This document shows, piece after piece, positions 1 to 64,000 of a stretch of 64,000 nt of DNA. A model generated the notes under the pieces. The model was not told the origin of the DNA, made no database searches, and saw only the letters and a list, made by a program, of their open reading frames with translations. Positions within the stretch are counted from its first letter, which is position 1. Each line of letters starts with the position of its first letter. The stretch comes from Candidatus Eisenbacteria bacterium (lineage in GTDB: Bacteria; Eisenbacteria; RBG-16-71-46; SZUA-252), in contig VBOZ01000010.1 of NCBI GenBank assembly GCA_005893305.1, positions 3,312 through 67,311 of the forward strand, written 5' to 3'. Position numbers and translations under genes: made by a program.

Positions 1-1286
1 AAGCCGTCGAAGATCTCGATATAGATCTCGTGGTCCCCGTTGCTCGGGGCGCTCGTCGCGTTCGTGATGTTGATGTACCCGGCGGACGTGGCGTTCCCCA
101 AGCTCTCGGTTCCGGTCGCGACGGGACCGATCACGGTGCCCAGCGGCGTCGTGATCGTGAGCGAGATCTGGTCCGCTCCCTCGTACCATCCCGAGAAGAG
201 GAGGTAGTCGTTTCCGGCTCCGGCGTTTCTCGTGTAGTTGGGAACGATCAGCGTCATATTCTGCGGCGATCCGCCGAGCGTGAGCTGACCGTGGAGGTTG
301 TCCTCCTGCGCGTTCCCGGCGGACGCGACGACGATCTTCCCGGGGCCGGTGAGCGCGCTGACCATCGTGTCGAAGGCGTTCGTGCCGTCGTGGGGCCCGT
401 CCTGCGAGCCCAGGCTGAGATTCACGGCGGCCCTCTTCCCGAGCGCCGCGGCGCGCTGAAAGATGAAGTTCACGCCGTCGACGATCCCCACGTCGCTCAG
501 GTCCGTCTTGACCATGATGAGGTCGGCCTTGGGCGCGACGCCGACGTATGTGAACGCGGGGACGCCGTTCCCGGTGCCGCTTCCGTCTCCCCCGGCGATC
601 CCGAGCACGTGGGTGCCGTGGCCGTTCGTGTCCAGCTCGGTCGCTTGGCCCGCGTTGATCTGCGCCTGCGTCCAGTAGGCGCCGTACGTGAATCCAGGCG
701 GCGCCGTGCCCGCGACCGTCTGATCCCATACCGCGACCAACCGGGTCGTGCCGTCTGGATTCTTGAAATCGGGATGGGCCAGGTCGATCCCGGTATCCAC
801 GTCCCCGACCAGAACGCCCTGTCCGGTTTGTCCGGTGAAATCAGGCGGCGGTACGGTGCGAACCGACGGAAGACCCAGGTCCACCGCGCTCTGGTCGAGG
901 TAGAGCTTGCACCTCTCGGAGACCTTGAGGCGCCTGATGCCGGGCGTGGCCACGAGCAGATCGACCTTCCCGAGCGGACAACGCGCCGTCAGGAATCCTC
1001 CCGCTACCGTGTTCACCTCGATGCCCTTCGCGCGGAGCACTTCAGGCGCGACATCGCCCTGGATGAAGAGATCGACCATCTGCGCGCCGTTGGCGGCGGC
1101 GGACAGGAACCGCTGATTGATCTTGAGCGTCGGGTCGATCGGCGCGCGCAGCGCGAGGGGAATCGAGCGGGGCGCCGGTGCGACGGTGATCGCGCCGGCC
1201 GGGGCCACGAAGAGGCCAAGCGTGAGTAGGCAGATCACGCCTAGCGAATGTCGGCTGGGGGGCGGAAAGGGCCGCGGCGAGTGCAT
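1..1286 (-). CDS. secreted S8 (subtilisin-like) serine peptidase, C-terminus cut by window edge
   Basis: The reverse strand is open from an ATG at 1286 to the window edge, giving about 428 residues without a stop. Residues ~1-32 form a signal peptide with a long hydrophobic core ending near APAGA. A propeptide-like segment follows. The peptidase S8 domain starts near residue 150. The catalytic Asp lies in GDVDTGID (~164) and the catalytic His in NGHGTHVLG (~223). The substrate-binding region NLSLGSQDGPHDG and the oxyanion-type Asn segment SAGNAQEDN are also visible. The catalytic Ser (GTSMA) is not in the visible part and should lie beyond the edge. A possible -10 (TAAAAT, reverse strand, 1343-1348) lies upstream. 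Family assignment is firm; the substrate is unknown and could be extracellular protein scavenging. Confidence 0.88.
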   Translation of the reverse strand, partial: MHSPRPFPPPSRHSLGVICLLTLGLFVAPAGAITVAPAPRSIPLALRAPIDPTLKINQRFLSAAANGAQMVDLFIQGDVAPEVLRAKGIEVNTVAGGFLTARCPLGKVDLLVATPGIRRLKVSERCKLYLDQSAVDLGLPSVRTVPPPDFTGQTGQGVLVGDVDTGIDLAHPDFKNPDGTTRLVAVWDQTVAGTAPPGFTYGAYWTQAQINAGQATELDTNGHGTHVLGIAGGDGSGTGNGVPAFTYVGVAPKADLIMVKTDLSDVGIVDGVNFIFQRAAALGKRAAVNLSLGSQDGPHDGTNAFDTMVSALTGPGKIVVASAGNAQEDNLHGQLTLGGSPQNMTLIVPNYTRNAGAGNDYLLFSGWYEGADQISLTITTPLGTVIGPVATGTESLGNATSAGYINITNATSAPSNGDHEIYIEIFDG

Positions 1287-1371
1287 GGGCTCCTCGAATT
1301 CGTGGGGACTCTCACAGCGGTGGCGACCGCGCTACATCCTCTATTTTACCACTTTCAGGCCCGCGTTGGAA

Positions 1372-2436
1372 TCAGCGTTTCCCGCGCAACTTGTTGATCG
1401 CTTTGAGAGTAGGGGCGCGGACGGGAAGCTCCCTGATCTCACTTGGCGCGGCCCACCGGCCGGGCGGCGCCAGGTCGCGGCCGCCTGCCGATTTGTTCTC
1501 CCAGACCTCGAAGGAGATGTCCGCGGAGAACGTGCGGTGCCGAAATTGGGCTACCGGTCCGCGCAGGTCGCCCCGCTGCCCGTGCCGCCGTGCGAGGGAG
1601 CGCGCCGCACGCGCGCCATCGGCCCCGGCCGCCGCCATCGGGAGCGTCCAGACGGTACCCTTTTCGGCAGGGTCGGGGATCAGAAGGAGTCGGCCGTTCC
1701 TCCGCGCGAGCAGGATCACGCGGCGCTCCTGCTTGGGCGACGCGACCGGCGCGGCTTCCGGATAGCGATCCGCGTGGCCGCTTCGGCGCGCGATGCAAGG
1801 AGTGCGCGCGGGACATCGCTCGCAGAGCGGCTCTCGCGGAAGGCAGACCGTCGCGCCCAGCTCCATCAAGGCCTGGGTCCAGTCGCCGGGGCGCGGCCCC
1901 ACCGCGAGGGTCTCCGCGATCGCATTCACCCGGCGGCGGAGAGCGGTCGAGTCGCGCCGCCCTCGGAGTCCATGAATTCGCGCGAGTACCCGGATGACGT
2001 TCCCGTCCACTGCTGCGGCCGGCCGGCCGAACGCGACGCTCGAGATCGCGGCCGCCGTGTATTCGCCCACCCCGGGGAGACGGCGCAGCGCGGCCGGGTC
2101 TTCGGGGAGCTGTGCCGCGTGCTCCCGGACAAGCACCGAAGCGGCGTCGCGGAGGTTCCGTGCTCGCCCGTAGTAGCCTAGCCCCGACCACCGGGCGAGG
2201 ACGTCCGCCTCACTCGCCTTCGCAAGGGAGCGGACGTTCGGGAATCGCTCGAGAAACCGGCGATAGTAGGGGATCACCGTCTCGACGCGCGTCTGCTGGA
2301 GCATGATCTCGCTGACCCAGATGGCGTAGGGGTCCTGGGTGCTCCGCCAGGGGAGATCCCGGCGATGCTTCAGATACCACCGGAGAATCGCCGCGCGGAG
2401 GGTATGGGGGGCCGTCTCCCGCAAAGCGCGCCTCAC
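1372..2436 (-). CDS. mutY: A/G-specific adenine glycosylase MutY
   Basis: This DNA repair glycosylase removes adenine mispaired with 8-oxoguanine. The 354-residue product has the HhH-GPD core: catalytic Glu43 in SEIMLQQTR, helix-hairpin-helix LPGVGEYTAAA (~120-130) and catalytic Asp144 in AAVDGNVIRV. The [4Fe-4S] loop follows as C198-x6-C205-x2-C208-x5-C214. The C-terminal ~120 residues match the NUDIX-like 8-oxoG recognition domain (EERVILL-type strand, HRTFSADI). The start is a GTG at 2436 whose last two bases join the hpnE stop (GTGA overlap), so it is translationally coupled to the squalene operon. Longer in-frame extensions upstream only read through hpnE in another frame. Confidence 0.95.
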   Translation of the reverse strand: MRRALRETAPHTLRAAILRWYLKHRRDLPWRSTQDPYAIWVSEIMLQQTRVETVIPYYRRFLERFPNVRSLAKASEADVLARWSGLGYYGRARNLRDAASVLVREHAAQLPEDPAALRRLPGVGEYTAAAISSVAFGRPAAAVDGNVIRVLARIHGLRGRRDSTALRRRVNAIAETLAVGPRPGDWTQALMELGATVCLPREPLCERCPARTPCIARRSGHADRYPEAAPVASPKQERRVILLARRNGRLLLIPDPAEKGTVWTLPMAAAGADGARAARSLARRHGQRGDLRGPVAQFRHRTFSADISFEVWENKSAGGRDLAPPGRWAAPSEIRELPVRAPTLKAINKLRGKR

Positions 2437-3758
2437 GCGTGGCCTCCCCACGCGAGCTCCGCCGCGCGGTGCCCGCTCCAGACGGCCCCCTCGATCGTCG
2501 GCGGGAGCCCCGTGTCGGTCCAGTCGCCCGCGAGGAAGAGGCCCTCGATCGCGGTCCTGGTCTTGGGACGCAGCCTCTGCGCTTCCGGGGTCGCGCGCAT
2601 CGTGGCGCGGCGCTCCTTGTAGACGCTCGAGTCTAGAAGCCGCGCGGCCCGCGCCGCGCTGAACGCTTCCCGCAGCTCGCTGTCGGCCTCGGCCGCGATC
2701 GTCGCGACGTCCCGATCGACGTCCGCGAAGGCCGCGCTCCGGACGGTCCCCACCAGGAAGCGCCCGGCGCCGGACGAGCCGCGATCGAACGCCCACTGCG
2801 TCTTCGTTCCGAGCATCCCGACGAAGCGCGAGGGAAGAATCGGCCGGTCGTACACCTGGAGCGTCGAGACGATCGGCGACCACGGGAGCGTGACGACCGC
2901 GGCCGTTGTCCCGAGGTACTCCGGGCGGAGGACCCACCCGGCCCGCTCGTGCGGAATCGCGAGGACGATGCTTCCAGCTTCGACCCGCTCGCCGCCCAAG
3001 AGCGATAGGCCGAGCGCCCGCCCGCCCTCGACGCGCACCCCGAGGACGGTCTGGCGGTAGCGGACCTGCCCGCCGCGGCTCTCGACATACTCCTCGAACC
3101 CCGCGATGAGGTCGCCCAGCGCGCGCCGCGGAAGCGCCAAGCCGCTCTTGGACGCGGGCACCGAGAGGAGGCGGTCGAGGACGCGCGCGAAGAGGAGCGC
3201 CGACGCATCCTCGGGCGCCTCATTCAATGCGGCGGTCGCGAGCGGCTTGAGCACGGCCGCCAGGTCGTCGCTCCCCGGGGCCGCTTGAAGCCAGTGCGCG
3301 ACCGTCACGGCGCGTCCGTCTCCGTTCGACGCGATCAAGGCGCGCGCGCGGTCGTGAAGCGTGAGCGCGCCGACGCGCGCGATGGCGGAGAGCCGCGCGC
3401 AGGAGCCGGCAGCGGCCAGCCAGTGGAACGGGTGGGGAAGGTTGGGGCACGCGAGGTCGTATTCTCCGCGCCCGCGCTCCCAGAGGTGGAGCCGGAACGT
3501 CGGGTCGGCTTCGAGCGCGTCGCCGGTCCCGAGGCGGCTCAGGAGCCGCGCCGTCTCGTCGTAGAACGACGCGAGCACGTGCTGGCCGTTGTCGCGCACC
3601 TCGCCCGTCGCGGGGTCGACCCAGGAGTAGGCACGCCCCCCCGGGCGCTGGCGCGCTTCGAGCACCAGAACCCGCGCGCCCCGCTCCGCGAGCGCCGTCG
3701 AGGCCGCGATGCCGGCAAAGCCGGCGCCCACGACGATGACGTCGGGACGACCGCTCAT
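2433..3758 (-). CDS. hpnE: hydroxysqualene dehydroxylase HpnE
   Basis: FAD-dependent amine-oxidase-like enzyme that completes the three-step HpnC/D/E route by converting hydroxysqualene to squalene, the substrate of squalene-hopene cyclase. The 441 residues begin with the dinucleotide-binding motif VVGAGFAGIAAS (G11, G13, G16), then the family motif EARQRPGGRAYSW (~34-46). The C-terminal FAD-contact segment is LFLAGDWTDTGLPPTIEGAV. It follows hpnD with a 4-bp overlap (3755-3758) and overlaps mutY by 4 bp, so all four genes form one transcript. No squalene-hopene cyclase is present in the window. Confidence 0.95.
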   Translation of the reverse strand: MSGRPDVIVVGAGFAGIAASTALAERGARVLVLEARQRPGGRAYSWVDPATGEVRDNGQHVLASFYDETARLLSRLGTGDALEADPTFRLHLWERGRGEYDLACPNLPHPFHWLAAAGSCARLSAIARVGALTLHDRARALIASNGDGRAVTVAHWLQAAPGSDDLAAVLKPLATAALNEAPEDASALLFARVLDRLLSVPASKSGLALPRRALGDLIAGFEEYVESRGGQVRYRQTVLGVRVEGGRALGLSLLGGERVEAGSIVLAIPHERAGWVLRPEYLGTTAAVVTLPWSPIVSTLQVYDRPILPSRFVGMLGTKTQWAFDRGSSGAGRFLVGTVRSAAFADVDRDVATIAAEADSELREAFSAARAARLLDSSVYKERRATMRATPEAQRLRPKTRTAIEGLFLAGDWTDTGLPPTIEGAVWSGHRAAELAWGGHA

Positions 3759-4585
3759 CGCCCCGCGAAGACGCCGAGCGCGGTCGATGCGGCGATCCAG
3801 GCGCGCTCGAGCTTGGGCACCCGAATCTCGCTGCGAAAGACGTCGAACTTGGACGCCTCGATCCGATCGAGGAGGCGGCGATAGACACGCGCCATGATTT
3901 CGGCGGCCACAAGACGCCTCCGGTCGAGGCGCGCCACCTCGCGCTCCGCCGACGCGAAGAACGCTCGGACGCGCGAGGCTTGGAACTGCATCAGGTCGAG
4001 AAACGCCTTGCTCCGCTCGGAGCGGGCCAAAGCATCCTCGCCGTATCCGAATTGGCGCAGCTCGTCCTCGGGGAGGTAGATTCGTCCCCGCGCGTGATCG
4101 ACGCCGACGTCACGTAGGATATTGGTGAGCTGCAGGGCAACGCCGAGGTCCACCGCGTATCCGCGCCCGCGCTCCTCGTAGTCGCCGAAGATTCGCAGGC
4201 AGATGAGCCCGACCACCGAGGCGACTCGATAGCAGTACCGCGAGAGCTCGCGGAACGTGCCGTAGCGCGCGTGAATGAGATCCATTTCGATCCCGGTGAC
4301 CAGCTCTTCGAGGTAGATACGGGGAATGCCGAAGCGCTCGACGTGGGGAGAGAGCGCCTGCGTGGCCGGCTCCTCCGGGCGGCCGTCGTAGAGGAGGTCG
4401 ACCTCCCGCCGCCACCGCTCGATCGATACGCGGGCGCACGCCGTGTCGACCGCATCGTCGACGCCGTCGTCCACCGAGCGGCTCCAGGCGTGAAGCGCTC
4501 GGATCGCGTCTCGCTCCGCGCGAGGAAGAACGGCGAACGCGACCCCGAAATTGGTGGGCCTGCCGTTCGGGGCCGCGCTAGGCAT
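3755..4585 (-). CDS. hpnD: presqualene diphosphate synthase HpnD
   Basis: Trans-isoprenyl diphosphate (squalene/phytoene) synthase family protein of 276 residues that condenses two farnesyl diphosphates to presqualene diphosphate. Two Asp-rich Mg-binding motifs are visible: D39-D-x-x-D43-D and D159-x-x-x-D163 in LRDVGVDHARGRIYLP. The HpnD assignment over HpnC rests on order next to hpnE and on the conserved segments LEELVTGIEMDL and RYCYRVASVVGL. It overlaps the 3' end of hpnC by 8 bp (start 4585, hpnC stop 4578), consistent with coupled translation. Confidence 0.94.
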   Translation of the reverse strand: MPSAAPNGRPTNFGVAFAVLPRAERDAIRALHAWSRSVDDGVDDAVDTACARVSIERWRREVDLLYDGRPEEPATQALSPHVERFGIPRIYLEELVTGIEMDLIHARYGTFRELSRYCYRVASVVGLICLRIFGDYEERGRGYAVDLGVALQLTNILRDVGVDHARGRIYLPEDELRQFGYGEDALARSERSKAFLDLMQFQASRVRAFFASAEREVARLDRRRLVAAEIMARVYRRLLDRIEASKFDVFRSEIRVPKLERAWIAASTALGVFAGR

Positions 4586-5477
4586 CGAACCCCAGGAGCG
4601 AGGTGAGCAGGATGCGGGCCCGCGCCGGGCCGCCGAGCGTGGGGCGGTTCCGCAGCACCCGCCAGCCGCTCCGCTCCACCTGGCGGAGCACCGCGCGGCC
4701 CCCGGCGATGGTCAGGCGCAGCTGGAGCGACAAGCCAAAGGGAACGCGCCGCACGATCGGCCGTCCCCGCTCGTAGAGCTCGTTCGTCGCCCTGCACTCG
4801 TGGACGAGGAGGCGCGTGAGAAGGCCGCGTTGGGCCGGCCGCGCGAGATCCTCGCGCGTGAGGCCGAAGCGGCGCAGATCCTCGAGCGGCAGGAAGAGCC
4901 GCCCGCGCGTCAGGTCGCCCCCGAGGTCTTGCCAGAAATTCGTGAGCTGGAGCGCCGTGCAGATGGCGTCCGACTCGCGCAGGGCGTCGGCATCCTCGAT
5001 ATCGTGGAGGGCCAGCACGAGCCTCCCGATCGTGTTCGCCGAGCCACGGCAGTAGGCAAGCAGGTCGTCCCACGTCGAGAAGGTCTCGTCTCGAGCGTCC
5101 TGGCGGAACGCGGAGAGGAGATCCAGGAGCGGCTCGACCGGAAGCCGGAATCGCTCCACCGAATCGGCGAGAGCGACGAAGATCGGTCCGCTCGGAGCGC
5201 CGTCGACCGCGCGATGGAGCGCGACCTCGATCTGATCGATCGCCTCGAGACGCTCGCGCGGCGGGGCCGAGGCGTCGGCGACATCGTCGGCGCGCCGCGC
5301 GAAGGCGTAAATGGCGGCAAGGGAGGATCTCCGCGCCGGCGTGAGGAACCGCGACGCGACGGGGAAATTCTCGTAGTGGCTCCGAACGATCGCTTCGCAG
5401 GCCGCGTATGCCTCGTGAAGCGGGATCGGAACTTCCTCGGTGTCGGTCTGTTCGGTGGGGGAGAGGGGTTGAGCCAT
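4578..5477 (-). CDS. hpnC: hydroxysqualene synthase HpnC
   Basis: First gene of the squalene operon: 299 residues, squalene/phytoene synthase family. It converts presqualene diphosphate to hydroxysqualene. The two Asp-rich motifs are D64-D65-x-x-D68 (RRADDVADAS) and D184-x-x-x-D188 (FWQDLGGDLTRGRLFLP). Start ATG 5477 is chosen because it lies about 24 nt downstream of the predicted transcription start and begins conserved family sequence within ~20 residues. An in-frame extension upstream to 5615 would run through the promoter. Gene order hpnC-hpnD-hpnE is the usual one in hopanoid-producing bacteria. Confidence 0.94.
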   Translation of the reverse strand: MAQPLSPTEQTDTEEVPIPLHEAYAACEAIVRSHYENFPVASRFLTPARRSSLAAIYAFARRADDVADASAPPRERLEAIDQIEVALHRAVDGAPSGPIFVALADSVERFRLPVEPLLDLLSAFRQDARDETFSTWDDLLAYCRGSANTIGRLVLALHDIEDADALRESDAICTALQLTNFWQDLGGDLTRGRLFLPLEDLRRFGLTREDLARPAQRGLLTRLLVHECRATNELYERGRPIVRRVPFGLSLQLRLTIAGGRAVLRQVERSGWRVLRNRPTLGGPARARILLTSLLGFDA

Positions 5478-5507
5478 CGGACTCCCAGGGGGTGATTTTG
5501 TGCCCGA

Positions 5508-5536
5508 AGTAGACCACGCGCCTTCGCGGTCGTCAA
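5508..5536 (-). promoter_or_regulatory. sigma70-type promoter of the hpnCDE-mutY operon
   Basis: Reverse strand: -35 TTGACG (5531-5536), 17-nt spacer, -10 TCTACT (5508-5513). The -35 is five of six to consensus and the -10 four of six. Predicted start near 5501 gives a 24-nt leader to the hpnC ATG. Confidence 0.55.
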
Positions 5537-5601
5537 GGCGTGCTAAGCTTCCGCCGCCGTTGGATGTCGTTCCCTGAATGCAGATCGGGAGGAATGAAGC
5601 C

Positions 5602-6192
5602 ATGCGACCACGCACGACTCTGCTTCTCTTCGTTGCACTCGCTTCGCTCGCCGTCGCGGGCGCTCCGCGTGAGGCCCACGCGGCCAGACGCCCGATGCCC
5701 AGCTGGGACGGCCGCGCCGTGCTGCGGCTGCACGGGGGCGCCTCATTCCCGATGGGGAATTTCGGGAGCAGCTATCAGACCGGATTTTCGGGCGGAGGGT
5801 CGATCGGATACGGCGTGAGCGAGCAGGTCCTCATCTCCTGGGGCGTCGCCTATCACCACTTCGGTCACGAGCAGCTATCGAACGTGGATGCGAACATCAC
5901 CCCGTACACGATCAGCGTCGACTACAAAATTCCCGTCAGAAGCGGGATCAGACCGTGGGTGAGCGGCGGGATTGGCCTCTACCACGTGGCCCAGAGCGTC
6001 GACCTAGGGGGCGGCACCACAGCTTCCGTCAGCGAGAACAACTTTGGCCTCCACTTCGGCGCGGGCATCGGCGCCCCGGTTGGGGCGAAGACCATGATCG
6101 GGACCGGTCTCAAGTTCCACTACGTCGGCGGGGACAACTTCATCGACACGCCGTTCATCACGTATCAGGTCGGCGTCGCCGCTGTCTTGTAG
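5602..6192 (+). CDS. outer-membrane beta-barrel protein
   Basis: 196-residue exported protein. Signal peptide residues 1-27 (MRPRTTLLLFVALASLAVAG then cleavage near AHA). The mature part is a run of amphipathic beta strands rich in Gly, Tyr and Phe with the short turns of an 8-stranded OmpA/OmpX/OmpW-size barrel (GGGSIGYGVSEQVLISWGVAYHHF, PWVSGGIGLYHV, GLHFGAGIGAPVG). Start ATG 5602 is preferred over ATG 5578 because GGAGGA sits 8 nt upstream of 5602 and the signal peptide begins there. Function beyond barrel formation is unknown; it precedes two further small barrel genes on the same strand. Confidence 0.75.
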   Translation: MRPRTTLLLFVALASLAVAGAPREAHAARRPMPSWDGRAVLRLHGGASFPMGNFGSSYQTGFSGGGSIGYGVSEQVLISWGVAYHHFGHEQLSNVDANITPYTISVDYKIPVRSGIRPWVSGGIGLYHVAQSVDLGGGTTASVSENNFGLHFGAGIGAPVGAKTMIGTGLKFHYVGGDNFIDTPFITYQVGVAAVL

Positions 6193-6348
6193 GGGAGGCA
6201 CGATTCGGGCGGGCCGCCCGGCCCGCCCTGAATAATTAGGAACCCGCCCCGAGTAGGTGTGTTCGGCGGAGGAGAAAGGTCCAGCTTGGGATTCACTTCC
6301 AAGGCAGGGCCCGCGTCCGCACGAGACCACCGCCTCGGGGGCATTGAA

Positions 6349-6975
6349 GTGGGATCGGCCAGATCCGCGTTCCTAATCTCCGCACTGCTCTGCGTTTCAA
6401 GCCAAGCCATGTCATCCGAGCTGGAGGGCATTTCGGACGAGCTACCAAACCGGGGAATCCTCGGCCACACCACGATCCGAGCTTATGGGGCTATGGTTCC
6501 CATCGGCTGGGGAAGTGATTTTGGGGGGCGTCCAGGGTGGGGTACCGGGTTCGGCCTCTCTTACGGAGTTGCTCGGGCCGCACAGATCTCAATCGGATTC
6601 GCCTACCATCGAGTCAACCCCATCAGTTCTGAAGATTGGGACGCGTTGCGCCAAGTGACAACCTCGATAGAGCTCGTCTCCCCCTCCAAGGATTTCGTGA
6701 GACCCTGGCTCGGGGTTGGCCTCGGCTACTACGACTCGGAGCTGTACTCGCCACCGATCTTCGCCCTGGATGCTTCGGAGAGAGGGCGCAGAGACGAATT
6801 TATCACGCATCAAGGCACCCTTGGATTCAACTGGGGAGCGGGTTTCGCATTCCGTCTCAGCCAAAGCGTCGGGCTCGATGCTGGCGGCCGATACAACATA
6901 TCCTTCGACAATCCGGCGCGCCACAAGGTGGATCTTCTCAGTGTCCAGGCAGGACTTTCCTACGTGGTCCGATAG
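6349..6975 (+). CDS. outer-membrane beta-barrel protein, tandem paralogue A
   Basis: Exported beta-barrel candidate of 208 residues from GTG 6349. Signal peptide ~1-21 (GSARSAFLISALLCVSSQAM). The mature part has repeated beta-strand patterns (GWGTGFGLSYGVARAAQISI, LGVGLGYYDSELY, GFNWGAGFAFRLSQSVGLDA) and ends with an aromatic-rich strand, GLSYVVR. The GTG start is chosen because the reading frame aligns here with the ATG-started paralogue immediately downstream. The open frame extends back to 6259, but that part has no counterpart in paralogue B. The signal-peptide DNA is about 90% identical to that of paralogue B while the mature sequences have diverged much more. Confidence 0.7.
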   Translation: MGSARSAFLISALLCVSSQAMSSELEGISDELPNRGILGHTTIRAYGAMVPIGWGSDFGGRPGWGTGFGLSYGVARAAQISIGFAYHRVNPISSEDWDALRQVTTSIELVSPSKDFVRPWLGVGLGYYDSELYSPPIFALDASERGRRDEFITHQGTLGFNWGAGFAFRLSQSVGLDAGGRYNISFDNPARHKVDLLSVQAGLSYVVR

Positions 6976-6977
6976 GG

Positions 6978-7655
6978 ATGGCACACACGGCGGGATCGGC
7001 CGGGTCCGCGTTCGTAATCTCCGCACTACTCTGCGTTTCAAGCCCAGCCATGTCGTCCGAGGTAGAGAGTCCGACCGACGAGTCGCGTCCAAGCGGGCTC
7101 CTCGGCCACACGATCATCCGGGCCTTTGGGGCAATTATCCCGGCCGTCCAGGATCAGAGCCTCATGCACGCGGGGTGGGGCACAGGTCTTACGGTCTCAT
7201 ACGGCGTGGCACGAGCGGCGCAAGTGTCCCTGGGACTTGCCTACCATCAGTTCCAGGTCACGGAGTTTACCGGTGTTGACTGTGACTGCTCGGTAAGCCC
7301 GAGGCGTAATGAGATCCGCCAGACCACAATGTCGGTCGAGTTGCAGCCGCCGACGAGACGTTGGATTCGACCTCGGTTTGGCGTCGGATTTGGAGTCTAC
7401 GAATTGACCGAAACTCAAGTCGTGTATACGTTCTACTCCACTGGATACAACCGCCAGCGCTACGTCTCGTCAGGCACTCAGCTCGGCATTAATTGGGGAG
7501 TGGGACTCTCGGCCCGAGTCAATCAGCGTCTTGCCGTGGAATTTGGTGGTCGTTACCACCATAGCTTTGGCCAGGCCTTCCTAACTGAAGACCAATATCT
7601 GACGGCTGCGCGGCTCCTCAGCGTGGAAACAGGTTTGTCCTACGTGATTCACTAG
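6978..7655 (+). CDS. outer-membrane beta-barrel protein, tandem paralogue B
   Basis: 225-residue exported barrel candidate starting at ATG 6978, two bases after the paralogue A stop. Signal peptide AHTAGSAGSAFVISALLCVS then cleavage near SSPAMS. The mature sequence keeps the paralogue A framework: LLGHTIIRAFGAIIP against ILGHTTIRAYGAMVP, GWGTGLTVSYGVARAAQVSL, GINWGVGLSARVNQRLAVEF and the closing GLSYVIH. Loop regions differ and include a Cys pair (DCDC, ~7279-7290) absent from A. Likely the same OmpW/OmpX-like size class; ligand or function unknown. Confidence 0.72.
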   Translation: MAHTAGSAGSAFVISALLCVSSPAMSSEVESPTDESRPSGLLGHTIIRAFGAIIPAVQDQSLMHAGWGTGLTVSYGVARAAQVSLGLAYHQFQVTEFTGVDCDCSVSPRRNEIRQTTMSVELQPPTRRWIRPRFGVGFGVYELTETQVVYTFYSTGYNRQRYVSSGTQLGINWGVGLSARVNQRLAVEFGGRYHHSFGQAFLTEDQYLTAARLLSVETGLSYVIH

Positions 7656-7687
7656 CTGCAGCGAAACCCGCACAACAGCACCCCCCA

Positions 7688-7709
7688 CCGCACGCGGCGC
7701 GGCGTGCGG
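7688..7709. terminator. GC hairpin between convergent genes
   Basis: CCGCACGC / GCGTGCGG, an 8-bp perfect stem with a 6-nt loop, lies between convergent paralogue B and the VWA gene. There is no T tract on either side, so it would be at most a weak or Rho-assisted terminator. Confidence 0.35.
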
Positions 7710-7739
7710 TCCCCCCTCAGCGCGCCCCGCCCCGCGCCC

Positions 7740-8843
7740 CTACTGAACCCGACGTTTTCTGTTCTGCGCGAAGTCGACGAAGAGGTAGGAGCCGAGGTCC
7801 TCTAAATCGGAGAAGTATGCGCGCCCCTTGTTGAGCTGCGTGAAGCGCTCGACGAAGCGCACGAGGTAGGGGTCCTGCGTGACCATGAACGTGGTGATCG
7901 GGATCCGCTTCCGCCGGCACGCCACCGCCTCGTCCATCGTCTTGTTCACGATGCGGGGGTCGAGGCCGAACGCGTTCTTGTAGAAGCGCCCGTTCTCGAA
8001 GATGGCCGACGGCTTGCCGTCCGTGATCATGAAGATCTGCTTGTTGACGTGTTTCTGGTGGGCCAGGATTTTCTGCGCGAGCTGGAGGCCGGCCTTCGTG
8101 TTCGTGTGGTACGGGCCGACCGAGACGTAGGGAATGTCCCGGATCTTCACCTCCCACGCGTCGTCCCCGAACAACACCACGGAGAGCGAATCCTTGGGAT
8201 AGCGGGTCAAGATCAGCTCCGACAGCGCAAGGGCCGCCTGCTTGGCGGGCGTGATCCGGTCCTCTCCGTAGAGAATCATCGAATGGCTCACGTCGATCAT
8301 GAGCACCGTGGCGCAGGATGATAGGTGCTCGGACTCGAACACCTCGAGGTCGTCCTCGGTGAGCCCGAGGCCCTCGTCGCCCCAAGCGCCGCGCTGCCGC
8401 CGCATGGAGTTCCGCACGCTCGACAGGAAATCGATGTCCGTGACCGGATCGCCGAAGGAGTAGGGGCGCGTCTCGGTGACCTTCTCGCCTCCCGCCCCGG
8501 TCCGCGGCACGCGGTGCTCGCCCGCCGAATCCTTCGCGAGGTCTCCGAAGATACGGTCGAGGGAGTCCTTCCGGATCATCCGCTCGCCCGCCTTGGTCAT
8601 CACCGTCCGGCCGTTCACTTCCCGGATGGCGTCCTTCTCACGTAGCTGCTTCTTGAAATCCTCGATCGTGAACTTCTCGTTGAAGAAGCCGAAGCGTTCA
8701 CCGAGCTCCTCCAGCGCGCGGAGGGCCTGGTCCACCTTCCCATCGGTCATCAGAAGCAGGCGGTGGTAGAGGGAGAGGAGGTGGCGCAGGAAATTGAGAT
8801 TCTGCGTGAGCCTCTCGTCCCAGCGCGAATACCGAAAATCCAC
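7740..8843 (-). CDS. VWA-domain protein partner of the MoxR/ChlI-type ATPase
   Basis: 367 residues from GTG 8843, with SD GGAGG (about 8852-8857) and only two bases after the stop of the ATPase gene. The N-terminal half is charged and helical. The C-terminal half is a von Willebrand A domain with MIDAS motif DVSHS (residue ~185, in VLMIDVSHSMILYGEDR), threonine in YHTNTKAG and the DGKPSAIF segment. Such VWA proteins (ChlD/CoxE/YehP-like) couple to a MoxR-family AAA+ ATPase and act as a metal-dependent substrate adaptor for chelatase-like or protein-remodelling activity. Here no metal-cofactor biosynthesis gene is adjacent, so the client is unknown. Confidence 0.88.
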   Translation of the reverse strand: MDFRYSRWDERLTQNLNFLRHLLSLYHRLLLMTDGKVDQALRALEELGERFGFFNEKFTIEDFKKQLREKDAIREVNGRTVMTKAGERMIRKDSLDRIFGDLAKDSAGEHRVPRTGAGGEKVTETRPYSFGDPVTDIDFLSSVRNSMRRQRGAWGDEGLGLTEDDLEVFESEHLSSCATVLMIDVSHSMILYGEDRITPAKQAALALSELILTRYPKDSLSVVLFGDDAWEVKIRDIPYVSVGPYHTNTKAGLQLAQKILAHQKHVNKQIFMITDGKPSAIFENGRFYKNAFGLDPRIVNKTMDEAVACRRKRIPITTFMVTQDPYLVRFVERFTQLNKGRAYFSDLEDLGSYLFVDFAQNRKRRVQ

Positions 8844-8845
8844 GA

Positions 8846-10327
8846 CTAGTCCTCCGCTTCCTCGGGCTTCCCGAGCATGGTCGAGAACATGTCGGTATAG
8901 GCGAGGGCGGCGGTATCGGTCCGCTCCTTGGCGAGAATCGAGTTCTGGTGGAGCGCCTCCAACACGAACTCCATCGCCGTGGGCAGCTCGATCGGATCCT
9001 TGACCGGCAGATACCGCTTCGGCAGCTCCTCGAGGCCTGCCACCTGCTGGAGCCGGCCCTGGAAATCGCGGGCCGAGAGGTCGTCCGAGATCTCGACCTT
9101 CTTCCCCTGCGCGAACCAGCGGAAGATCGGGTCGTACTCCGACGGCGCGCCCTCGTTCTTCTCCTTCGCCTTGTAGGCGTCGGGGAAATACTTGGCGAAG
9201 ACCTCCTTCACGGCTTTCCCCACGAGGTGCTTCGCGACCGCGACGGCGCCTTCCTGCTCGCCCTCGTACACCAGCTCCACCTTGCCGGTGATCGAAGCGA
9301 TGCCGTTCTGGAGATCGCAGATGCGGACGGCCAGGCGGCGCTCGCCGCTCCGGATCGCGCGCCGCTCGGCGTTCGAGACGAGATTCTCCATGAGCGCGAT
9401 CGTGAGGCGCACGCTCACCCCGCTCGACTGGTCGACGTACGATGACTTCCGCGCCTGAATCGCGACCTGCTCCACCAGCTCCCGGATGTAGGGAGGGATC
9501 AGGACCTCGATCCCGTCCGGGCGCTTCACCCATGCTTCCTGCTCGGTCACCTTCATCGCGTCTTCGACCGTGTACGGATAGTGGGTCATGATCTGCGAGG
9601 CGATGCGGTCGCGGAGCGGCGTGATGATGTTCCCGCGGTTCGTGTAGTCCTCCGGGTTCGCTGAGAAAACGATCTGAAGATCGAGCGGGAGCCGGATCGG
9701 AAATCCGCGAATCTGGATGTCCTTCTCTTCGAGAATGTTCAGAAGGCCCACCTGGATGCGCGGCTGAAGGTCCGGCAGCTCGTTGATGGCGAAGATGCCG
9801 CGGTTCGTGCGCGGAATGATCCCGTAGTGCATGACCTCGGGGTCGCTATAGGAGAGTCGCTTGTTCGCCGCCTTGATCGGGTCGATGTCGCCGATCAGGT
9901 CGGCGATCGTCACGTCGGGCGTGGCGAGCTTCTCGCGGTAGCGCTCCTCGCGTGGGATCCACCGGACGGGCAGCTCGCCGCCGCTCTCGGCCGCGCGCCG
10001 CTGGCATGCGGGGCAGATCGGATTCAGCGGGTCGTCCTGGAGCTCGCACCCCTCGACCGCCGGGATCCACTCGTCGAGAAAGCGGGGGAGCGAGCGGAGA
10101 ATCCGCGTCTTGGCCTGGCCTCGAAGACCGAGAAGGATGAAATCGTGCCCGCTCATGATCGCGTTCTCGATCTGCGGCAGGGCGGTCTTGTCGTAGCCGA
10201 CGATTCCGGGGAAGCGGTCCTCGCCGCGCTCGATGGCTGCGATCAGGTTCGCCCGCATCTCCTGCTTGACGGTTCGGTTCGTGTAGCCGCTATCTCTAAG
10301 TTGCTTCACGGTTTGTGGGCGGTTCAT
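8846..10327 (-). CDS. MoxR/magnesium-chelatase-subunit-I-like AAA+ ATPase
   Basis: 493 residues from ATG 10327 with a strong SD (GGAGGAGGAT) ~10 nt upstream. Walker A is GLRGQAKT (67-74). Walker B is GIFAINE (~177-183, with Glu in place of the usual DE). A sensor-1-like FSANPEDYTNRGN and an arginine-finger region TPLRDRIASQI follow. Between Walker A and B there is an insert with three cysteines (C94, C105-x-x-C108) that could bind a metal; standard ChlI lacks it. The C-terminal ~150 residues are a helical lid domain. Overlap-level proximity to the VWA gene makes a two-component AAA+/VWA machine very likely. Confidence 0.88.
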   Translation of the reverse strand: MNRPQTVKQLRDSGYTNRTVKQEMRANLIAAIERGEDRFPGIVGYDKTALPQIENAIMSGHDFILLGLRGQAKTRILRSLPRFLDEWIPAVEGCELQDDPLNPICPACQRRAAESGGELPVRWIPREERYREKLATPDVTIADLIGDIDPIKAANKRLSYSDPEVMHYGIIPRTNRGIFAINELPDLQPRIQVGLLNILEEKDIQIRGFPIRLPLDLQIVFSANPEDYTNRGNIITPLRDRIASQIMTHYPYTVEDAMKVTEQEAWVKRPDGIEVLIPPYIRELVEQVAIQARKSSYVDQSSGVSVRLTIALMENLVSNAERRAIRSGERRLAVRICDLQNGIASITGKVELVYEGEQEGAVAVAKHLVGKAVKEVFAKYFPDAYKAKEKNEGAPSEYDPIFRWFAQGKKVEISDDLSARDFQGRLQQVAGLEELPKRYLPVKDPIELPTAMEFVLEALHQNSILAKERTDTAALAYTDMFSTMLGKPEEAED

Positions 10328-10387
10328 AGGGCGGGTGGATCCTCCTCCGATATGGGGTGGTTCGCTCCATCAAGCCTACTCTTAGAT

Positions 10388-10413
10388 GCGCCCGTCCACA
10401 AGGGGACGGGCGC
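10388..10413. other. strong hairpin in the lrp/ATPase divergent region
   Basis: GCGCCCGTCC / GGACGGGCGC, a 10-bp perfect stem with a 6-nt loop. It lies 60 bp upstream of the ATPase ATG, so it would be in that gene's leader or its promoter. No T tract. Function uncertain. Confidence 0.35.
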
Positions 10414-10444
10414 CGGGCGCCGCGCCCCAACCTCAAAATATTAG

Positions 10445-10473
10445 TTGATGTTCTCGGTAGAATGCCGAATAAT
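10445..10473 (+). promoter_or_regulatory. promoter of the Lrp-family gene, apparently leaderless
   Basis: -35 TTGATG (10445-10450), 17-nt spacer, -10 AATAAT (10468-10473). Predicted start at about 10480-10482 coincides with the ATG at 10482. The AAGGAG sequence directly abuts that ATG with zero spacing and cannot serve as a normal SD. Confidence 0.5.
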
Positions 10474-10481
10474 ATAAGGAG

Positions 10482-10991
10482 ATGGAAGCTGCTGGCCGAA
10501 TCAAAGTAGTAAATGGGCTGCCGTTGGACCCGATCGACCGGAAGATCCTCGCGTTGCTCCAAGACGACGCGAAGATCCCACAGGCGAAAATCGCGAGGTC
10601 GGTCGGGCTGACGGCGCCGTCGGTCAACGAGCGAATCCGAAAGCTCGAGCGCGCCGGGTACATCCGCGGCTACGTGGCGGTCCTCGATCCCAAGCGGCTA
10701 GGGCAGGACGTGACGGCGTTCGTCGAGGTTTTCATCGAGCAGCCAAAGTTCGAAGCCGGATTCATCGAGGCCGTGAGCCACCTGGACGAAGTGCTCGAGT
10801 GCCACCACATCACCGGGGAGTTCTCCCTGCTCCTCAAGGTGAGGGTGGCCGACATGGCGGCGTTTCGCCGCCTCCTGATCGAGAAACTGAACACGGTGCG
10901 CGGCGTGCGGCAGACGAGGACGCTGATCGTGCTGGCCACCGCCAAGGAGCACCACCGGATCAAGCTGGATGAAGCAGTCGCTGTCGACTGA
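10482..10991 (+). CDS. Lrp/AsnC-family transcriptional regulator
   Basis: 169 residues. N-terminal winged helix-turn-helix ~16-62 (LDPIDRKILALLQDDAKIPQ, then SVGLTAPSVNERIRKLERAG) and a C-terminal RAM ligand-binding domain ~70-155 (VTAFVEVFIE, HHITGEFSLLLKVRV, TRTLIVL). These proteins bind amino acids and form octamers. It lies 37 bp upstream of the L-lysine 6-aminotransferase gene on the same strand. In Mycobacterium an Lrp gene is also adjacent to lat, so control of lysine catabolism in response to lysine is the likely role (inference). Confidence 0.93.
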   Translation: MEAAGRIKVVNGLPLDPIDRKILALLQDDAKIPQAKIARSVGLTAPSVNERIRKLERAGYIRGYVAVLDPKRLGQDVTAFVEVFIEQPKFEAGFIEAVSHLDEVLECHHITGEFSLLLKVRVADMAAFRRLLIEKLNTVRGVRQTRTLIVLATAKEHHRIKLDEAVAVD

Positions 10992-11028
10992 AACGCGAGA
11001 CACGAAAGCCACCCGAAAGGAGCACGCG

Positions 11029-12384
11029 GTGAATCCAACGGCCACGACCACGTCGGTCAAGGTGACGCCCGACAAGGTTCACGAGGTCCTCGGCAAGTAC
11101 ATGCTCGCCGACGGTTTCGAGTTCGTTCTCGATCTGGACAAGAGCGAGGGAGTCTATCTCTATGACTCCCGGCACAACCGGAAGCTCCTCGACTTCTTCT
11201 CCTTCTTCGCGACGAACCCGCTCGGGATGAACCACCCCGGGATCAAGACGCCCGAGTTCACGGCCCGAATTCTCCGCGCGGCGCTCCACAACCCTTCGAA
11301 CAGCGACGTCTACACGACCGAGATGGCCGAGTTCGTCGAGACCTTCGCGCAGCACGCCATGCGCCCCCACCTGCCTCACGTCTTCTACATCGCGGGCGGG
11401 ACGCTCGGCGTCGAAAACGCGCTCAAGGCTGCCTTCGACTGGAAGGTCCGCAAGAATTTCGCGCGCGGCTACCGGCAGGAGCGCGGGACGCTGGTGCTCC
11501 ACTTCGAGCAGTCGTTCCATGGACGCTCGGGCTACACGCTCTCCCTCACCAACACGGCCGAGCCGAAGAAGACGTCGCTTTTCCCGAAGTTCGACTGGCC
11601 CCGGGTCCTCAACCCGAAGGTCGAGTTCCCGCTCAACGACGCGCGGCTGAAGGACGTCAAGGCGCGCGAGGCTCTCTCGATCGCGCAGATGAAGCGCGCG
11701 TTCGCCGAAAACCCGGATGACATCGCCGCGATCCTCCTCGAACCGATCCAGGGTGAGGGGGGCGACAACCACTTCCGGCCCGAGTTTTTCCAGGAATTGC
11801 GGCGGATCGCCGACGAGTTCGAGGCGATGCTGATCTTCGACGAGGTGCAGGCCGGCTTCGGGCTGACCGGGAAGTTCTGGGCGCACGAGCACTACGGCGT
11901 GAAGCCCGACATGGTCGCCTTCGGCAAGAAGTCCCAGGTCTGCGGATTCATCTGCGGGCCGCGGATCGACGACGTGGAGGAGAACGTCTTCCATGTCTCG
12001 AGCCGGCTCAACTCAACCTGGGGTGGAACGCTGGTCGACATGGTTCGCTCCCAGCGCTACCTCGAGATCATGGTCGAGGAGCGGCTGGTTGAGAACGCGG
12101 CGGCGCGCGGCGCCGAGCTCCTGACGGGACTGGAATCGCTCGCGAAGGAATACCCCGAGCACGTCTCGAACGCCCGCGGCAAGGGCCTCATGTGCGCGTT
12201 CGACCTGCGCGACGGATCGCTCCGCGACACGGTGATCCAGAACGCGTATGACGACGGCATGGTGATCATCGGCTGCGGCCCGAGCTCGATCCGGTTCCGC
12301 CCGGCCTTGATCGTGAGCAAGGAGAACATCACCGAGGGTCTCGAGAAGCTCCGGAAGAGCGTGAAGAAGTCGATCGGAAGGTAG
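11029..12384 (+). CDS. lat: L-lysine 6-aminotransferase
   Basis: Class III PLP-dependent aminotransferase of 451 residues. It transfers the epsilon-amino group of lysine to 2-oxoglutarate, giving 2-aminoadipate semialdehyde (piperideine-6-carboxylate) and glutamate. Diagnostic segments shared with the mycobacterial enzyme are NPSNSDVYTTEMAEFVETFA, GTLGVENALKAAFDWK, FHGRSGYTLSLTNT, EPIQGEGGDNHFRPEFF and RLNSTWGG. The PLP lysine is K300 in VAFGKKSQVCG, the same number as in the mycobacterial enzyme. GTG 11029 is chosen for its AAGGAG six bases upstream; an in-frame ATG at 10969 lies inside the lrp gene. No dehydrogenase for the semialdehyde is nearby. Confidence 0.93.
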   Translation: MNPTATTTSVKVTPDKVHEVLGKYMLADGFEFVLDLDKSEGVYLYDSRHNRKLLDFFSFFATNPLGMNHPGIKTPEFTARILRAALHNPSNSDVYTTEMAEFVETFAQHAMRPHLPHVFYIAGGTLGVENALKAAFDWKVRKNFARGYRQERGTLVLHFEQSFHGRSGYTLSLTNTAEPKKTSLFPKFDWPRVLNPKVEFPLNDARLKDVKAREALSIAQMKRAFAENPDDIAAILLEPIQGEGGDNHFRPEFFQELRRIADEFEAMLIFDEVQAGFGLTGKFWAHEHYGVKPDMVAFGKKSQVCGFICGPRIDDVEENVFHVSSRLNSTWGGTLVDMVRSQRYLEIMVEERLVENAAARGAELLTGLESLAKEYPEHVSNARGKGLMCAFDLRDGSLRDTVIQNAYDDGMVIIGCGPSSIRFRPALIVSKENITEGLEKLRKSVKKSIGR

Positions 12385-12410
12385 CGAGAGGAAGGTAGCG
12401 GGGGGAATAA

Positions 12411-12443
12411 CGATCGCGCAGGTCGATGCGGCCTGCGCGATCG
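12411..12443. terminator. bidirectional terminator-like hairpin between lat and the porin gene
   Basis: CGATCGCGCAGG / CCTGCGCGATCG, a perfect 12-bp stem with a 9-nt loop, sits exactly between two convergent genes. The T content after it is weak (GTTATT on the reverse strand). Confidence 0.55.
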
Positions 12444-12446
12444 AGC

Positions 12447-13646
12447 TTAGAAGATCACGGATAGCTGGCCGGCGTAGATATCCTTGATCTCGGCGTCCGC
12501 GGCGGGATCGGGCGGCTGGATCTTGTTCCGCTGATAGACCACCTTGGCCGTCACGCCCTTCATCATCCGGTAACCAACGCCCACTTCTAACCGATCGACA
12601 TCCGCGTCCCACGACCTATCGGTGCCGGTCGAGTCCTTCACGTCGCCGAACCGCATGATGTCGTAACGTCCCGCGACGTAGAATCCGGCCGGGAGCGTGT
12701 ATTTCAGCTCTCCGTAGCCGCCGCGCACCCGAAGATCGCCCACCGTCGGTGTCTGCCACCGATTCGCATATCCCTCGGCGCGCAATTCGGCGTGCCCCGC
12801 CGACCATTCGAAGTCCGCCATCCCTAGCACCTGGTTGAAGTCCGCCGCGTCCTTTCCGGGCGGGAGGGAGCTCTTCACGGCATCCTCGATCAAGTACGGG
12901 CCGTACGACCCGGAGACGCCGAATCGAATGCCGGGCGTCGGCGCCAACCCGACCCGTCCCAGAAACGATTTCCCCGGCGTGTTGTCGCGGCCCGGGCTCG
13001 GCCACGAGGGCGCGCCGTTCACGAATCCAACCGAGTACTCGACCGGCCGCGCGCTCCCGAGGAACACGGCGCCGAAATCCCACCACTGATCGTAGACGAT
13101 CGGCATCCCCTGGGATCCAAACGCGTAGCTCGTCCCGTCTTCGCCATCGCCGGCGTCGGCGATGAGGGCGTCCCTGCTGGGGACCAGCTGAAACGAGCTC
13201 AAGGTCGTGTGGTACTGGTACTCCAAGGGGAACCCGATCAGCGGATTCTTGTTCGAGTTCGCGCGCGGCGCCCACGTCCCGATCGGCCATGGGATCAGGC
13301 CGGCCATGACGTGCATGTCGCGGCCGGGCGACGGATGGAAAAGGGCGTACGCCCCGAAGGGAAGAACGCCGACGTCCTCGTTGTAGAGAGCCTCGGTGAA
13401 GACGTCGAGGCGATCCGATACCGCCGACTCGACGAAGAGGCGGAGCCGGTAGGAGTCGAGGGCGTTGTCGCCCCACAGGTAGTTCACATCGGCTCCTTCA
13501 CCCTTGTCGTCGAGCACCAGGTCCAGGATTCCCCGTACCCGGACATCGGATGCGGAAGCCCGGAGCGGCGTCCACGCGGCCGCCGCCACCGCAACCAAGA
13601 GCGCGAAGCCCGATCTCAGCACACGACCCCAATCGAGCCTGTTCAC
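12447..13646 (-). CDS. porin-like outer-membrane beta-barrel protein
   Basis: 399 residues from GTG 13646, which overlaps the sensor kinase stop (GTGA) and has AAGGAG upstream. Signal peptide ~1-33 ends near RASA. The rest is a long series of alternating hydrophobic/polar strands with Asp/Gly-rich turns and a C-terminal Phe (GQLSVIF), the typical closing residue of outer-membrane porins. Size and texture resemble phosphate-selective or general porins; no substrate can be assigned. As last gene of the cupredoxin-kinase-porin operon it may be the transport or target component of that system. Confidence 0.72.
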   Translation of the reverse strand: MNRLDWGRVLRSGFALLVAVAAAAWTPLRASASDVRVRGILDLVLDDKGEGADVNYLWGDNALDSYRLRLFVESAVSDRLDVFTEALYNEDVGVLPFGAYALFHPSPGRDMHVMAGLIPWPIGTWAPRANSNKNPLIGFPLEYQYHTTLSSFQLVPSRDALIADAGDGEDGTSYAFGSQGMPIVYDQWWDFGAVFLGSARPVEYSVGFVNGAPSWPSPGRDNTPGKSFLGRVGLAPTPGIRFGVSGSYGPYLIEDAVKSSLPPGKDAADFNQVLGMADFEWSAGHAELRAEGYANRWQTPTVGDLRVRGGYGELKYTLPAGFYVAGRYDIMRFGDVKDSTGTDRSWDADVDRLEVGVGYRMMKGVTAKVVYQRNKIQPPDPAADAEIKDIYAGQLSVIF

Positions 13647-15457
13647 GCGGCTCTCCTTTCTGCGACGTCGGCCATGGGCAGACGGATGGTGAAGACGCTT
13701 CCCGATCCCTCCACGCTCCGAACCTCGATCGTTCCGCCGTGCATCTGCACGATGCCCTGGGCGATCGAGAGGCCCAGGCCCAGCCCGGCGGAGTTGAATT
13801 CGAGCGTCGTGGAAGAGTGATGGTTCTGGGAATTCCGGAGCATGAGTGGGCGGCCGAAGAGATCCTTCTGCCTCTCCTCCGGAATCCCGATTCCGGTATC
13901 CGCGACATCGATGACAAGGTTCTCCGCGTCGATGCGGCTCTTGATCTCGACCGAGCCGCCGTCCGGAGTGAACCGGATTCCGTTCGTTACGAGATTCGTG
14001 AGGGCCTCGGTGAAGCGTGCAGGGTCCACGCGGACGATCAGGTCCTCGTACGCGGACCGCGCGATGACCTGGACCTTGCGTCCCGTCGCTTCGGCCTGGG
14101 CGCGCTCCATCGAGCGTCGGATCAGGCCGGCGAGCGGCTGGGCGGTGGGCCGCAGGTCCAGCCGGTCACCCTCGATCTGCGCGAACCGGGTCGCGTTGTC
14201 CGCGATCCGGTTGAGCATGGTCACGCTCTTTCCGATCGCCTCGAGCGCCTCGCGCTGCAGCGCCGTCACCGGCCCCAGCATGTCCCCAACGAAGAGCTCG
14301 TGATAACCGCGGATGACGCTCATCGGCGTGCGGAGCTCGTGGGAGGCGACGCTGATGAACTCGGTCTTCAAGCGCGCCACCTCTTCCAGGCTCGTTACGT
14401 ACGCCCGCAGGCGCTGGCGCATCTCCTGGAATCGCGATGCTAGGTAGCCGATCTCGTCCTTGTCCGCGACGTCGATCGGGAAGTCGTAATTACCGCGCTC
14501 CATCTCCTCGGCGCCGCGGACCAGCCGCCGCACCGGCGAGGTGATCCGCTCCGAGATGAGGAGCCCCGCGAGGAGGGCCATGAACGCCGCCAACGCACCC
14601 AGCTCCACGAGGCGGCTCTGCATCGAGCGAAGGAACGCCGTCTCGACGTCGAGGGATCGCTGGAGCGCGTAAAACTGAGGAGTTGTCGGATCCGATTGCG
14701 GGAGCTGGCGGATCAGGGTGACGTAGACGTGGTCGCTGCCCCGGATCTCCGAGAGCATCCCCTCGGTCGCGACCTTGGGGTCCGAAGCGCGGAGCGCCTC
14801 GAGAATCGAGTCGCGCTCCTGCGGATGCTCGAGCGTGCTCGCGGTGATCACCTTGCCGGTCAGGAACGTCACCTCGCTCCGCGTCGTTCTCTTGAGTCCC
14901 TCCGCCAGCTCGCTACCTACCTGGTCTCCGAGGAGGAGCACGCCCACGACGCGGCCGCCGGCCACGACCGGGGTCGCCGCGACCTGATAGTTGTGCTCGG
15001 AGCCCGCCAGAAGGCCGGCCCGCTGCGAGCCGGCCAGCGCCGAGGAGATGAAGGGCGCCAGAGCTTGCTCGGCCCACTCCTCGTGTCCGGTCTTGGTGAT
15101 CGACCGGCCGCGGGAGTCGAAGACCTCGAAGAGATCGGTCTCGGTGATCGAATTGAAGGCGTTCGCCACGCCCGCGACCGTGGCTCGGAATTCCGGATCA
15201 CGCGGCGAGCCGGGGAGCGTCAAGACGGAGAAGAACCGCGGGTCCTGCACGATGACCATGCCGTTGACGGCGAGGTGTCCCGACCGCGTCGCCAGAAGAT
15301 CCTCGAAGAGCGTCGAGGCCCGCTTCAGCTCGTCCTCGATGTTCTGGTGCACTTCCGTCGAGATCGTGCGATTGACGATCCAAATCGTGGCCACGGCGAG
15401 GGCGATGAGGGGCGGCACCGTGAAGAGGAGGATCTTGGCGCGTAGCGAAATCCGCAT
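13643..15457 (-). CDS. membrane sensor histidine kinase (Cache-like sensor, HAMP, HisKA, HATPase)
   Basis: 604 residues. TM1 ~8-29, a large periplasmic sensor ~30-290 with double-Cache character (FEVFDSRGRSITKTGH, AATPVVAGGRVVGVLLLGDQ), TM2 ~295-315 and a HAMP region (ITSPVRRLVRGAEEMERGNY). HisKA has the phospho-acceptor His373 in SVASHELRTPMSVIRGY. HATPase has the N box EALTNLVTNGIRF, G1 DVADTGIGI and G2 GLGLGLSIAQGIVQMHGG. There is no receiver domain and no response regulator gene next to it. ATG 15457 lies two bases after the stop of the upstream cupredoxin-like gene. Confidence 0.93.
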   Translation of the reverse strand: MRISLRAKILLFTVPPLIALAVATIWIVNRTISTEVHQNIEDELKRASTLFEDLLATRSGHLAVNGMVIVQDPRFFSVLTLPGSPRDPEFRATVAGVANAFNSITETDLFEVFDSRGRSITKTGHEEWAEQALAPFISSALAGSQRAGLLAGSEHNYQVAATPVVAGGRVVGVLLLGDQVGSELAEGLKRTTRSEVTFLTGKVITASTLEHPQERDSILEALRASDPKVATEGMLSEIRGSDHVYVTLIRQLPQSDPTTPQFYALQRSLDVETAFLRSMQSRLVELGALAAFMALLAGLLISERITSPVRRLVRGAEEMERGNYDFPIDVADKDEIGYLASRFQEMRQRLRAYVTSLEEVARLKTEFISVASHELRTPMSVIRGYHELFVGDMLGPVTALQREALEAIGKSVTMLNRIADNATRFAQIEGDRLDLRPTAQPLAGLIRRSMERAQAEATGRKVQVIARSAYEDLIVRVDPARFTEALTNLVTNGIRFTPDGGSVEIKSRIDAENLVIDVADTGIGIPEERQKDLFGRPLMLRNSQNHHSSTTLEFNSAGLGLGLSIAQGIVQMHGGTIEVRSVEGSGSVFTIRLPMADVAERRAA

Positions 15458-15459
15458 GA

Positions 15460-16134
15460 CTAGAGGCTCAGATCCACCGTGACGTCGCCGGTCTCCGGAA
15501 TCTGGACAGTGCGGCGCACCGGCTTGAGATCGGGGTGCCACGCGATCACGGTGTACGTCCCCGGCGGGAGTGACGGCAGCGCGAACCGGCCGTCGGCGTC
15601 GGGCTGGACGAACGCGTGGTTGGGGACCACGAGGATGAACCCGGCCATGTCGGAATGGATGTCGCAGTAGACGTTCACGACCCCCGCCTTCGTGAACCTG
15701 ACGCTCTTCGACTTTCCGCGTCCGTACTTGCCGAGATCGAATCGCTTCACCGGGGAGACGCTGAACACGCTATGGAAGATTGGATCGCGGTTCGGGAAGG
15801 CGACCGTGGCTCCGACCGGGACGGCGAGCACCCGGGGTCCGAACGCCTGATCTTTCTGCTCCATCGCCGGGGTGCCGCCCGCGCCGGCGAGGGTCGAGTC
15901 GACGGAGGGCGCGACCTCCTCCACGTAGACGACCGCGTCGAGGACGGAGCCACGCGCCGCGACCGGTCGCTTTGCCAACGAGGACGCGCGGCCCGGGTAC
16001 GGGTTGGGCGCGCTCAGCCCGCTGTTGTCGGTCGGCGGGACGCGCACCTGGCCGCGAATGGTGCCGGCTGTGGCGCTGCCTGACGCGACTCCGAGGGCGA
16101 GCAAAATGAACCAGCAGATCGGCGCTTTCCGCAT
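15460..16134 (-). CDS. periplasmic cupredoxin-like protein with C-terminal carboxypeptidase-regulatory-like domain
   Basis: 224 residues. Signal peptide ~1-23 (MRKAPICWFILLALGVASGS, cleavage near ATA-G). The central cupredoxin fold has a complete type 1 copper ligand set: H121 (NRDPIFHSVF), C157, H160 and M163 (NVYCDIHSDMAGF). The C-terminal ~45 residues are a carboxypeptidase-D regulatory-like beta-sandwich (PDADGRFALPSLPPGTYTVI). This architecture resembles methylamine-utilisation-associated and plastocyanin-like proteins. ATG 16134 is preferred to a TTG at 16143. First gene of the operon, so copper or electron transfer may feed the sensor kinase that follows (inference). Confidence 0.8.
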   Translation of the reverse strand: MRKAPICWFILLALGVASGSATAGTIRGQVRVPPTDNSGLSAPNPYPGRASSLAKRPVAARGSVLDAVVYVEEVAPSVDSTLAGAGGTPAMEQKDQAFGPRVLAVPVGATVAFPNRDPIFHSVFSVSPVKRFDLGKYGRGKSKSVRFTKAGVVNVYCDIHSDMAGFILVVPNHAFVQPDADGRFALPSLPPGTYTVIAWHPDLKPVRRTVQIPETGDVTVDLSL

Positions 16135-16231
16135 ACCAAGCAATCTTCGGCCGATCGCGGGCGAAACCTAAATGCGATCAAACGCTTGCCGCAGTTTGGC
16201 GCGGCGGCGGGAAGGGGACCCCGGCTCTACG

Positions 16232-17410
16232 TCAAACGGATGGAAGTCGTTGGCGGGATTTGTGTTGAGGTAGTTGGAGCGCCAGAAGCGACGCGAGGGC
16301 CACGACGATCCCGCCGAGCCAAAGCGGGCTCCCCGCACCCCAACGGTCGAACGCGAGCCCGCCGAGGAAGGGGCCGGCCGATCGCGCGAGGCTCCCGAGC
16401 GACTGGTAGGTGCCCAGGATCGAGCCCTGCTCTTCCGGGCTGGAGGAGATCGACGCGAGCCCTGCCAGAGACGGCGACGCGAGCCCATTCCCCACGGAGA
16501 CCGCTCCCATCGCAACGATCATGAGCCCGAACGCGGGACTTGTCCCAGCGAAGACCATCCCCATGCCCATGAGGACAAATCCCGCGAGGACGAGCGCTCG
16601 CTCGCCGAAGCGCCGCGCGAGCCACCCGACGAGGCCCGCCTGCATGAGCGCCGAAAGCGAGCCGACGAACGCAAAGAGATATCCGACGTCTCTCGGCCCG
16701 ATGCGGTAGACGTGCTCGCCGAAGAGCGCGAACGTTCCCTCGAGCGCCGAGAAGCAGAGTGTCCCGATGAAAAAGAGCAGGAAGACCGGGCGAAGCCCCG
16801 GCCGCCGAAGGGTCGCGAGGGTGTCTCGGGGGGAGAGCCGCCGCGCGGCCGCCGCGGCGCGCTTGTCCGGCGTCAGGGACTCCGGGAGGAGCACGAGCGC
16901 GAAGAGGGCCGAGATCAAGGCGAGGGCCGCCGCCGCGAACGCGGGAACCGAGTAGCCGAAGCGGCTCAAAATGCCCCCGAGCGCGGGGCCGAATATGAAT
17001 CCAAGCCCGAAGGCGGCGCCGATCAGCCCCATCCCCTTCGTCCGCCCGGCGGGCGTGGTGGTGTCCGCGACGTAGGCCTGCGTCGTGGGGATGACGCCGC
17101 CCGCGATCCCGGCGAAGATCCGCGACGCGAACAGGACCGGGAGCGACGTCGCCAGCCCGAAGACGACGTAGGACACCGCCGTCGCGACCAGGCTCCCGAT
17201 GATGACCGGGCGCCGGCCGATCCGATCGGAGAGCCTGCCCCAGACCGGCGAGAAGAGGAACTGCATGAGGGAGTACGACGTGTTCAGGAGCCCGACCGCT
17301 ACCCCGGTGGCTCCGTACGTCTCGGCGTAGTAGGGAAGAAGCGGAAGGAGGAGCCCGAACCCAACGAGATGGATGAAAACCGTGAGGAAGAGAACGACCC
17401 GGGGTCCCAC
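16232..17410 (-). CDS. MFS drug:proton antiporter (TetA-like, DHA1 family)
   Basis: 392 residues with 12 predicted membrane helices. The motif A loop between TM2 and TM3 is GRLSDRIGRRPVIIGS. Motif C in TM5 is GAAFGLGFIFGPALGG. The second half repeats the fold (VSVGNGLASPSLAGLASISS). Closest in texture to TetA/multidrug efflux antiporters that exchange drugs for protons in the inner membrane. Start is a GTG at 17410; a well-formed promoter lies 43-71 bp upstream. A substrate cannot be read from sequence. Confidence 0.85.
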   Translation of the reverse strand: MGPRVVLFLTVFIHLVGFGLLLPLLPYYAETYGATGVAVGLLNTSYSLMQFLFSPVWGRLSDRIGRRPVIIGSLVATAVSYVVFGLATSLPVLFASRIFAGIAGGVIPTTQAYVADTTTPAGRTKGMGLIGAAFGLGFIFGPALGGILSRFGYSVPAFAAAALALISALFALVLLPESLTPDKRAAAAARRLSPRDTLATLRRPGLRPVFLLFFIGTLCFSALEGTFALFGEHVYRIGPRDVGYLFAFVGSLSALMQAGLVGWLARRFGERALVLAGFVLMGMGMVFAGTSPAFGLMIVAMGAVSVGNGLASPSLAGLASISSSPEEQGSILGTYQSLGSLARSAGPFLGGLAFDRWGAGSPLWLGGIVVALASLLALQLPQHKSRQRLPSV

Positions 17411-17452
17411 GTGCGGTCAGGACGGCCTGCTCGAGAGGCGCGTCACGCGCGG

Positions 17453-17491
17453 ATTCTAGGAACGCGCCCCGGGGCGGTCAACCGATACAAT
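17453..17491. promoter_or_regulatory. back-to-back promoters for the MFS gene (-) and 3-methyladenine glycosylase gene (+)
   Basis: Reverse strand: -35 TTGACC (17476-17481), 17-nt spacer, -10 TAGAAT (17453-17458) for the MFS gene. Forward strand: -10 TACAAT (17486-17491) ends 6 nt before ATG 17498, giving an apparently leaderless transcript with no recognisable -35. Confidence 0.55.
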
Positions 17492-17497
17492 GCTGAA

Positions 17498-18160
17498 ATG
17501 CCTCGACCGTTGCCGCGATCCTTCTACGCGCGTCCCACGCTTACCGTCGCGCGCGAGATCCTGGGCTGCGTGCTCGTCCGAAAAATCGGCGCGGGAACGG
17601 AGCTGTGCGGGCGGATCGTGGAGGCGGAGGCGTACGTCGGAGAGGAAGACAAGGCGTGCCACGCCCGCGCCGGACGCACGCAGCGCACCGATCCGCTCTA
17701 CGGGCCCCCCGGCTTCGCGTACGTCTATCTCACGTACGGCATGCACTACATGCTGAACGCGGTCACGGAGCCGGCCGGTCGCCCCGCCGCGATCCTGATC
17801 CGCGCGGCCGAGCCGCTCCGAGGGCTCGAATCGATGGCGCGCGGTCGCGGATTTTCGTCCCGCGGCGCCGCCAAGCCCCAGGCGCTTGCGAGCGGACCGG
17901 CGAAACTCTGCCAGGCCTTTGGTATCGACTTGCGGCTGAACCGTACCGACCTGCGCGGCCCCGACCTCTGGATCGAGCCCGGGGAGCCGATCCCCGACTC
18001 GCGCGTCGCCGTGTCGCGGCGGATCGGATGCCATACCGCGCCCGCGCCCTGGGACCAGATCCCGTGGCGGTTCTACGAGGCCGAATCCCCGTTCGTGACG
18101 CCGGGCCGCGTGCTCCCTCGGAAAACTCAGGGTAGCCAACGCGCGCGGCATGGGGAATAA
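17498..18160 (+). CDS. mpg: DNA-3-methyladenine glycosylase (AAG/MPG family)
   Basis: 220 residues, the usual length for bacterial Aag-type glycosylases that excise 3-methyladenine, hypoxanthine and ethenoadenine. Conserved segments: PRSFYARPTLTVAREILGC, the catalytic Glu in RIVEAEAYVGEEDKACHA, GPPGFAYVYLTYGMHYMLN, RAAEPLRG, SGPAKLCQAFGID and, near the C-terminus, WRFYEAESPFVT. ATG 17498 has no SD; a -10 hexamer six nt upstream suggests leaderless expression. It is divergent from the MFS gene. Confidence 0.94.
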   Translation: MPRPLPRSFYARPTLTVAREILGCVLVRKIGAGTELCGRIVEAEAYVGEEDKACHARAGRTQRTDPLYGPPGFAYVYLTYGMHYMLNAVTEPAGRPAAILIRAAEPLRGLESMARGRGFSSRGAAKPQALASGPAKLCQAFGIDLRLNRTDLRGPDLWIEPGEPIPDSRVAVSRRIGCHTAPAPWDQIPWRFYEAESPFVTPGRVLPRKTQGSQRARHGE

Positions 18161-18276
18161 TCAGGGCTCCGCTAGGTCCCGCGCCGGAGCGGCCTTGAAG
18201 GCCGCGTCCCCTCGGGCCCGCGCGCGTCGTCCGGCCCTCTCGGGTCCGAATCCTACTCGCTCATCACGGGGGTCCC

Positions 18277-19539
18277 GTGTCCGGTCTGCTCTCAGAACAG
18301 AACTTGATGTGGCGCCAGCGCGCGCGCGAGGTCGCCGAGAAATACGTGCGCCCGAACGCGGCCAAGTACGACAAGGCGCAGGAGTACCCCTGGGATATCA
18401 AGGACGCGATCGCAAAGGCCGGGCTTCTCGGCGTCTGGATCCCTAAGGAATACGGCGGTTCCGGCGGGGGCGTCCTCGACCTCTGCATCTGCGTCGAGGA
18501 GTTGTCGCGGGCCTGCGGCGGCGTCGGAGTTCTCTACGCCGTGAACGCGCTCGGCACGTTCCCGCTCCTGGTGGGCGGGACCGAGGAGCAGAAGCACCGC
18601 TGGCTCACGCCCATCGCGAAGGGGGAGAAGCTCATCTCCTTCGGTCTCTCGGAGAAATTCGCCGGGAGCGACGCCGCGAGCCTTCGCGCGACGGCGGAGA
18701 AACAGGGCGACCACTACGTCCTGAACGGCGAGAAGAAGTGGAACACGAACGGCGGCGCGGCCGAAATCTACACCGTCTTCTGCGTCACCGATCCCGCCTC
18801 GAAATCGAGGCGCACCAGTGCCTTGATGCTCGAGAAGGGGATGCCCGGGTTCCGGATCGGCAAGGTCGAGGACAAGATGGGGATCCGCTGCGTCCCCGTC
18901 GTCGAGATCCACTTCGACAACTGCCGCGTACCCGAGAAGAATCTCCTCGGCGAAACGCCGGGCATGGGGTTCAAGCACGCGATGGCGACGCTCGACAAGG
19001 CGCGACCCGGCGTCGCCGCCCAGGCGGTCGGCCTCGCGCAGGGCGCCCTCGAGTACGCCATGGTGTACGCGGGACACCGCGAGCAGTTCGGCGCGCCGAT
19101 CTCCTCGTTCCAGATGATCCAGGCGATGCTCGCGGACATGGCGACCAAGGTCGAGGCCGCGCGAAATCTGGTCTACGTCGCCGCGATGGCGGTGGACACC
19201 GGGGCGCCCAACGTCTCCAAGCTCTCGGCCATGTGCAAGCTCTTCGCCACCGATGTCGCCATGGAGGTCACGACCAACGCCGTCCAGATCTTCGGCGGGT
19301 ACGGCTACATGCGCGATTATCCGATCGAAAAATACATGCGCGACGCGAAGATCACCCAGATCTACGAAGGGACGAACCAGGTGCAGCGCATGGTCGTCGC
19401 CCGCGCCCTCGTCAAGGAAGCGCTCTCGCTCAAATACCTGCTCGACTACATTCCCAAGGAAATCCAGCAGGGCGTGAACGATCCCGAGACGCTGGAGCGT
19501 CTCGCGGGCGAGCAGGCAAGCATCGTCAACGCAGAGTGA
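18277..19539 (+). CDS. acyl-CoA dehydrogenase
   Basis: 420-residue FAD flavoprotein of beta-oxidation or branched-chain amino-acid breakdown; it introduces the alpha-beta double bond into acyl-CoA and reduces ETF. Family signatures: SEKFAGSDAASLRATAEKQG with GEKKWNTNGG (FAD and substrate region ~125-160) and the C-terminal QIFGGYGYMRDYPIEKYMRD. The catalytic base is E364 in QIYEGTNQVQRM. The Glu364 position matches short/medium-chain enzymes rather than isovaleryl type. Start is GTG 18277. The 116 bp upstream hold only a small imperfect hairpin around CGGCCTTGAAGGCCG. Confidence 0.93.
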   Translation: MSGLLSEQNLMWRQRAREVAEKYVRPNAAKYDKAQEYPWDIKDAIAKAGLLGVWIPKEYGGSGGGVLDLCICVEELSRACGGVGVLYAVNALGTFPLLVGGTEEQKHRWLTPIAKGEKLISFGLSEKFAGSDAASLRATAEKQGDHYVLNGEKKWNTNGGAAEIYTVFCVTDPASKSRRTSALMLEKGMPGFRIGKVEDKMGIRCVPVVEIHFDNCRVPEKNLLGETPGMGFKHAMATLDKARPGVAAQAVGLAQGALEYAMVYAGHREQFGAPISSFQMIQAMLADMATKVEAARNLVYVAAMAVDTGAPNVSKLSAMCKLFATDVAMEVTTNAVQIFGGYGYMRDYPIEKYMRDAKITQIYEGTNQVQRMVVARALVKEALSLKYLLDYIPKEIQQGVNDPETLERLAGEQASIVNAE

Positions 19540-19590
19540 CCAGAGGTCCGGGCTCCCGGTCCTCGTGAAATTCCAAGAGGAGATCAGGAG

Positions 19591-20076
19591 ATGGAAGCCA
19601 CGATGGCTCAAACCGCGACTCTGAAGGTGGGGGACAAGGCCCCCGACTTCTCCCTCGTCGACCACACAAACAACAAGGTCACGCTCTCCTCGTTCCTCGG
19701 GAAGAAGAACGTGGCCCTGATCTTTCACCCACTCGCGTTCACGTCCGTCTGCTCGATCCAGATGCCCGGATACAGCAAGGAGCGCCAGACCTTCGACGGG
19801 CTGAACACGCAGGTGCTCGGGATCTCCGTCGACTCCGTTCCCGCCCACAAGGCCTGGGCGGACCAGCTCGGCGGCATCGACTACCCGATGCTCTCCGATT
19901 TCCATCCCCACGGCGAGGTGGCGAAGCAGTACGGCATCCTGCGCCCAGAGGGCTACGCGGAGCGCGCGACGTTCGTCATCGACACGAAGGGAATTGTCCG
20001 CTACATCGAGATCCACGAGATCGGCAAGCTGCCGGATCAATCCAAGCTGATCGAAGCGTTGAGGGACCTGAAGTGA
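19591..20076 (+). CDS. 1-Cys peroxiredoxin (AhpE/TSA-like)
   Basis: 161-residue thioredoxin-fold peroxidase. The active-site motif PLAFTSVC carries peroxidatic C54 (P47, T51, C54). There is no other cysteine in the protein, so it must be a 1-Cys enzyme regenerated by an external thiol. Further landmarks are GDKAPDFSLVD near the N-terminus and the Arg in EGYAERATFVID. Start ATG 19591 has AAGAGGAG 8 nt upstream. It follows acyl-CoA dehydrogenase by 51 bp and overlaps the next gene by 4 bp, so protection from flavoenzyme-derived peroxide is plausible. Confidence 0.92.
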   Translation: MEATMAQTATLKVGDKAPDFSLVDHTNNKVTLSSFLGKKNVALIFHPLAFTSVCSIQMPGYSKERQTFDGLNTQVLGISVDSVPAHKAWADQLGGIDYPMLSDFHPHGEVAKQYGILRPEGYAERATFVIDTKGIVRYIEIHEIGKLPDQSKLIEALRDLK

Positions 20077-20978
20077 GCGCGCGGAAGCGTGACGCGCTCG
20101 CCCGGTCGGCGATTCTCCTCGCCGGAACGGCGCTGATTCTCCTGGTCGCCGGTGCGATCGCGCACGGTGCCGCGCCGCCGGTCGCAAAGAAGAGCCCGGC
20201 TCCCGCCGCGGCGAAGAAGGCCGCGCCGCCTCCCGCCGCGAAGCCCAAGAGCCCGCCTCCGCCCTGCGAGATGGACGCCGAATCCAAGGAGGTCGTCCAG
20301 AGCCTCACCGACGCGATGGGGGGACAGCAGACGTGGGATCGTCTCCCCTATTTCCGCTTCGATTTCGTGGTCGTGAAGGACATGAAGGAGGTCACTCGGT
20401 TCAAGCATTGGTGGGATAAAGCGCACGGCCGCTGCCGCGTCGAGGGTCCGGACGATCAGGGGCAGACCGTCACCGCGATTTTCAATCTGGCCGACAAGAA
20501 GGGCAGGGCGTTCACCGACGGGATCGTCGAGACCGACACCACCAACGTCAAGAACATCATCGAGAACGGCTACGAGCGGTGGGTGAACGACACGTACTGG
20601 ATCATGATGCCGTTCAAGCTCCACGATCCTGGCACCCGCGTGAAACACGTGCGCGAGCAGCAGGACGCCGGCGGCGGGGAGACCTACGACGTTCTCGAGC
20701 TATCGTTCGCATCGGATGTCGGCCTCACACCCCACGACCGGTATTGGCTCTACGTGAACCAGAAAACCCACCTGATCGACCGGTGGGAGTTCGTCCTCAC
20801 CGGCCAGAAGCCGCCGCCTCAGGGCTCGACGTGGGAGTCCTGGACCTCGATCGGCCCGATCCAGCTGTCCCTCGCCCGTCGCTTCGCCGGGAAGCCGGTC
20901 ATGCTTCGCTTCGAAAACGTCGCTACCCCCACGATGATGGACGAGGCGGTCTTCACGAACTCACGGGTGAAGAACTAG
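20073..20978 (+). CDS. exported protein of unknown function with Ala/Pro/Lys-rich linker
   Basis: 301 residues from GTG 20073 (GTGA overlap with the peroxiredoxin stop). A signal/anchor helix at ~10-32 is followed by a low-complexity Ala-Pro-Lys segment ~33-65. A globular domain of about 230 residues comes next (QTWDRLPYFRFDFVVV, HWWDKAHGRCRVEG, LELSFASDVGLTPHDRYWLY, THLIDRWEFVLTG). The pattern of long beta strands ending in a solvent-exposed strand resembles lipoprotein-sorting (LolA/LppX-like) folds, but no motif proves this. No lipobox is visible. Function unknown. Confidence 0.7.
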   Translation: MSARKRDALARSAILLAGTALILLVAGAIAHGAAPPVAKKSPAPAAAKKAAPPPAAKPKSPPPPCEMDAESKEVVQSLTDAMGGQQTWDRLPYFRFDFVVVKDMKEVTRFKHWWDKAHGRCRVEGPDDQGQTVTAIFNLADKKGRAFTDGIVETDTTNVKNIIENGYERWVNDTYWIMMPFKLHDPGTRVKHVREQQDAGGGETYDVLELSFASDVGLTPHDRYWLYVNQKTHLIDRWEFVLTGQKPPPQGSTWESWTSIGPIQLSLARRFAGKPVMLRFENVATPTMMDEAVFTNSRVKN

Positions 20979-20984
20979 TAGAGC

Positions 20985-23942
20985 TCAGATCAGGTCGCGC
21001 AAGAAGCGGCTCAGCTTACGGAGCAGGCCACTGGTTTCGGGAAAGTAGGCGTGCAGGTCCTCCGCCCGCTCGGGCCACGTGCAGGTACCCATGATGAGGC
21101 CGAGGTCGATCAGGGTCGGAAGGCACTGGTCGCCGGCGACGGCGGTCAGGTCCTCTCCATCGAGCAACAGGCTCCGGCGGTCCTGGTTGTGGGATCCGAT
21201 CGTGGAGAGGAAGATGGCCTTCTCTTTCTCCGCCCGGACGGCTCGACCGACGGAATCCGGCGGTTCCCCCAGCGTCTGACGCCGACGCGCCTCGAGGTAC
21301 CTAGAGAGCGCGAATGCCCACTCCTCGCTGCTCAGGGATCGGAGCGCCGCCTCATTCGCGAATATCTGCATCTTCATATGAAGCTGCGGCTTGCAGGGCT
21401 TTCCAGCCGGGAGGATGTGAGCCGGACCCGGATAGCTTTGGCAGAGCCGTCCGTACTCGTCGCGCAGCCCCTGAATGGCGGCTGGGTCGAACGCGACGCG
21501 ATCCTGGCAGGGAGTGTTCCGCCACCCATTAGCGAACAAGCGGTAGAGGAGCGCGCTGACGTCGTCCACGTCCCGGTCATCGGTGTAGAGGCCGACCCGA
21601 AGCGTGCCTCCGGCATCGCGGATGGCACCGTCCAACAGCTCCGCCGAGCGCGCCAGCGACCACAGCGTCTGGTGCATCAATCCCAGCGTGGGCAGCGCGC
21701 TGCTGGGCGCGTTCTCGCTGGCGGGCGCGATCGGGAATGCGTGGCAGCCACGTAAAGCGGCCGAGAGGAACATTCCGGCCCAGAAGTCGCTCGCCCAGAG
21801 CGAGTCCGGCGCTACGATCACCGTGCCTCGCAGCATGAGGTTGTAAATCGTCGCCTTCAGAACGGAAGCCTGCTTCGAGCGAAATCCCGTCCCGTTCGTG
21901 ACGGTGAGCACGCTCGCGGTCCATCCCGCGGACCGCAGCGAGTCGCACATGCCCTCGTATTCCGCCGGATACGGTCGCGCGCGAAGGAAGAGTGGGATCT
22001 CCTCGGGGCGTACGCCCTGAGAGATCAGAAGCTCGCGGGCCTCCGCTTTCAGGTGGACGGCCTCGGTCCCGCGGAGAACCATGCTTCGGTCCTCCCATTG
22101 CGGGCCGACGTAGTGCTCCCCGACCCCGAGCCCCGTGAATATCGCCTCCCCGGAAGCAGGGTCGAGCTCGGTCACGTCTCGAAACGCGAGCTTCGTGTGA
22201 TCGCGCATGACCATGTCGTCGATGTACGTCGGGTCGAACGGGTTGGTGATCGCGACCTGCACCCGCACGCGGCTCCGCAAATATTCCACGCCCCGGCTCC
22301 GCATGGCGGGCGAGCTCTCGACGGCCCGCCGCAGGCGCTCGAGGCTCGTGCGCACCCGTGCCTCGAGATCCTTATCCGACAATCGCGGCGCTTCCGCGGT
22401 GCCGAGGTGCTCCAGGAACGAGACGACCTCCCGCGAGCCGTTCGTCCGGAAGTAGTGCTCGTCGAGGAGTATGAGGAAGTGGGGAAGCTCCTCGCGCTCC
22501 CCTCGATCGATGGCTTGGATCGCCCGCACGAACGAGCCGACGTAGCCGTCGATCGCCAACGACCAGGCGATCCGGTCAGGGCCCTTCTCTCCATTCCGTC
22601 CGCTGTAGTCGTGAATCCACAGGACGTGATAATTCCGCGTCTCCAAGATGGACCGGCGGAGCTCTATGTAGAACTGCTCATTCAGCACGTACCGGACGTC
22701 GTTTGCCGAGGTGAAGCTCCGCCCCACAACATCGCCTATGACCGCGTCCAGCTCGGACTGGGAGTCGTATTCCTCTGGGCGAAGGCCATAGTTCAGAGGG
22801 AGCCAAACGAGCCGCCACGTCTTCCAGCGATCCCTGGCGGCATGCGCGACCGCGCCGAGCTGCTCCAGCACTTGGCGGTAGACCTCGAGGACCCCATCTC
22901 TCTGCGCGGCTCCAACGCGAAGATCACCTCGATCCAGCGATGCTGAGAATTCGACGTACGCCTCCTCCAGGAGTCCGCTCAGATCGCCCGGCTTCTTGAT
23001 GCGGCCGAGAAGGCGGTTGTTCGGAATGATCACGCGATGCAGCAGCACTCGGCGCGCCTCCGACGCGAGCGCCTCTCCCAGGTCCGAATCCCCGCCAGCC
23101 GCGATCGAGAACGCGGCGCGCAGGTTCGCGTGATAGGTCGAATCCTCCGCGGCGAACGAGTGGCCGGGCATGCGCAGATGATCGTTGAGCGTCGCTGCCG
23201 CGAGCTCCAACGCGCGTCGACCCTTCTTGGTCGTCGGGTTCCGCGGCGTCTGGTTGGGCGTCATGAGCCGGTCCACCCAGACCATGGCGTGGCGCACGTT
23301 GGCGACCTCGGCCGCGGGCCAAGCCGCTGGCGAAACCGCGAGCGGGCGGGGGAGCGTTCCTCGAGGCATCGCCACCGCAGCGTTGCGGGGTCGAGTGGCC
23401 CGGTATCGCGGCCACGGATACGGCATCTTGATCCCCGCCTCGAGCCGCCTCAGGGTTGGGGTGTAGTCGATGCGCAGGCGATCGCCACGCCCGAGTATCC
23501 CGCCCCGCCGGGGCGCCCCCTGAAGCGAGAGCTTGAAGTAGGAATTTCCGTCGTGAAAGTCATGCTCGAATCCGCAGCGGAGCACCGGCAATTTCAAGGA
23601 TGCGCCGACCGTGCCCCGGGATACGCGGTCCATGCGTCCATAGGTGCCCTCGACGGCGAGATCCAGGAGACCGAAGTGTGGGAGCGCCAATCTTGATTCG
23701 ACGTCCGTCAGAAAGCGCAGCGTGGGACGCTCCGATCGAAACCCGTATCCGCCCAACGACCCCCAGTCGAATCGAAACTGCGGGGGCTGGCCGATCGGAA
23801 GCTCTGCCGCAGCAGGACCGGGAAATGCGGGATCCCGCGCGGAGTCGATCGCCGCGGTTGCGGGGACCGCTGCGAACGAATGGGCGACGAGAACGATTGA
23901 GAGCGTGAACGAGAGCCGGGGGAGAGGGGAGCTCGACTTCAT
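20985..23942 (-). CDS. very large secreted phospholipase-D-like protein
   Basis: 985 residues. Signal peptide ~1-30. Residues ~50-170 look like a short stretch of outer-membrane-type beta strands (RFDWGSLGGYGFRSERPTLR). A helical central region follows. A PLD-like C-terminal part has H855-x-K857 in PQLHMKMQIFANEA and GSHNQDRRS (~916-924), which together match the second half of an HKD site. A first-half candidate is WIHDYSGRNGEKGPD (~442-456). The classical HxKxxxxD is degenerate: the Asp is not at its usual distance. A TTGACA promoter lies just upstream. It could be a secreted phospholipase or nuclease-fold enzyme, or a catalytically altered relative; substrate unknown. Confidence 0.6.
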   Translation of the reverse strand: MKSSSPLPRLSFTLSIVLVAHSFAAVPATAAIDSARDPAFPGPAAAELPIGQPPQFRFDWGSLGGYGFRSERPTLRFLTDVESRLALPHFGLLDLAVEGTYGRMDRVSRGTVGASLKLPVLRCGFEHDFHDGNSYFKLSLQGAPRRGGILGRGDRLRIDYTPTLRRLEAGIKMPYPWPRYRATRPRNAAVAMPRGTLPRPLAVSPAAWPAAEVANVRHAMVWVDRLMTPNQTPRNPTTKKGRRALELAAATLNDHLRMPGHSFAAEDSTYHANLRAAFSIAAGGDSDLGEALASEARRVLLHRVIIPNNRLLGRIKKPGDLSGLLEEAYVEFSASLDRGDLRVGAAQRDGVLEVYRQVLEQLGAVAHAARDRWKTWRLVWLPLNYGLRPEEYDSQSELDAVIGDVVGRSFTSANDVRYVLNEQFYIELRRSILETRNYHVLWIHDYSGRNGEKGPDRIAWSLAIDGYVGSFVRAIQAIDRGEREELPHFLILLDEHYFRTNGSREVVSFLEHLGTAEAPRLSDKDLEARVRTSLERLRRAVESSPAMRSRGVEYLRSRVRVQVAITNPFDPTYIDDMVMRDHTKLAFRDVTELDPASGEAIFTGLGVGEHYVGPQWEDRSMVLRGTEAVHLKAEARELLISQGVRPEEIPLFLRARPYPAEYEGMCDSLRSAGWTASVLTVTNGTGFRSKQASVLKATIYNLMLRGTVIVAPDSLWASDFWAGMFLSAALRGCHAFPIAPASENAPSSALPTLGLMHQTLWSLARSAELLDGAIRDAGGTLRVGLYTDDRDVDDVSALLYRLFANGWRNTPCQDRVAFDPAAIQGLRDEYGRLCQSYPGPAHILPAGKPCKPQLHMKMQIFANEAALRSLSSEEWAFALSRYLEARRRQTLGEPPDSVGRAVRAEKEKAIFLSTIGSHNQDRRSLLLDGEDLTAVAGDQCLPTLIDLGLIMGTCTWPERAEDLHAYFPETSGLLRKLSRFLRDLI

Positions 23943-23971
23943 GTGCCCTCCACTTCTTCGTGGGACGCCTC

Positions 23972-24000
23972 ATTCAATGCTCGATCGGAGTCGGTGTCAA
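23972..24000 (-). promoter_or_regulatory. consensus-like promoter of the PLD-like gene
   Basis: Reverse strand: -35 TTGACA (23995-24000, perfect), 17-nt spacer, -10 TTGAAT (23972-23977). Predicted start ~23965, 23-nt leader to ATG 23942. Confidence 0.6.
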
Positions 24001-24079
24001 TGGATGCATCCCGGCCCGCCGGTCGCCTTGCCCTGTTTCGCCAGGAGAATTTGCAGTCGGCTGGGGTAAGGCAGGACAT

Positions 24080-24934
24080 ATGAGGTCCCGCTCGTGGCTG
24101 GCAGTGGTTCTCGTGTCCGCGGCCGGAGCGGGATATGTCGCACCCACCAACGCCAAACTTGCGATCGACCCCTTGCTCTATCCTGAGCCCCCGCGCAACG
24201 CGATCACGTTCTGGGGGCACGCCTGCGCGTACATCGACATCGGCGGTTTTGGCATCGTGACCGATCCGGTGTTCGCGCGAAGGTATGCCGTCATCCGACG
24301 CCGGCTGATCGCGGCCCCACCCCGAGAGTCGTTCGATCAGGCCGAGGTGGTGCTGATCTCGCACGCGCACCAGGATCATCTGAATCCGAAAACACTCGCC
24401 CGCTTCACGCCAGGGACGATCGTGCTCTGTCCCCGGCCGGCGGCCAAGTACGTAGCGGGATTGGGACTCCGCGTTCTCGTGATGAGGCCCGGTGACGAAT
24501 TCGACTTTCCAGGAGGGACCATCGTGGCGGTGGCCGCGCATCACCCCGGTGGGCGCCACTCGCTGAAGGCCCGCTCGGATGGACGCGCTCTCGGCTACAT
24601 CATCCGCGGCCCGAGGAACACGATCTACTACAGCGGCGATACGGATTACTTCCCCGGAATCGCCGCGATCGGATCCAAATACCGGCCCGACATCGCGCTC
24701 CTCAACATCAACGCCCACCTCCATTCCGAGGACGCGGTCTTCGCGATCGCGGGTCTCGGGATGCCGTCGGTCGTGCCCATGCACCTCGGTGCATACGACG
24801 GCAAGAGCACGCGCCTTGGTCCTCGCTGGCGCGCGGAGCTGGTCGGGGCGCTGGGCTCCACCATCGTGCCCCTCGAAGTTGGGGAGAGCATTTCACTCTC
24901 GCCGTCCGCGCGGGATTCGGCTGCCCATCGATGA
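24080..24934 (+). CDS. exported MBL-fold metallo-hydrolase (UlaG/NAPE-PLD-like)
   Basis: 284 residues. Signal peptide ~1-22 (MRSRSWLAVVLVSAAGAG). The metallo-beta-lactamase fold has the complete metal motif HAHQDH (H94, H96, D98, H99), an aspartate in YYSGDTDYF and a C-terminal His in VVPMHLGAYDG. The order FWGHACAYIDIGG-FGIVTDPVF resembles the UlaG/NAPE-hydrolysing phospholipase D branch. Start ATG 24080 is taken because it begins the signal peptide; no strong SD is present. It is divergent from the PLD-like gene, 137 bp away, hinting at a shared role in lipid or phosphodiester turnover (inference). Confidence 0.82.
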   Translation: MRSRSWLAVVLVSAAGAGYVAPTNAKLAIDPLLYPEPPRNAITFWGHACAYIDIGGFGIVTDPVFARRYAVIRRRLIAAPPRESFDQAEVVLISHAHQDHLNPKTLARFTPGTIVLCPRPAAKYVAGLGLRVLVMRPGDEFDFPGGTIVAVAAHHPGGRHSLKARSDGRALGYIIRGPRNTIYYSGDTDYFPGIAAIGSKYRPDIALLNINAHLHSEDAVFAIAGLGMPSVVPMHLGAYDGKSTRLGPRWRAELVGALGSTIVPLEVGESISLSPSARDSAAHR

Positions 24935-24940
24935 CCCCGC

Positions 24941-24969
24941 TTGAACGGCGCCCCGACAGCGGTTAGGAT
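24941..24969 (+). promoter_or_regulatory. promoter of the bcp-pyk transcript
   Basis: -35 TTGAAC (24941-24946), 17-nt spacer, -10 TAGGAT (24964-24969). An SD (GGAGG, 25010-25014) precedes ATG 25024. Confidence 0.5.
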
Positions 24970-25023
24970 GCCCCGCGAAGGCAACGATTTCGGCCCATCC
25001 ACCCCCTTCGGAGGGTGCCAACC

Positions 25024-25931
25024 ATGGCCAAGAAGCCATCGGCCCGCAGGCCAAAGAAATCGGCCAAGTCACGGAAGTCTAAATCTCACAAGCAGATAAA
25101 GAGGAAACGATCGGTGCCGACGAAGCCGAAGGGAAGCGCCAGGAAGAAGCCCGCAGCGCGCACAACACGTCCAAAATCGAGCGCCGCTGCCAAAGCAAAG
25201 GCCCGTCCCGCTACCAAGCCGAAGCCAGCCTCGAAGGCGAAGGCGCCTCCTAGGCCGATGCCTCAGGCGGCAAGGGCGGCGAAAGCGCCCGTCATGGGCA
25301 GGTCGAAGATGTCGGCGCGCTCGGGCGGTAGGACGGGAGGCTCGGGGCAGGGAGCGCTGGAGTTCGAATCCGAGCCCACCATGAGCACGTACACGGAGCC
25401 GCCGGTCAACGTCCCGCCCGCGCCGCGACGCCGGTCGGCCGCGAAGCCTGGCTCGCCCGATTGGCCGGGCGAGAGCCTGACCGTGGGCATGATGGCGCCG
25501 GAGTTCTCGCTTCCGAGCACGCTCGGCCGGAAGATCTCGCTCAATGAATTCCGGGGAAGCGCGTCATTCTCTACTTCTACCCGAAGGACGACACGCCGGG
25601 CTGCACGATGGAAGCCTGCGCGTTCCGCGACCACCTCCCGCGGATCCAGACAAAGGGCGCCGTGGTGCTCGGGGTCAGCCTCGATGACGAGCTGAGCCAC
25701 CAGCGATTCACGCAGAAGTACAACCTGCCGTTCCCGCTCCTCTCGGACGTCGACGCCGCAGTGTCGCGCCAGTACGGGACGTACAAGGAGAAGAATCTCT
25801 ACGGCCGGAGCTACTGGGGGATCGAGCGAACGACGTTCGTGATCGACCGCGAGGGTCGCGTCGAGAACGTCTTCCGGCGCGTCAAGGTTGAGGGGCACGC
25901 CGAGGAGGTCATGGCGACGCTCGCCGTCTAG
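25024..25931 (+). pseudogene. Bcp-type peroxiredoxin with Lys/Ala/Pro-rich N-terminal extension, interrupted by a -1 frameshift
   Basis: Start ATG 25024 (GGAGG 9 nt upstream). The first ~100 codons encode a Lys/Ala/Pro/Arg-rich, histone-H1/AlgP-like tail (AKKPSARRPKKSAKSRKSKS). A short linker is followed by a Bcp/AhpC-TSA domain beginning SLTVGMMAPEFSLPSTLGRK. The frame breaks at the G run 25553-25556 (CCGGGGAAG). With one extra G the reading continues as GKRVILYFYPKDDTPGCTME, giving the peroxidatic Cys, then the whole domain to the stop at 25929-25931. The original-frame product would end at 25695 with nonsense sequence. Either a homopolymer sequencing error or a real lesion; all downstream codons still look selected. 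pyk starts inside the stop codon. Confidence 0.8.
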
Positions 25932-27394
25932 TGTCCTCGCGCCGCACCAAGATCATCGCCACCATCGGGCCGGCCTCCTCCGACCCGGCCGTTCTAGCCC
26001 GCATGATCCGCGGCGGGATGGATGTCGCGCGCCTCAATTTTTCCCACGGCACCTACCGCGACCACTCGCGCGCGATCCGTCACATCCGCGCCGTGTCGAA
26101 GCGGATCGGCAAGCACGTCGGGCTCCTCCTCGACCTTCAGGGCCCCCGGCTCCGCGTCGGGGAATTGGACGGCGGCGTCGCGCAGCTCCGCGCCGGCGCC
26201 GAGGTGATCCTCACCAATCGCCGCGGCAAAGGGAACGCGCGCCGGGTCCCGATCGTCTATTCGGGCCTGATGCGCGACGTGAAAGTGGGCGACCGCGTCC
26301 TGATCGCGGACGGCCTGGTCGAGATTCGCGTGGTGGGCAAGGGCAAGGACGGGCTTCGATGCCGCGTCGTCACGGGCGGCGAGATCGCCGACCACAAAGG
26401 GGTCAACTTCCCAGGCGTCCGCCTGAGCGTGCCGTCCATGACCGCCAAGGACCGCGCCGATCTCTCCTTCGGCCTCTCGATGGGCGTCGATTACGTCGCC
26501 CTCTCCTTCGTTCGCCGGGGCGATGACATCATCGCGCTCCGGAGGCTCCTCCGCCGGGCGCAGCGGCCCCCCGCGGTCATCGCGAAGATCGAGCGCCGCG
26601 AGGCGATCGAGAACCTCGAGTCGATTCTCGACGAAGCGGACGGCGTGATGATCGCGCGCGGGGACCTTGGGGTCGAGTACCCGGCCGAGCGCGTCCCGAT
26701 CTTGCAAAAGCGGATCATCGAGCGGGGCAACCTGCGCGAGGTGCTCGTCATCACCGCGACGCAGATGCTCGAGTCGATGGTCCACGCGGCGCGGCCGACC
26801 CGCGCCGAGGCGTCCGATGTCGCCAACGCGATATTCGATGGGACCGACGCCGTGATGCTGAGCGCCGAGACCGCGGTGGGCCACTACCCGGACCGGGCCA
26901 CGCAGACGATGGCGCGGATCGCGGCGGAGGCCGACGAGTTCGCCGCCGGGATGAGGGCCCCGCGGCGCTCCTCCGACGGCACGGCCCCGACGGCCCACGC
27001 GTCGCCGACCCACGCGCTCGCCCACACCGCGTTTCAAGCGGCCCGCGAGATCCGGGCCCGCGCGCTCGTGACGTTCACCCACACCGGCTACTCGGCGCGC
27101 CTCGTGAGCAAGTCGCGCCCGAACACCCCGATCCTCGCGCTGACGCCGCTCGACTCGACCTGCAGGAGGCTCACGCTCTGGTGGGGCGTCCTGCCGGTGC
27201 TGGTGCCGCATTGGCGCACGGCGGAGGGGATGATCGAATCCGGAGTGAAGCTCCTTCTCGGAAAGAAGATGCTCCGCAGGGGCGACTGGGTCGTCGCGAT
27301 GGCGGGCACGACAACCCGCTCCGGCGGCACGAACCTTCTTCGCATTGTGCAGCTTGGCCGGCCCCCGGATCGGCCCCGCACGCCAATCCGTTGA
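25931..27394 (+). CDS. pyk: pyruvate kinase
   Basis: 487 residues from GTG 25931, sharing one base with the bcp stop. It catalyses the final glycolytic step, PEP + ADP to pyruvate + ATP. Signatures: TKIIATIGPASSDP, DVARLNFSHGTYRDH (active-site Arg, Asn, Ser), LLDLQGPRLRVG, the K-binding/active-site motif VIAKIERREAIENL (catalytic Lys and Glu), ADGVMIARGDLGVEYP, TATQMLESM and DVANAIFDGTDAVMLSAETAVGHYP. The C-terminal regulatory domain is complete (ALVTFTHTGYSARLVSKSRP). Length is normal for a bacterial type. Confidence 0.96.
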   Translation: MSSRRTKIIATIGPASSDPAVLARMIRGGMDVARLNFSHGTYRDHSRAIRHIRAVSKRIGKHVGLLLDLQGPRLRVGELDGGVAQLRAGAEVILTNRRGKGNARRVPIVYSGLMRDVKVGDRVLIADGLVEIRVVGKGKDGLRCRVVTGGEIADHKGVNFPGVRLSVPSMTAKDRADLSFGLSMGVDYVALSFVRRGDDIIALRRLLRRAQRPPAVIAKIERREAIENLESILDEADGVMIARGDLGVEYPAERVPILQKRIIERGNLREVLVITATQMLESMVHAARPTRAEASDVANAIFDGTDAVMLSAETAVGHYPDRATQTMARIAAEADEFAAGMRAPRRSSDGTAPTAHASPTHALAHTAFQAAREIRARALVTFTHTGYSARLVSKSRPNTPILALTPLDSTCRRLTLWWGVLPVLVPHWRTAEGMIESGVKLLLGKKMLRRGDWVVAMAGTTTRSGGTNLLRIVQLGRPPDRPRTPIR

Positions 27395-27541
27395 CACGGC
27401 CTCCCGGCCCCGATATCATTGGGGCTGAATGCTCTGCACCGCTTTGGGGGTGGGAGCATCTAAACATAAGGCACGTATATTGCTTTGGCCCAGTGCGATA
27501 GCTCCTGCGCCAAATCGATCGAACCGGAGGAAGAGCCCACA

Positions 27542-27949
27542 ATGGTCACCTTGAGCAACAAGGCCGCGGCCGAGATCAAGCAGATCATGCAGCAGCAGGG
27601 AGGCACGTTCCAAGGCATCCGCGTCTTCGTCGCGGGCGGCGGCTGCTCGGGCATGTCGTACGGTATGCAGATCGCGGACGAGCCGGCGACGGCGGACGAC
27701 CTCGTGTTCGAAGCGGAGGGCGTCAAGGTGATCGTCGACATGGGCAGCCATCAGTATCTCGACGGCGCCTCGATCGACTTCGACGATACGCTTCAGAGCG
27801 GCGGCTTCAAGATCAACAATCCGAACGCGGCGAAGACCTGCGGCTGCGGGTCCTCGTTCGCGACTGAAGAAGGGGCCGAAGGGGCGGAGGCCACGGGTGC
27901 GGTAGCGGGGGCTGCGGGAGCCACTAGGTCCGGAATCAATCGATCGTAG
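27542..27949 (+). CDS. A-type Fe-S cluster carrier (IscA/ErpA/HesB family)
   Basis: 135 residues from ATG 27542 with GGAGG 11 nt upstream. The three invariant cysteines are present: Cys in GGGCSGMSYGM and the CGCG pair (KTCGCGSSF). The body (VTLSNKAAAEIKQIM, VDMGSHQYLDGASIDF) is typical. The protein delivers Fe-S clusters to apoproteins. An unusual Ala/Glu/Gly-rich tail of about 25 residues follows the CGCG motif. The in-frame TTG/ATG extension upstream to 27485 lacks homology and is rejected. A TATATT -10 lies at 27476-27481. The downstream Rieske gene is separated by a strong terminator. Confidence 0.93.
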   Translation: MVTLSNKAAAEIKQIMQQQGGTFQGIRVFVAGGGCSGMSYGMQIADEPATADDLVFEAEGVKVIVDMGSHQYLDGASIDFDDTLQSGGFKINNPNAAKTCGCGSSFATEEGAEGAEATGAVAGAAGATRSGINRS

Positions 27950-27954
27950 ACTGA

Positions 27955-27990
27955 CCGGCGCTCCGGCAATGGGGCGCCGGTTTTCTTTTT
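27955..27990 (+). terminator. Rho-independent terminator after the Fe-S carrier gene
   Basis: CCGGCGC / GCGCCGG (27955-27961 with 27974-27980), followed by TTTTCTTTTT. Classical stem plus U-tract. Confidence 0.88.
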
Positions 27991-28006
27991 CCCTGGGAGC
28001 CATGCG

Positions 28007-28312
28007 ATGCCGGAATTCGTGAAAGCGGCGAGGGCCTCCGACCTCGAGGAGGGAAAAGGGAAGATTGTCTGGGTGGGCGGCATCCGGATCGCGCTCTTCC
28101 GGTGCGAGGGCGAGGTCTACGCGATCAAGAACCAGTGCCCGCACATGGGGGGTGATCTGGGCGATGGATACCTTTCCGGCGAGATCGTCCGCTGCCCCTG
28201 GCACGGATGGAGATTCAGCGTCAAGACCGGCAAAGCGCCCGACACCGAGGTCGTCGCGGTGCGCACCTACGAGGTGAAGATCGACGGCGATGACGTCTTC
28301 GTCCGTGTCTAG
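28007..28312 (+). CDS. Rieske-type [2Fe-2S] ferredoxin (NirD/BphF-like)
   Basis: 101-residue single-domain protein. The two Rieske motifs are C-P-H (NQCPHMGGDLGDG, ~44-56) and C-P-W-H-G-W (~64-69), giving two Cys and two His ligands for the [2Fe-2S] cluster. No signal peptide, so cytoplasmic. Size and the HGWRFSVKTGKA segment match ferredoxins of ring-hydroxylating dioxygenases and the small subunit of nitrite reductase. No oxygenase or reductase partner is adjacent, so its electron acceptor is unknown. ATG 28007 directly follows the terminator of the Fe-S carrier gene. Confidence 0.92.
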   Translation: MPEFVKAARASDLEEGKGKIVWVGGIRIALFRCEGEVYAIKNQCPHMGGDLGDGYLSGEIVRCPWHGWRFSVKTGKAPDTEVVAVRTYEVKIDGDDVFVRV

Positions 28313-28372
28313 GCTCGTGGGCGGGCATGAACCCGCCGCGACCCGGCGGCGGCGGCGATCGGGAGCGGGGCG

Positions 28373-29005
28373 CTACGTAGTCGGGATCAGGTGAAGCCAG
28401 TCGCGCAGCAGGAACTGAACCCGGGAGATCAAGAGCGAGACGCGAGCCATCACCGTGTAGCCGAAGGACGCCCCGAAGGCGACCATCAGGAACCAGGTGC
28501 CGATCCTGGCCCCCACTCCGTGGATCCCCCGGTGCGGCGCGGAGAAGAAGAAGTAGGCCAGTACCGTGAGGAGCCCCAAAAGCACGAGCGCGGAGTTGAC
28601 CGCGCCCCAGCCCGGCGCGAACGGCTTCGCCGCGTCGCTCAGCTGCGCGAAGATCTGTCCCTGTAAGTATCCCGGCACCGCGATCCCCGAGTAGATCCCC
28701 ACGTAGAAGGCGATCGCCCATCGCGCGGGACCCGTCATTCGCTCCCAGACCCTGGCGAGCATCAGAATGCCGAGAATCGCGGGGATCAGGGCCAGGATAA
28801 TCGATTGCGGCGTGCGCGGTCCGGCAGTGAGCGGCGTCCAGACGTTCGGCAGGATCACGTCCTGGTACTGGATCGCGAGCAGGTAGCCCGCGGCGACGCC
28901 GACGAAGAGGTGCTCGGCGAAGCGGTAGAACGGATTGTCGCGATAGAGGAACGAGAAGACGCAGAGCGTCAGAAAGGCCGCGACCCAGGTCTCGACGATG
29001 CTCAC
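28373..29005 (-). CDS. polytopic membrane protein, last gene of the four-gene membrane operon
   Basis: 210 residues with about six membrane segments (ETWVAAFLTLCVFSFLYRDN, FVGVAAGYLLAIQY, SIILALIPAILGILMLARVW, a Gly/Tyr-rich helix near AIAFYVGIYSGIAVPGYL, ALVLLGLLTVLAYFFF and IGTWFLMVAFGASFGYTVMA). Conserved-looking polar sites include RDNPFYRFAEHLF near the N-terminus. I do not recognise a characterised family. GTG 29005 overlaps the stop of the preceding gene (GTGA), so it is co-translated with the 272-residue protein and presumably works with it in the membrane. Confidence 0.75.
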   Translation of the reverse strand: MSIVETWVAAFLTLCVFSFLYRDNPFYRFAEHLFVGVAAGYLLAIQYQDVILPNVWTPLTAGPRTPQSIILALIPAILGILMLARVWERMTGPARWAIAFYVGIYSGIAVPGYLQGQIFAQLSDAAKPFAPGWGAVNSALVLLGLLTVLAYFFFSAPHRGIHGVGARIGTWFLMVAFGASFGYTVMARVSLLISRVQFLLRDWLHLIPTT

Positions 29006-29820
29006 GCGACCCTCCGGGTCATGAAGAGCGCCGCGTTGCCCAGGATCACGAGAGCGGCGATGATCAGATGAACCAGGCTCTGCGCATCCATTCCCCGGCG
29101 CGCGTCCCCGAAAATGCCCATCCGCTTCTCGTATTCCGCGGCACCCTTCATCCCGCCGATCAGGCCCAGGATCTGACGCGACGACAGGTACGGGTAGTAG
29201 TCGGTCGCCATGACCGCGGTCACGCCGAGGATGAGCGGCTTGTGGAAGCGGCTCGCCGCGAACTGGATCCAGTAGTCGGCCCCGCTCGACGCCGATAGAT
29301 TGATGACGAGGTCGATCTTCGCGTACGAATCGACTCCGCGCATCACCGGGATCGAATCGAGCGGCGTCCCGTAGAAATCGACCGGGAACTGCTGTCGGAT
29401 GCTCTCGCCGATCGCGATCATCACCGTCTGAAATCCCGACTTGTATCCGAGGAAGGCGTAGTCCTTGTTCCGCTCCTTCCCCTCGGCGACGGCCGCCAGT
29501 CGGAGCGCGGGCTCGACGAGGCCCGGGCCAGCCGGGTAGAGCGTGATCACGATCAGCTTGAGATTCTTACGGAAGCAGTGGCGGAGCACCGCGATCGACA
29601 TCGGCTGAAGCTCCGCCATCGTGTCGGGCTCATAGTCCATCGAGATGAACACGGTCGAGCCCGGCGGAAGCGACTCGATCGTCTGATACGCCGCTTCGAC
29701 GCGCGGCGTCACGGTGATCGGGAGGTTCACCGGCCAGAGGAGCGGGAGCGCCGTCCCCAGACCCACGAGCACGAAGATCAGGCGGCGGTCGATCGCGAGG
29801 ACCCTGACCGCCCAGCTCAT
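29002..29820 (-). CDS. membrane-anchored alpha/beta protein of unknown function (four-gene membrane operon)
   Basis: 272 residues. An N-terminal helix (FVLVGLGTALPLLWPVNLP) and a C-terminal helix (LVHLIIAALVILGNAALF) flank a ~200-residue alpha/beta domain. That domain contains strand-turn patterns such as STVFISMDYEPDTMAEL, LKLIVITLYPAGPG, VMIAIGESIRQQFPVDFYGT, DLVINLSASSGADYW and KPLILGVTAVMATDYYPYL. The last segment suggests a Rossmann-like sheet, but no nucleotide-binding or catalytic motif is certain. ATG 29820 overlaps the upstream stop (ATGA). The topology mirrors that of the 264-residue first gene of the operon. Confidence 0.72.
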   Translation of the reverse strand: MSWAVRVLAIDRRLIFVLVGLGTALPLLWPVNLPITVTPRVEAAYQTIESLPPGSTVFISMDYEPDTMAELQPMSIAVLRHCFRKNLKLIVITLYPAGPGLVEPALRLAAVAEGKERNKDYAFLGYKSGFQTVMIAIGESIRQQFPVDFYGTPLDSIPVMRGVDSYAKIDLVINLSASSGADYWIQFAASRFHKPLILGVTAVMATDYYPYLSSRQILGLIGGMKGAAEYEKRMGIFGDARRGMDAQSLVHLIIAALVILGNAALFMTRRVA

Positions 29821-30437
29821 CGCGATCTCCCGAGGTATCCGCGCTCAATCCCGAGAATGATTTTGAGGCCGATCGATACGGCTCCGAGCCCGACGCCGAT
29901 CGCGATCGCGCGCTTCGCGGCGAGGTTGGGCACGTCGAGGAGCCACTCCGTGAATCCGGGGAACCCCTTCCAGATGAGTTCCCCGATCGAGACCCGTCCG
30001 ACCATCATGAGGACGGCGGTCACGAGAAGGAGGGTCGCTTCCACGTTCCGCGCCCGGAAGGCGCGAAACGCGGCCGAGGCGATGAAGAAGGCGAGCAGGG
30101 CGAACATCGTCGAAGCGAGCGGCGAGTTCACCATGTTGTAGATCCGGCTCACGAGCGTCCCCTCGGCGACCCCCTGGGCGACGCCGAGCGCGGTGACGAC
30201 GACGAGCGCGACGAGCGTGACGATGCTGTAGGGCCATCCGTCCGACTTGAGCCGAATCTTCCGAAAGTGCGTATTCCAGAGCGAGATCGAGCCCAGGATC
30301 AGCGCGAACGCGTAGACGACGGAGGCCCACTCCAAGAGCTTCCCGTTGACGGCCTGGGCTTGGTAATGCGGGATGAAAAAGAGGGCGATGATTGTCGTGC
30401 CGACGAGGAACGTGAGGACAAGCGGCCCCGAGCGCAC
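29817..30437 (-). CDS. polytopic membrane protein (four-gene membrane operon)
   Basis: 206 residues from GTG 30437 with six predicted membrane helices (PLVLTFLVGTTIIALFFIP, ASVVYAFALILGSISLW, IVTLVALVVVTALGVAQGV, TMFALLAFFIASAAFRAF, LLVTAVLMMVGRVSIGELI and AIGVGLGAVSIGLKIILGIE). Between helices, NTHFRKIRLKSDGWPYS looks cytoplasmic and basic. I do not recognise the family. It lies 17 bp after the 264-residue gene and overlaps the 272-residue gene, so the four products are likely made together. Confidence 0.72.
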   Translation of the reverse strand: MRSGPLVLTFLVGTTIIALFFIPHYQAQAVNGKLLEWASVVYAFALILGSISLWNTHFRKIRLKSDGWPYSIVTLVALVVVTALGVAQGVAEGTLVSRIYNMVNSPLASTMFALLAFFIASAAFRAFRARNVEATLLLVTAVLMMVGRVSIGELIWKGFPGFTEWLLDVPNLAAKRAIAIGVGLGAVSIGLKIILGIERGYLGRSR

Positions 30438-30454
30438 GCGGTCGGCCTAGGTGC

Positions 30455-31249
30455 TCACGAGGCTTTGAGAAGGCGGCCCAGCTCGGGGTGGCCGAGGGCG
30501 GAGAGGGCGATGGCCAAGACGATCATCGCGGCGGCGAGCGCCTTGGCCCAGTCTTGCGCCGCGATCGTCGCGAGCTGCACCGCCTCCTGGCCGATGTACG
30601 CGCCCGCGGCGAAGAGCTCCTCGCCCATCAGCGTGTAGTCGCAGGCGCACACGAAGAAGGGAAGCTGGGTCACCTTGTCGCACCCCGCGATCTGGATCGC
30701 GCCGGTCAGATTTCCCGTTTCGGCGAGGAAGAGCGACTCGGCGTAGAAGCTTCCCATGTAGACGATCGCCGCGGGACGCTCGCGGAGCATCACTCCCGTG
30801 ACCGCCGCGACGTACGCGAACTGCTGTGCGCTCACGTAGTGGACGCTCCCGGGCTTGAACTCGTCGCCCCGGCCGGCCTCCACGTACGCCTCTCGCGCCA
30901 CCCCGTCCATGATCGCCATGACGACAGGGTCGTAGCAGGGGACCTGCATGCTGCATCCCAGATCGGCCACCTTCCTCGCCACGCGGCTCATGATCGTGAT
31001 CGCGGCGAGCGTACCGACCTCGCTCATGTCCCCGAGGCCGGGCAGGTAGAGGACCGATTTGCCCATCTCGGTGGCGCGGCCGATCGCCTCGTCCAGTGCC
31101 TTGAGGCCGGCGAGGGGACGGATGAAGACCGAGCCGCCGCGTTTCGCGCGAAGAATGTTGATGGTGAGAAATGCGAGGAAAATGAGAAGGCCGACGAGAA
31201 GGTTGGTGCGGGCGGGGTCAAACCACCGGGTGTCGAGCTCGGCGCCCAT
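30455..31249 (-). CDS. membrane-anchored protein resembling DUF6754, first gene of the four-gene membrane operon
   Basis: 264 residues. TM helix near residues 15-33 (NLLVGLLIFLAFLTINIL) and a C-terminal helix (ALAAAMIVLAIALSALG). The middle domain is rich in small residues with repeated beta-alpha units: GKSVLYLPGLGDMSEVGTLA, CSMQVPCYDPVVMAIMDGVA, VHYVSAQQFAYVAAVTGVML, AAIVYMGSFYAESLFLAETG, FFVCACDYTLMGEELFAAGA. My recollection is that this matches a domain of unknown function (DUF6754), which I cannot verify here. Start ATG 31249 coincides with the predicted transcription start, so it may be leaderless. No known catalytic motif; four cysteines, two of them close together (VCAC). Confidence 0.7.
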   Translation of the reverse strand: MGAELDTRWFDPARTNLLVGLLIFLAFLTINILRAKRGGSVFIRPLAGLKALDEAIGRATEMGKSVLYLPGLGDMSEVGTLAAITIMSRVARKVADLGCSMQVPCYDPVVMAIMDGVAREAYVEAGRGDEFKPGSVHYVSAQQFAYVAAVTGVMLRERPAAIVYMGSFYAESLFLAETGNLTGAIQIAGCDKVTQLPFFVCACDYTLMGEELFAAGAYIGQEAVQLATIAAQDWAKALAAAMIVLAIALSALGHPELGRLLKAS

Positions 31250-31255
31250 GGCTCG

Positions 31256-31285
31256 ACCCTAGCACGTCCTCGAAATCGCGGTCAA
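31256..31285 (-). promoter_or_regulatory. promoter of the four-gene membrane operon, apparently leaderless
   Basis: Reverse strand: -35 TTGACC (31280-31285), 18-nt spacer, -10 TAGGGT (31256-31261), ending 6 nt before ATG 31249. It overlaps the stop codon of the upstream gene. No SD. Confidence 0.42.
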
Positions 31286-33237
31286 CGCGCGCCCTTCTTC
31301 GCCGCGGCGTTCCTCTGCTCCTTCAGGTACGCGCCGAACATCTCGTCGAGCTGCTTGACCGCCATCGGGTCGAGCTTCCGCACCTCTTCCCGCTCACCCG
31401 CCGCGCTCTCCCGGTCTCCCAGCCGGAGGTAGGCGAGCGCGAGGTTCATGTGCGCCTGGACGGACTTGGGCGCCAGGCCGACAAGGCGGATGAAGAGATC
31501 GCGGGCCTCTTCCACCTTCCCTGTGGATCCCAGGATCGTGCCCAGGTTGTTCAGCGCGAGGACGTCGCTCGGATGGAGTGAGATCACCTTCCCGTAGGCG
31601 GCGATTGCGCCCTTCGCATCTCCGTACGCGGCGAGCGCGACCCCGTAGTTGTACCAGCCGTCCGCGAACGTCGAATCGAGGTCGGTCGCGCGTCGCGCCG
31701 CTTCGACCGCCTGCTCGATCTTCTGCTGCTGCAGGAGCGCATCGCTCAGGTTCGCATAGGAAGCGGCGTCGTTGGGGTCGAGGTCGATGGCGCGGCGGGC
31801 GGAGCCCTCGGCGTCGGAGAAGCGACCAAGCTGGCTCAGGATCGCCGTGCGCTTCGCGACGGCGGCGTGGTTCTTCGGGTCGAGCGCGATCGCGCGGTCG
31901 ATCTCGGCGAGCGCCGCCGGCCACTCACGAGCATGGCCAAAGTAGTTGACGAGGGTCAGGTGTGGCCCCGGATCCTTGGGATTCGATGCCACGGCGGCGT
32001 ATAGGAGGCTCACGTCGTCACGCCAGACCGGGAGGCGGAGGAGCGTGTCGAGCCCCGCCACGGCGGCGATCACGATTGCCGCGACGAGGAGGAGCGGACG
32101 GAGCGCCGCGAAGCTGCGGGCGGCCCACGCGTAGATCGACGCGACGATGAGACAGAGGCCGACCGACGCAAGATAGGCACCGCGCTCGGCCGCGAACGAT
32201 CCGATGAACATGGGAAGGGGAAGTGCCGGAAGGAGCGGGAGAAGAAGGAGGAGCGCGCCGGCCCGGGCGATGGGATCGCGCCTCCGCCACACGACGATGA
32301 GCGCGAGGCCGGCCAGGGCAGCGAACGGGGCGAGCCGGCCGGTCCAGGATGAAACCTCCCCGGCGTGGAGCGCTCGGAGCGCGTTCAACGGGTGGGGGTA
32401 GACGAGCATCTTCAGATACTCGAAGACCGCCATCGGCACCGCCCAGGCTCGCGCCGCGGCGTCGATGCCGCTCGCTGCGTCGGCGCTCCCAAGGGTTGGC
32501 GTGGCGCCCCCGCCCGACACGAAACGCACGAGCAGGTAGACCAGGGCGATCGCGAAGAAGCCCGAGTAGTGCGTGAGGCGTTGGCGCAAGGGAACTCGAA
32601 CCGGGCCCCATCGGTCGAGCCCGACCAAGAGAAAGGGCGTCACGATCGCGACCTCGTCGCTCAACACCGCGGCCACCATCGCCGCGTAGGCAGGCCAGAT
32701 CTTCCAAGAGCGGCATCCCTCCGGCGTGCAGAGCTCGGCGGAGCGTGCGAGCAGGAGCGCCGTGAGCACGAAGACCGTGGCCAGGAGATCGGGCAGGCCG
32801 GAGATGTAGGCGACCGCCTCGACGTGAACGGGGTGGGCGGCGAAGAGGAGCGCAGCCACGAAGGCGATCCCGGGCCGCGCCCCGACGTGGAGCGCCATTC
32901 GGAAGAAGAGCCACGTCGCCGCGCCGTGGAGGAGGATGCTGACCATGTGCGCGAAGAGGGGCGAGCCGTAGCCCGACGCCCACTCGAGGCGAAACAGGAG
33001 CGACGTCAGGAGGCGGAGGCCCTCCGCGCCCACACCGCCCGCGCCGTTCGAGATGACGAGAAGCCGGTCGTCCCATACCCAGCCGTAGGGGAGGGCGGGG
33101 AGGTAGAGCGCGATCGCGGCGAACGCGCAGAGAACGCCTAGCACGTTGGGGCTCAGCGCGGACGCGCGCGGGCCGGCGACGCGGGGTGGGGTCGCGGCCC
33201 CTGTATGGCGGTTCTTGGCTTCCCTCTTGCCCGGCAC
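31282..33237 (-). CDS. TMTC-like integral membrane protein with C-terminal TPR repeats (probable glycosyltransferase)
   Basis: About 651 residues from GTG 33237. The N-terminal ~400 residues hold roughly ten membrane helices with GT-C features: acidic WVWDDRLLVISN in the first large loop and the hallmark FAAHPVHVEAVAYISGLPDLLA shared with TMTC O-mannosyltransferases. The C-terminal ~200 residues form at least five tetratricopeptide repeats (ALAEIDRAIALDPKNHAAVA, SYANLSDALLQQQKIEQAVE, GVALAAYGDAKGAIAAYGKV). The open frame extends to 33360, but that would overlap the promoter and start of the divergent gene, so a later start is preferred; the exact start is uncertain. Likely glycosylates exported proteins using a lipid-linked sugar. 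Confidence 0.78.
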   Translation of the reverse strand: MPGKREAKNRHTGAATPPRVAGPRASALSPNVLGVLCAFAAIALYLPALPYGWVWDDRLLVISNGAGGVGAEGLRLLTSLLFRLEWASGYGSPLFAHMVSILLHGAATWLFFRMALHVGARPGIAFVAALLFAAHPVHVEAVAYISGLPDLLATVFVLTALLLARSAELCTPEGCRSWKIWPAYAAMVAAVLSDEVAIVTPFLLVGLDRWGPVRVPLRQRLTHYSGFFAIALVYLLVRFVSGGGATPTLGSADAASGIDAAARAWAVPMAVFEYLKMLVYPHPLNALRALHAGEVSSWTGRLAPFAALAGLALIVVWRRRDPIARAGALLLLLPLLPALPLPMFIGSFAAERGAYLASVGLCLIVASIYAWAARSFAALRPLLLVAAIVIAAVAGLDTLLRLPVWRDDVSLLYAAVASNPKDPGPHLTLVNYFGHAREWPAALAEIDRAIALDPKNHAAVAKRTAILSQLGRFSDAEGSARRAIDLDPNDAASYANLSDALLQQQKIEQAVEAARRATDLDSTFADGWYNYGVALAAYGDAKGAIAAYGKVISLHPSDVLALNNLGTILGSTGKVEEARDLFIRLVGLAPKSVQAHMNLALAYLRLGDRESAAGEREEVRKLDPMAVKQLDEMFGAYLKEQRNAAAKKGAR

Positions 33238-33298
33238 GGCGGTAGAGTGCCGTTCATCGCCGGTCGGTTCAAGGGCACATTTCACCAAGGAGGCCAGG

Positions 33299-34120
33299 AT
33301 GGCCGATGTCATGGATGAACGGGTCCGATCGATCGAGTTCTGCGCGGGGCTGGGCTTCACGCTCGGGGCCCTTTTTCTATCTCTATCGCTCTGCCTCTAT
33401 CCGAGGCTGGCGCCCGCGAATCAAACGAACCTGATCCTCGACGCCCTCTCCAAGGAAGACATCGGATCGTGGATGGGGCTTCACGCCCTGATGGTCATGG
33501 GCTTCTTCCTCGCCACGCTCGGCCTGGTGGCGTACGGATTTCTTCTCCACCTGAAGGGCTCGTCGGGGCCGGCCTCCCTCGTCAGCACGAGTGCCCTGAT
33601 CGGGGGCGGGCTCTGGACGACCTTCCTCTCGATGGAGTTCTTCGTCGGGCCGTTTCTTAAGACCTACTATCCGATCGACCCCGGTCTCGCGACCATGCTC
33701 TTCAGCACAGTCTGGTTCTGGAAAATGGGCGCGCTCGCGGTCGGCGGCGTTCTGCTCTTTACGGCCGTCATCGGGTGCGGCGTCTCGGGCACGTCGAGGG
33801 GGTTGATGCCGCTCTGGCTCGGATGGGGCGGCGCGTTCTTCGGCGTCGTGGGAATCCTGATCTACGTGTTCGAGTTCCTGACGGCGACCGCGACCGGCGC
33901 CGCCATCAATCCGATGCGCGGTGCGGGTGTCCGCTACGGCGTCGGGCTCCCCATCCAGCTCTGGATGATCGGCGCCGGGTTGATGCTCCTGCGCGATTAC
34001 AACACTCGGGCGCGCACGCTCCCGCCCCAGGCGCGAACCCCGGTGCCGCCGCGGCGTGAGCCGGCCCCCGCGATGCCGAGGGCCTCGGAGCCGCCCCCGC
34101 TCCCGCCGCCGATTCCGTAG
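33299..34120 (+). CDS. membrane protein of unknown function with Pro-rich tail
   Basis: 273 residues; ATG 33299 has AAGGAGG six nt upstream. About six membrane helices (GLGFTLGALFLSLSLCLYP, GLHALMVMGFFLATLGLVAYG, LVSTSALIGGGLWTTFLSME, MGALAVGGVLLFTAVIGCGV, LGWGGAFFGVVGILIYVFEF and LPIQLWMIGAGLMLLRDY). The C-terminal ~35 residues are a Pro/Arg/Glu-rich cytoplasmic tail ending in PPPLPPPIP, a possible protein-interaction segment. No characterised family recognised; it sits between two TPR membrane proteins transcribed the other way. Confidence 0.75.
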   Translation: MADVMDERVRSIEFCAGLGFTLGALFLSLSLCLYPRLAPANQTNLILDALSKEDIGSWMGLHALMVMGFFLATLGLVAYGFLLHLKGSSGPASLVSTSALIGGGLWTTFLSMEFFVGPFLKTYYPIDPGLATMLFSTVWFWKMGALAVGGVLLFTAVIGCGVSGTSRGLMPLWLGWGGAFFGVVGILIYVFEFLTATATGAAINPMRGAGVRYGVGLPIQLWMIGAGLMLLRDYNTRARTLPPQARTPVPPRREPAPAMPRASEPPPLPPPIP

Positions 34121-34153
34121 TCATCACCGATCGGCAGGGGGGCCCTCGAGGGC

Positions 34154-35992
34154 CTAGCGCCGGGCCTGCGAGGCGAGTGCCTTGACCGTCGGGGCGTAGC
34201 CCGGCCAGTGATCGAGCACGCGAGTCCAGACCGCTCTTGCCGAGTCCGGGTAGCCGGCGTGGTCGTAAGCCACACCCAGATCATGCAGGTAGTCGGGTCG
34301 CTCTCCGCCGGGTCTCCCCGCCGCTGCCCGTAGCTCCTGCAGCGCGTCAGCGCCGCGGCCCAGATACGCGTAGCTCAAACCCAGATCGTGCCGGGTCGAG
34401 GCACGATCCCATCCCCGACCGATTGCCTCCTCGTAGGAGCGAGCCGCCTTCGCGTGGTCGCCCACACGGAAATATTCGCTCCCCACCATGACCGAGTAGC
34501 GTGGATTCGTCGGCTCGGCCTCGTACGCACGCCCGGCATACGCGAGCGCGGAGCGGTAGTCACCGCGGTCTTCGTAGAACTCCGCGAGGACGCTGTTCGG
34601 GTAGGCGCGACCCTGAGCCGGAATCCTGGTCCCCGGTCCGATCAAGGTCCGGAAGCGGCGAAGCGAGGCCTCCTCGTTCGCGCTGACGAGGAGGAAGGGT
34701 AGAACGGCGCAGAGCGAGAGACTCGCCACGCCAACGCGAAAGAGGACCGGCGCGCCGTGGACCAGCCTGGCGCCGAGCCCGATCGCGAGCACGCACGCGG
34801 GGACGAAGAGGAGCGCGAGCAAATCCCAATCCACAGCGGGCGCCGGGAGGGCGAGCAGGAACGCCGCGGCGAGGCCCGGGAACATCGCCGCAGCGAGGTA
34901 CATCGCCTCACGCGACCGCAGCCACTGACGGACGCTCCGCGTCGTCAGTGCCGCGATGGCGAGGAGCATGGCGATTGGCATGATCAGAAGAGCCTCGTTC
35001 GCCAAGTCGGCGGCGTGCCCCAGGAGATGCGGCAGGGTGAATTTCCATCCCCCCGATGCCGCCCCGGACAGCGTCGACGCGTCGAGGGCGATCCGCAAGG
35101 ACTCCAGCCAGTCGCTCGGGCGACTCCCCGCGAGCAGAGCCAGGGCCGGCGTCAGCACCACCGGTACCAGGCACCAGAGGATTCGGTGCGACATCCGCCG
35201 CTCCTGTCGAGCGACGAGGTAGAGGTACGAAGGCCAGAGATAGAGGGTGAGGAAGTGTGAGGCGGTCGCCAGGGATAGTAGAACCGGAATGGCCGCGAAC
35301 GCGCCTTTCCCGGAAAGACTCCGAAAGCCCAGCCACAAATAGCCGAGGACCAGAACCATCACCGGTGGGTAGCTTTCCAGATAGCCGCAATAGAGCCCGG
35401 TGACGCCGAGCGTAAGAAGGAGAAAGAGGGCGTCCCTCCTCGTCTCCGGATCCAGATGCTTCGCCATCGCGAAGCAGATGAGGAACGAGAGCCCACCGCA
35501 GAGAATCGAGAGAAGCCCGAATTCCGCCGCCGTCGCCCCCGGCAGGAGCGATCGAACAATCGACCCAAACGCGACCCAGACCGCCGCCGCGAGCGGCTCG
35601 CTGTAGGCTTGGTGTTGGCCCGTCTTCAAGATCGTGAGCCACACCGTCCCGTCCCCGAGCAAGTGCGTGCGGGCACGAAGAACGTAGAGCGCCGCGCAGA
35701 ACAAGAGAAGCAGCGCGACGAGCTTGGGGAATCGCGACGCGTCGGGTGGGCCGGGGGCCGTGTCGCGTTCCTCGGCAGGCGCCGCGGAGGACTTCGCAAC
35801 GCACCCGCAGAAGGTGAGAGCCGCCGCGCCAAGAAAGAGAGCGACCAAGGCGGTCCTCACGCCGCCCTGCAGAAATCCGAAGGAGTGGAGGCCCCACGCG
35901 AGTGGGCCCGGGCTTTGGCTCGCGAGCAGCATCGCCGCGAAGTAGGCGATGCAGAATCCGAGGAAAACGAAACGCGCGGCTCGAATGCTCAC
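34154..35992 (-). CDS. polytopic membrane protein with C-terminal TPR repeats (GT-C-like)
   Basis: 612 residues from GTG 35992. The first ~430 residues contain about eleven membrane helices with an early acidic loop (THLLGDGTVWLTILKTG), as in GT-C glycosyltransferases. The C-terminal ~155 residues are TPRs (AYPNSVLAEFYEDRGDYRSA, GSEYFRVGDHAKAARSYEEA, HDLGLSYAYLGRGADALQEL, HDLGVAYDHAGYPDSARAVW). It shares layout but little sequence with the TMTC-like protein at 31.3-33.2 kb. A -10-like TAAGAT lies 10 nt before the GTG and just after the nrdJ terminator. Probable sugar transfer to exported proteins or lipids; substrate unknown. Confidence 0.75.
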   Translation of the reverse strand: MSIRAARFVFLGFCIAYFAAMLLASQSPGPLAWGLHSFGFLQGGVRTALVALFLGAAALTFCGCVAKSSAAPAEERDTAPGPPDASRFPKLVALLLLFCAALYVLRARTHLLGDGTVWLTILKTGQHQAYSEPLAAAVWVAFGSIVRSLLPGATAAEFGLLSILCGGLSFLICFAMAKHLDPETRRDALFLLLTLGVTGLYCGYLESYPPVMVLVLGYLWLGFRSLSGKGAFAAIPVLLSLATASHFLTLYLWPSYLYLVARQERRMSHRILWCLVPVVLTPALALLAGSRPSDWLESLRIALDASTLSGAASGGWKFTLPHLLGHAADLANEALLIMPIAMLLAIAALTTRSVRQWLRSREAMYLAAAMFPGLAAAFLLALPAPAVDWDLLALLFVPACVLAIGLGARLVHGAPVLFRVGVASLSLCAVLPFLLVSANEEASLRRFRTLIGPGTRIPAQGRAYPNSVLAEFYEDRGDYRSALAYAGRAYEAEPTNPRYSVMVGSEYFRVGDHAKAARSYEEAIGRGWDRASTRHDLGLSYAYLGRGADALQELRAAAGRPGGERPDYLHDLGVAYDHAGYPDSARAVWTRVLDHWPGYAPTVKALASQARR

Positions 35993-36020
35993 AAGACTTG
36001 GGATCTTACGACGAGGGGAA

Positions 36021-36051
36021 TAAAAATGCGCCCCCGGCTGGGGGGCGCATT
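36021..36051 (-). terminator. Rho-independent terminator after nrdJ
   Basis: Reverse strand: AATGCGCCCCC pairs with GGGGGCGCATT (36025-36035 with 36041-36051), then the T tract TTTTTATT. It separates nrdJ from the downstream membrane protein gene. Confidence 0.85.
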
Positions 36052-36104
36052 CACGTGGTCTTTGGATGAAGTCTACGCGGCCGTCGCTGCGGCCGTGAAT
36101 CGGC

Positions 36105-38849
36105 CTACGCGCACCCGCTCGTGGCGCCGCAGTTCAGGCACGAGTAGCACGCCCCGCGACGGACCATGATGGAGCCGCACTCGGCGCAGGGAGGCGCGTC
36201 GGACTGCGTCACGAACGAGCGATCGTCCGCACCCTCGCCGTGGCCGTTCGCGCCGCCGTTGATCAGCTTGAGCTGCACTTCCGCCACCGCCTGAACGCCG
36301 CCCGCCTCCAGCGGATCGTCCTTCGCCGCCTCGTGCTGCGTCGACGCCGGCGTCTCGCCCAGGAACTTGATCCCGAGCCAGCGGAAGATGTAATCGACGA
36401 TCGATTTCGCGATCGGGATGTCCGGGTTCTTGGTGAAGCCGTGCGGCTCGAACCGGATGTGGCTGAACTTGGTCACGAGGAGCCGGAGCGGGACCCCGTG
36501 CTGGAGCCCGAGCGAGACGGCCGTCGCGAAGGAGTCCATGACGCCGCTCAGCGTGCTCCCGGCCTTCGCCATGACGATGAAAATCTCGCCGGGCGTGCCG
36601 TCCTCGTACATGCCGACGGTCAGGTAGCCGTCGTGTCCGGCCACGGAGAACTTGTGCGTGATCGACTGCCGCTCGTCGGGGAGACGCCGCCGCTTCGCGA
36701 CCGGCGCGCTCGCCGGAGCGACCTTCGCGCCGCGGTCTTCCTTGCTCGTCGAGAGGGGCTGGCTCCGCTTCGAGCCGTCGCGGTAGATCGCGATCGCCTT
36801 GATCCCGCCCTTCCACGCTTCCATGTAGGCCTCGGCGATGTCCTGCGCCGTCGCGTCCTCGGGCATGTTCACGGTCTTCGAGATCGCGCCGGAGACGAAC
36901 GGCTGCACCGCCTCCATCATCCGGATGTGGCCCATGTAGTGGATCGTGCGGCTGCCGTTCCTCGGCTTGAACGCGCAATCAAATACGGGAAGGTGCTCAT
37001 CCTTGAGCGCGGGTGCTCCTTCGATCGTCTCGTGCTCGTCAACATACCGCACGATCCGAGCCACCTCATCCTCCCCGTATCCGAGGCACCGAAGCGCCTC
37101 AGGCACCGTATTGTTGACGATCTTGAGCATGCCCCCGCCCGCCAGCTTCTTGTACTTGACGAGGGCGATGTCAGGCTCGATTCCGGTCGTGTCGCAATCC
37201 ATCATGAACGCGATGGTTCCGGTCGGGGCGATGACGGTGACTTGGGCGTTCCGGTAGCCGTGCTCGACGCCCAGGTTGTAGCTCTCTTCCCACGTGGACC
37301 GCGTGGCCTCCATGACGTCCTTCGGTACGAAGCGTGAGTCGATCTTCTCGATGGCCGAGCGGTGCTTGCGAATGACGCGGAGCATCGGCTCGCGGTTTTT
37401 CTCGTAGCCGAGGAACGGTCCGGTCACCGCGGCGATCCGCGCGCTGGTCGCGTAGGCGTGCCCGTGCATGAGCGCCGTAAGCGCGGCCGCCACCGCGCGG
37501 CCCGGATCGCTGTCGTAGGGGGTCCCCCACGACATGAGGAGCGCGCCCAGGTTCGCGTAGCCGAGACCGAGCGGCCGGTAGTCGTGGCTGTTCTGCTCGA
37601 TCTTGGGCGTCGGGTAGGACGCATTGCTGACGATGATCTCCTGCGCGGTGATCATCGTCGCGACGGCGTGCTTGTACTTCTCGACCTCGAACGTGCCGTC
37701 CTCGGTGAGGAATCGCATGAGATTCAGCGAGGAGAGGTTGCACGCGGTGTCATCGATGAACGAGAACTCACTGCACGGGTTCGTCGCGTTGATGCGCGCC
37801 GTATTCGGGACGCAATTCCAATCGTTGTTCGTCGTGTCGAACTGGAGGCCGGGGTCGCCGCACTGATGCGCCGCCTCGCAGATCATCTTCATGAGCTCGC
37901 GCGCGCGGTGGGTCTCGACCGGCGCGCCCGTCGTGACCGCCTTGGTCGTCCACTTGCCGTCCTTCTCGACCGCCTGCATGAACTCGTCGGGGACGCGCAC
38001 CGAGTTGTTGGAGTTCTGGAAAAAGATCGACGAGTAGGCCGGACCGTTGAGCGAGGGGTCGTAGCCGACGTCGATCAGCGCCCACGCCTTCTTCTCCTCC
38101 TCGGCCTTGCACTTGATGAACTCGACGATGTCGGGATGATCGACGTTTAGGATCACCATCTTCGCCGCGCGGCGCGTGCGGCCGCCCGACTTGATGACGC
38201 CGGCGAAGGCGTCGAATCCCTTCATGAAGGAGACCGGTCCGGACGCGGTGCCGCCGCCCTGGATCGCCTCCTTGGAAGAGCGAAGCGAGGAGAAGTTGGT
38301 CCCGGTGCCCGAGCCCCACTTGAAGAGGAGCCCCTCGGTCTTCGCGAGGGTCAAAATGCCGTCCATCGTATCGGTGACCGAGTTGATGAAGCAGGCCGAG
38401 CACTGCGGCTTGACCTCGACGCCGCAATTGAACCAGACGGGGCTGTTGAAGGCGGCCTTCTGGTGGAGAAGGATGTAGGTCAGCTCGTCTTCAAACGCCT
38501 TCGAGTCGGCCTCGGTGGCGAAGTAGCCCTGGGCGCGGCCCCAGCCTGCGATCGTCGTCGCGACGCGGCCGATCAGCTGCTTGATCGAGCGCTCGCGCTG
38601 CGGGGTGCCCATCTGCCCCCGGAAGTACTTGGAGGCCACCACGTTGGTCGCCATCTGCGACCAGAACTTGGGGAACTCCACGTCGCGCTGCTCGAAGACG
38701 ATCTGACCATGCTCGTTCGAGATGACGGCCGTGCGGAGCTCCCATTCGACCTCGTCGTAGGGATTCTCGCCGGGCCGCGTATAGACGCGGGGGAAGCGGA
38801 GACCCGCTCTGGTCTCGACCCCGAATTCCCGTTTCCCCTGTGTCTCCAT
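36105..38849 (-). CDS. nrdJ: adenosylcobalamin-dependent (class II) ribonucleotide reductase
   Basis: About 914 residues. It reduces ribonucleotides to deoxyribonucleotides with a B12-derived thiyl radical, so it works with or without oxygen. Visible motifs: first redox Cys in KPQCSACFINSVTD, radical-site segment NPCSEFSFIDDTACNLSSLN (Cys and Glu), GLGYANLGALLMSWG, and PTGTIAFMMDCDTTGIEPD. Near the C-terminus comes the zinc-ribbon CAECG ... CLNCG typical of the long B12-dependent family. ATG 38849 (METQGKREFGV) is chosen from several in-frame ATGs (38876, 38954); AGAGGG lies 10 nt upstream, but the choice is uncertain. Expression appears NrdR-controlled. No other ribonucleotide reductase is in the window. 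Confidence 0.94.
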   Translation of the reverse strand: METQGKREFGVETRAGLRFPRVYTRPGENPYDEVEWELRTAVISNEHGQIVFEQRDVEFPKFWSQMATNVVASKYFRGQMGTPQRERSIKQLIGRVATTIAGWGRAQGYFATEADSKAFEDELTYILLHQKAAFNSPVWFNCGVEVKPQCSACFINSVTDTMDGILTLAKTEGLLFKWGSGTGTNFSSLRSSKEAIQGGGTASGPVSFMKGFDAFAGVIKSGGRTRRAAKMVILNVDHPDIVEFIKCKAEEEKKAWALIDVGYDPSLNGPAYSSIFFQNSNNSVRVPDEFMQAVEKDGKWTTKAVTTGAPVETHRARELMKMICEAAHQCGDPGLQFDTTNNDWNCVPNTARINATNPCSEFSFIDDTACNLSSLNLMRFLTEDGTFEVEKYKHAVATMITAQEIIVSNASYPTPKIEQNSHDYRPLGLGYANLGALLMSWGTPYDSDPGRAVAAALTALMHGHAYATSARIAAVTGPFLGYEKNREPMLRVIRKHRSAIEKIDSRFVPKDVMEATRSTWEESYNLGVEHGYRNAQVTVIAPTGTIAFMMDCDTTGIEPDIALVKYKKLAGGGMLKIVNNTVPEALRCLGYGEDEVARIVRYVDEHETIEGAPALKDEHLPVFDCAFKPRNGSRTIHYMGHIRMMEAVQPFVSGAISKTVNMPEDATAQDIAEAYMEAWKGGIKAIAIYRDGSKRSQPLSTSKEDRGAKVAPASAPVAKRRRLPDERQSITHKFSVAGHDGYLTVGMYEDGTPGEIFIVMAKAGSTLSGVMDSFATAVSLGLQHGVPLRLLVTKFSHIRFEPHGFTKNPDIPIAKSIVDYIFRWLGIKFLGETPASTQHEAAKDDPLEAGGVQAVAEVQLKLINGGANGHGEGADDRSFVTQSDAPPCAECGSIMVRRGACYSCLNCGATSGCA

Positions 38850-39068
38850 AGCCACGATTCCCTCTAAAACAGCCATTCCCTCGTTGAATGTCGTCCCCTC
38901 GCTGCCCAAGTCCCTCATCATCGCCGAACCCCCATCCAAAGGTGCGTTCCCCACCCAAGGCGCCGCTTCCTGCGGCCGCCATCACCCGGCCGAGATGCGA
39001 CCGGGGATCCTTCCGGAAACAGGGGTCGAAATGTACCGGAGGGGGTCCGAGCACCGTCAAGAGGGAAA
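38850..39068 (-). other. long 5' leader of nrdJ
   Basis: About 220 nt between the predicted transcription start (~39087) and ATG 38849. I looked for a cobalamin riboswitch B12-box and did not find one. The stretch contains alternative in-frame ATGs for nrdJ (38876, 38954) but no other clear gene. Confidence 0.4.
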
Positions 39069-39115
39069 ACACAACATCTTGGGGCGACGCCCAATTATAC
39101 CGCAATCCCTTGAGG
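39069..39115 (-). promoter_or_regulatory. nrdJ promoter with two NrdR-type boxes
   Basis: Forward-strand sequences ACACAACATCTTGGGG (39069-39084) and CCGCAATCCCTTGAGG (39100-39115) both contain CAA-N4-TTG with flanking C/G and resemble the NrdR box (ACACWATATATWGTGT). Their centres are exactly 31 bp apart, the usual three-turn spacing of tandem NrdR boxes. Between them on the reverse strand is a perfect -10 TATAAT (39094-39099). The boxes thus cover the -35/-10 spacer and the start region, consistent with repression by ATP/dATP-loaded NrdR. The stretch 39116-39390 upstream holds an A8 tract (39246-39253) and nothing else I can name. Confidence 0.62.
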
Positions 39116-39390
39116 TGGAAAAGAGCTTACCGATGCCATTTTGCGGCCCTGGCCGTTCCGTTTTGGCGCATTCCTATCGTCCGCGGAGGCCCCTGCCGAT
39201 GATTCCGGAGCGCCCGTAAGCCTCCCGGCGGGGTGCCCGGGACGTTAAAAAAAAGTTACGAAACCGGGTCGATCAGACGCCGGTCGGGGCTCGAAATTTC
39301 TCCACGCGGACCCGATTCTGATACGGTCCCGACTTTCGAGCCTCCCGGCACCCTGTGCCCGGCGGCGCCAGCGTCAGAATCGGAGGCGTC

Positions 39391-39819
39391 ATGCCCGATA
39401 TCCGCCATTCCATCGAGATCGCGGCGACACCCGAGTCGCTGTTCCGCCTCGTCTCGGTCGCCTCCGGGCTCTCCCAGTGGTGGGCCGAGGACACCCGCGA
39501 AGGGGAAAGGGGCGCGGTCGAGCTGGGCTTTTTCAACCGCGCCACCACTTACCGTCTCCACCCGGAGGGGATGGTGCCGGGCCGGAGCGCCGTCTGGCGC
39601 TGCGATTCGGGGAAGGAGTGGGCGGGGACCCGGATCGTCTTCGCCCTCGAGCAGGCGAATTCCGGAACGCTCCTTCGCTTCGAGCACGCCGCCTGGCGCC
39701 AGATCACCGACTACTTCGTGAGCTGCAACACCACCTGGGGTGGGCTCCTCTTCCGGCTCAAGGCCGCGGCCGAAGGGAAGAACCCCGGCCCCCTCTTCAG
39801 CGCGAGCGGGCTCGCATAG
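39391..39819 (+). CDS. SRPBCC (AHSA1/START-like) domain protein
   Basis: 142 residues from ATG 39391 with CGGAGG 4 nt upstream. A single helix-grip domain: RHSIEIAATPESLFRLVSVA, the family hallmark SGLSQWWAEDTR, FALEQANSGTLLRFEHAAWR and the C-terminal helix TTWGGLLFRLKAAAEGK. These domains bind hydrophobic ligands or, in Aha1-type proteins, chaperones. No enzyme partner adjacent. Ligand unknown; cytoplasmic. Confidence 0.85.
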   Translation: MPDIRHSIEIAATPESLFRLVSVASGLSQWWAEDTREGERGAVELGFFNRATTYRLHPEGMVPGRSAVWRCDSGKEWAGTRIVFALEQANSGTLLRFEHAAWRQITDYFVSCNTTWGGLLFRLKAAAEGKNPGPLFSASGLA

Positions 39820-39859
39820 TAAGGGTGATGCCTCGCGCCCTTGCGGTCACGCCCCGCGC

Positions 39860-40669
39860 CTAGTACCCCGGGAACTCCTCGAAGCGGATCTGGTCTTCCT
39901 CGATCCCTACCGTCTTGAGCGCTCCCACCGCCCCCTGGACGAACCGCTCCGGACCCGCGACGTAATAGATCGCCGAGTTTCGGTCGGTGGGGAGCAGGTC
40001 GTCGAGGAGGTCTGGGGCGACTCTCCGGCGCTCGCCCTTCCAGCCCCGGGCCGATCGCGCGACCTGGGTCATGGTCGGGACGTAGATGAAGCGGGGACGC
40101 CCCGACGCGGTTGCCGTCGAGGCGCCCGCAGCACCTGAGTTGCCGCCGCGCTTCTTCTTCCCGGTCGAAGTCTCCTTTGCGCTCTCCACGCCCCACCGGA
40201 TCAGCTCCTCGAGGAACGGCGCTTCCTCCGGCGTGCGGTTCGAGTGGATGAGCGTGAGGGTGTGATCGAGAGAGCGCTCGCGCGTGTCCTCGACCATCGA
40301 CCGAAACGGCGTCACCCCGATGCCGCCTGCGAGCAGGTAGACGTCGGAGGGCTTGCTGGGCAACGTGAACGATCCGTACGGCCCGTCGATCTCGAGCGCC
40401 GTGCCGAGCGGGGCCTCGACGAGGCTTCGCTTGAAGGCGCTCCCGCGGTCCCGCGTCGCGACCAGGAGTCGCTCCTTTCCAGGCGCGTCCGCGATGGAGA
40501 ACGTGCGGCGGTTTCCCGCCTCGTCGGTGTAGCGCGGCTCCGGCTGAATGACGTCGACGGTCTGTCCTGACTTGTACGCGAAGGGCTTTCCCCCCACGTC
40601 GAACCGAAACGCGTAGGTAGCGTCCGCGATCTTCTCGCGCTCCGCCAGCCTCGCGGCGAGTTTTGCCAT
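39860..40669 (-). CDS. FAD/NAD(P)-dependent ferredoxin-reductase-type oxidoreductase
   Basis: 269 residues from ATG 40669 (AGGAG upstream). FNR-like module: an FAD-binding barrel with RRTFSIADAP (the RxYS-type flavin motif, ~55-64) and GPYGSFTL, then an NAD(P)-binding domain with LLAGGIGVTPFRSM and the C-terminal IYYVAGPERFVQGAV and FEEFPGY. A Lys/Gly/Ser/Ala-rich insert of about 25 residues (~40095-40190) interrupts the NAD domain and is not typical. No fused ferredoxin domain. It could reduce a separate ferredoxin such as the Rieske protein at 28 kb (speculative). Confidence 0.85.
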   Translation of the reverse strand: MAKLAARLAEREKIADATYAFRFDVGGKPFAYKSGQTVDVIQPEPRYTDEAGNRRTFSIADAPGKERLLVATRDRGSAFKRSLVEAPLGTALEIDGPYGSFTLPSKPSDVYLLAGGIGVTPFRSMVEDTRERSLDHTLTLIHSNRTPEEAPFLEELIRWGVESAKETSTGKKKRGGNSGAAGASTATASGRPRFIYVPTMTQVARSARGWKGERRRVAPDLLDDLLPTDRNSAIYYVAGPERFVQGAVGALKTVGIEEDQIRFEEFPGY

Positions 40670-40885
40670 CGATTGCTCCTTTTCAGGGGATGTACTTCGA
40701 CTTGGGCGAACCGCCGGCTCCTTGTGCCGCGAGCCACGACCGGCGTCCTTGCCGATCCCGGCGATCCACCCATCAACGTTTTGATGGTGTCCCGGCGCCA
40801 GCGCTTCAAGATCAGGATAAACGGTTGTGGGGGAATTAGATGTAGGACGAACCCTGACGGGGAGCGGGGCGGGGTCGCTGGGGGG

Positions 40886-40926
40886 CGCCAAGGATTCTCG
40901 CCAGGGCCGAGGCGCCATCCTTGGCG
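40886..40926. other. perfect inverted repeat in the reductase/acs intergenic region
   Basis: CGCCAAGGAT (40886-40895) and ATCCTTGGCG (40917-40926), a 10-bp perfect stem with a 21-nt loop, followed by two copies of GATCCTCGG. Lies within the 467-bp gap between divergently transcribed genes, where no open frame looks like a gene. Could be a regulator site or RNA structure in the leader of either gene. Confidence 0.35.
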
Positions 40927-41048
40927 GGGGCAGGATCCTCGGAGAGAAGAGATCCTCGGCCCTCGAGGCGAGAGCCTGAGAATAGTGGGGGACGTGGCGG
41001 TCGCGCGCCAAGGAAATTTTCGTGGAAGGCCATCACTGGTCCCGGGTC

Positions 41049-41071
41049 GCGGCAGGCGGCTATACTGCCGC
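41049..41071 (+). promoter_or_regulatory. putative acs promoter -10 inside a palindrome
   Basis: TATACT (41061-41066) is the best -10 upstream of acs; it lies within the inverted repeat GCGGCAG-N9-CTGCCGC (41049-41055 with 41065-41071), an operator-like arrangement. About 65 nt of leader follow. The -35 is weak. Confidence 0.4.
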
Positions 41072-41136
41072 GGTCGCATCTGCGGAGCGCCGTCCGGGCC
41101 GCGTTTGGTCCTCTGCCTCGAGAACCGGGGGTATTG

Positions 41137-43137
41137 ATGTCCGACGAGAAACAACCCGCGCCTAAGTCCGACAAAGGCTCCGGCGCGATCGCGGCCTTGC
41201 TCGACGAGGATCGCGCCTACCCGCCGAAGGCCGAGTTCACGAAGCAAGCCAACGTCCAGGACGACTCGATCTACGCCCAGGCGGAGAAGAACCCCGAGAA
41301 GTTCTGGGCCGGCATCGCCTCCGAGCTGGATTGGTTTACCAAGTGGGAGAAAGTCTTGGAGTGGCGTCCCCCCGACGCGAAGTGGTTCGTCGGCGGGAAG
41401 ATCAACGTCTCCTACAACTGCATCGACCGCCATCTGCGCGGCGCGAGGAAGAACAAGGCCGCGATCGTGTGGGTGGGCGAGCCCGGCGACCGGCGAACGC
41501 TCACCTACTGGGATCTCTATCGCGAGGTTTGCCGCTTCGCGAATGGGCTGAAGAAGCTCGGCGTCGCGAAGGGCGACCGCGTCGCCATCTACATGCCGAT
41601 GGTTCCCGAGCTGCCGATCGCGATGCTCGCGTGCGCGCGGATCGGTGCGGTGCACTCGGTGGTCTTCGGCGGCTTCTCCGCCGAGGCGCTCCGAGACCGG
41701 ATCAACGACGCGCAGGCCAAGGTCCTGATCACCGCCGACGGCGGCTATCGGCGCGGCCAGATCGTGCCATTGAAGCGCGACGCCGATGAGGCCGTGAAGG
41801 GCGCGCCCACGATCGAGCACGTCGTCGTCTTCAAGCGCGGGGAATTCCAGGTCCACATGAAGGAGGGTCGCGACCACTGGTGGCACCGGCTGGTCGACGG
41901 GATCGCCGACACCTGCTGGCCCGAGCCGATCGACTCGGAGGATCTCCTCTACACCCTCTACACGAGCGGCACGACTGGGAAACCGAAGGGAATCGTTCAT
42001 ACGACCGGCGGCTACCTGACCGGCGTCTACGCGACGACGAAGTGGGTGTTCGATCTGAAGGAGGAGGACGTCTTCTGGTGCACCGCCGATTGCGGCTGGG
42101 TCACCGGGCACTCCTACATCGTCTACGGGCCCTTGTCGAACGGCGCCACCGTGGTGATCTACGAGGGCTCGCCCGACTGGCCCGAGAAGGACCGCTTCTG
42201 GCAGATCATCGAGGAGCTGGGCGTCACGGTCTTCTACACCGCACCCACCGCGATCCGGGCGTTCATGAAGTGGGGCACCGAGTGGCCGGGGAAGCATCGG
42301 CTGACGTCTTTGAGGCTGCTCGGCTCTGTCGGGGAGCCGATCAACCCCGAAGCGTGGATCTGGTACCAGCAGAACATCGGTGGCGGGATCTGCCCGGTGG
42401 TCGATACCTGGTGGCAGACGGAGACCGGCATGATCCTGATCTCGCCGCTGCCCGGCGTGACGACGACGCGGCCCGGGAGCGCGACGCGGCCCTTGCCTGG
42501 TGTTGTGGCCGACGTCGTGGACGAGAAAGGCGAGTCGGTCGGAGTCGGCGGCGGGTACCTGGTCTTGAGGAAGCCCTGGCCCGCGATGCTGCGCGGCATC
42601 TACGGCGATCCCGCCCGCTATCGAGAGCAGTATTGGTCGCGGTTCCCCGGCGTCTACTTCACCGGGGACGGCGCGAAGCGGGACAAGGACGGGAATTTCT
42701 GGCTATTGGGCCGCGTCGACGACGTGATGAACGTCGCGGGGCACCGGATCTCGACGATGGAGGTCGAGAGCGCTTTGGTCGATCACCCCGCGGTGGCCGA
42801 AGCCGCGGTGGTTGGTCGTTCGCACGACTTGAAGGGCACGGCGATCGTCGCGTTCGTGACGATCAAGGACGCGCACCCCGCTTCGAAGGATGCCGGTTCG
42901 TTCGGGCCCGGCCTCATGGACGACCTCAAGGAGCACGTGGTCAAGAAGATCGGCAAGATCGCGCGTCCGGATGAGGTCTTGTTTACGGTCGATTTGCCGA
43001 AGACGCGGAGCGGGAAAATCATGCGGCGGCTGTTGCGTGACATTGCGGAAGGGAAGGCGGTGGGGGATACGACGACCTTGGCCGACCCCAACGTGATTGC
43101 GCGCCTGAAGTCGAAGTACGAGGAGCAGGAGGGGTGA
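41137..43137 (+). CDS. acs: acetyl-CoA synthetase (AMP-forming)
   Basis: 666 residues. Activates acetate: acetate + ATP + CoA to acetyl-CoA + AMP + PPi. The N-terminal ACAS domain has [20 protein letters not shown]. Adenylate-forming core motifs are A3 [15 protein letters not shown]5-like [13 protein letters not shown] and hinge-region [19 protein letters not shown]. The C-terminal acetylatable lysine lies in [20 protein letters not shown] 41137 is the start because it begins family sequence; the frame upstream to 40921 is GC-rich read-through. With aceBA at the window end it equips the cell for acetate growth. Confidence 0.96.
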
Positions 43138-43185
43138 AGATCGGCAGGCTCGGCGTAGTTGGTGTCGCGGTCGCTCTGCTCGTCG

Positions 43186-43222
43186 AGCGGCGGACCCGGG
43201 AAACGGATCCGCCGCTATTTTT
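43186..43222 (+). terminator. Rho-independent terminator of acs
   Basis: AGCGGCGGA / TCCGCCGCT (43186-43194 with 43208-43216), followed by ATTTTT. Separates acs from the convergent pilin gene. Confidence 0.85.
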
Positions 43223-43236
43223 GCTTCTAAGTCTAC

Positions 43237-43644
43237 TTAGCCGTTTGTGAGCGAGAGCGACAAGAGCGCGGTCTTGCCAAAGCCCTGAATCGTGTAGCCG
43301 TTCGTCGACACCACGGTCGTGCCATAACGACCCTGAGCGGCCGGGGCCACCCACAGCGCAGCCTCGTCGACCACGCCGGTGAACGGGTTGGTCGGATACG
43401 TGCCGCTCGGCATGTTCAACTTCACGGCCGCCGCATCCGCCGCCACGGGGTAGGTACCCGTGTTCTTGACGGCGAAGTCCTCGATCGCCAGCTGGAAACT
43501 ATGCATATTCGCCTTCACGCTCGCCTCGCGTGCGCGATCCTGCATTGCGATGAAGTTCGGGATCGCAATAGCCGCGAGGATCCCGATGATGACGACCACG
43601 ATCATAAGCTCGATCAGTGTGAAGCCCTTCTCGTTGCGAATCAT
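43237..43644 (-). CDS. type IV pilin-like / GspG-type prepilin
   Basis: 135 residues. The prepilin peptidase site is MIRNEKG|FTLIELMIVVVIIGILAA, with the +5 Glu and N-methylated Phe expected after cleavage. The long N-terminal helix follows. The globular part is short (PSGTYPTNPFTGVVDEAALWV) and ends without an obvious C-terminal disulfide. Size and sequence suit a major pilin or a type II secretion pseudopilin; no assembly genes (pilB, pilC, pilQ) are near. A sigma54-type promoter precedes it, which is more typical of pilA. Confidence 0.9.
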   Translation of the reverse strand: MIRNEKGFTLIELMIVVVIIGILAAIAIPNFIAMQDRAREASVKANMHSFQLAIEDFAVKNTGTYPVAADAAAVKLNMPSGTYPTNPFTGVVDEAALWVAPAAQGRYGTTVVSTNGYTIQGFGKTALLSLSLTNG

Positions 43645-43707
43645 TGGATTCCACTCCCCTCGTTGTCGGGTTTACGGCGCCTCCATGTCTGCCGCGTACA
43701 TAGACCT

Positions 43708-43724
43708 AGCATCAGGGGTGCCAA
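43708..43724 (-). promoter_or_regulatory. sigma54 (RpoN) -24/-12 promoter of the pilin gene
   Basis: Reverse strand TTGGCACCCCTGATGCT: GG and GC separated by exactly 10 nt, and 11 of 13 defined positions match YTGGCACG-N4-TTGCW. Predicted start ~43697, about 53 nt of leader to ATG 43644. The 210-bp gap 43645-43854 holds no gene. Confidence 0.6.
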
Positions 43725-43854
43725 ACTGAGGGAATCGAGTGAATCGCGGCTCTTCATCGAGTTTCGGGGGATCCTGTCGTAGGACAAACTGCCGTGCGGG
43801 CGATGGATTGGGTGCTTCCGCGCCGATCGTGGCTCGAACCGGCCACGGGAGAGA

Positions 43855-45276
43855 TCAGCGCTTGGCGGCCTTGACCAGGGTTTCGAGCTCCGCTCGCGTC
43901 TGGCTGGCTTCGTTCCCGCTCATCGGCCATGACTGGACGATCCGATCGACGTCGAGCTTCTGTTCCGTGAGCCAGGCCAGGAGCGGGGCCGCTCGCTTGC
44001 TGGCGCGGAGCTTCCCGCCGGCGCGGACCCAGCCCAGCTCCGCCTCGAAGAGGAGCTTGGCGCCGGGGAACCAGAAGACGACGAACTCGTCCGTGTGCTG
44101 GGACCGCTTGCCGTAGTTGATCGCGACGAGCTGGTTCGTCGAGTCGGTCAGCTCGAGACGATCCGCGAACGTCCGGATCGTGACGGGTCGAGGCTTACGC
44201 GCGAGACGGTCCGGCTTCGACTCGAAGGGATACCCCGAGATCTCCCGCACGTACGCCTCGTTCCCCGGAGTCGTGATCACCGTCGCGCCCTCGGCGATCA
44301 TTGCGCGAACCCCGCCGACGTAGTGCGGATGGTGGTGGCTGAAAAGGGCGTAGCGGATCGGCTTGCTGGGCCATTGGCGCCGCGCCGCGTCGGCCAGCCG
44401 CTCGCCATTCGCGCTACCCACGGCGAATTCGATCACCGCGAGATGGTCGGCGAACTCCACGATCATCGAGCGCGAGTCGACGTCCTCCATCTCCGCGGCC
44501 CAGAGCCCCGGAGCGAGGGGGACGATCTTCGGCTCTCCGACGAGCGAGTCGGCGTCGGCCGTGGGTGGCTCGAAGGAGGCGGGCGACACCAGCAGCGACT
44601 CTGGGAATTCCTGCTTGGGTGAGCCGACGACGTGCTCCACGAGCCGCCACTGCGAATCGCGCTCGTGGACCACCACGAGGGCTTCCCGGGGAAGCACCTC
44701 CAATCCCTCATAGGTATACGCCACCGAGTCAATCACGTCGCCGAGCCGCGGATGCGCGCGCCGCTCCGTGTAGGTGAATCGGGGCCCGTCGAACATGAAG
44801 TCGCTGCCCCCGGTCCTCTCTTGGAGTCGCGCGAGTCGCCCCAGCTGCGACGGAATGCCGGCCACCGCCTGGAGGCGCCCGAGGCGGCGGCTCTCGCCCG
44901 CGAGGAGCTGCCACGCTCCCCCGGGCGCGTCCCGATGGAAGACGCTCTCGCGCACCGCGAGGTAGGTCTCGGGGACGCGGGCCGAATCGCCTTCCGCCCA
45001 AGTCGTCCAGTCGACGCGCGAGCGGCCTTTGCCGTCCGTTACGTAAATCGCCATGGAGTGGAGAGGCCGCGTCTCGTGGGGTCTCCGAAAGTGGCCCTCG
45101 AGCCAGACGGTCCCCTCGTACCGGATCCGGGCCGGCTTCGCCGGAACCGGAACCGAGGCTGGAAGCGAGGAATCATCGGCTCGCCCGATGCCGGTCGCGG
45201 CGCTCAGGACCACGGCGATACCAAGCAGCAGCGCCATGAGTGTCGGGAATGGGCGTCGGCAGGAGAGGAAATTCAT
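43855..45276 (-). CDS. exported MBL-fold protein with degenerate metal motif
   Basis: 473 residues from ATG 45276. Signal peptide ~1-32. Residues ~40-230 form an N-terminal domain of mixed strands (HSMAIYVTDGKGRSRVDWTT). The C-terminal ~230 residues are metallo-beta-lactamase-like (SMIVEFADHLAVIEFAVGSA, FWFPGAKLLFEAEL). The metal motif is HHHPHY (H314-Y319) instead of HxHxDH: the Asp and last His are replaced by His and Tyr. The segment following, VGGVRAMIAEGATVITTPGN, is normal. The enzyme may bind one metal only, use a different ligand set, or be inactive. Family similar to SoxH/quinoprotein-relay type proteins; substrate unknown. Confidence 0.75.
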   Translation of the reverse strand: MNFLSCRRPFPTLMALLLGIAVVLSAATGIGRADDSSLPASVPVPAKPARIRYEGTVWLEGHFRRPHETRPLHSMAIYVTDGKGRSRVDWTTWAEGDSARVPETYLAVRESVFHRDAPGGAWQLLAGESRRLGRLQAVAGIPSQLGRLARLQERTGGSDFMFDGPRFTYTERRAHPRLGDVIDSVAYTYEGLEVLPREALVVVHERDSQWRLVEHVVGSPKQEFPESLLVSPASFEPPTADADSLVGEPKIVPLAPGLWAAEMEDVDSRSMIVEFADHLAVIEFAVGSANGERLADAARRQWPSKPIRYALFSHHHPHYVGGVRAMIAEGATVITTPGNEAYVREISGYPFESKPDRLARKPRPVTIRTFADRLELTDSTNQLVAINYGKRSQHTDEFVVFWFPGAKLLFEAELGWVRAGGKLRASKRAAPLLAWLTEQKLDVDRIVQSWPMSGNEASQTRAELETLVKAAKR

Positions 45277-45339
45277 AGGTAGCCTATAAGGATACCAGCA
45301 TCGTCCCCGCGCCGCCATTCGGTGCTATTCTCACCGCGC

Positions 45340-46506
45340 ATGCCTCGCACCATCACCCCCCGCCTCGGCCTCTTGGCCTTCGGCCATCTCACGATCGACT
45401 CGTACTCGAGCTTCTTCTCGCCGCTCCTCCCGCTCCTAGTGCACAAGCTCCATCTGAGCCTCACCCTCGTGGGGACGTTGGTGGCGCTCTCCTCCATCAC
45501 ATCGTCGTTCTCGCAGCCCCTCTTCGGCCTCATCTCGGATCGCATGCGGCGCCCCTGGTTCGTGGCGTTCGGGCCGCTGACTGCGGCGGTCTTCATGAGC
45601 GGGTTGGGACTCGCGCCGAGCTATGGGGCGCTGCTGGCGCTCCTCATGCTCGGGGGTCTGGGCGTGGCGGCGTTCCATCCGCAGGCGGCGGTCTTGGCGT
45701 CGCAGGTATCGGCGCGGCGGAACGTCTCGATGGCCTTCTTCATCACCGGCGGAACGATCGGGTTCTCCGTCGGACCGATGTTCGCGGTGGGGGTCGTCTC
45801 GGCCTTCGGCCTCGAGTGGACCTGGGTGGCGGCCGCACCGGGGCTCGTGGCGTCCGCTCTCTTGCTCGCCTGGTTCTCCCGCGTGCCCCCGCGTCCGCGC
45901 CACGAGGCCCGACACGTCCCGCTCCGCGAGCTTCGCCCGGTCGCACGGCCGCTCTCGCTTCTCTACTTCGCGACGGTGTCGCGCTCGACCGTGTCGTACG
46001 GCTTCATGACGTTTCTGCCGCTATACCTGAACGCGCGCGGCTACCAATTCTCGCAGAGCGGCGCGATGGTCTCGGCCTACTTGCTCCTGGGCGCCCTTGG
46101 CGGATTCTTCGGCGGGTGGCTTTCCGAGCGCATCGGGGGCCACCGGCTGATCGTCCTGTCGTTCCTGGTCGCGGCCCCGCTCTATTTCGGCTTTCTGGTC
46201 TTGCCGGACGCGCTCGGAATCCCGTGCGTGATCCTGGGGTCGTTCGCGCTCCAGTCCTCTCTCTCGGTGAACGTGGTCTTGGGGCAGGAGCTCTCGCCGA
46301 GGCATTCCTCGGCGATCTCGAGCCTCCTGATGGGAGCCGCGTGGGGAATGGGGGCGCTCCTCATCGGGCCGATCGGAGCGCTCGCGGATCATTACGGGTT
46401 GCACGCCGCGCTGGCCGTGCTTTCGTGCGCGCTGCTCGGAGGCCTCACCTGCGCGATGCTCCTTCCGGGGACGCGCCGACCCGCTCCGGTCGTCGAGCTG
46501 CCGTAG
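45340..46506 (+). CDS. MFS transporter, fosmidomycin-resistance-protein-like
   Basis: 388 residues, 12 predicted helices. LLAFGHLTIDSYSSFFSPLLPLL at the N-terminus and FGLISDRMRRPWFVAFGPL (motif A) match the Fsr branch of MFS exporters. A second motif A-like loop, GGFFGGWLSERIGGHRLIVL, opens the C-terminal half. ATG 45340 has no SD; a -10 TATTCT (45326-45331) ends 8 nt upstream, suggesting a leaderless transcript. Drug or metabolite efflux is the family role; the substrate here is not known. Confidence 0.82.
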   Translation: MPRTITPRLGLLAFGHLTIDSYSSFFSPLLPLLVHKLHLSLTLVGTLVALSSITSSFSQPLFGLISDRMRRPWFVAFGPLTAAVFMSGLGLAPSYGALLALLMLGGLGVAAFHPQAAVLASQVSARRNVSMAFFITGGTIGFSVGPMFAVGVVSAFGLEWTWVAAAPGLVASALLLAWFSRVPPRPRHEARHVPLRELRPVARPLSLLYFATVSRSTVSYGFMTFLPLYLNARGYQFSQSGAMVSAYLLLGALGGFFGGWLSERIGGHRLIVLSFLVAAPLYFGFLVLPDALGIPCVILGSFALQSSLSVNVVLGQELSPRHSSAISSLLMGAAWGMGALLIGPIGALADHYGLHAALAVLSCALLGGLTCAMLLPGTRRPAPVVELP

Positions 46507-46507
46507 C

Positions 46508-47125
46508 CTACGTTTCCGCGCGATACTCCAGCACCGACCAGTAAATCCAGAGAGAGAGGCAAGCGGCGAGACCGAGAGACGCGTTCCAGAGAGCCAGCAG
46601 GGTCGACGCGACGTAGACGCCGAGCCCGAACCGGTAGGCGTTCCGTATTCTCAGGACGACCGCGTCGGGAACGCCGTGTTTGAGGAGACGGCGCTTTGTC
46701 GCCGTGGCCCAGAACGCGTTGAAGGTGATGCTTATGACCACGAAGGTGCCGATGTAAAACGCGGCGGCGACCCGCTCGCCCGGCGTGCCGAGATATTCAG
46801 CGAGAACCGCGGTCGGGAACGGAACGAATGTGACCAGCAGGAGCATGAACCCGTTCGCGAAGAGGAAGGGCGAATCGATCTTGTGGATCAGGCGGAACAG
46901 GCCATGGTGATTGATCCACATGATGAGGATCGCGCCGAAGCTCCCGAGAAACGCGACCATCGAGGGCCACAGCTTGAGGAGGGCGAGGAACAGGTCCCGG
47001 CCGCTCGCTCCCACCGGCAAGTGCGGGACCTTGAACTCGAGCACGAGCAGCGTGATCGCGATGGCGAAGACTCCGTCGCTGAACGCCTCGACCCGTGCCG
47101 TCTCCTTTTCGATGGATTCAGCCAC
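46508..47125 (-). CDS. TMEM175/DUF1211-family membrane protein (potassium channel family)
   Basis: 205 residues from GTG 47125 with AAGGAG nearby. The family motif ARVEAFSDGVFAIAITLLVLE (RxxxFSDG...TLL) is intact in TM1, and five further helices follow (MVAFLGSFGAILIMWINHHG, FLFANGFMLLLVTFVPFP and others). Bacterial TMEM175 proteins form tetrameric K+-permeable channels with one six-helix unit per chain, as here. Converges with the MFS gene, only 1 bp between stop codons. Confidence 0.88.
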   Translation of the reverse strand: MAESIEKETARVEAFSDGVFAIAITLLVLEFKVPHLPVGASGRDLFLALLKLWPSMVAFLGSFGAILIMWINHHGLFRLIHKIDSPFLFANGFMLLLVTFVPFPTAVLAEYLGTPGERVAAAFYIGTFVVISITFNAFWATATKRRLLKHGVPDAVVLRIRNAYRFGLGVYVASTLLALWNASLGLAACLSLWIYWSVLEYRAET

Positions 47126-47209
47126 GCGGTTCTCCTTCCTTCCCCTAGATTCCGGTTTCCCAGGCGCTTGAGCCTGCTATCCTGCCCCAGTCAACCATAG
47201 GAGGGTCAG

Positions 47210-47770
47210 ATGGTCCATATCCCAGCACTCTGGATCCCGCTTCTGCTTTCCTCGGTTCTCGTCTTCATCGTCAGCGCGATCATTCACATGGTGCTCGGCT
47301 ACCACCGCTCCGATTACAAGAAGCTCCCCTCCGAAGACGCGGTTCTCGAGGCGCTCCGCAAGTTCAACATTCCGCCGGGCGACTACCATTTCCCGCGCCC
47401 GGACAGCATGAAGGCGATGAAAGACCCGGCATTCATCGAGAAGTGCACCAAGGGCCCGATCGGCATGATGACCGTCATGAAGGCCGGCCCGCCGTCCATG
47501 GGGAGAGAGCTGTTCCAGTGGTTCGTGTACATCGTGGTCGTCGGGATCTTCGCGGCCTACGTGGCGGGCCGCGCGCTCGCTCCGGGCGCGCCCTACCTCG
47601 CGGTCTTCCGCTTCGTGGGCACCACCGCCTTCGCTTGCTACTCGATGGGACTGATCCAGAATCACATCTGGTACAAGCGTTCCCGGAGCGCGACGTTGAA
47701 GTCGATGTTCGACGGCCTTGTCTACGCGTGCCTCACCGCGGGCGTCTTCGGCTGGCTGTGGCCGGACTAG
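47210..47770 (+). CDS. membrane protein of unknown function
   Basis: 186 residues; ATG 47210 has AGGAGG upstream. TM1 ~8-30 (PLLLSSVLVFIVSAIIHMVLG), a soluble loop ~31-105 with HRSDYKKLPSEDAVLEALRKF and GDYHFPRPDSMKAMKDPAFI, then three helices (ELFQWFVYIVVVGIFAAYVAG, VFRFVGTTAFACYSMGLIQN and GLVYACLTAGVFGWLWP). The paired histidines, including IIHM in TM1 and QNHIW in the third helix, might bind a cofactor, but no family is recognised. Followed after 19 bp by the methyltransferase gene on the same strand. Confidence 0.72.
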   Translation: MVHIPALWIPLLLSSVLVFIVSAIIHMVLGYHRSDYKKLPSEDAVLEALRKFNIPPGDYHFPRPDSMKAMKDPAFIEKCTKGPIGMMTVMKAGPPSMGRELFQWFVYIVVVGIFAAYVAGRALAPGAPYLAVFRFVGTTAFACYSMGLIQNHIWYKRSRSATLKSMFDGLVYACLTAGVFGWLWPD

Positions 47771-47789
47771 GGGCGAGGCGCGCACGCGG

Positions 47790-48662
47790 GTGAGCCAAAC
47801 CGAGCCCCTCATCCGCAACATCTCCGACACCGCGCGCTGGGTCGCGGTCTACCGCGCGCGCGAGTCGGAGCGGCCGGACGCGCTCTTTCGCGATCCGTTC
47901 GCGGCCCGCCTGGCGGGGCAGCGCGGCGAGGAGATCGCGGCCGAGGTGCTCCGGCGCTCGCGGAACGATTGGTCTCTCGTCATCCGGACCAACCTCTTCG
48001 ACACCTTCATCGCCGATTACGTCGGCCGGGGCGGCGACACGGTGGTCAACCTGGCCGCCGGTCTCGACGCGCGGCCCTACCGGATGGACCTGCCGTCCTC
48101 GCTCCGATGGGTGGAGGTCGATCTCCCGGAGATTCTCGACTATAAGGAGGGAATTCTGGCGGGGGAGAAACCCCGATGCGCGCTCCGGCGCGTCCGCCTC
48201 GACCTCGCCAACCGCGAGGCGCGGCGCGCGCTTTTCGCGGAGCTGGGGCGCGAGTCGAAGGCCGCCCTCGTCGTGTCCGAGGGTCTCATCGTCTACCTCA
48301 CCGCGGAGCAGGTCGCCGGGCTCGCGGAGGATCTGGCGGCGCCGGCCGGCTTTCGGTGGTGGACCCACGATCTGATGTCCCCTGGGCTCAGGAAGATGGT
48401 CATGCGGCAGATCGGCTCCCTCTTGAACGAGGCGCGCGCGCCGCTTCGGTTCAGCCCCGAGGAAGGACCGGGATTCTTCGTCCGTTACGGTTGGCGTCCG
48501 GTCGCCGTCCATTCGATGCTCAAATGGGCGGCGAAAAAGAAGCGGCTGCCCCTCCTGTTGCGGCTCGCCGCGCTCCTGCCCGAGTCGCAGGGCCGGCAAG
48601 GCTCGCACCCCTGGGGCGGCGTATGTCTTCTGGAGCGATCGGCGGCGGAAAGGGCTACTTAG
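47790..48662 (+). CDS. class I SAM-dependent methyltransferase (leucine carboxyl methyltransferase-like)
   Basis: 290 residues from GTG 47790. Family features (LCM/TIGR00027-like): ARWVAVYRARESERPDALFRDPFAARL near the N-terminus, the SAM-binding strand VVNLAAGLDARPYRMDLP, VEVDLPEILDYKEGIL, and ALVVSEGLIVYLTAEQVAGL. This family methylates carboxyl or hydroxyl groups of small molecules, including polyketide-type products; substrate unknown here. It overlaps the 3' end of the convergent phytase-like gene by 8 bp. Confidence 0.88.
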   Translation: MSQTEPLIRNISDTARWVAVYRARESERPDALFRDPFAARLAGQRGEEIAAEVLRRSRNDWSLVIRTNLFDTFIADYVGRGGDTVVNLAAGLDARPYRMDLPSSLRWVEVDLPEILDYKEGILAGEKPRCALRRVRLDLANREARRALFAELGRESKAALVVSEGLIVYLTAEQVAGLAEDLAAPAGFRWWTHDLMSPGLRKMVMRQIGSLLNEARAPLRFSPEEGPGFFVRYGWRPVAVHSMLKWAAKKKRLPLLLRLAALLPESQGRQGSHPWGGVCLLERSAAERAT

Positions 48663-49797
48663 GCAGGACCAGCCGCAAGGAGTAGAGCGCCTCGTCCCGC
48701 CCGGTGTCGTTGTCCGCGATCAGGATCAGGAGCTGGTCCCCGTTCGCCAGGCGTCCGCCGAACGCCATCCCCTCGAAATTGGAATTCGTGAATCCGGAGT
48801 TCAGCTCCCAGAGCAGGGTTTTCCGGGCGGGCGTGTAGGCGCGTCCCTCCAGACCAACCGCGAATTCTCCCCGCGAGACATCCGTCGCATCGGTCACGTC
48901 CACCAGGTAAATCCGGTTCCTGAAATTCGCGGATCCGGTGGAATCGCCCGCGAACGATCGCTCCAGAGCACGGAGCCGACCGTCGCTCAACGCCAGCAGC
49001 TCGGACAGCCCCCTCACGTCGTTCCTCGCGAGAAAGAAGGGCGAGGTGATTCGGGCCGGGTAGCGGTCGATTTCGTATGGGTACTGGGCGAGGGGCCGCA
49101 TCTGGTCGTCGAGCTTCTGCAGTCGCACGACGGCCCCGGCGGAGTTGGTGGCGGAGGCCCCGTCCACCGTGAGCGGGCCCTCGTTCGCGGTCCAGAACCC
49201 CCCGGGGCCGCGCGCGAGCGATTCGAATCCCAGGTTGACGCGGATGGTCTCGAAGACGCGGAGCATGGGATGAGAGTCGACACGGACAAGCTCCGTCATC
49301 CGGCCGCTCGGGAGCGCGTATCGCTCGAGAGAGGGACGGTGGAGATCCGTTCCGGTGCGCTCGTTCGCGATCCAGACCGACTGGCTGGTGGCGTCGAGGG
49401 CGATCGCCTCGCGATCCTTGCCCAGGACCGAGTCGGGCAGGTGCGCGCCGAGGGAATCGAGCAGGCGGATCGGCTTTCCGAACCGTGCCGCGCGGATCTT
49501 GCCCGTGATCGAGTCCACCTGGATCGTCAGCGGATGCAGGCAAGCGTGCTCATCGCCGATGGCGAGATATTGATCGCCTCCGAGCGAGACGATGCCACTC
49601 AGCCCTTCGGGGCGCAGGGCGCGCTCGCCGACGGCGGGCGCTTCGAAGTCATAGCGGCCGACGGGAATGAGACGAACGCCGCCCGGGGCCGCTGCGACGC
49701 CGGGCGCAGGGGCGGTTGCGGGTGCGGGCGTGGTCGCGGGCGCGGGCGTGACGCAAAGGGCGAGGAGCCCCGAAGCGAGGAGGAGCCGGCCCAGCAT
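48655..49797 (-). CDS. exported esterase-like phytase-family protein (beta-propeller)
   Basis: 380 residues from ATG 49797. Signal peptide ~1-18, then an Ala/Pro repeat linker (TPAPATTPAPATAPAPG). The rest is a beta-propeller with the family hallmarks RPEGLSGIVSLGGDQYLAIG at the N-terminus, KDREAIALDATSQSVWIANE in the middle and FTNSNFEGMAFGGRLANGDQ near the end. It resembles the esterase-like-phytase group. Whether it hydrolyses phytate, phosphodiesters or esters is not evident. Confidence 0.78.
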   Translation of the reverse strand: MLGRLLLASGLLALCVTPAPATTPAPATAPAPGVAAAPGGVRLIPVGRYDFEAPAVGERALRPEGLSGIVSLGGDQYLAIGDEHACLHPLTIQVDSITGKIRAARFGKPIRLLDSLGAHLPDSVLGKDREAIALDATSQSVWIANERTGTDLHRPSLERYALPSGRMTELVRVDSHPMLRVFETIRVNLGFESLARGPGGFWTANEGPLTVDGASATNSAGAVVRLQKLDDQMRPLAQYPYEIDRYPARITSPFFLARNDVRGLSELLALSDGRLRALERSFAGDSTGSANFRNRIYLVDVTDATDVSRGEFAVGLEGRAYTPARKTLLWELNSGFTNSNFEGMAFGGRLANGDQLLILIADNDTGRDEALYSLRLVLPK

Positions 49798-49907
49798 CAG
49801 TTTCGGGAGCAACGGCGATTCCTGAGGGTGGAAAGTGTCGATGCGCCTGTTATTCTCCCCACGCACGATCCCTTCGTGCCCACGCCCAATACGGGGGAGA
49901 GTCGCCC

Positions 49908-50660
49908 ATGAACCTGGATCCGCGGACGCTCGCCGGAACGCTGGCCTGCCTTGCCTTGCTCGCCTGGAGCGGATCGGGGTCGGCGCAGGTTCCGGACAAG
50001 TTCACGAATCTCAAGATTCTCCCGAAGACCATCGCCAAAGACGATCTCATCCAGACCATGCGCCAATTCTCGATCGGCTTGGGCGTCCGGTGCAACTACT
50101 GTCATATGCAGGCCGACAGCGGGAAAGGCAACAAGATGGACTTCGCCTCCGACGCGAAGAAGGAGAAGGAAATCGCGCGGGGAATGATGAGGATGGTCGA
50201 CTCGATCAACAAGAAGCTGATTCCGAAGACCGGAATCAAATCACCGGCCAAAGTTCAGTGCGTCACGTGCCACCGCGGCGTCGAGACCCCGGAAACGCTG
50301 ACCGATCTGTTGAAAAAGACGGTCAAGAAGGACGGCATCGATGGGGCGATGCAGCGATACAAGGAGCTTCGGGGGAAATACTACGGGAGCGGGGCCTACG
50401 ACTTTGGGCCCGGATCGTTGAGCGCGCTCGCCGAATGGCTGGCCCGCGACCGGAAGGACACCGACGGGGCGATTTCCATCATGAAATTCAGCATCGATCG
50501 AGACCCCCTGGTGGCCGACAGCTACGTTCTTCTCGGCACCTTCCAGATCACGAAGGGCGACAAGGCCGCCGCGATCGAGAGCCTTTCGCACGCGTTGGAG
50601 CTGGACCCGGAGAACCGTAAAGCGCAGGACCTCCTGAAGGGGCTCCAATCCGGCCAGTGA
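49908..50660 (+). CDS. diheme c-type cytochrome with TPR tail (reaction-centre cytochrome-like)
   Basis: 250 residues, ATG 49908 with GGGGGAGAG upstream. Signal peptide ~1-26 (LACLALLAWSGSGSA). Two heme c sites, C62-N-Y-C65-H66 and C118-V-T-C121-H122, and a conserved Met-containing helix between them (EIARGMMRMVDSINKKL), as in the photosynthetic reaction-centre cytochrome c family found in many non-phototrophs. The C-terminal ~90 residues form two TPR-like helical pairs (PLVADSYVLLGTFQITKGDK, AIESLSHALELDPENRKAQD). Periplasmic electron carrier; partner unknown. The kinase gene starts 10 bp downstream. Confidence 0.9.
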   Translation: MNLDPRTLAGTLACLALLAWSGSGSAQVPDKFTNLKILPKTIAKDDLIQTMRQFSIGLGVRCNYCHMQADSGKGNKMDFASDAKKEKEIARGMMRMVDSINKKLIPKTGIKSPAKVQCVTCHRGVETPETLTDLLKKTVKKDGIDGAMQRYKELRGKYYGSGAYDFGPGSLSALAEWLARDRKDTDGAISIMKFSIDRDPLVADSYVLLGTFQITKGDKAAAIESLSHALELDPENRKAQDLLKGLQSGQ

Positions 50661-50670
50661 CGGAGCGTTC

Positions 50671-53514
50671 GTGACCACCACCTTCCCGACGACGATTGGG
50701 CCCTACCGGATCGACCGCGAGCTGGGCCGAGGCGGCATGGGCGTCGTCTTTCTCGGACACGACACGCGGCTCGATCGTGCTGTCGCGATCAAGGTCCTCC
50801 CCCCCGAAGTGGTGGCGAGCGCGGAGCAGCTCCAACGCTTCGAGCGCGAGGCCAGGTTGCTTGCCTCGCTCAGTCATCCCAATATCGCGGCGATTTACGG
50901 TGTTGAAGAGAGCGAGGGGGCGCGATACCTGATCCTCGAGCACGTCGAGGGCGAGTCGCTCGCGGAGCGGTTGGGCCGGGGGCCGCTGCCACTCGCCGAC
51001 ACGCTCGACATCTGCCACCAGATAGCCTCGGGGATCGAGGCGGCGCACGAAGGCGGCGTCATCCACAGGGATCTGAAGCCCGGAAACGTGATGATCACGC
51101 CGAGTGATGTCGTCAAGGTGCTGGACTTTGGCCTAGCGAAGGGAAAGGTCGCGGACTCTGATCTTGGGCGGTCGCCGACATTTCCGACCTCGCCCACGTT
51201 CCCGCAGTCCCCGACAATCGCGCCTTCGCCGACGTACCACGCACCGACCACGATCCCGGGCGTGGTTCTCGGAACGGCGGCCTATCTCTCCCCGGAACAG
51301 GCCCGGGGAAAGCCGCTCGACCGCCGCACGGACATTTGGTCCTTCGGCTGTGTGCTCTACCAGTGCCTCACTGGGAGCCTGGCGTTCGAGGGCGAGACCG
51401 TCTCGGACACGATCGCGAGGATCTTGGATAGGGACGTCGATTGGTCGCGCCTGCCCGGGAACACGCCGCCGGCCATCCGCGCACTCCTGGAGCGCTGTCT
51501 CGAGCCCGACGCGAGGAAGCGGCTTCGGGACATGGGCGACGCTCGACTTGCCTTCGAGGAGCTGAAGGCGGGCCGGGGCGTCGCCGCCCCGCCAGCCGCG
51601 GCCGCGGTGGAGGGAGCGCCCGGGAAGAGGGGCCTTGGCGCGATGAGCGGCGCGATGCTCGGTCTCGGCATCGTCGTTGTCGGGGCCCTGGCCCTCATAC
51701 TTTGGGGCGTGTTGGGTCTGGGCGGAGGTGGAGGGCGTGCCGGCCGCGCGGTTACGCGCGCTTCCGTCGAGATTCCGGTGGGATTGCAAGTGCTGCAATG
51801 GGAGATCGCACCCGACGGGCGAACCATCTTGATCCTCGCGCTGCCGCGCAGGACCGCGAAGGGAGAGGAGCCACAATCCCAGATCTACGCCCGGCGGATG
51901 GACCAACCTTCGTTCGAGCCAATTCGCGGGACCAGTCGAGCGAGCACCTTCATGCTGAGCCCGGATGGGAAGTCGATCTCATTTGTCGCCGCCTCCGAGC
52001 GATCGACTCAGACGCAGATGTTGAAGATGCCCACCGATGGAAGCGCCCCGCCCGTACCCATCGCGAAAGTGGATGTTGCTTTGCCCAGGCATCCGTCCTG
52101 GCTTGAGTCCGGCGATTTTCTCATTCCATCGACCAACGGTAAGGAATATTCACGCCTGCCCTCGACAGGCGGCCCGCCATCGAAGGCGCGACCATTCGAT
52201 GCCCCGGGATTCGACGGATCGTTCATTTTCAGGCGCCCGCTACCCGGCGATCGGGGTGTCTTGCTCGAGGCGATCTCGTATGAGGGCGGCGCCTACCAGC
52301 TGGGCGTCGGCGTCCTCGACCTGAGGTCCCGGAAAACGAAGATCCTGATTCGCGACGGGGGGAGCGCGGAATACTCACCCACAGGGCATCTTCTATTCAC
52401 GCGCGGAAACGCCCTACTCGCCGTTCCGTTCGATCTCGGGAGGCTGGAGGTGAAGGGGGAGCCGGTCGCGCTCCTGGGAGGACTGCGGGTCGTCGCGAGC
52501 GACGGGAACGCGGAAATCAGGCTAGCTTCCAACGGGACATTGCTCCACATGTTGGGTGGAAACGTCGGGCAGGACCGCCGCGCCGTGGTCGTGGATGCGG
52601 GAGGCAAGATCTCCGAGTGGTCGGGAGAGAGGCAGCCATTCGAGTCGCTCGTGAAGGCCTCACCAGACGGGAGTCGCTTCGCGGTCGTCATCGGGGACGC
52701 GGGGGGAATCTACGAGATCTGGGTCTCCGATCGAGGCGCCCCGGTCTCCCGGCGCGTGATCGCCGTCTCCGGAGTCGACGCCTATATGCCCGAGTGGTCC
52801 CCCGACGGTGCGAAGCTCGCCTTCAACCAAAACGGGCGAGGCAACGTCAACGGAGTCTACATCGCCAACGCCGACGGGAGCGGCGCGGCCTGGAGGATCG
52901 TCAAAGGCGAAGAGGACACTCCAGTCGTCCCGACGTCGTGGTCTCCGGACGGCGCACAGCTCCTCTGCTGCGCCCGACTCCCCTCCGGCCGAGCCGATCT
53001 CATGGTCGCACCGGTCTCCCAACCGCACGAGGTAGATGCGCGGAGGGTCTTCGGGGAAGGCCCGTCGCGCTGGTCGGGATGCTTTTCACCGGATGGTCGG
53101 ATGCTCGCGTACATGTCCAACGAAACGGGACAGCACGAGGCCCACGTTTGTAGATGGGAACAGGGTGGTCCTGTGGGCCAGCCGATCCTGGCATCGCGGA
53201 ACGGGGGAAACTACTGGCTGAGGTGGAGTCGGGACGGCAAGCATCTGTATTACGAGTCAAGTCAGAACGAGGTCGCGTCCGTCGACATCAGCACCACGCC
53301 GCGACTAAGCGCGTCGGCTCCGAAGATTGCATGGGACCTGGGCGCACTCCGGACCGTGAGCGATGGGAGCAGCTCCCTGTTCGACCTCCTGCCTGACGGC
53401 AACCTTCTCGTGATCCAGAAGGGCGAAGACGAAGACGATCTCACGCGCTTCGACGTCGCGTTCAATTTCTTCGAAGAAATGCGCGCGAAGCTCCGCAAGG
53501 GATCGAAGAGGTAG
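50671..53514 (+). CDS. Ser/Thr protein kinase with periplasmic PD40/WD40-type beta-propeller
   Basis: 947 residues from GTG 50671. The cytoplasmic PknB-type kinase has the glycine loop GRGGMGVVFLGHD, ATP lysine K41 (VAIKVLPPE), the HRDLKPGN catalytic loop (D134) and D152-F-G, with domain end near 290. The activation loop is unusually long and carries four SPT/TSPT units (~168-190). A single TM helix (~326-350, GLGIVVVGALALILWGVLGL) leads to a ~590-residue C-terminal part with TolB/PD40 repeats (MLSPDGKSISFVAA, EWSPDGAKLAFNQNGRG, SWSPDGAQLLCC, CFSPDGRMLAYMSN). Probably senses something outside the inner membrane and phosphorylates cytoplasmic targets. Confidence 0.93.
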   Translation: MTTTFPTTIGPYRIDRELGRGGMGVVFLGHDTRLDRAVAIKVLPPEVVASAEQLQRFEREARLLASLSHPNIAAIYGVEESEGARYLILEHVEGESLAERLGRGPLPLADTLDICHQIASGIEAAHEGGVIHRDLKPGNVMITPSDVVKVLDFGLAKGKVADSDLGRSPTFPTSPTFPQSPTIAPSPTYHAPTTIPGVVLGTAAYLSPEQARGKPLDRRTDIWSFGCVLYQCLTGSLAFEGETVSDTIARILDRDVDWSRLPGNTPPAIRALLERCLEPDARKRLRDMGDARLAFEELKAGRGVAAPPAAAAVEGAPGKRGLGAMSGAMLGLGIVVVGALALILWGVLGLGGGGGRAGRAVTRASVEIPVGLQVLQWEIAPDGRTILILALPRRTAKGEEPQSQIYARRMDQPSFEPIRGTSRASTFMLSPDGKSISFVAASERSTQTQMLKMPTDGSAPPVPIAKVDVALPRHPSWLESGDFLIPSTNGKEYSRLPSTGGPPSKARPFDAPGFDGSFIFRRPLPGDRGVLLEAISYEGGAYQLGVGVLDLRSRKTKILIRDGGSAEYSPTGHLLFTRGNALLAVPFDLGRLEVKGEPVALLGGLRVVASDGNAEIRLASNGTLLHMLGGNVGQDRRAVVVDAGGKISEWSGERQPFESLVKASPDGSRFAVVIGDAGGIYEIWVSDRGAPVSRRVIAVSGVDAYMPEWSPDGAKLAFNQNGRGNVNGVYIANADGSGAAWRIVKGEEDTPVVPTSWSPDGAQLLCCARLPSGRADLMVAPVSQPHEVDARRVFGEGPSRWSGCFSPDGRMLAYMSNETGQHEAHVCRWEQGGPVGQPILASRNGGNYWLRWSRDGKHLYYESSQNEVASVDISTTPRLSASAPKIAWDLGALRTVSDGSSSLFDLLPDGNLLVIQKGEDEDDLTRFDVAFNFFEEMRAKLRKGSKR

Positions 53515-53549
53515 GTGCTGGGGAGGATGGTGGAGACCGGCAGTGTATA

Positions 53550-53612
53550 GTGCAATTTGCACGCGGCAATTAGTGGATTCCGCGAGAAAGACTGAATCCG
53601 ACAGGAGTCGGA
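53550..53612 (+). other. palindromes in the kinase/53.7-kb intergenic gap
   Basis: GTGCAATTTGCAC (53550-53562) is a perfect 13-bp palindrome. TCCGAC / GTCGGA (53597-53612) is a 6-bp hairpin. The first may be an operator for the 53.7-kb gene and the second a weak terminator; no T tract. Confidence 0.3.
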
Positions 53613-53674
53613 CGGGTTCCAATTTGGTGGGGGCATGTCCACCTCATAAGACGTAGCTTGGTCTGGAGGTTTCC

Positions 53675-54076
53675 ATGAAACGCACATCGATTTTATTCGG
53701 CTGTCTTCTGACACTCGCAGTTCTCGCGCTGGGTTTCGGCGCGCGCTCGGCCCCGACGACCTCTGCGCCGACGGAGGCCCAGGCTGTAGGGGAGCCGGCG
53801 TATCTGAATTGCACCGTCCGGGCCGTCGACGTGAAGACCAGGACCGTCGAAGTCATCACGGGCGTGGGCTACGCGCTCCGCCTCTATCGCATGAGTGTCG
53901 CTCCGGCCTGCGAGATCAGCGTCGGCGGGTCCGCGGCCGAGCTCAACAACATCAAGCCGGGCACGATTGTTCGGGTTCGCTACCAGCCCGTGCCTGCGGG
54001 GCCGAAGGCTCCCCCGCGGTTGATGGCGAGCGCCATTGAGACCGTTTCATTCTCGGAGAGCGGAGGTGTGCGGTGA
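53675..54076 (+). CDS. small exported protein of unknown function
   Basis: 133 residues; ATG 53675 with GGAGG ~6 nt upstream. Signal peptide ~1-25 (MKRTSILFGCLLTLAVLALG). The mature ~95 residues form an OB-like or beta-barrel pattern (CTVRAVDVKTRTVEVITGVG, IKPGTIVRVRYQPVP, AIETVSF) with two cysteines (LNCTVR and PACEIS) that could form a disulfide. Overlaps the start of the downstream diheme oxidoreductase (GTGA), so the two are co-expressed and it may assist that protein. Confidence 0.7.
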   Translation: MKRTSILFGCLLTLAVLALGFGARSAPTTSAPTEAQAVGEPAYLNCTVRAVDVKTRTVEVITGVGYALRLYRMSVAPACEISVGGSAAELNNIKPGTIVRVRYQPVPAGPKAPPRLMASAIETVSFSESGGVR

Positions 54077-55257
54077 GCCGCGCGGCCGCGACGTTCGCCG
54101 CGCTGACGCTGGGCGCCGTGATCCTCTGCGCGGGATGCGCCAAGCCTCCCAAGCCGGGTGAGCCGCTCGTCGGGCTGACCCCCGAGGAACGAGCGCTCTT
54201 CGACCGCGGCAAGGCTCGGTTCACGACGGTATTCACGCCGGGGACTGGTTTGGGTCCCACGTTCAACTCGGACGCTTGCGCCGAGTGCCACGAGGATCCG
54301 GCCGTCGGAGGCCGCGGCGACGAGGTCGAGGTGCACGTGAGCGCGTTTATGCCGGAGACCGGGTTCTGCGATCCCTTGGTCGACAAGGGTGGATTCGTGA
54401 TCGAGCAAAAGGTGACGCCGGCGCTCCACGCCGCGCTCGGCATCGACAGCGAGCCACTGCCCCCCGACGCGACGGTCGCGCACCGAACGACGCCGGACGT
54501 CCTCGGCTTTGGCCTCTTGGACGCGATCCCGGATTCGGTCATCCTGGCCAACGCCGATCCCGACGATCGGAATCACGACGGAATCTCCGGCCGCCCCAAC
54601 CGATTCTTCGACGGACGGATCGGACGCTTCGGCCGTAAGGCGCTCGTCCCGACGCTCGCGGAATTCAACAACGGAGCCTACGCGGCGGAGATGGGAATCA
54701 CGAGCCCGGCCGTCCCCAACGAGGAGACGGTCGGAGGGCAGCCGATTCCAGCGGGCGTCGACTCTGTGCCCGAGCCGGAGATCAATCAGGAAGGGCTCGA
54801 TCTGACCAACGCCTTCGTCCGCTTCCTCTCGCCGCCGGCGCCCGAGAAGCTCTCCAAGGTCGGGAAGCGCGGACGGCAGCTATTCACCGAGGTCGGATGC
54901 AACCGGTGCCACCTGCCGGCCCTCTGGACGGGGAACAACCCGGTGCGGGCGCTCCGGTACAAGAAGGTCGCCGCCTATACCGACCTTCTGCTCCACGACA
55001 TGGGTCCGGAGCTGGCCGATATGTGCTTGGGTCAGGCATCGCCGTCCGAGTTCCGGACCGAGCCGCTAATGGGTCTTCGGTTCTCGGCAAACTCGGAAGG
55101 CGAGGGCGAGGCGAGCTTCCTTCACGATGGTCGGGCCAAGACGGTCGAGGAGGCAATTCGGATGCACGGTGGGGAAGGGGCGGCTTCGCGCGACAAATTC
55201 GCGGCGCTCTCAGAAGCGGAGCGGGCGGCTCTGATCAAGTTCCTAGAGTCTCTGTAA
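54073..55257 (+). CDS. diheme cytochrome lipoprotein (DUF1111 / thiol-oxidoreductase-like)
   Basis: 394 residues from GTG 54073. The lipobox LCAG-C22 follows a signal peptide, so it is a lipoprotein. Two heme c sites are visible: C69-A-E-C72-H73 (NSDACAECHEDPAVGG) and C276-N-R-C279-H280 (FTEVGCNRCHLPAL). Family segments include GFGLLDAIPDSVI, DGISGRPN, GRFGRKALVPTL, LLHDMGPELADM and SFLHDGRAKTVEEAIRMHGG. The di-heme oxidoreductase family includes MauG-related peroxidase-like proteins and unassigned periplasmic oxidoreductases. Substrate unknown. Confidence 0.88.
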   Translation: MSRAAATFAALTLGAVILCAGCAKPPKPGEPLVGLTPEERALFDRGKARFTTVFTPGTGLGPTFNSDACAECHEDPAVGGRGDEVEVHVSAFMPETGFCDPLVDKGGFVIEQKVTPALHAALGIDSEPLPPDATVAHRTTPDVLGFGLLDAIPDSVILANADPDDRNHDGISGRPNRFFDGRIGRFGRKALVPTLAEFNNGAYAAEMGITSPAVPNEETVGGQPIPAGVDSVPEPEINQEGLDLTNAFVRFLSPPAPEKLSKVGKRGRQLFTEVGCNRCHLPALWTGNNPVRALRYKKVAAYTDLLLHDMGPELADMCLGQASPSEFRTEPLMGLRFSANSEGEGEASFLHDGRAKTVEEAIRMHGGEGAASRDKFAALSEAERAALIKFLESL

Positions 55258-55285
55258 CGCTCGGGGGTATAGAAGGTGGTGTCCC

Positions 55286-55786
55286 ATGCAAAATGCTTGG
55301 GTCGGACTCATCGGGGCGTTCGCCGGCGCGCTGATCGTCGGGATCTCCCATTTCATCAGTGCCCGATCTCAGTTCAAGTGGGATAAAGGTTGGGAGCGGA
55401 GGACGCTGTACCGCTCCAAGCTCGAGGACCTCTACGCCGCGGTCGGCGATCTTCGAGGCGCCTATTTGGAGGTCGTCGCGGGCTGCGTCGCGCGCATGCC
55501 CAGTGACCGGATCGCAGCTCCCAAGGATTTCCCCGTGGAGCGGCTACGGATGCTGATCGGCTTCTACGCGCCCGAGGTCCGTCCGTTCCTCCCGAGGCTG
55601 GAGGAAGCGAGACGGGAATTCGGAGACGCCATGCTCCAGCTCATCGCGAGGCAGGAGATGAAGGACGTGCAGGGCTGGTCGGATGGCATCGGGCGCGTTG
55701 GGGGCGCCTTCAAGAGGCTCGACCTGATCTTTGACGAGATGGAGGACGAGCTGATCGCCCTCTCGAAGCGCTGGCTGCAGAACTAG
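55286..55786 (+). CDS. small membrane-anchored protein of unknown function
   Basis: 166 residues. One N-terminal TM helix (WVGLIGAFAGALIVGISHFI) followed by a charged helical region: WDKGWERRTLYRSKLEDLYA, RMLIGFYAPEVRPFLPRLEE, LDLIFDEMEDELIALSKRWL. A helical-bundle cytoplasmic domain is likely. No family recognised. Start ATG 55286 has GAAGGTGG upstream. It lies 28 bp after the diheme oxidoreductase on the same strand but shows no obvious functional link. Confidence 0.65.
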   Translation: MQNAWVGLIGAFAGALIVGISHFISARSQFKWDKGWERRTLYRSKLEDLYAAVGDLRGAYLEVVAGCVARMPSDRIAAPKDFPVERLRMLIGFYAPEVRPFLPRLEEARREFGDAMLQLIARQEMKDVQGWSDGIGRVGGAFKRLDLIFDEMEDELIALSKRWLQN

Positions 55787-55819
55787 GGACGGCGTCCCGG
55801 CGGCGAACCTCCGGCGACG

Positions 55820-57109
55820 CTACCCTTCCGAGCCTGCGAGCGCGCGCGCGCCCACGGCGAAGCCGACGACCCCGGCCGCGAGCAGAATGCCGACGGGGAC
55901 CGCCATCTCTTGCGCCGAAAATCCCCGCCAGATCGCGCCCTCCACGGCGAGGACACCCCATTTCACCAGGCTGAAGTTGCTTACGCTCTGCATCCACGCA
56001 GGCATCGCGATCAGCGGGATCATGCCTCCGCCGGTCATCGACATGACGAGGAGCACCGCCCAGCCGGCCCCGGCGACCGCGGAGTGCGTGCGGCCGAAGA
56101 CCGAGATCAGCATCATGAGTCCCGTGAAGCAGAACGCCGCCGCGACGAGCGCGACCGCCAGTGCGGGCGGGTTCGTGATCCGCACGTTGAAGACCACCGC
56201 GGCGAGGACGAGCAGCAGGGTCGCAGCCCCGAGGGCGGCGAGGAACGCGGCGAGCCCCTTCCCGGCGAGCACCTGGGACCTCGAGATCGGCGCGAGTCGA
56301 AGCCGGAGAAACGTTCCGCGGATCCGCTCGTGGACGATCGAGATGGCGAAGCTCATGCAGACCCCGATCAGAGCCCACATGACCGAGGACGGGAACGTGA
56401 TCTCGTAGGCGTTCCGCGGCCCGTTCTCCTCCTCGGCGATGTCGATGACCTTGATCCTCGGGCCGCCCGCGCCCGCGGCGGTGGTAGCGGCGGCGCCGGT
56501 CGTGTCGCCGGCACCCTCCGTGGAGTCCAACGAAACCATGAAGCGCTCGAGATTGTTGAGGACACCGGCCGCGCGGCGCCGCTCTTCGGGGGATCGCGTG
56601 AGGTCGGTCTGGAGGGTCGCCAGGCTCTGGCGGATCATCTCGCGCCCGCTCCCGCCCGTCGAGAATTGCCCGCGCATCGTGGAGAATGTCGCGGCGGTCA
56701 CAAGCCCCCGAAGATAGCCGGCCTCCGCGCGGCGACTGGGGTCCAGCCCGAGCTCGATCATCGCGCTGTCGCCTCCGAAGCCGAACGATCGGCCGGCGCC
56801 GGGCCAGAGCGCGACGTAGGCGACGAGCTGGCCCCGCCGCACGAGCAGACGCGCCGAGTCGAGGTCGGCCTCGCGCACGCGGAGCGCTTCCGATTTCTTG
56901 AGCTCCGAGAGGAACGCGCGGGCGTAGGGGCTTCCGTCCTTGTCCACGACCGCGATCGGCATCGCGGCCCGATTTCCGCTTCCGCCGGAGCTGATGGCGC
57001 CGAAGAAGACCGCCATCAGGATGGGAAAGAGAAGCACCCAGAAGAAGCCGGCCTTGTCCCGCGCCAGGAGCTTGAGGTCTTTGAGCGCGATCGTGAGGAT
57101 GGCGTTCAC
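55820..57109 (-). CDS. ABC-2 type transporter permease
   Basis: 429 residues. N-terminal TM (DKAGFFWVLLFPILMAVFFG), a large extracytoplasmic domain ~45-235 and a membrane core with helices near VMWALIGVCMSFAISIVHE, AALGAATLLLVLAAVVFN, ALVAAAFCFTGLMMLISVFG, AGWAVLLVMSMTGGGMIPLI and GILLAAGVVGFAVGARALAG. The motif ISIVHERIRGTFLRLRLAPI is typical of ABC-2 permeases. ATG 57109 is two bases after the ATPase stop. Substrate not evident; a Na+ or drug exporter type (NatAB-like) is possible. Confidence 0.88.
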   Translation of the reverse strand: MNAILTIALKDLKLLARDKAGFFWVLLFPILMAVFFGAISSGGSGNRAAMPIAVVDKDGSPYARAFLSELKKSEALRVREADLDSARLLVRRGQLVAYVALWPGAGRSFGFGGDSAMIELGLDPSRRAEAGYLRGLVTAATFSTMRGQFSTGGSGREMIRQSLATLQTDLTRSPEERRRAAGVLNNLERFMVSLDSTEGAGDTTGAAATTAAGAGGPRIKVIDIAEEENGPRNAYEITFPSSVMWALIGVCMSFAISIVHERIRGTFLRLRLAPISRSQVLAGKGLAAFLAALGAATLLLVLAAVVFNVRITNPPALAVALVAAAFCFTGLMMLISVFGRTHSAVAGAGWAVLLVMSMTGGGMIPLIAMPAWMQSVSNFSLVKWGVLAVEGAIWRGFSAQEMAVPVGILLAAGVVGFAVGARALAGSEG

Positions 57110-57111
57110 GG

Positions 57112-58008
57112 TCAGTCCCTCAGCTTCTTGCCGGTGAGATGGAGGAACACCGCCTCAAGATCGGCCCGCTCGATCGAGACGTGTTGGAACGCGTCTCCCA
57201 TTCCGGCGATCCGCCCGAGCACCTCCATGGGTCGCTCGGTTCGGACGCGGAGGGTATTCTCTTCCCACTCGCCGCCCAGATCCTCGAGCGCCGCCGGCTT
57301 TCGCGCGAATTCGACCTGCACGGTCGGCGGCCCACCGTGGGCGCGAAGCAGACCCTCGACGGTGTCGAGGGCCAGGATCTTCCCCCGGTCGATGATCGCG
57401 ACGCGATCGCAGAGGCGCTGCGCCTCCTCCATGTAGTGGGTGGTGTAGACGATCGTCCGTCCCAGCCGCTTCAGCGATTCGATGTTGTCGAAGATGAGAT
57501 TTCGCGACTGAGGGTCCACGCCGACGGTCGGCTCGTCGAGGAGGATCACGGGCGGGTCGTGGAGAATGCCGCTGACGAGGTTGAGACGGCGCTGCATCCC
57601 GCCGGAGTAGGTCGAGACGCGATCCTTCCTGCGCGCGGCGAGCCCCGAGAATTCGAGGGCCATCTCGATCCGCGTCTTCCGGACGTCGGCGCCCAGGTTG
57701 TAGAGCTTTCCGAAGAACTCGAGGTTCTCCTCGGCGGTCAGGTCCTCATAGAGCGCGATCGGCTGCGGCGCGACGCCGATCTTGGCTCGCACCGAGGGCC
57801 GCGTCGGGTCGGCCTCGCCGTCGAGGCGCACCTCGCCTGAGTCCGGACGAAGGGCGCCGACGACGCAGTGGATCGTCGTGGACTTGCCGGCGCCGTTCGG
57901 GCCGAGGAGGCCGAAACACTCCCCTCGCTCCACCTCGAAGGAGATCCCGTCTACGGCGACGGTCGCGCCGTACGATTTTTTGAGGTTCCGCACTTCGATC
58001 GCGGGCAT
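57112..58008 (-). CDS. ABC transporter ATP-binding protein
   Basis: 298 residues. Walker A GPNGAGKS (36-43), Q-loop region VAPQPIALYEDL, signature YSGGMQRRL (variant of LSGGQ), Walker B VILLDEPTVGVDPQ and H-switch YTTHYMEEAQRL. The C-terminal ~90 residues are the extra beta domain of DrrA/NatA-type ATPases. Forms the energising half of the exporter with the downstream permease. Confidence 0.95.
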   Translation of the reverse strand: MPAIEVRNLKKSYGATVAVDGISFEVERGECFGLLGPNGAGKSTTIHCVVGALRPDSGEVRLDGEADPTRPSVRAKIGVAPQPIALYEDLTAEENLEFFGKLYNLGADVRKTRIEMALEFSGLAARRKDRVSTYSGGMQRRLNLVSGILHDPPVILLDEPTVGVDPQSRNLIFDNIESLKRLGRTIVYTTHYMEEAQRLCDRVAIIDRGKILALDTVEGLLRAHGGPPTVQVEFARKPAALEDLGGEWEENTLRVRTERPMEVLGRIAGMGDAFQHVSIERADLEAVFLHLTGKKLRD

Positions 58009-58036
58009 GGTCAGACCGCGGAAGGTAGCATAGACT
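58008..58036 (+). promoter_or_regulatory. putative amidohydrolase promoter, leaderless
   Basis: -35 TGGTCA (58008-58013), 17-nt spacer, -10 TAGACT (58031-58036), ending 7 nt before ATG 58044. No SD between. The -35 overlaps the start codon region of the divergent ABC ATPase. Confidence 0.42.
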
Positions 58037-58043
58037 GCCCGCG

Positions 58044-59351
58044 ATGACCCGCCCGGCTTGGGTTCCTGCCGCAGTCCTATGCGTGACCGTGTTTTGCGCG
58101 GCCGGATTGGCCGTCGCTTCCGACGGCGCGTCCGCGGCGGAGGTCACGGCCATCCGCTTCGGGCGCCTGATCGACGGAAGAGGGGGCGTCATCCCCGACG
58201 CGGTCGTCATCGTGGAAGGGGATCGCATCCGCGCTCGCGGCCCTGCGTCGAGCACCCCCGTGCCCGCGGGCGCCACGGTCCTGGATCTCTCCCGATTCAC
58301 CGCGATTCCAGGTCTCATCGACGTGCATACGCACCTCACTTACTACTGGGATCACGCCGCCGGGACCAATCCGTGGGTTGAGCTCGGCGCCCGCCGCACG
58401 TCCGAGACGGTCTATCTCGCCCAGGAGAACGCGCGCCGGACCTTGGAAGCGGGCGTCACGACCGTGCGCGACCTCGGCTCCTGGGACTACATGGACATCG
58501 CGATGCGGGACCTGATCGCGCGCGGGGCGATGGTGGGGCCGCGGATGTTCGTCTGCGGGCACGGCCTTCATCCCACGTACACCCCGTTCAAGCCGGGCTA
58601 TGCGGAGCCGGACGGCGGCCTGGCGGACGGGCCGGAGGCGGTTACGCGCGTCGTGCGGCAGAACATCGCCGCGGGCGCGGACGTGATCAAGCTCTACGGG
58701 TCGACCGGGAGCGCCGACGACGTCACGGGCGACCAGACGTATACGTTCGAGGAGATGAAGGCGGCGGTCGACGCCGCGCGCGCGCGGGGGAAGCGGGTCG
58801 CGATCCACTCCTACGGGCCGGACGGAGCGCGCGACGCGGTGCGGGCCGGCGCGACCTCGGTCGAGCACGCGACCGGCATGGACGATGGGACCATTCGGGA
58901 AATGGCCCGGCGAGGCGTCTATTACGTCCCGACGATCGACCACAACCGCTACTACGCGGAGCACGCCGCGGAATTCGGCTACGACTCGGCGGCCGTGGCC
59001 CGGCTCAACGACTACCGGACGCGAAATCTCGAGACGCTGCGGCACGCGATCAAGGCGGGGGTGAAGGTCGCGATGGGCTCCGACGCGGTCTTCACGATGT
59101 TCGGCGAGAACACCTGGGAGCTGGGCTGGTTCGTCAAGGCCGGCATGACGCCGGCGCAAGCGCTCGCGACCGCGACAACCAACGCTGCGGGGCTCCTCGG
59201 CATGGGGAAGGATCTCGGCGCGGTCGCGCCCGGCTGCTACGCGGACATCGTGGCGGTGGAAGGGGATCCGCTTACCGATATCGCGGCCGTGACGAAGGGC
59301 GTGCGCTGGGTGATGAAGGGCGGAAAGGTGGTCGTGGACCGGACCCGCTAA
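58044..59351 (+). CDS. exported amidohydrolase-superfamily protein (imidazolonepropionase/prolidase-like)
   Basis: 435 residues. Signal peptide ~1-26 (VLCVTVFCAAGLAVA). Metal-dependent hydrolase fold: an N-terminal beta-sandwich with VEGDRIRARG, H95-x-H97 in GLIDVHTHL, the probable carbamylated Lys216 in DVIKLYGS, metal His in RVAIHSYG and TSVEHATG, and catalytic Asp in VAMGSDAVF. This pattern occurs in secreted Xaa-Pro dipeptidase-like and isoaspartyl-type amidohydrolases. Peptide or amide hydrolysis in the periplasm is likely; the exact substrate is not determinable. Confidence 0.9.
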   Translation: MTRPAWVPAAVLCVTVFCAAGLAVASDGASAAEVTAIRFGRLIDGRGGVIPDAVVIVEGDRIRARGPASSTPVPAGATVLDLSRFTAIPGLIDVHTHLTYYWDHAAGTNPWVELGARRTSETVYLAQENARRTLEAGVTTVRDLGSWDYMDIAMRDLIARGAMVGPRMFVCGHGLHPTYTPFKPGYAEPDGGLADGPEAVTRVVRQNIAAGADVIKLYGSTGSADDVTGDQTYTFEEMKAAVDAARARGKRVAIHSYGPDGARDAVRAGATSVEHATGMDDGTIREMARRGVYYVPTIDHNRYYAEHAAEFGYDSAAVARLNDYRTRNLETLRHAIKAGVKVAMGSDAVFTMFGENTWELGWFVKAGMTPAQALATATTNAAGLLGMGKDLGAVAPGCYADIVAVEGDPLTDIAAVTKGVRWVMKGGKVVVDRTR

Positions 59352-59383
59352 AGAGCTGAGGCTGCGTGCCGATAACTCATAGC

Positions 59384-59512
59384 ATGCAACACCACAGCAC
59401 CCGCGGCATCGGCATTCGCTTTCTGATCGGGCTCACGCTCCCGGTCACCGGCATCGCGCTCGTCCTCTGGACGGTGGTGCAGCTCTTCATCCTCCAGACA
59501 TCGCGCATCTAG
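59384..59512 (+). CDS. 42-residue single-pass membrane protein
   Basis: Starts ATG 59384 (MQHHSTRGIGIRFLIGLTLP), continues VTGIALVLWTVVQLFILQTS, then RI-stop. The peptide has a basic N-terminus, a ~25-residue hydrophobic helix and a short C-terminal tail, so it is a plausible small membrane protein. It lies in the otherwise empty gap between the amidohydrolase stop and the convergent regulator stop. No clear SD. A chance open frame cannot be excluded. Confidence 0.42.
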   Translation: MQHHSTRGIGIRFLIGLTLPVTGIALVLWTVVQLFILQTSRI

Positions 59513-59535
59513 GTCCGCCGGGCCCCTCCCGCAAT

Positions 59536-60978
59536 TCACGTCTCCCGCTCGATCCTCGCGAAGAACGACACGCCCCGCACGTTTTCGTCCACCTTGAGCG
59601 GCTGGTAGATCGACGGGAACGCCCTCGCGCGGCAGTCGAGCCGCTCGCAGAGCCGGCACGTGATCCCGACCGGCGCGGCCCCCGCCGGGTTCAAGAAGTC
59701 GAACCCATCCGAGTAGACCATCCGCTGCGCCGACTCGATGTCGCATCCCAACCCGATCGAATAGAGGACGTCGGGCGCGTGGTAGCCGCCGCGGTGCTTT
59801 CGGATCGTCCGCGCCACGGAGAAGTACATGGTCCCGTCGGGTAGTCGGTCGAGCTGAGCGCGGATGACTCCGGGCTGGAGGAAGGCCGCGTGCACGTTCC
59901 AGAGCGGGCAGAGGCCGCCGAAGCGCGGGAAGCGAAGGCCGGTGGCGCTGAATTTCTTCGAGATATTCCCGGCGATGTCGATCCGGACCATGTGAAACGG
60001 GATTCCCCGGGCGCCCGGGCGGTTGAGGGTCGTGATGCGATGGCAGACCTGCTCGAAATTGACGCGGAACCGGTGCCCCAGGAGATCCAGGTCGTAGCGC
60101 TCGTCCTCCGCGGCGCGGAAGAACGACTCGTAGGGCGTCAGGACGGCGCCGGCGAAATAGTTGGCCAGCGCGACGCGGCAGAGGGCTCGCGATCCCGATG
60201 ACGTGAGCTGCGGGTCCCTCGCGATCCTGTCGAGCGTTTCGGTGCAGGCCAAGAGGCCGGCCTGGTGCGCCAGCTGAAAATTCCGCGACCCCCGGCGCAG
60301 GACCTCCGAGATCTGGAGCTCGCGTCGCTCGGGGTCGAAGCGGCGAACGGCGCTGTCCATCTCGCTGATCTTGAGAATCCGAACCGTGACCCCGTGGGTC
60401 TTCTCGATGTAGTGCGCCAGTCCCTCGAAGAGATCCTGGTCCTCGAGCTTTCCGTCGATCCAGATCCGCTCCGCCTCCGCCTCCAGCTCGGGGAAGTGGT
60501 TCACGTGGCGCTGGATCAGGTCCGAGACCTCCTCGGCAGCCAGACCGGCGCGATCGATCCCAGAAAGGTCCTGCCGGTCGAGCACCTGGGCCGCGATCGA
60601 CTCCGCCGAAGCGCGGGCCGCAGTGTAGGCGTGGTGGAGGCGGGTGACCGCGCGGGCCACCTCGGGACTCCCCGCCACGAATTCCCGGACCTCGCTCTCG
60701 GTCAGCTTCTGCTCTTCGAAGAGGGGATCGCCGAACGCCTCCATGAGGTCGGCCGTGAGCTTAGCGTCCTCGCCGGGGGCGAAGGCGCGGAGGTCCATGT
60801 CGAACGCGCGGGCCAGCGCGAGGAGGAGGTTGGCGCTCAACGGCCTGCGGTCGTTCTCGATGAGATTGAGGTAGGAGGCAGAGATGTTGAGCCTCGCGGC
60901 GAGGGCGGCCTGGGTCAGGCCCTCCTTCTGCCGAAGGGCGTGGATGCGCCTCCCCATACCTGCGGCTTTCATCTTCAT
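59536..60978 (-). CDS. XRE-family regulator of the RamB/ScfR type (acyl/acetate metabolism)
   Basis: 480 residues from ATG 60978 (a TTG at 60987 is possible). N-terminal HTH ~8-62 (IHALRQKEGLTQAALAARLN, then SASYLNLIENDRRPLSANLL). A middle ImmA/IrrE-like region follows (HYIEKTHGVTVRILKISEMD, FQLAHQAGLLACTE, LCRVALANYFAGAVLTPYESF). The C-terminal DUF2083-type domain contains CPLWN and CRLCERLDC, which could bind metal or an Fe-S cluster. RamB in Corynebacterium/Mycobacterium regulates isocitrate lyase and acetate genes. Here it is divergent from aceB-aceA, strongly supporting that role. Confidence 0.9.
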   Translation of the reverse strand: MKMKAAGMGRRIHALRQKEGLTQAALAARLNISASYLNLIENDRRPLSANLLLALARAFDMDLRAFAPGEDAKLTADLMEAFGDPLFEEQKLTESEVREFVAGSPEVARAVTRLHHAYTAARASAESIAAQVLDRQDLSGIDRAGLAAEEVSDLIQRHVNHFPELEAEAERIWIDGKLEDQDLFEGLAHYIEKTHGVTVRILKISEMDSAVRRFDPERRELQISEVLRRGSRNFQLAHQAGLLACTETLDRIARDPQLTSSGSRALCRVALANYFAGAVLTPYESFFRAAEDERYDLDLLGHRFRVNFEQVCHRITTLNRPGARGIPFHMVRIDIAGNISKKFSATGLRFPRFGGLCPLWNVHAAFLQPGVIRAQLDRLPDGTMYFSVARTIRKHRGGYHAPDVLYSIGLGCDIESAQRMVYSDGFDFLNPAGAAPVGITCRLCERLDCRARAFPSIYQPLKVDENVRGVSFFARIERET

Positions 60979-61104
60979 GATCGACAATGAGTTTACACTA
61001 GTTGCAATATTACACGCAATAGCACAAATCAGTAATATTTTGTAAGTTATTGTAACATAAGATATTAGTTGCCAAAGATGGCCGCGCTTGTCATACTTAT
61101 CAAC
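60979..61104. promoter_or_regulatory. AT-rich divergent control region between the RamB/ScfR-type gene and aceB
   Basis: About 126 bp, far more A+T-rich than its surroundings. Two similar elements, TAGTTGCAATAT (60999-61010) and TAGTTGCCAAAG (61066-61077), share TAGTTGC and resemble the TTTGCAAA-like sites of RamB. TTGC/GCAA (61002-61005 with 61016-61019) forms an interrupted palindrome. Candidate -10 hexamers: TAACAT (61053-61058) and TAAGAT (61058-61063) forward; TAAACT (60990-60995) reverse. Confidence 0.5.
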
Positions 61105-62772
61105 ATGTCAACGCCGACTCACATCGCAACGACGGGGATCGCTGGACTCGAGATTCTAGGGCCGGTTCGTCCGGGGTACGAGCGGATCCTCTCTCCGGAG
61201 GCGCTCGACTTCGTGGCCGACCTGACCCGGCGATTCAGGCCGCGCCTCGGGGAGCTCATGAACGCGCGCGCCGAGCGTCAGGCGCTTCTCGATTCGGGAG
61301 CGCCCCTCGACTTCATGGCGGAGACCGCCGCCGTTCGCGAGGGCACGTGGACCGTCGCGCCGCTGCCGCCCGATCTTCTCCGCCGCACGGTCGAGATCAC
61401 CGGCCCGGTGGAACGGAAGATGGTGATCAACGCGCTGAACTCGGGCGCGAACTGCTTCATGGCCGACTTCGAGGATTCGAACGCCCCGACCTGGGACAAC
61501 AACGTTCAAGGTCAGAACAACCTCTACGACGCGGTCCGCCGCACGATCGAATACACCGATCCCACGAGCGGGAAGCGATACCGGTTGAACGAGACCACGG
61601 CCACGCTCTTGGTCCGGCCGCGCGGACTCCATCTTCCCGAGCGGCACTTGGTGTTCGACGGAACGCCGGTGCCGGGTTGCCTGTTCGACTTCGGCCTCTA
61701 CTTCTTCCACAACGCGCGCGCGTTGCTTGGACGCGGCACCGGTCCCTACTTCTATCTCCCGAAGCTCCAGAGCCACCGCGAGGCGCGATTCTGGAACGAC
61801 GTCTTCATCCGCGCCCAAGAGCTCCTCGGCATCCCGCGCGGCACGATCAGGGCGACGGTCCTGATCGAAACGCTCCCCGCGGCGTTCCAGATGGACGAGA
61901 TCCTCTACGAGCTTCGCGAGCATTCGGCCGGGCTCAACTGCGGCCGCTGGGACTACATCTTCTCCTTCATCAAGACCCGCCGTCACGATTCCCAGGCGGT
62001 CCTCCCCGATCGCTCCCAGGTCACGATGGAGCAGCCGTTCATGAGGGCCTACACGCAGCTTTGCGTGCGCACCTGCCACCGACGTGGCGTCCACGCGATG
62101 GGCGGAATGGCGGCGCAGATCCCGATCAAGAACGATCCCGATGCCAACGCGCGCGCCCTCGAGAAGGTTCGCGCCGACAAGTTGCGCGAGGTGACGGACG
62201 GCCACGACGGCACTTGGGTGGCGCATCCCGGGCTCGTCGGCGTCGCGCGCGAGGTGTTCGAGATGGTCATGCCCGGGCCCAACCAGCTCGAGCGCCGCCG
62301 CAAGGACGTGCACGTGATCGCCGCCGATCTCCTCGAAGTGCCCCTGGGGACCCGGACCGAGGAGGGCCTCCGGCTCAACGTGCGCGTCGGCATTCAGTAC
62401 ACCGAGGCGTGGCTCCGGGGGAACGGCTGCGTGCCTCTCTACAACCTGATGGAGGACGCCGCGACCGCCGAGATCTCCCGCTCGCAGGTCTGGCAGTGGG
62501 TGCGGCACGGCGCGAAGCTCCAGGATGGGCGGACGGTCGACGCCGGCCTTCTCAGGGCCGTGACGGACGACGAGATGAAGAGAATCGAATCGGAGATCGG
62601 CGCCGAGCGTTTCCGCCGCGGCCGATTCCAAGAAGCGCGGGCGCTCTTCGAGCGCATCTCCACGCAGGAGAAGCTCGAAGATTTCCTGACGCTCCCGGCG
62701 TACCAGCTCCTTGATTCGGCGGACAGCACTACCACGGATGGACCACAAACCACGGACAACAGTCGGAGGTAG
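61105..62772 (+). CDS. aceB: malate synthase A
   Basis: 555 residues from ATG 61105 (ATG 61078 is an alternative). Condenses glyoxylate with acetyl-CoA to malate in the glyoxylate shunt. The family signature is [18 protein letters not shown], an exact match to the [KR]-[DENQ]-H-x2-G-L-N-x-G-x-W-D-Y pattern. Also seen: [32 protein letters not shown] (catalytic Arg), [20 protein letters not shown] and AHPGLV. Length is that of the plant/E. coli AceB type. aceA follows after 7 bp, so the two form one operon. Confidence 0.96.
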
Positions 62773-62779
62773 CTTTCCC

Positions 62780-64000
62780 ATGCCCGTAACCCGCGTCTCC
62801 AGAACCGTCAATCGAGTGGCCCGGCCTGCCAAATCTTCCTTGCTGCCCGAGGCCCCGCCCGTTCCCGCGACACGCTGGGCCGGCATCGTGCGCCCGTATC
62901 GCGGCGAGGACGTGGAGCGGCTCAAGAACACGGTCAAGATCGAGTACACGCTGGCGGACGTGGGAGCGCGACGGCTCTGGCACCTCCTCACGACACGCGA
63001 TTACGTGAACGCGCTGGGCGCCCTGACCGGGAACCAGGCGGTCCAGCAGGTGAAGGCAGGCCTCGAGGCGATCTACTTGAGCGGCTGGCAGGTCGCGGCC
63101 GACGCGAACCTCGCGGGCCAGACCTATCCGGATCAGAGCCTCTACCCGGCAAACAGCGTTCCGAACGTCGTGCGCCGCATCAACCAGGCGCTCTTGCGCG
63201 CGGACCAGATCGAGAACTCGGAAGCCCGGAAGGGCGTGACGCAGAACGGGCGCGCGAACGGGCATAAGAACGGAGACGGTCGCGCGAACGGGCACCAGAA
63301 CGGGCACGGCCGCGCGAACGGAACCAATGCGAACGGATCCACCGCGAGCGGATCCACCGCGAACGGCGAGGCTGCGGACAGGCGCTACTGGCTCGCGCCG
63401 ATCGTCGCCGACGCCGAGGCCGGGTTCGGCGGACCGCTCAACGCCTTCGAGCTGATGAGGGCGATGATCGAGGCCGGTGCCGCCGCGGTCCATTTCGAGG
63501 ATCAGCTCTCCTCGGAGAAGAAGTGCGGCCACTTGGGCGGCAAGGTGCTCGTCCCCACGAGCCATTTCATCCGTACGCTCATCGCGGCTCGGCTTGCCGC
63601 GGACGTCATGGACGTGCCGACGTTGATCGTCGCCCGCACCGACGCCGACAGCGCCAAGCTGATCACCAGCGATGTCGACCCGCGCGACCGGGAGTTCTTG
63701 ACCGGCGAACGGACCCCGGAGGGATTCTTCCAGTACAAGGGCGGGCTCGAGTGCGCCATCGCGCGCGGTCTTGCGTACGCGCCCTACGCGGATCTCATCT
63801 GGTGCGAAACCTCGACGCCAGACCTGCACGAGGCGAAGGCCTTCGCCGAGTCGATCCGGGCCAAGTTCCCCGGCAAGATGCTCGCGTACAACTGCTCCCC
63901 GTCATTCAACTGGAAGGCGAAGCTCGACGACGCGACGATCGCCCGGTTCCAGCGGGAGCTGGGGGCCATGGGCTACAAGTTCCAATTCGTCACGCTTGCC
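62780..64000 (+). CDS. aceA: isocitrate lyase with Asn-Gly repeat insertion, C-terminus cut by window edge
   Basis: 407 residues visible, no stop before the edge. Cleaves isocitrate to glyoxylate and succinate. Signatures: [76 protein letters not shown] and active-site KKCGH with Cys249. Then [40 protein letters not shown] and [11 protein letters not shown] ~43-residue Asn/Gly-rich insertion replaces a short loop between the ADQI and PIVADAEAG segments; the flanking family sequence is intact, so the enzyme is probably active. Start ATG 62780. Confidence 0.95.
63248..63367 (+). repeat. 30-bp coding tandem repeat (10-residue Gly-Arg-Ala-Asn-Gly units) within aceA
   Basis: Four consecutive 30-bp units starting at 63248, 63278, 63308 and 63338, encoding [30 protein letters not shown] and [10 protein letters not shown]. 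The first three share CGCGCGAACGG at the DNA level. The units are in frame and expand a surface loop of isocitrate lyase. Confidence 0.9.

Follow-up and report, generated by a model that had tools for sequence, protein, structure and literature searches.

The window (the whole stretch of DNA analysed, 64,000 nucleotides from a Candidatus Eisenbacteria bacterium) carries four closely packed genes on the minus strand, running from position 31249 to position 28373, which we refer to as A, B, C and D. Gene A (30455..31249) encodes a protein of 264 residues that is assigned to DUF6754 (PF20539) by profile match. B (29817..30437) encodes a six-TM protein of 206 residues with no Pfam, NCBIfam or PDB family, C (29002..29820) a protein of 272 residues with an AlphaFold-modelled fold and no family, and D (28373..29005) a protein of 210 residues with about six TM segments, likewise without a family. 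The four open reading frames lie where the first-pass annotation, made from the sequence alone, had placed them, and their codon-position GC pattern is gene-like, with values of 0.88-0.90 at the third position. A gap of 17 bp separates A from B, while B and C share an ATGA overlap and C and D a GTGA overlap. The annotation had counted three short junctions out of four; these three are indeed short, but the quartet has only three internal junctions, the fourth being that to a TPR gene.

The latter gene (31282..33360, minus strand) lies 32 bp upstream of A and encodes a multi-TM protein of 692 residues with C-terminal TPR repeats. One relative from the same family (locus L044) has a homologue (523 bits) at the equivalent position, and the gene is absent beside other ABCD copies; it is possibly a lineage-specific neighbour outside the core system. 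This gene and a second at 34154-35992, likewise for a multi-TM protein ending in TPR repeats, flank a divergent gene upstream of A, and by eye only both products resemble GT-C-type glycosyltransferases. Elsewhere in the window a peroxiredoxin-like gene (25015-25931) is apparently split by a frameshift: the open reading frame at 25015-25695 runs out of frame after 'SLNEFRG' and the remainder of the gene lies on that at 25608-25931. A sequencing error in the assembly and a real break are both possible.

Families, folds and predicted topology of A-D

Protein A is a clear member of DUF6754, matching positions 3-249 of the 257 in the profile with an E-value of 3.5e-100 (334.8 bits against a gathering cut-off of 27), so that the resemblance given in the annotation was correct; the family itself is a domain of unknown function. 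In the AlphaFold models, which are confident, A (pLDDT 87.9) and C (pLDDT 95.4) each consist of an N-terminal TM helix, a Rossmann-like domain and a C-terminal TM helix, as had been proposed from the sequence, and the two share the element order TM - helix - (strand, helix) x 6 - TM. Both proteins are highly conserved in alignments, with invariant polar residues. The A protein of the window lacks a signal peptide and an Fn3 domain, while most of its relatives, paralogues in the same genome included, have Fn3 forms. Foldseek searches of A and C against the PDB returned only generic Rossmann-like matches with TM-scores, by query, of no more than about 0.36, and when the PDB was searched with the A profile, the Fn3 domain present in its relatives accounted for all matches. 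C matched nothing in Pfam or NCBIfam, a scan of every member of its alignment gave scattered weak matches only, and the PDB profile search gave no solved relative. The suggestion that A and C are distant duplicates is compatible with the shared element order of the models but not supported by profile comparison, which found no sequence similarity between them (4%). Alternating alpha/beta folds are common, and with the profile comparison negative we leave the duplication open.

Protein B has six hydrophobic segments and a conserved RAFRAR loop after TM4. D has five clear hydrophobic segments and one weak one, together with a conserved YKDNPFYKFAEH loop and TM6 segment; the six helices claimed for both proteins are thus evident in B and merely compatible with the pattern in D. 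B and D likewise matched nothing in Pfam or NCBIfam, scanning every member of their alignments produced scattered weak matches and no family, and the PDB profile search no solved relative, so that B, C and D all remain without a characterised family, as the annotation had held. The weak matches include TMD0_ABC, hit by 7 of the 46 B proteins with a best E-value of 2e-4. No match to PF01618 (MotA/TolQ/ExbB) was seen in either B or D, and a profile comparison of B with D found no relation.

The topology of all four proteins was predicted from conserved positive charges by the positive-inside rule and is not a measurement. B has about 10 conserved positive charges on the side of the N-terminus, loops 2 and 4 and the C-terminus and 1 on the other, which predicts that both of its termini are inside. 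D has 8 in loops 1, 3 and 5 and 2 on the other side, placing its N-terminus outside in a predicted orientation opposite to that of B; the last segment of D is the least certain part of the prediction. Conserved K/R residues follow TM1 in A, and in C a conserved DRR precedes TM1 and RR follows TM2, from which the domain of A is predicted to be cytoplasmic and that of C periplasmic. The signal peptide and Fn3 domain that stand ahead of TM1 in most A relatives agree with the cytoplasmic placing of the A domain. On these conserved charges, A/B and C/D look oppositely oriented.

Conservation of the quartet

The source genome has three A genes, each within an ABCD quartet. Within the phylum A was found in 45 of 47 genomes, including all 26 of high quality, with one to seven matches in each, and D in 46 of the 47; the copy numbers of A and D are correlated (r = 0.96 over the 47 genomes). 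A scan of named genomes yielded at least 579 loci, of which 80 were kept, the phylum names being those in the depositors' titles. Most of the kept loci come from Eisenbacteria, Zixibacteria, Cloacimonadota, Fermentibacterota, Stahlbacteria/WOR-3, Latescibacterota, Coatesbacteria, Edwardsbacteria and Calditrichota, and a few are titled Planctomycetota, Acidobacteria, Gemmatimonadota or Deltaproteobacteria. A collection of plasmids gave no DUF6754 match.

The order A-B-C-D is present in roughly a dozen phyla, mostly uncultured, and in every complete quartet (115/115, from 103 loci with A-D genes), many of them in tandem. A lone 'ABDC' order (L041) proved to be an artefact of an over-extended D open reading frame and not a real rearrangement. 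Across the same loci the median gaps between the four genes are 12, -1 and -1 nt, and 77-83% of the internal gaps are of 20 nt or less. This arrangement is far beyond chance. Pairwise divergence of the A-D proteins is also correlated (r 0.63-0.82), and duplications almost always take in the whole quartet. In a tree of concatenated quartets the window copy pairs with that of the same-family relative (L044), and several well-supported clades each contain mixed phyla, so the paralogue classes are either old or horizontally spread.

The annotation had inferred a probable single membrane complex from gene spacing; invariant order, the parallel rise and fall of A and D copy numbers and correlated divergence all support it, with physical assembly remaining an inference. 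It had also named two findings that would count against it, namely clear homology to a known transporter, secretion or respiratory complex and a lack of order conservation outside this genome, and neither was encountered. Independent action of the four proteins, linked by nothing more than a common transcript, would be consistent with the lack of any gene fusion among A-D (none was found among A-H in the loci fetched to that point). That order has been kept across so many phyla, that it is nearly always the entire quartet that duplicates and that A and D are matched in number all run against separate action, which we regard as very unlikely.

Partner genes and neighbours of the operon

In the third copy in the source genome (locus L005), in single-copy relatives and in several further phyla, four more genes stand ahead of A in the order H-G-F-E, and H-G-F-E-A-B-C-D is the ancestral operon. 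H (L005:14057-14506) and G (L005:13675-14127), at its head, are small conserved proteins of about 150 residues each with no informative family; H has a hydrophobic N-terminal segment and G the motif PAIxFLESxKPLSFLGSQ. The partnership of F and E with ABCD is new here and was not part of the first-pass annotation.

By its Pfam assignment (PF13941; E-value 1.3e-126, and 423.5 bits for the L005 protein against a cut-off of 27) F is a GlmL/MutL-type ASKHA ATPase, although we have no direct evidence here of ATP hydrolysis. It differs from GlmL in being longer (607 residues, against 459 positions in the GlmL model), in falling below the NCBIfam equivalog cut-offs (224 bits against 475 for GlmL, NF040745; 162 against 204 for TIGR01319), in being tied to E and ABCD, and in that no B12 mutase gene was seen beside it. 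The N-terminal region of E is barrel-sandwich-like, with weak matches to RnfC_N (E-value 8e-4) and Biotin_lipoyl, and its C-terminus appears KOW-like on our own reading. E is better conserved than A-D, with a mean column identity of 65% in its alignment.

The association of F and E with the quartet is not confined to the operon. Among 39 Calditrichota genomes, 16 have A and 16 have E, with 15 in common, while F is in 14, of which 13 also have A, giving Fisher p values for co-occurrence with A of about 1e-8 for E and about 9e-7 for F, uncorrected for shared ancestry. In one of these genomes (G054) A, E and F lie on three contigs, and in two others (G085 and G086) A lies apart from a contig carrying F and E; since the genes co-occur despite lying on separate contigs, the link exceeds operon proximity. 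Across many phyla E was present in 19 of 20 A-bearing genomes, again with shared ancestry uncorrected. Copy numbers differ: 43 of the 47 genomes of the phylum have one full-length E, compared with up to 7 copies of A. Joint action of F and E is favoured by natural fusion proteins of about 970 residues, in which one half resembles F (40% identity over 494 residues, E-value 4e-127) and the other E (i-E 8.6e-46). Within the stretches that were read, these fusions (L150-L153, in genomes G024, G050, G101 and G025) are not near ABCD, and they are separate, more distant paralogues.

The family of F also underlies the main rival explanation, that ABCD is a membrane-bound enzyme, binding a nucleotide or cofactor through its Rossmann-like domains, with F-E as its chaperone or reactivase. 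GlmL-type proteins are thought to act as chaperones or reactivases for adenosylcobalamin mutases, and the invariant polar residues of the highly conserved, Rossmann-like A and C would suit such an enzyme. Glycine-cleavage genes (gcvPA/gcvPB/gcvT) adjoin the operon in several lineages (L005:10721-18848, L052:1848-13998 and L092:1637-13190), and D is followed by a lipoate ligase-like gene in some of these (L005 and L052). Yet no B12 enzyme gene was seen beside the loci read, F scores under the GlmL equivalog cut-offs, no catalytic motif was recognised, and an architecture with both cytoplasmic and periplasmic domains would be unusual. We consider the enzyme unlikely, though it cannot be set aside.

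The RnfC_N match in E, weak as it is, recalls the Rnf/Nqr redox pumps, which ABCD-F-E would resemble in having two six-TM subunits of opposite topology (here B and D) and a barrel-sandwich peripheral subunit. That ABCD is a divergent pump of this type is highly improbable. B and D have no Pfam match to PF02508, and hhalign comparison with RnfA/E-type proteins of the same phylum gave probabilities of only 2.3% and 0.9%; no conserved flavin or Fe-S motif was seen in the alignments; and the genomic distributions differ, Rnf being present in 12 of 29 relatives and A in all 39 of the relatives searched. Membership of B and D in the Rnf/Nqr family was rejected.

Other neighbours suggest, without proving, a role in the envelope. 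In WOR-3 and Fermentibacterota the operon continues into genes for a TonB-dependent receptor, ExbB, ExbD and TonB (with DUF4388 in WOR-3), which fits envelope transport, and a PorV/PorQ-family gene (190 bits, cut-off 90) near D at L052:19021-20019 suggests type IX-like secretion components in that lineage. These neighbours, together with the signal peptide and Fn3 domain of most A proteins, would be expected if ABCD formed the inner-membrane segment of a pathway for secretion or uptake across the envelope, one that is coupled to TonB/ExbBD or to a type IX-like system of the outer membrane and in which the Fn3 domain of A reaches into the periplasm. We think this improbable, since such neighbours are limited to a few lineages and missing from many ABCD copies, and the A protein of the window has no Fn3 domain. 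A-D themselves have no Pfam match that would make them ExbB or ExbD homologues and no Pfam or NCBIfam match to the type IX motor proteins GldL and GldM, with which no dedicated comparison was made. None of A-H matched a PADLOC model of anti-phage defence.

A possible membrane complex served by F and E

That A-D form a single conserved system, and that F and E are its partners, we consider likely. Taken as a whole, our preferred reading is an inner-membrane ABCD complex served by a shared F-E module and engaged in transport or signalling, which we hold only tentatively. The Rossmann-like domain of A would sit on the cytoplasmic face and that of C on the periplasmic face of the same complex, with the oppositely oriented polytopic proteins B and D between them; a cytoplasmic F-E module, usually one pair per genome, would serve several ABCD paralogues. 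C may capture a ligand or read the periplasm, B and D together may form a membrane path or relay, and A may complete the event in the cytoplasm, with F, docked on A by way of E, driving or resetting the conformational cycle as it binds ATP. That ABCD moves something or signals across the membrane under F-E control is an inference that we advance with low confidence. Gene order, families, folds, predicted topology, co-occurrence, the F-E fusion and copy numbers are observed; physical assembly, docking on A, the use of ATP and the transport or signalling function are inferred. For none of A-D is a ligand, catalytic motif or transporter signature known, and there is no direct evidence that F or E contacts them.

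Among known systems, the energy-coupling factor (ECF) transporters offer a parallel, in that one energising module serves several substrate components. To group II ECF transporters the likeness may be functional only, resting on a shared cytoplasmic module per genome with several membrane partners. Their ATPase is of the ABC type whereas F is of the ASKHA type, and no sequence relation was seen; none of the conserved partners A-H is an ABC ATPase, and an ABC ATPase-like open reading frame flanks 7 loci only.

A more far-reaching version would make ABCD an energised inner-membrane machine of a new class, pseudo-symmetric and with a Rossmann-like domain on each face. Its antiparallel pairs, A/B and C/D, would have arisen by ancient duplication, and a shared actin-fold ATPase of the GlmL/MutL type would power it through the adaptor E. 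The machine would be ancestral to a large part of the FCB group and to neighbouring groups. With all these elements combined we judge it unlikely.

No described system of this kind was found. B, C, D, E, F, G and H, the operon partners of DUF6754, are described in no searchable source, and literature searches for DUF6754 or PF13941 by name, or for related terms, returned nothing relevant; most subscription journals were outside the search, so an earlier description cannot be excluded. The first-pass annotation had singled out the quartet as its best candidate for an undescribed system, and the observation was right and, if anything, an understatement. Its undescribed complex is supported; the F and E partners, and the opposite orientations of A to C and of B to D, were beyond its view.

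If the complex is real, a core membrane machine of undescribed function is common to a dozen or so phyla, most of them known only through metagenomes. An ASKHA ATPase serving such a membrane complex would, if this is true, represent a novel means of powering or controlling a process at the membrane, and F, E, A, B, C and D make up a defined and testable set of genes from the operon.
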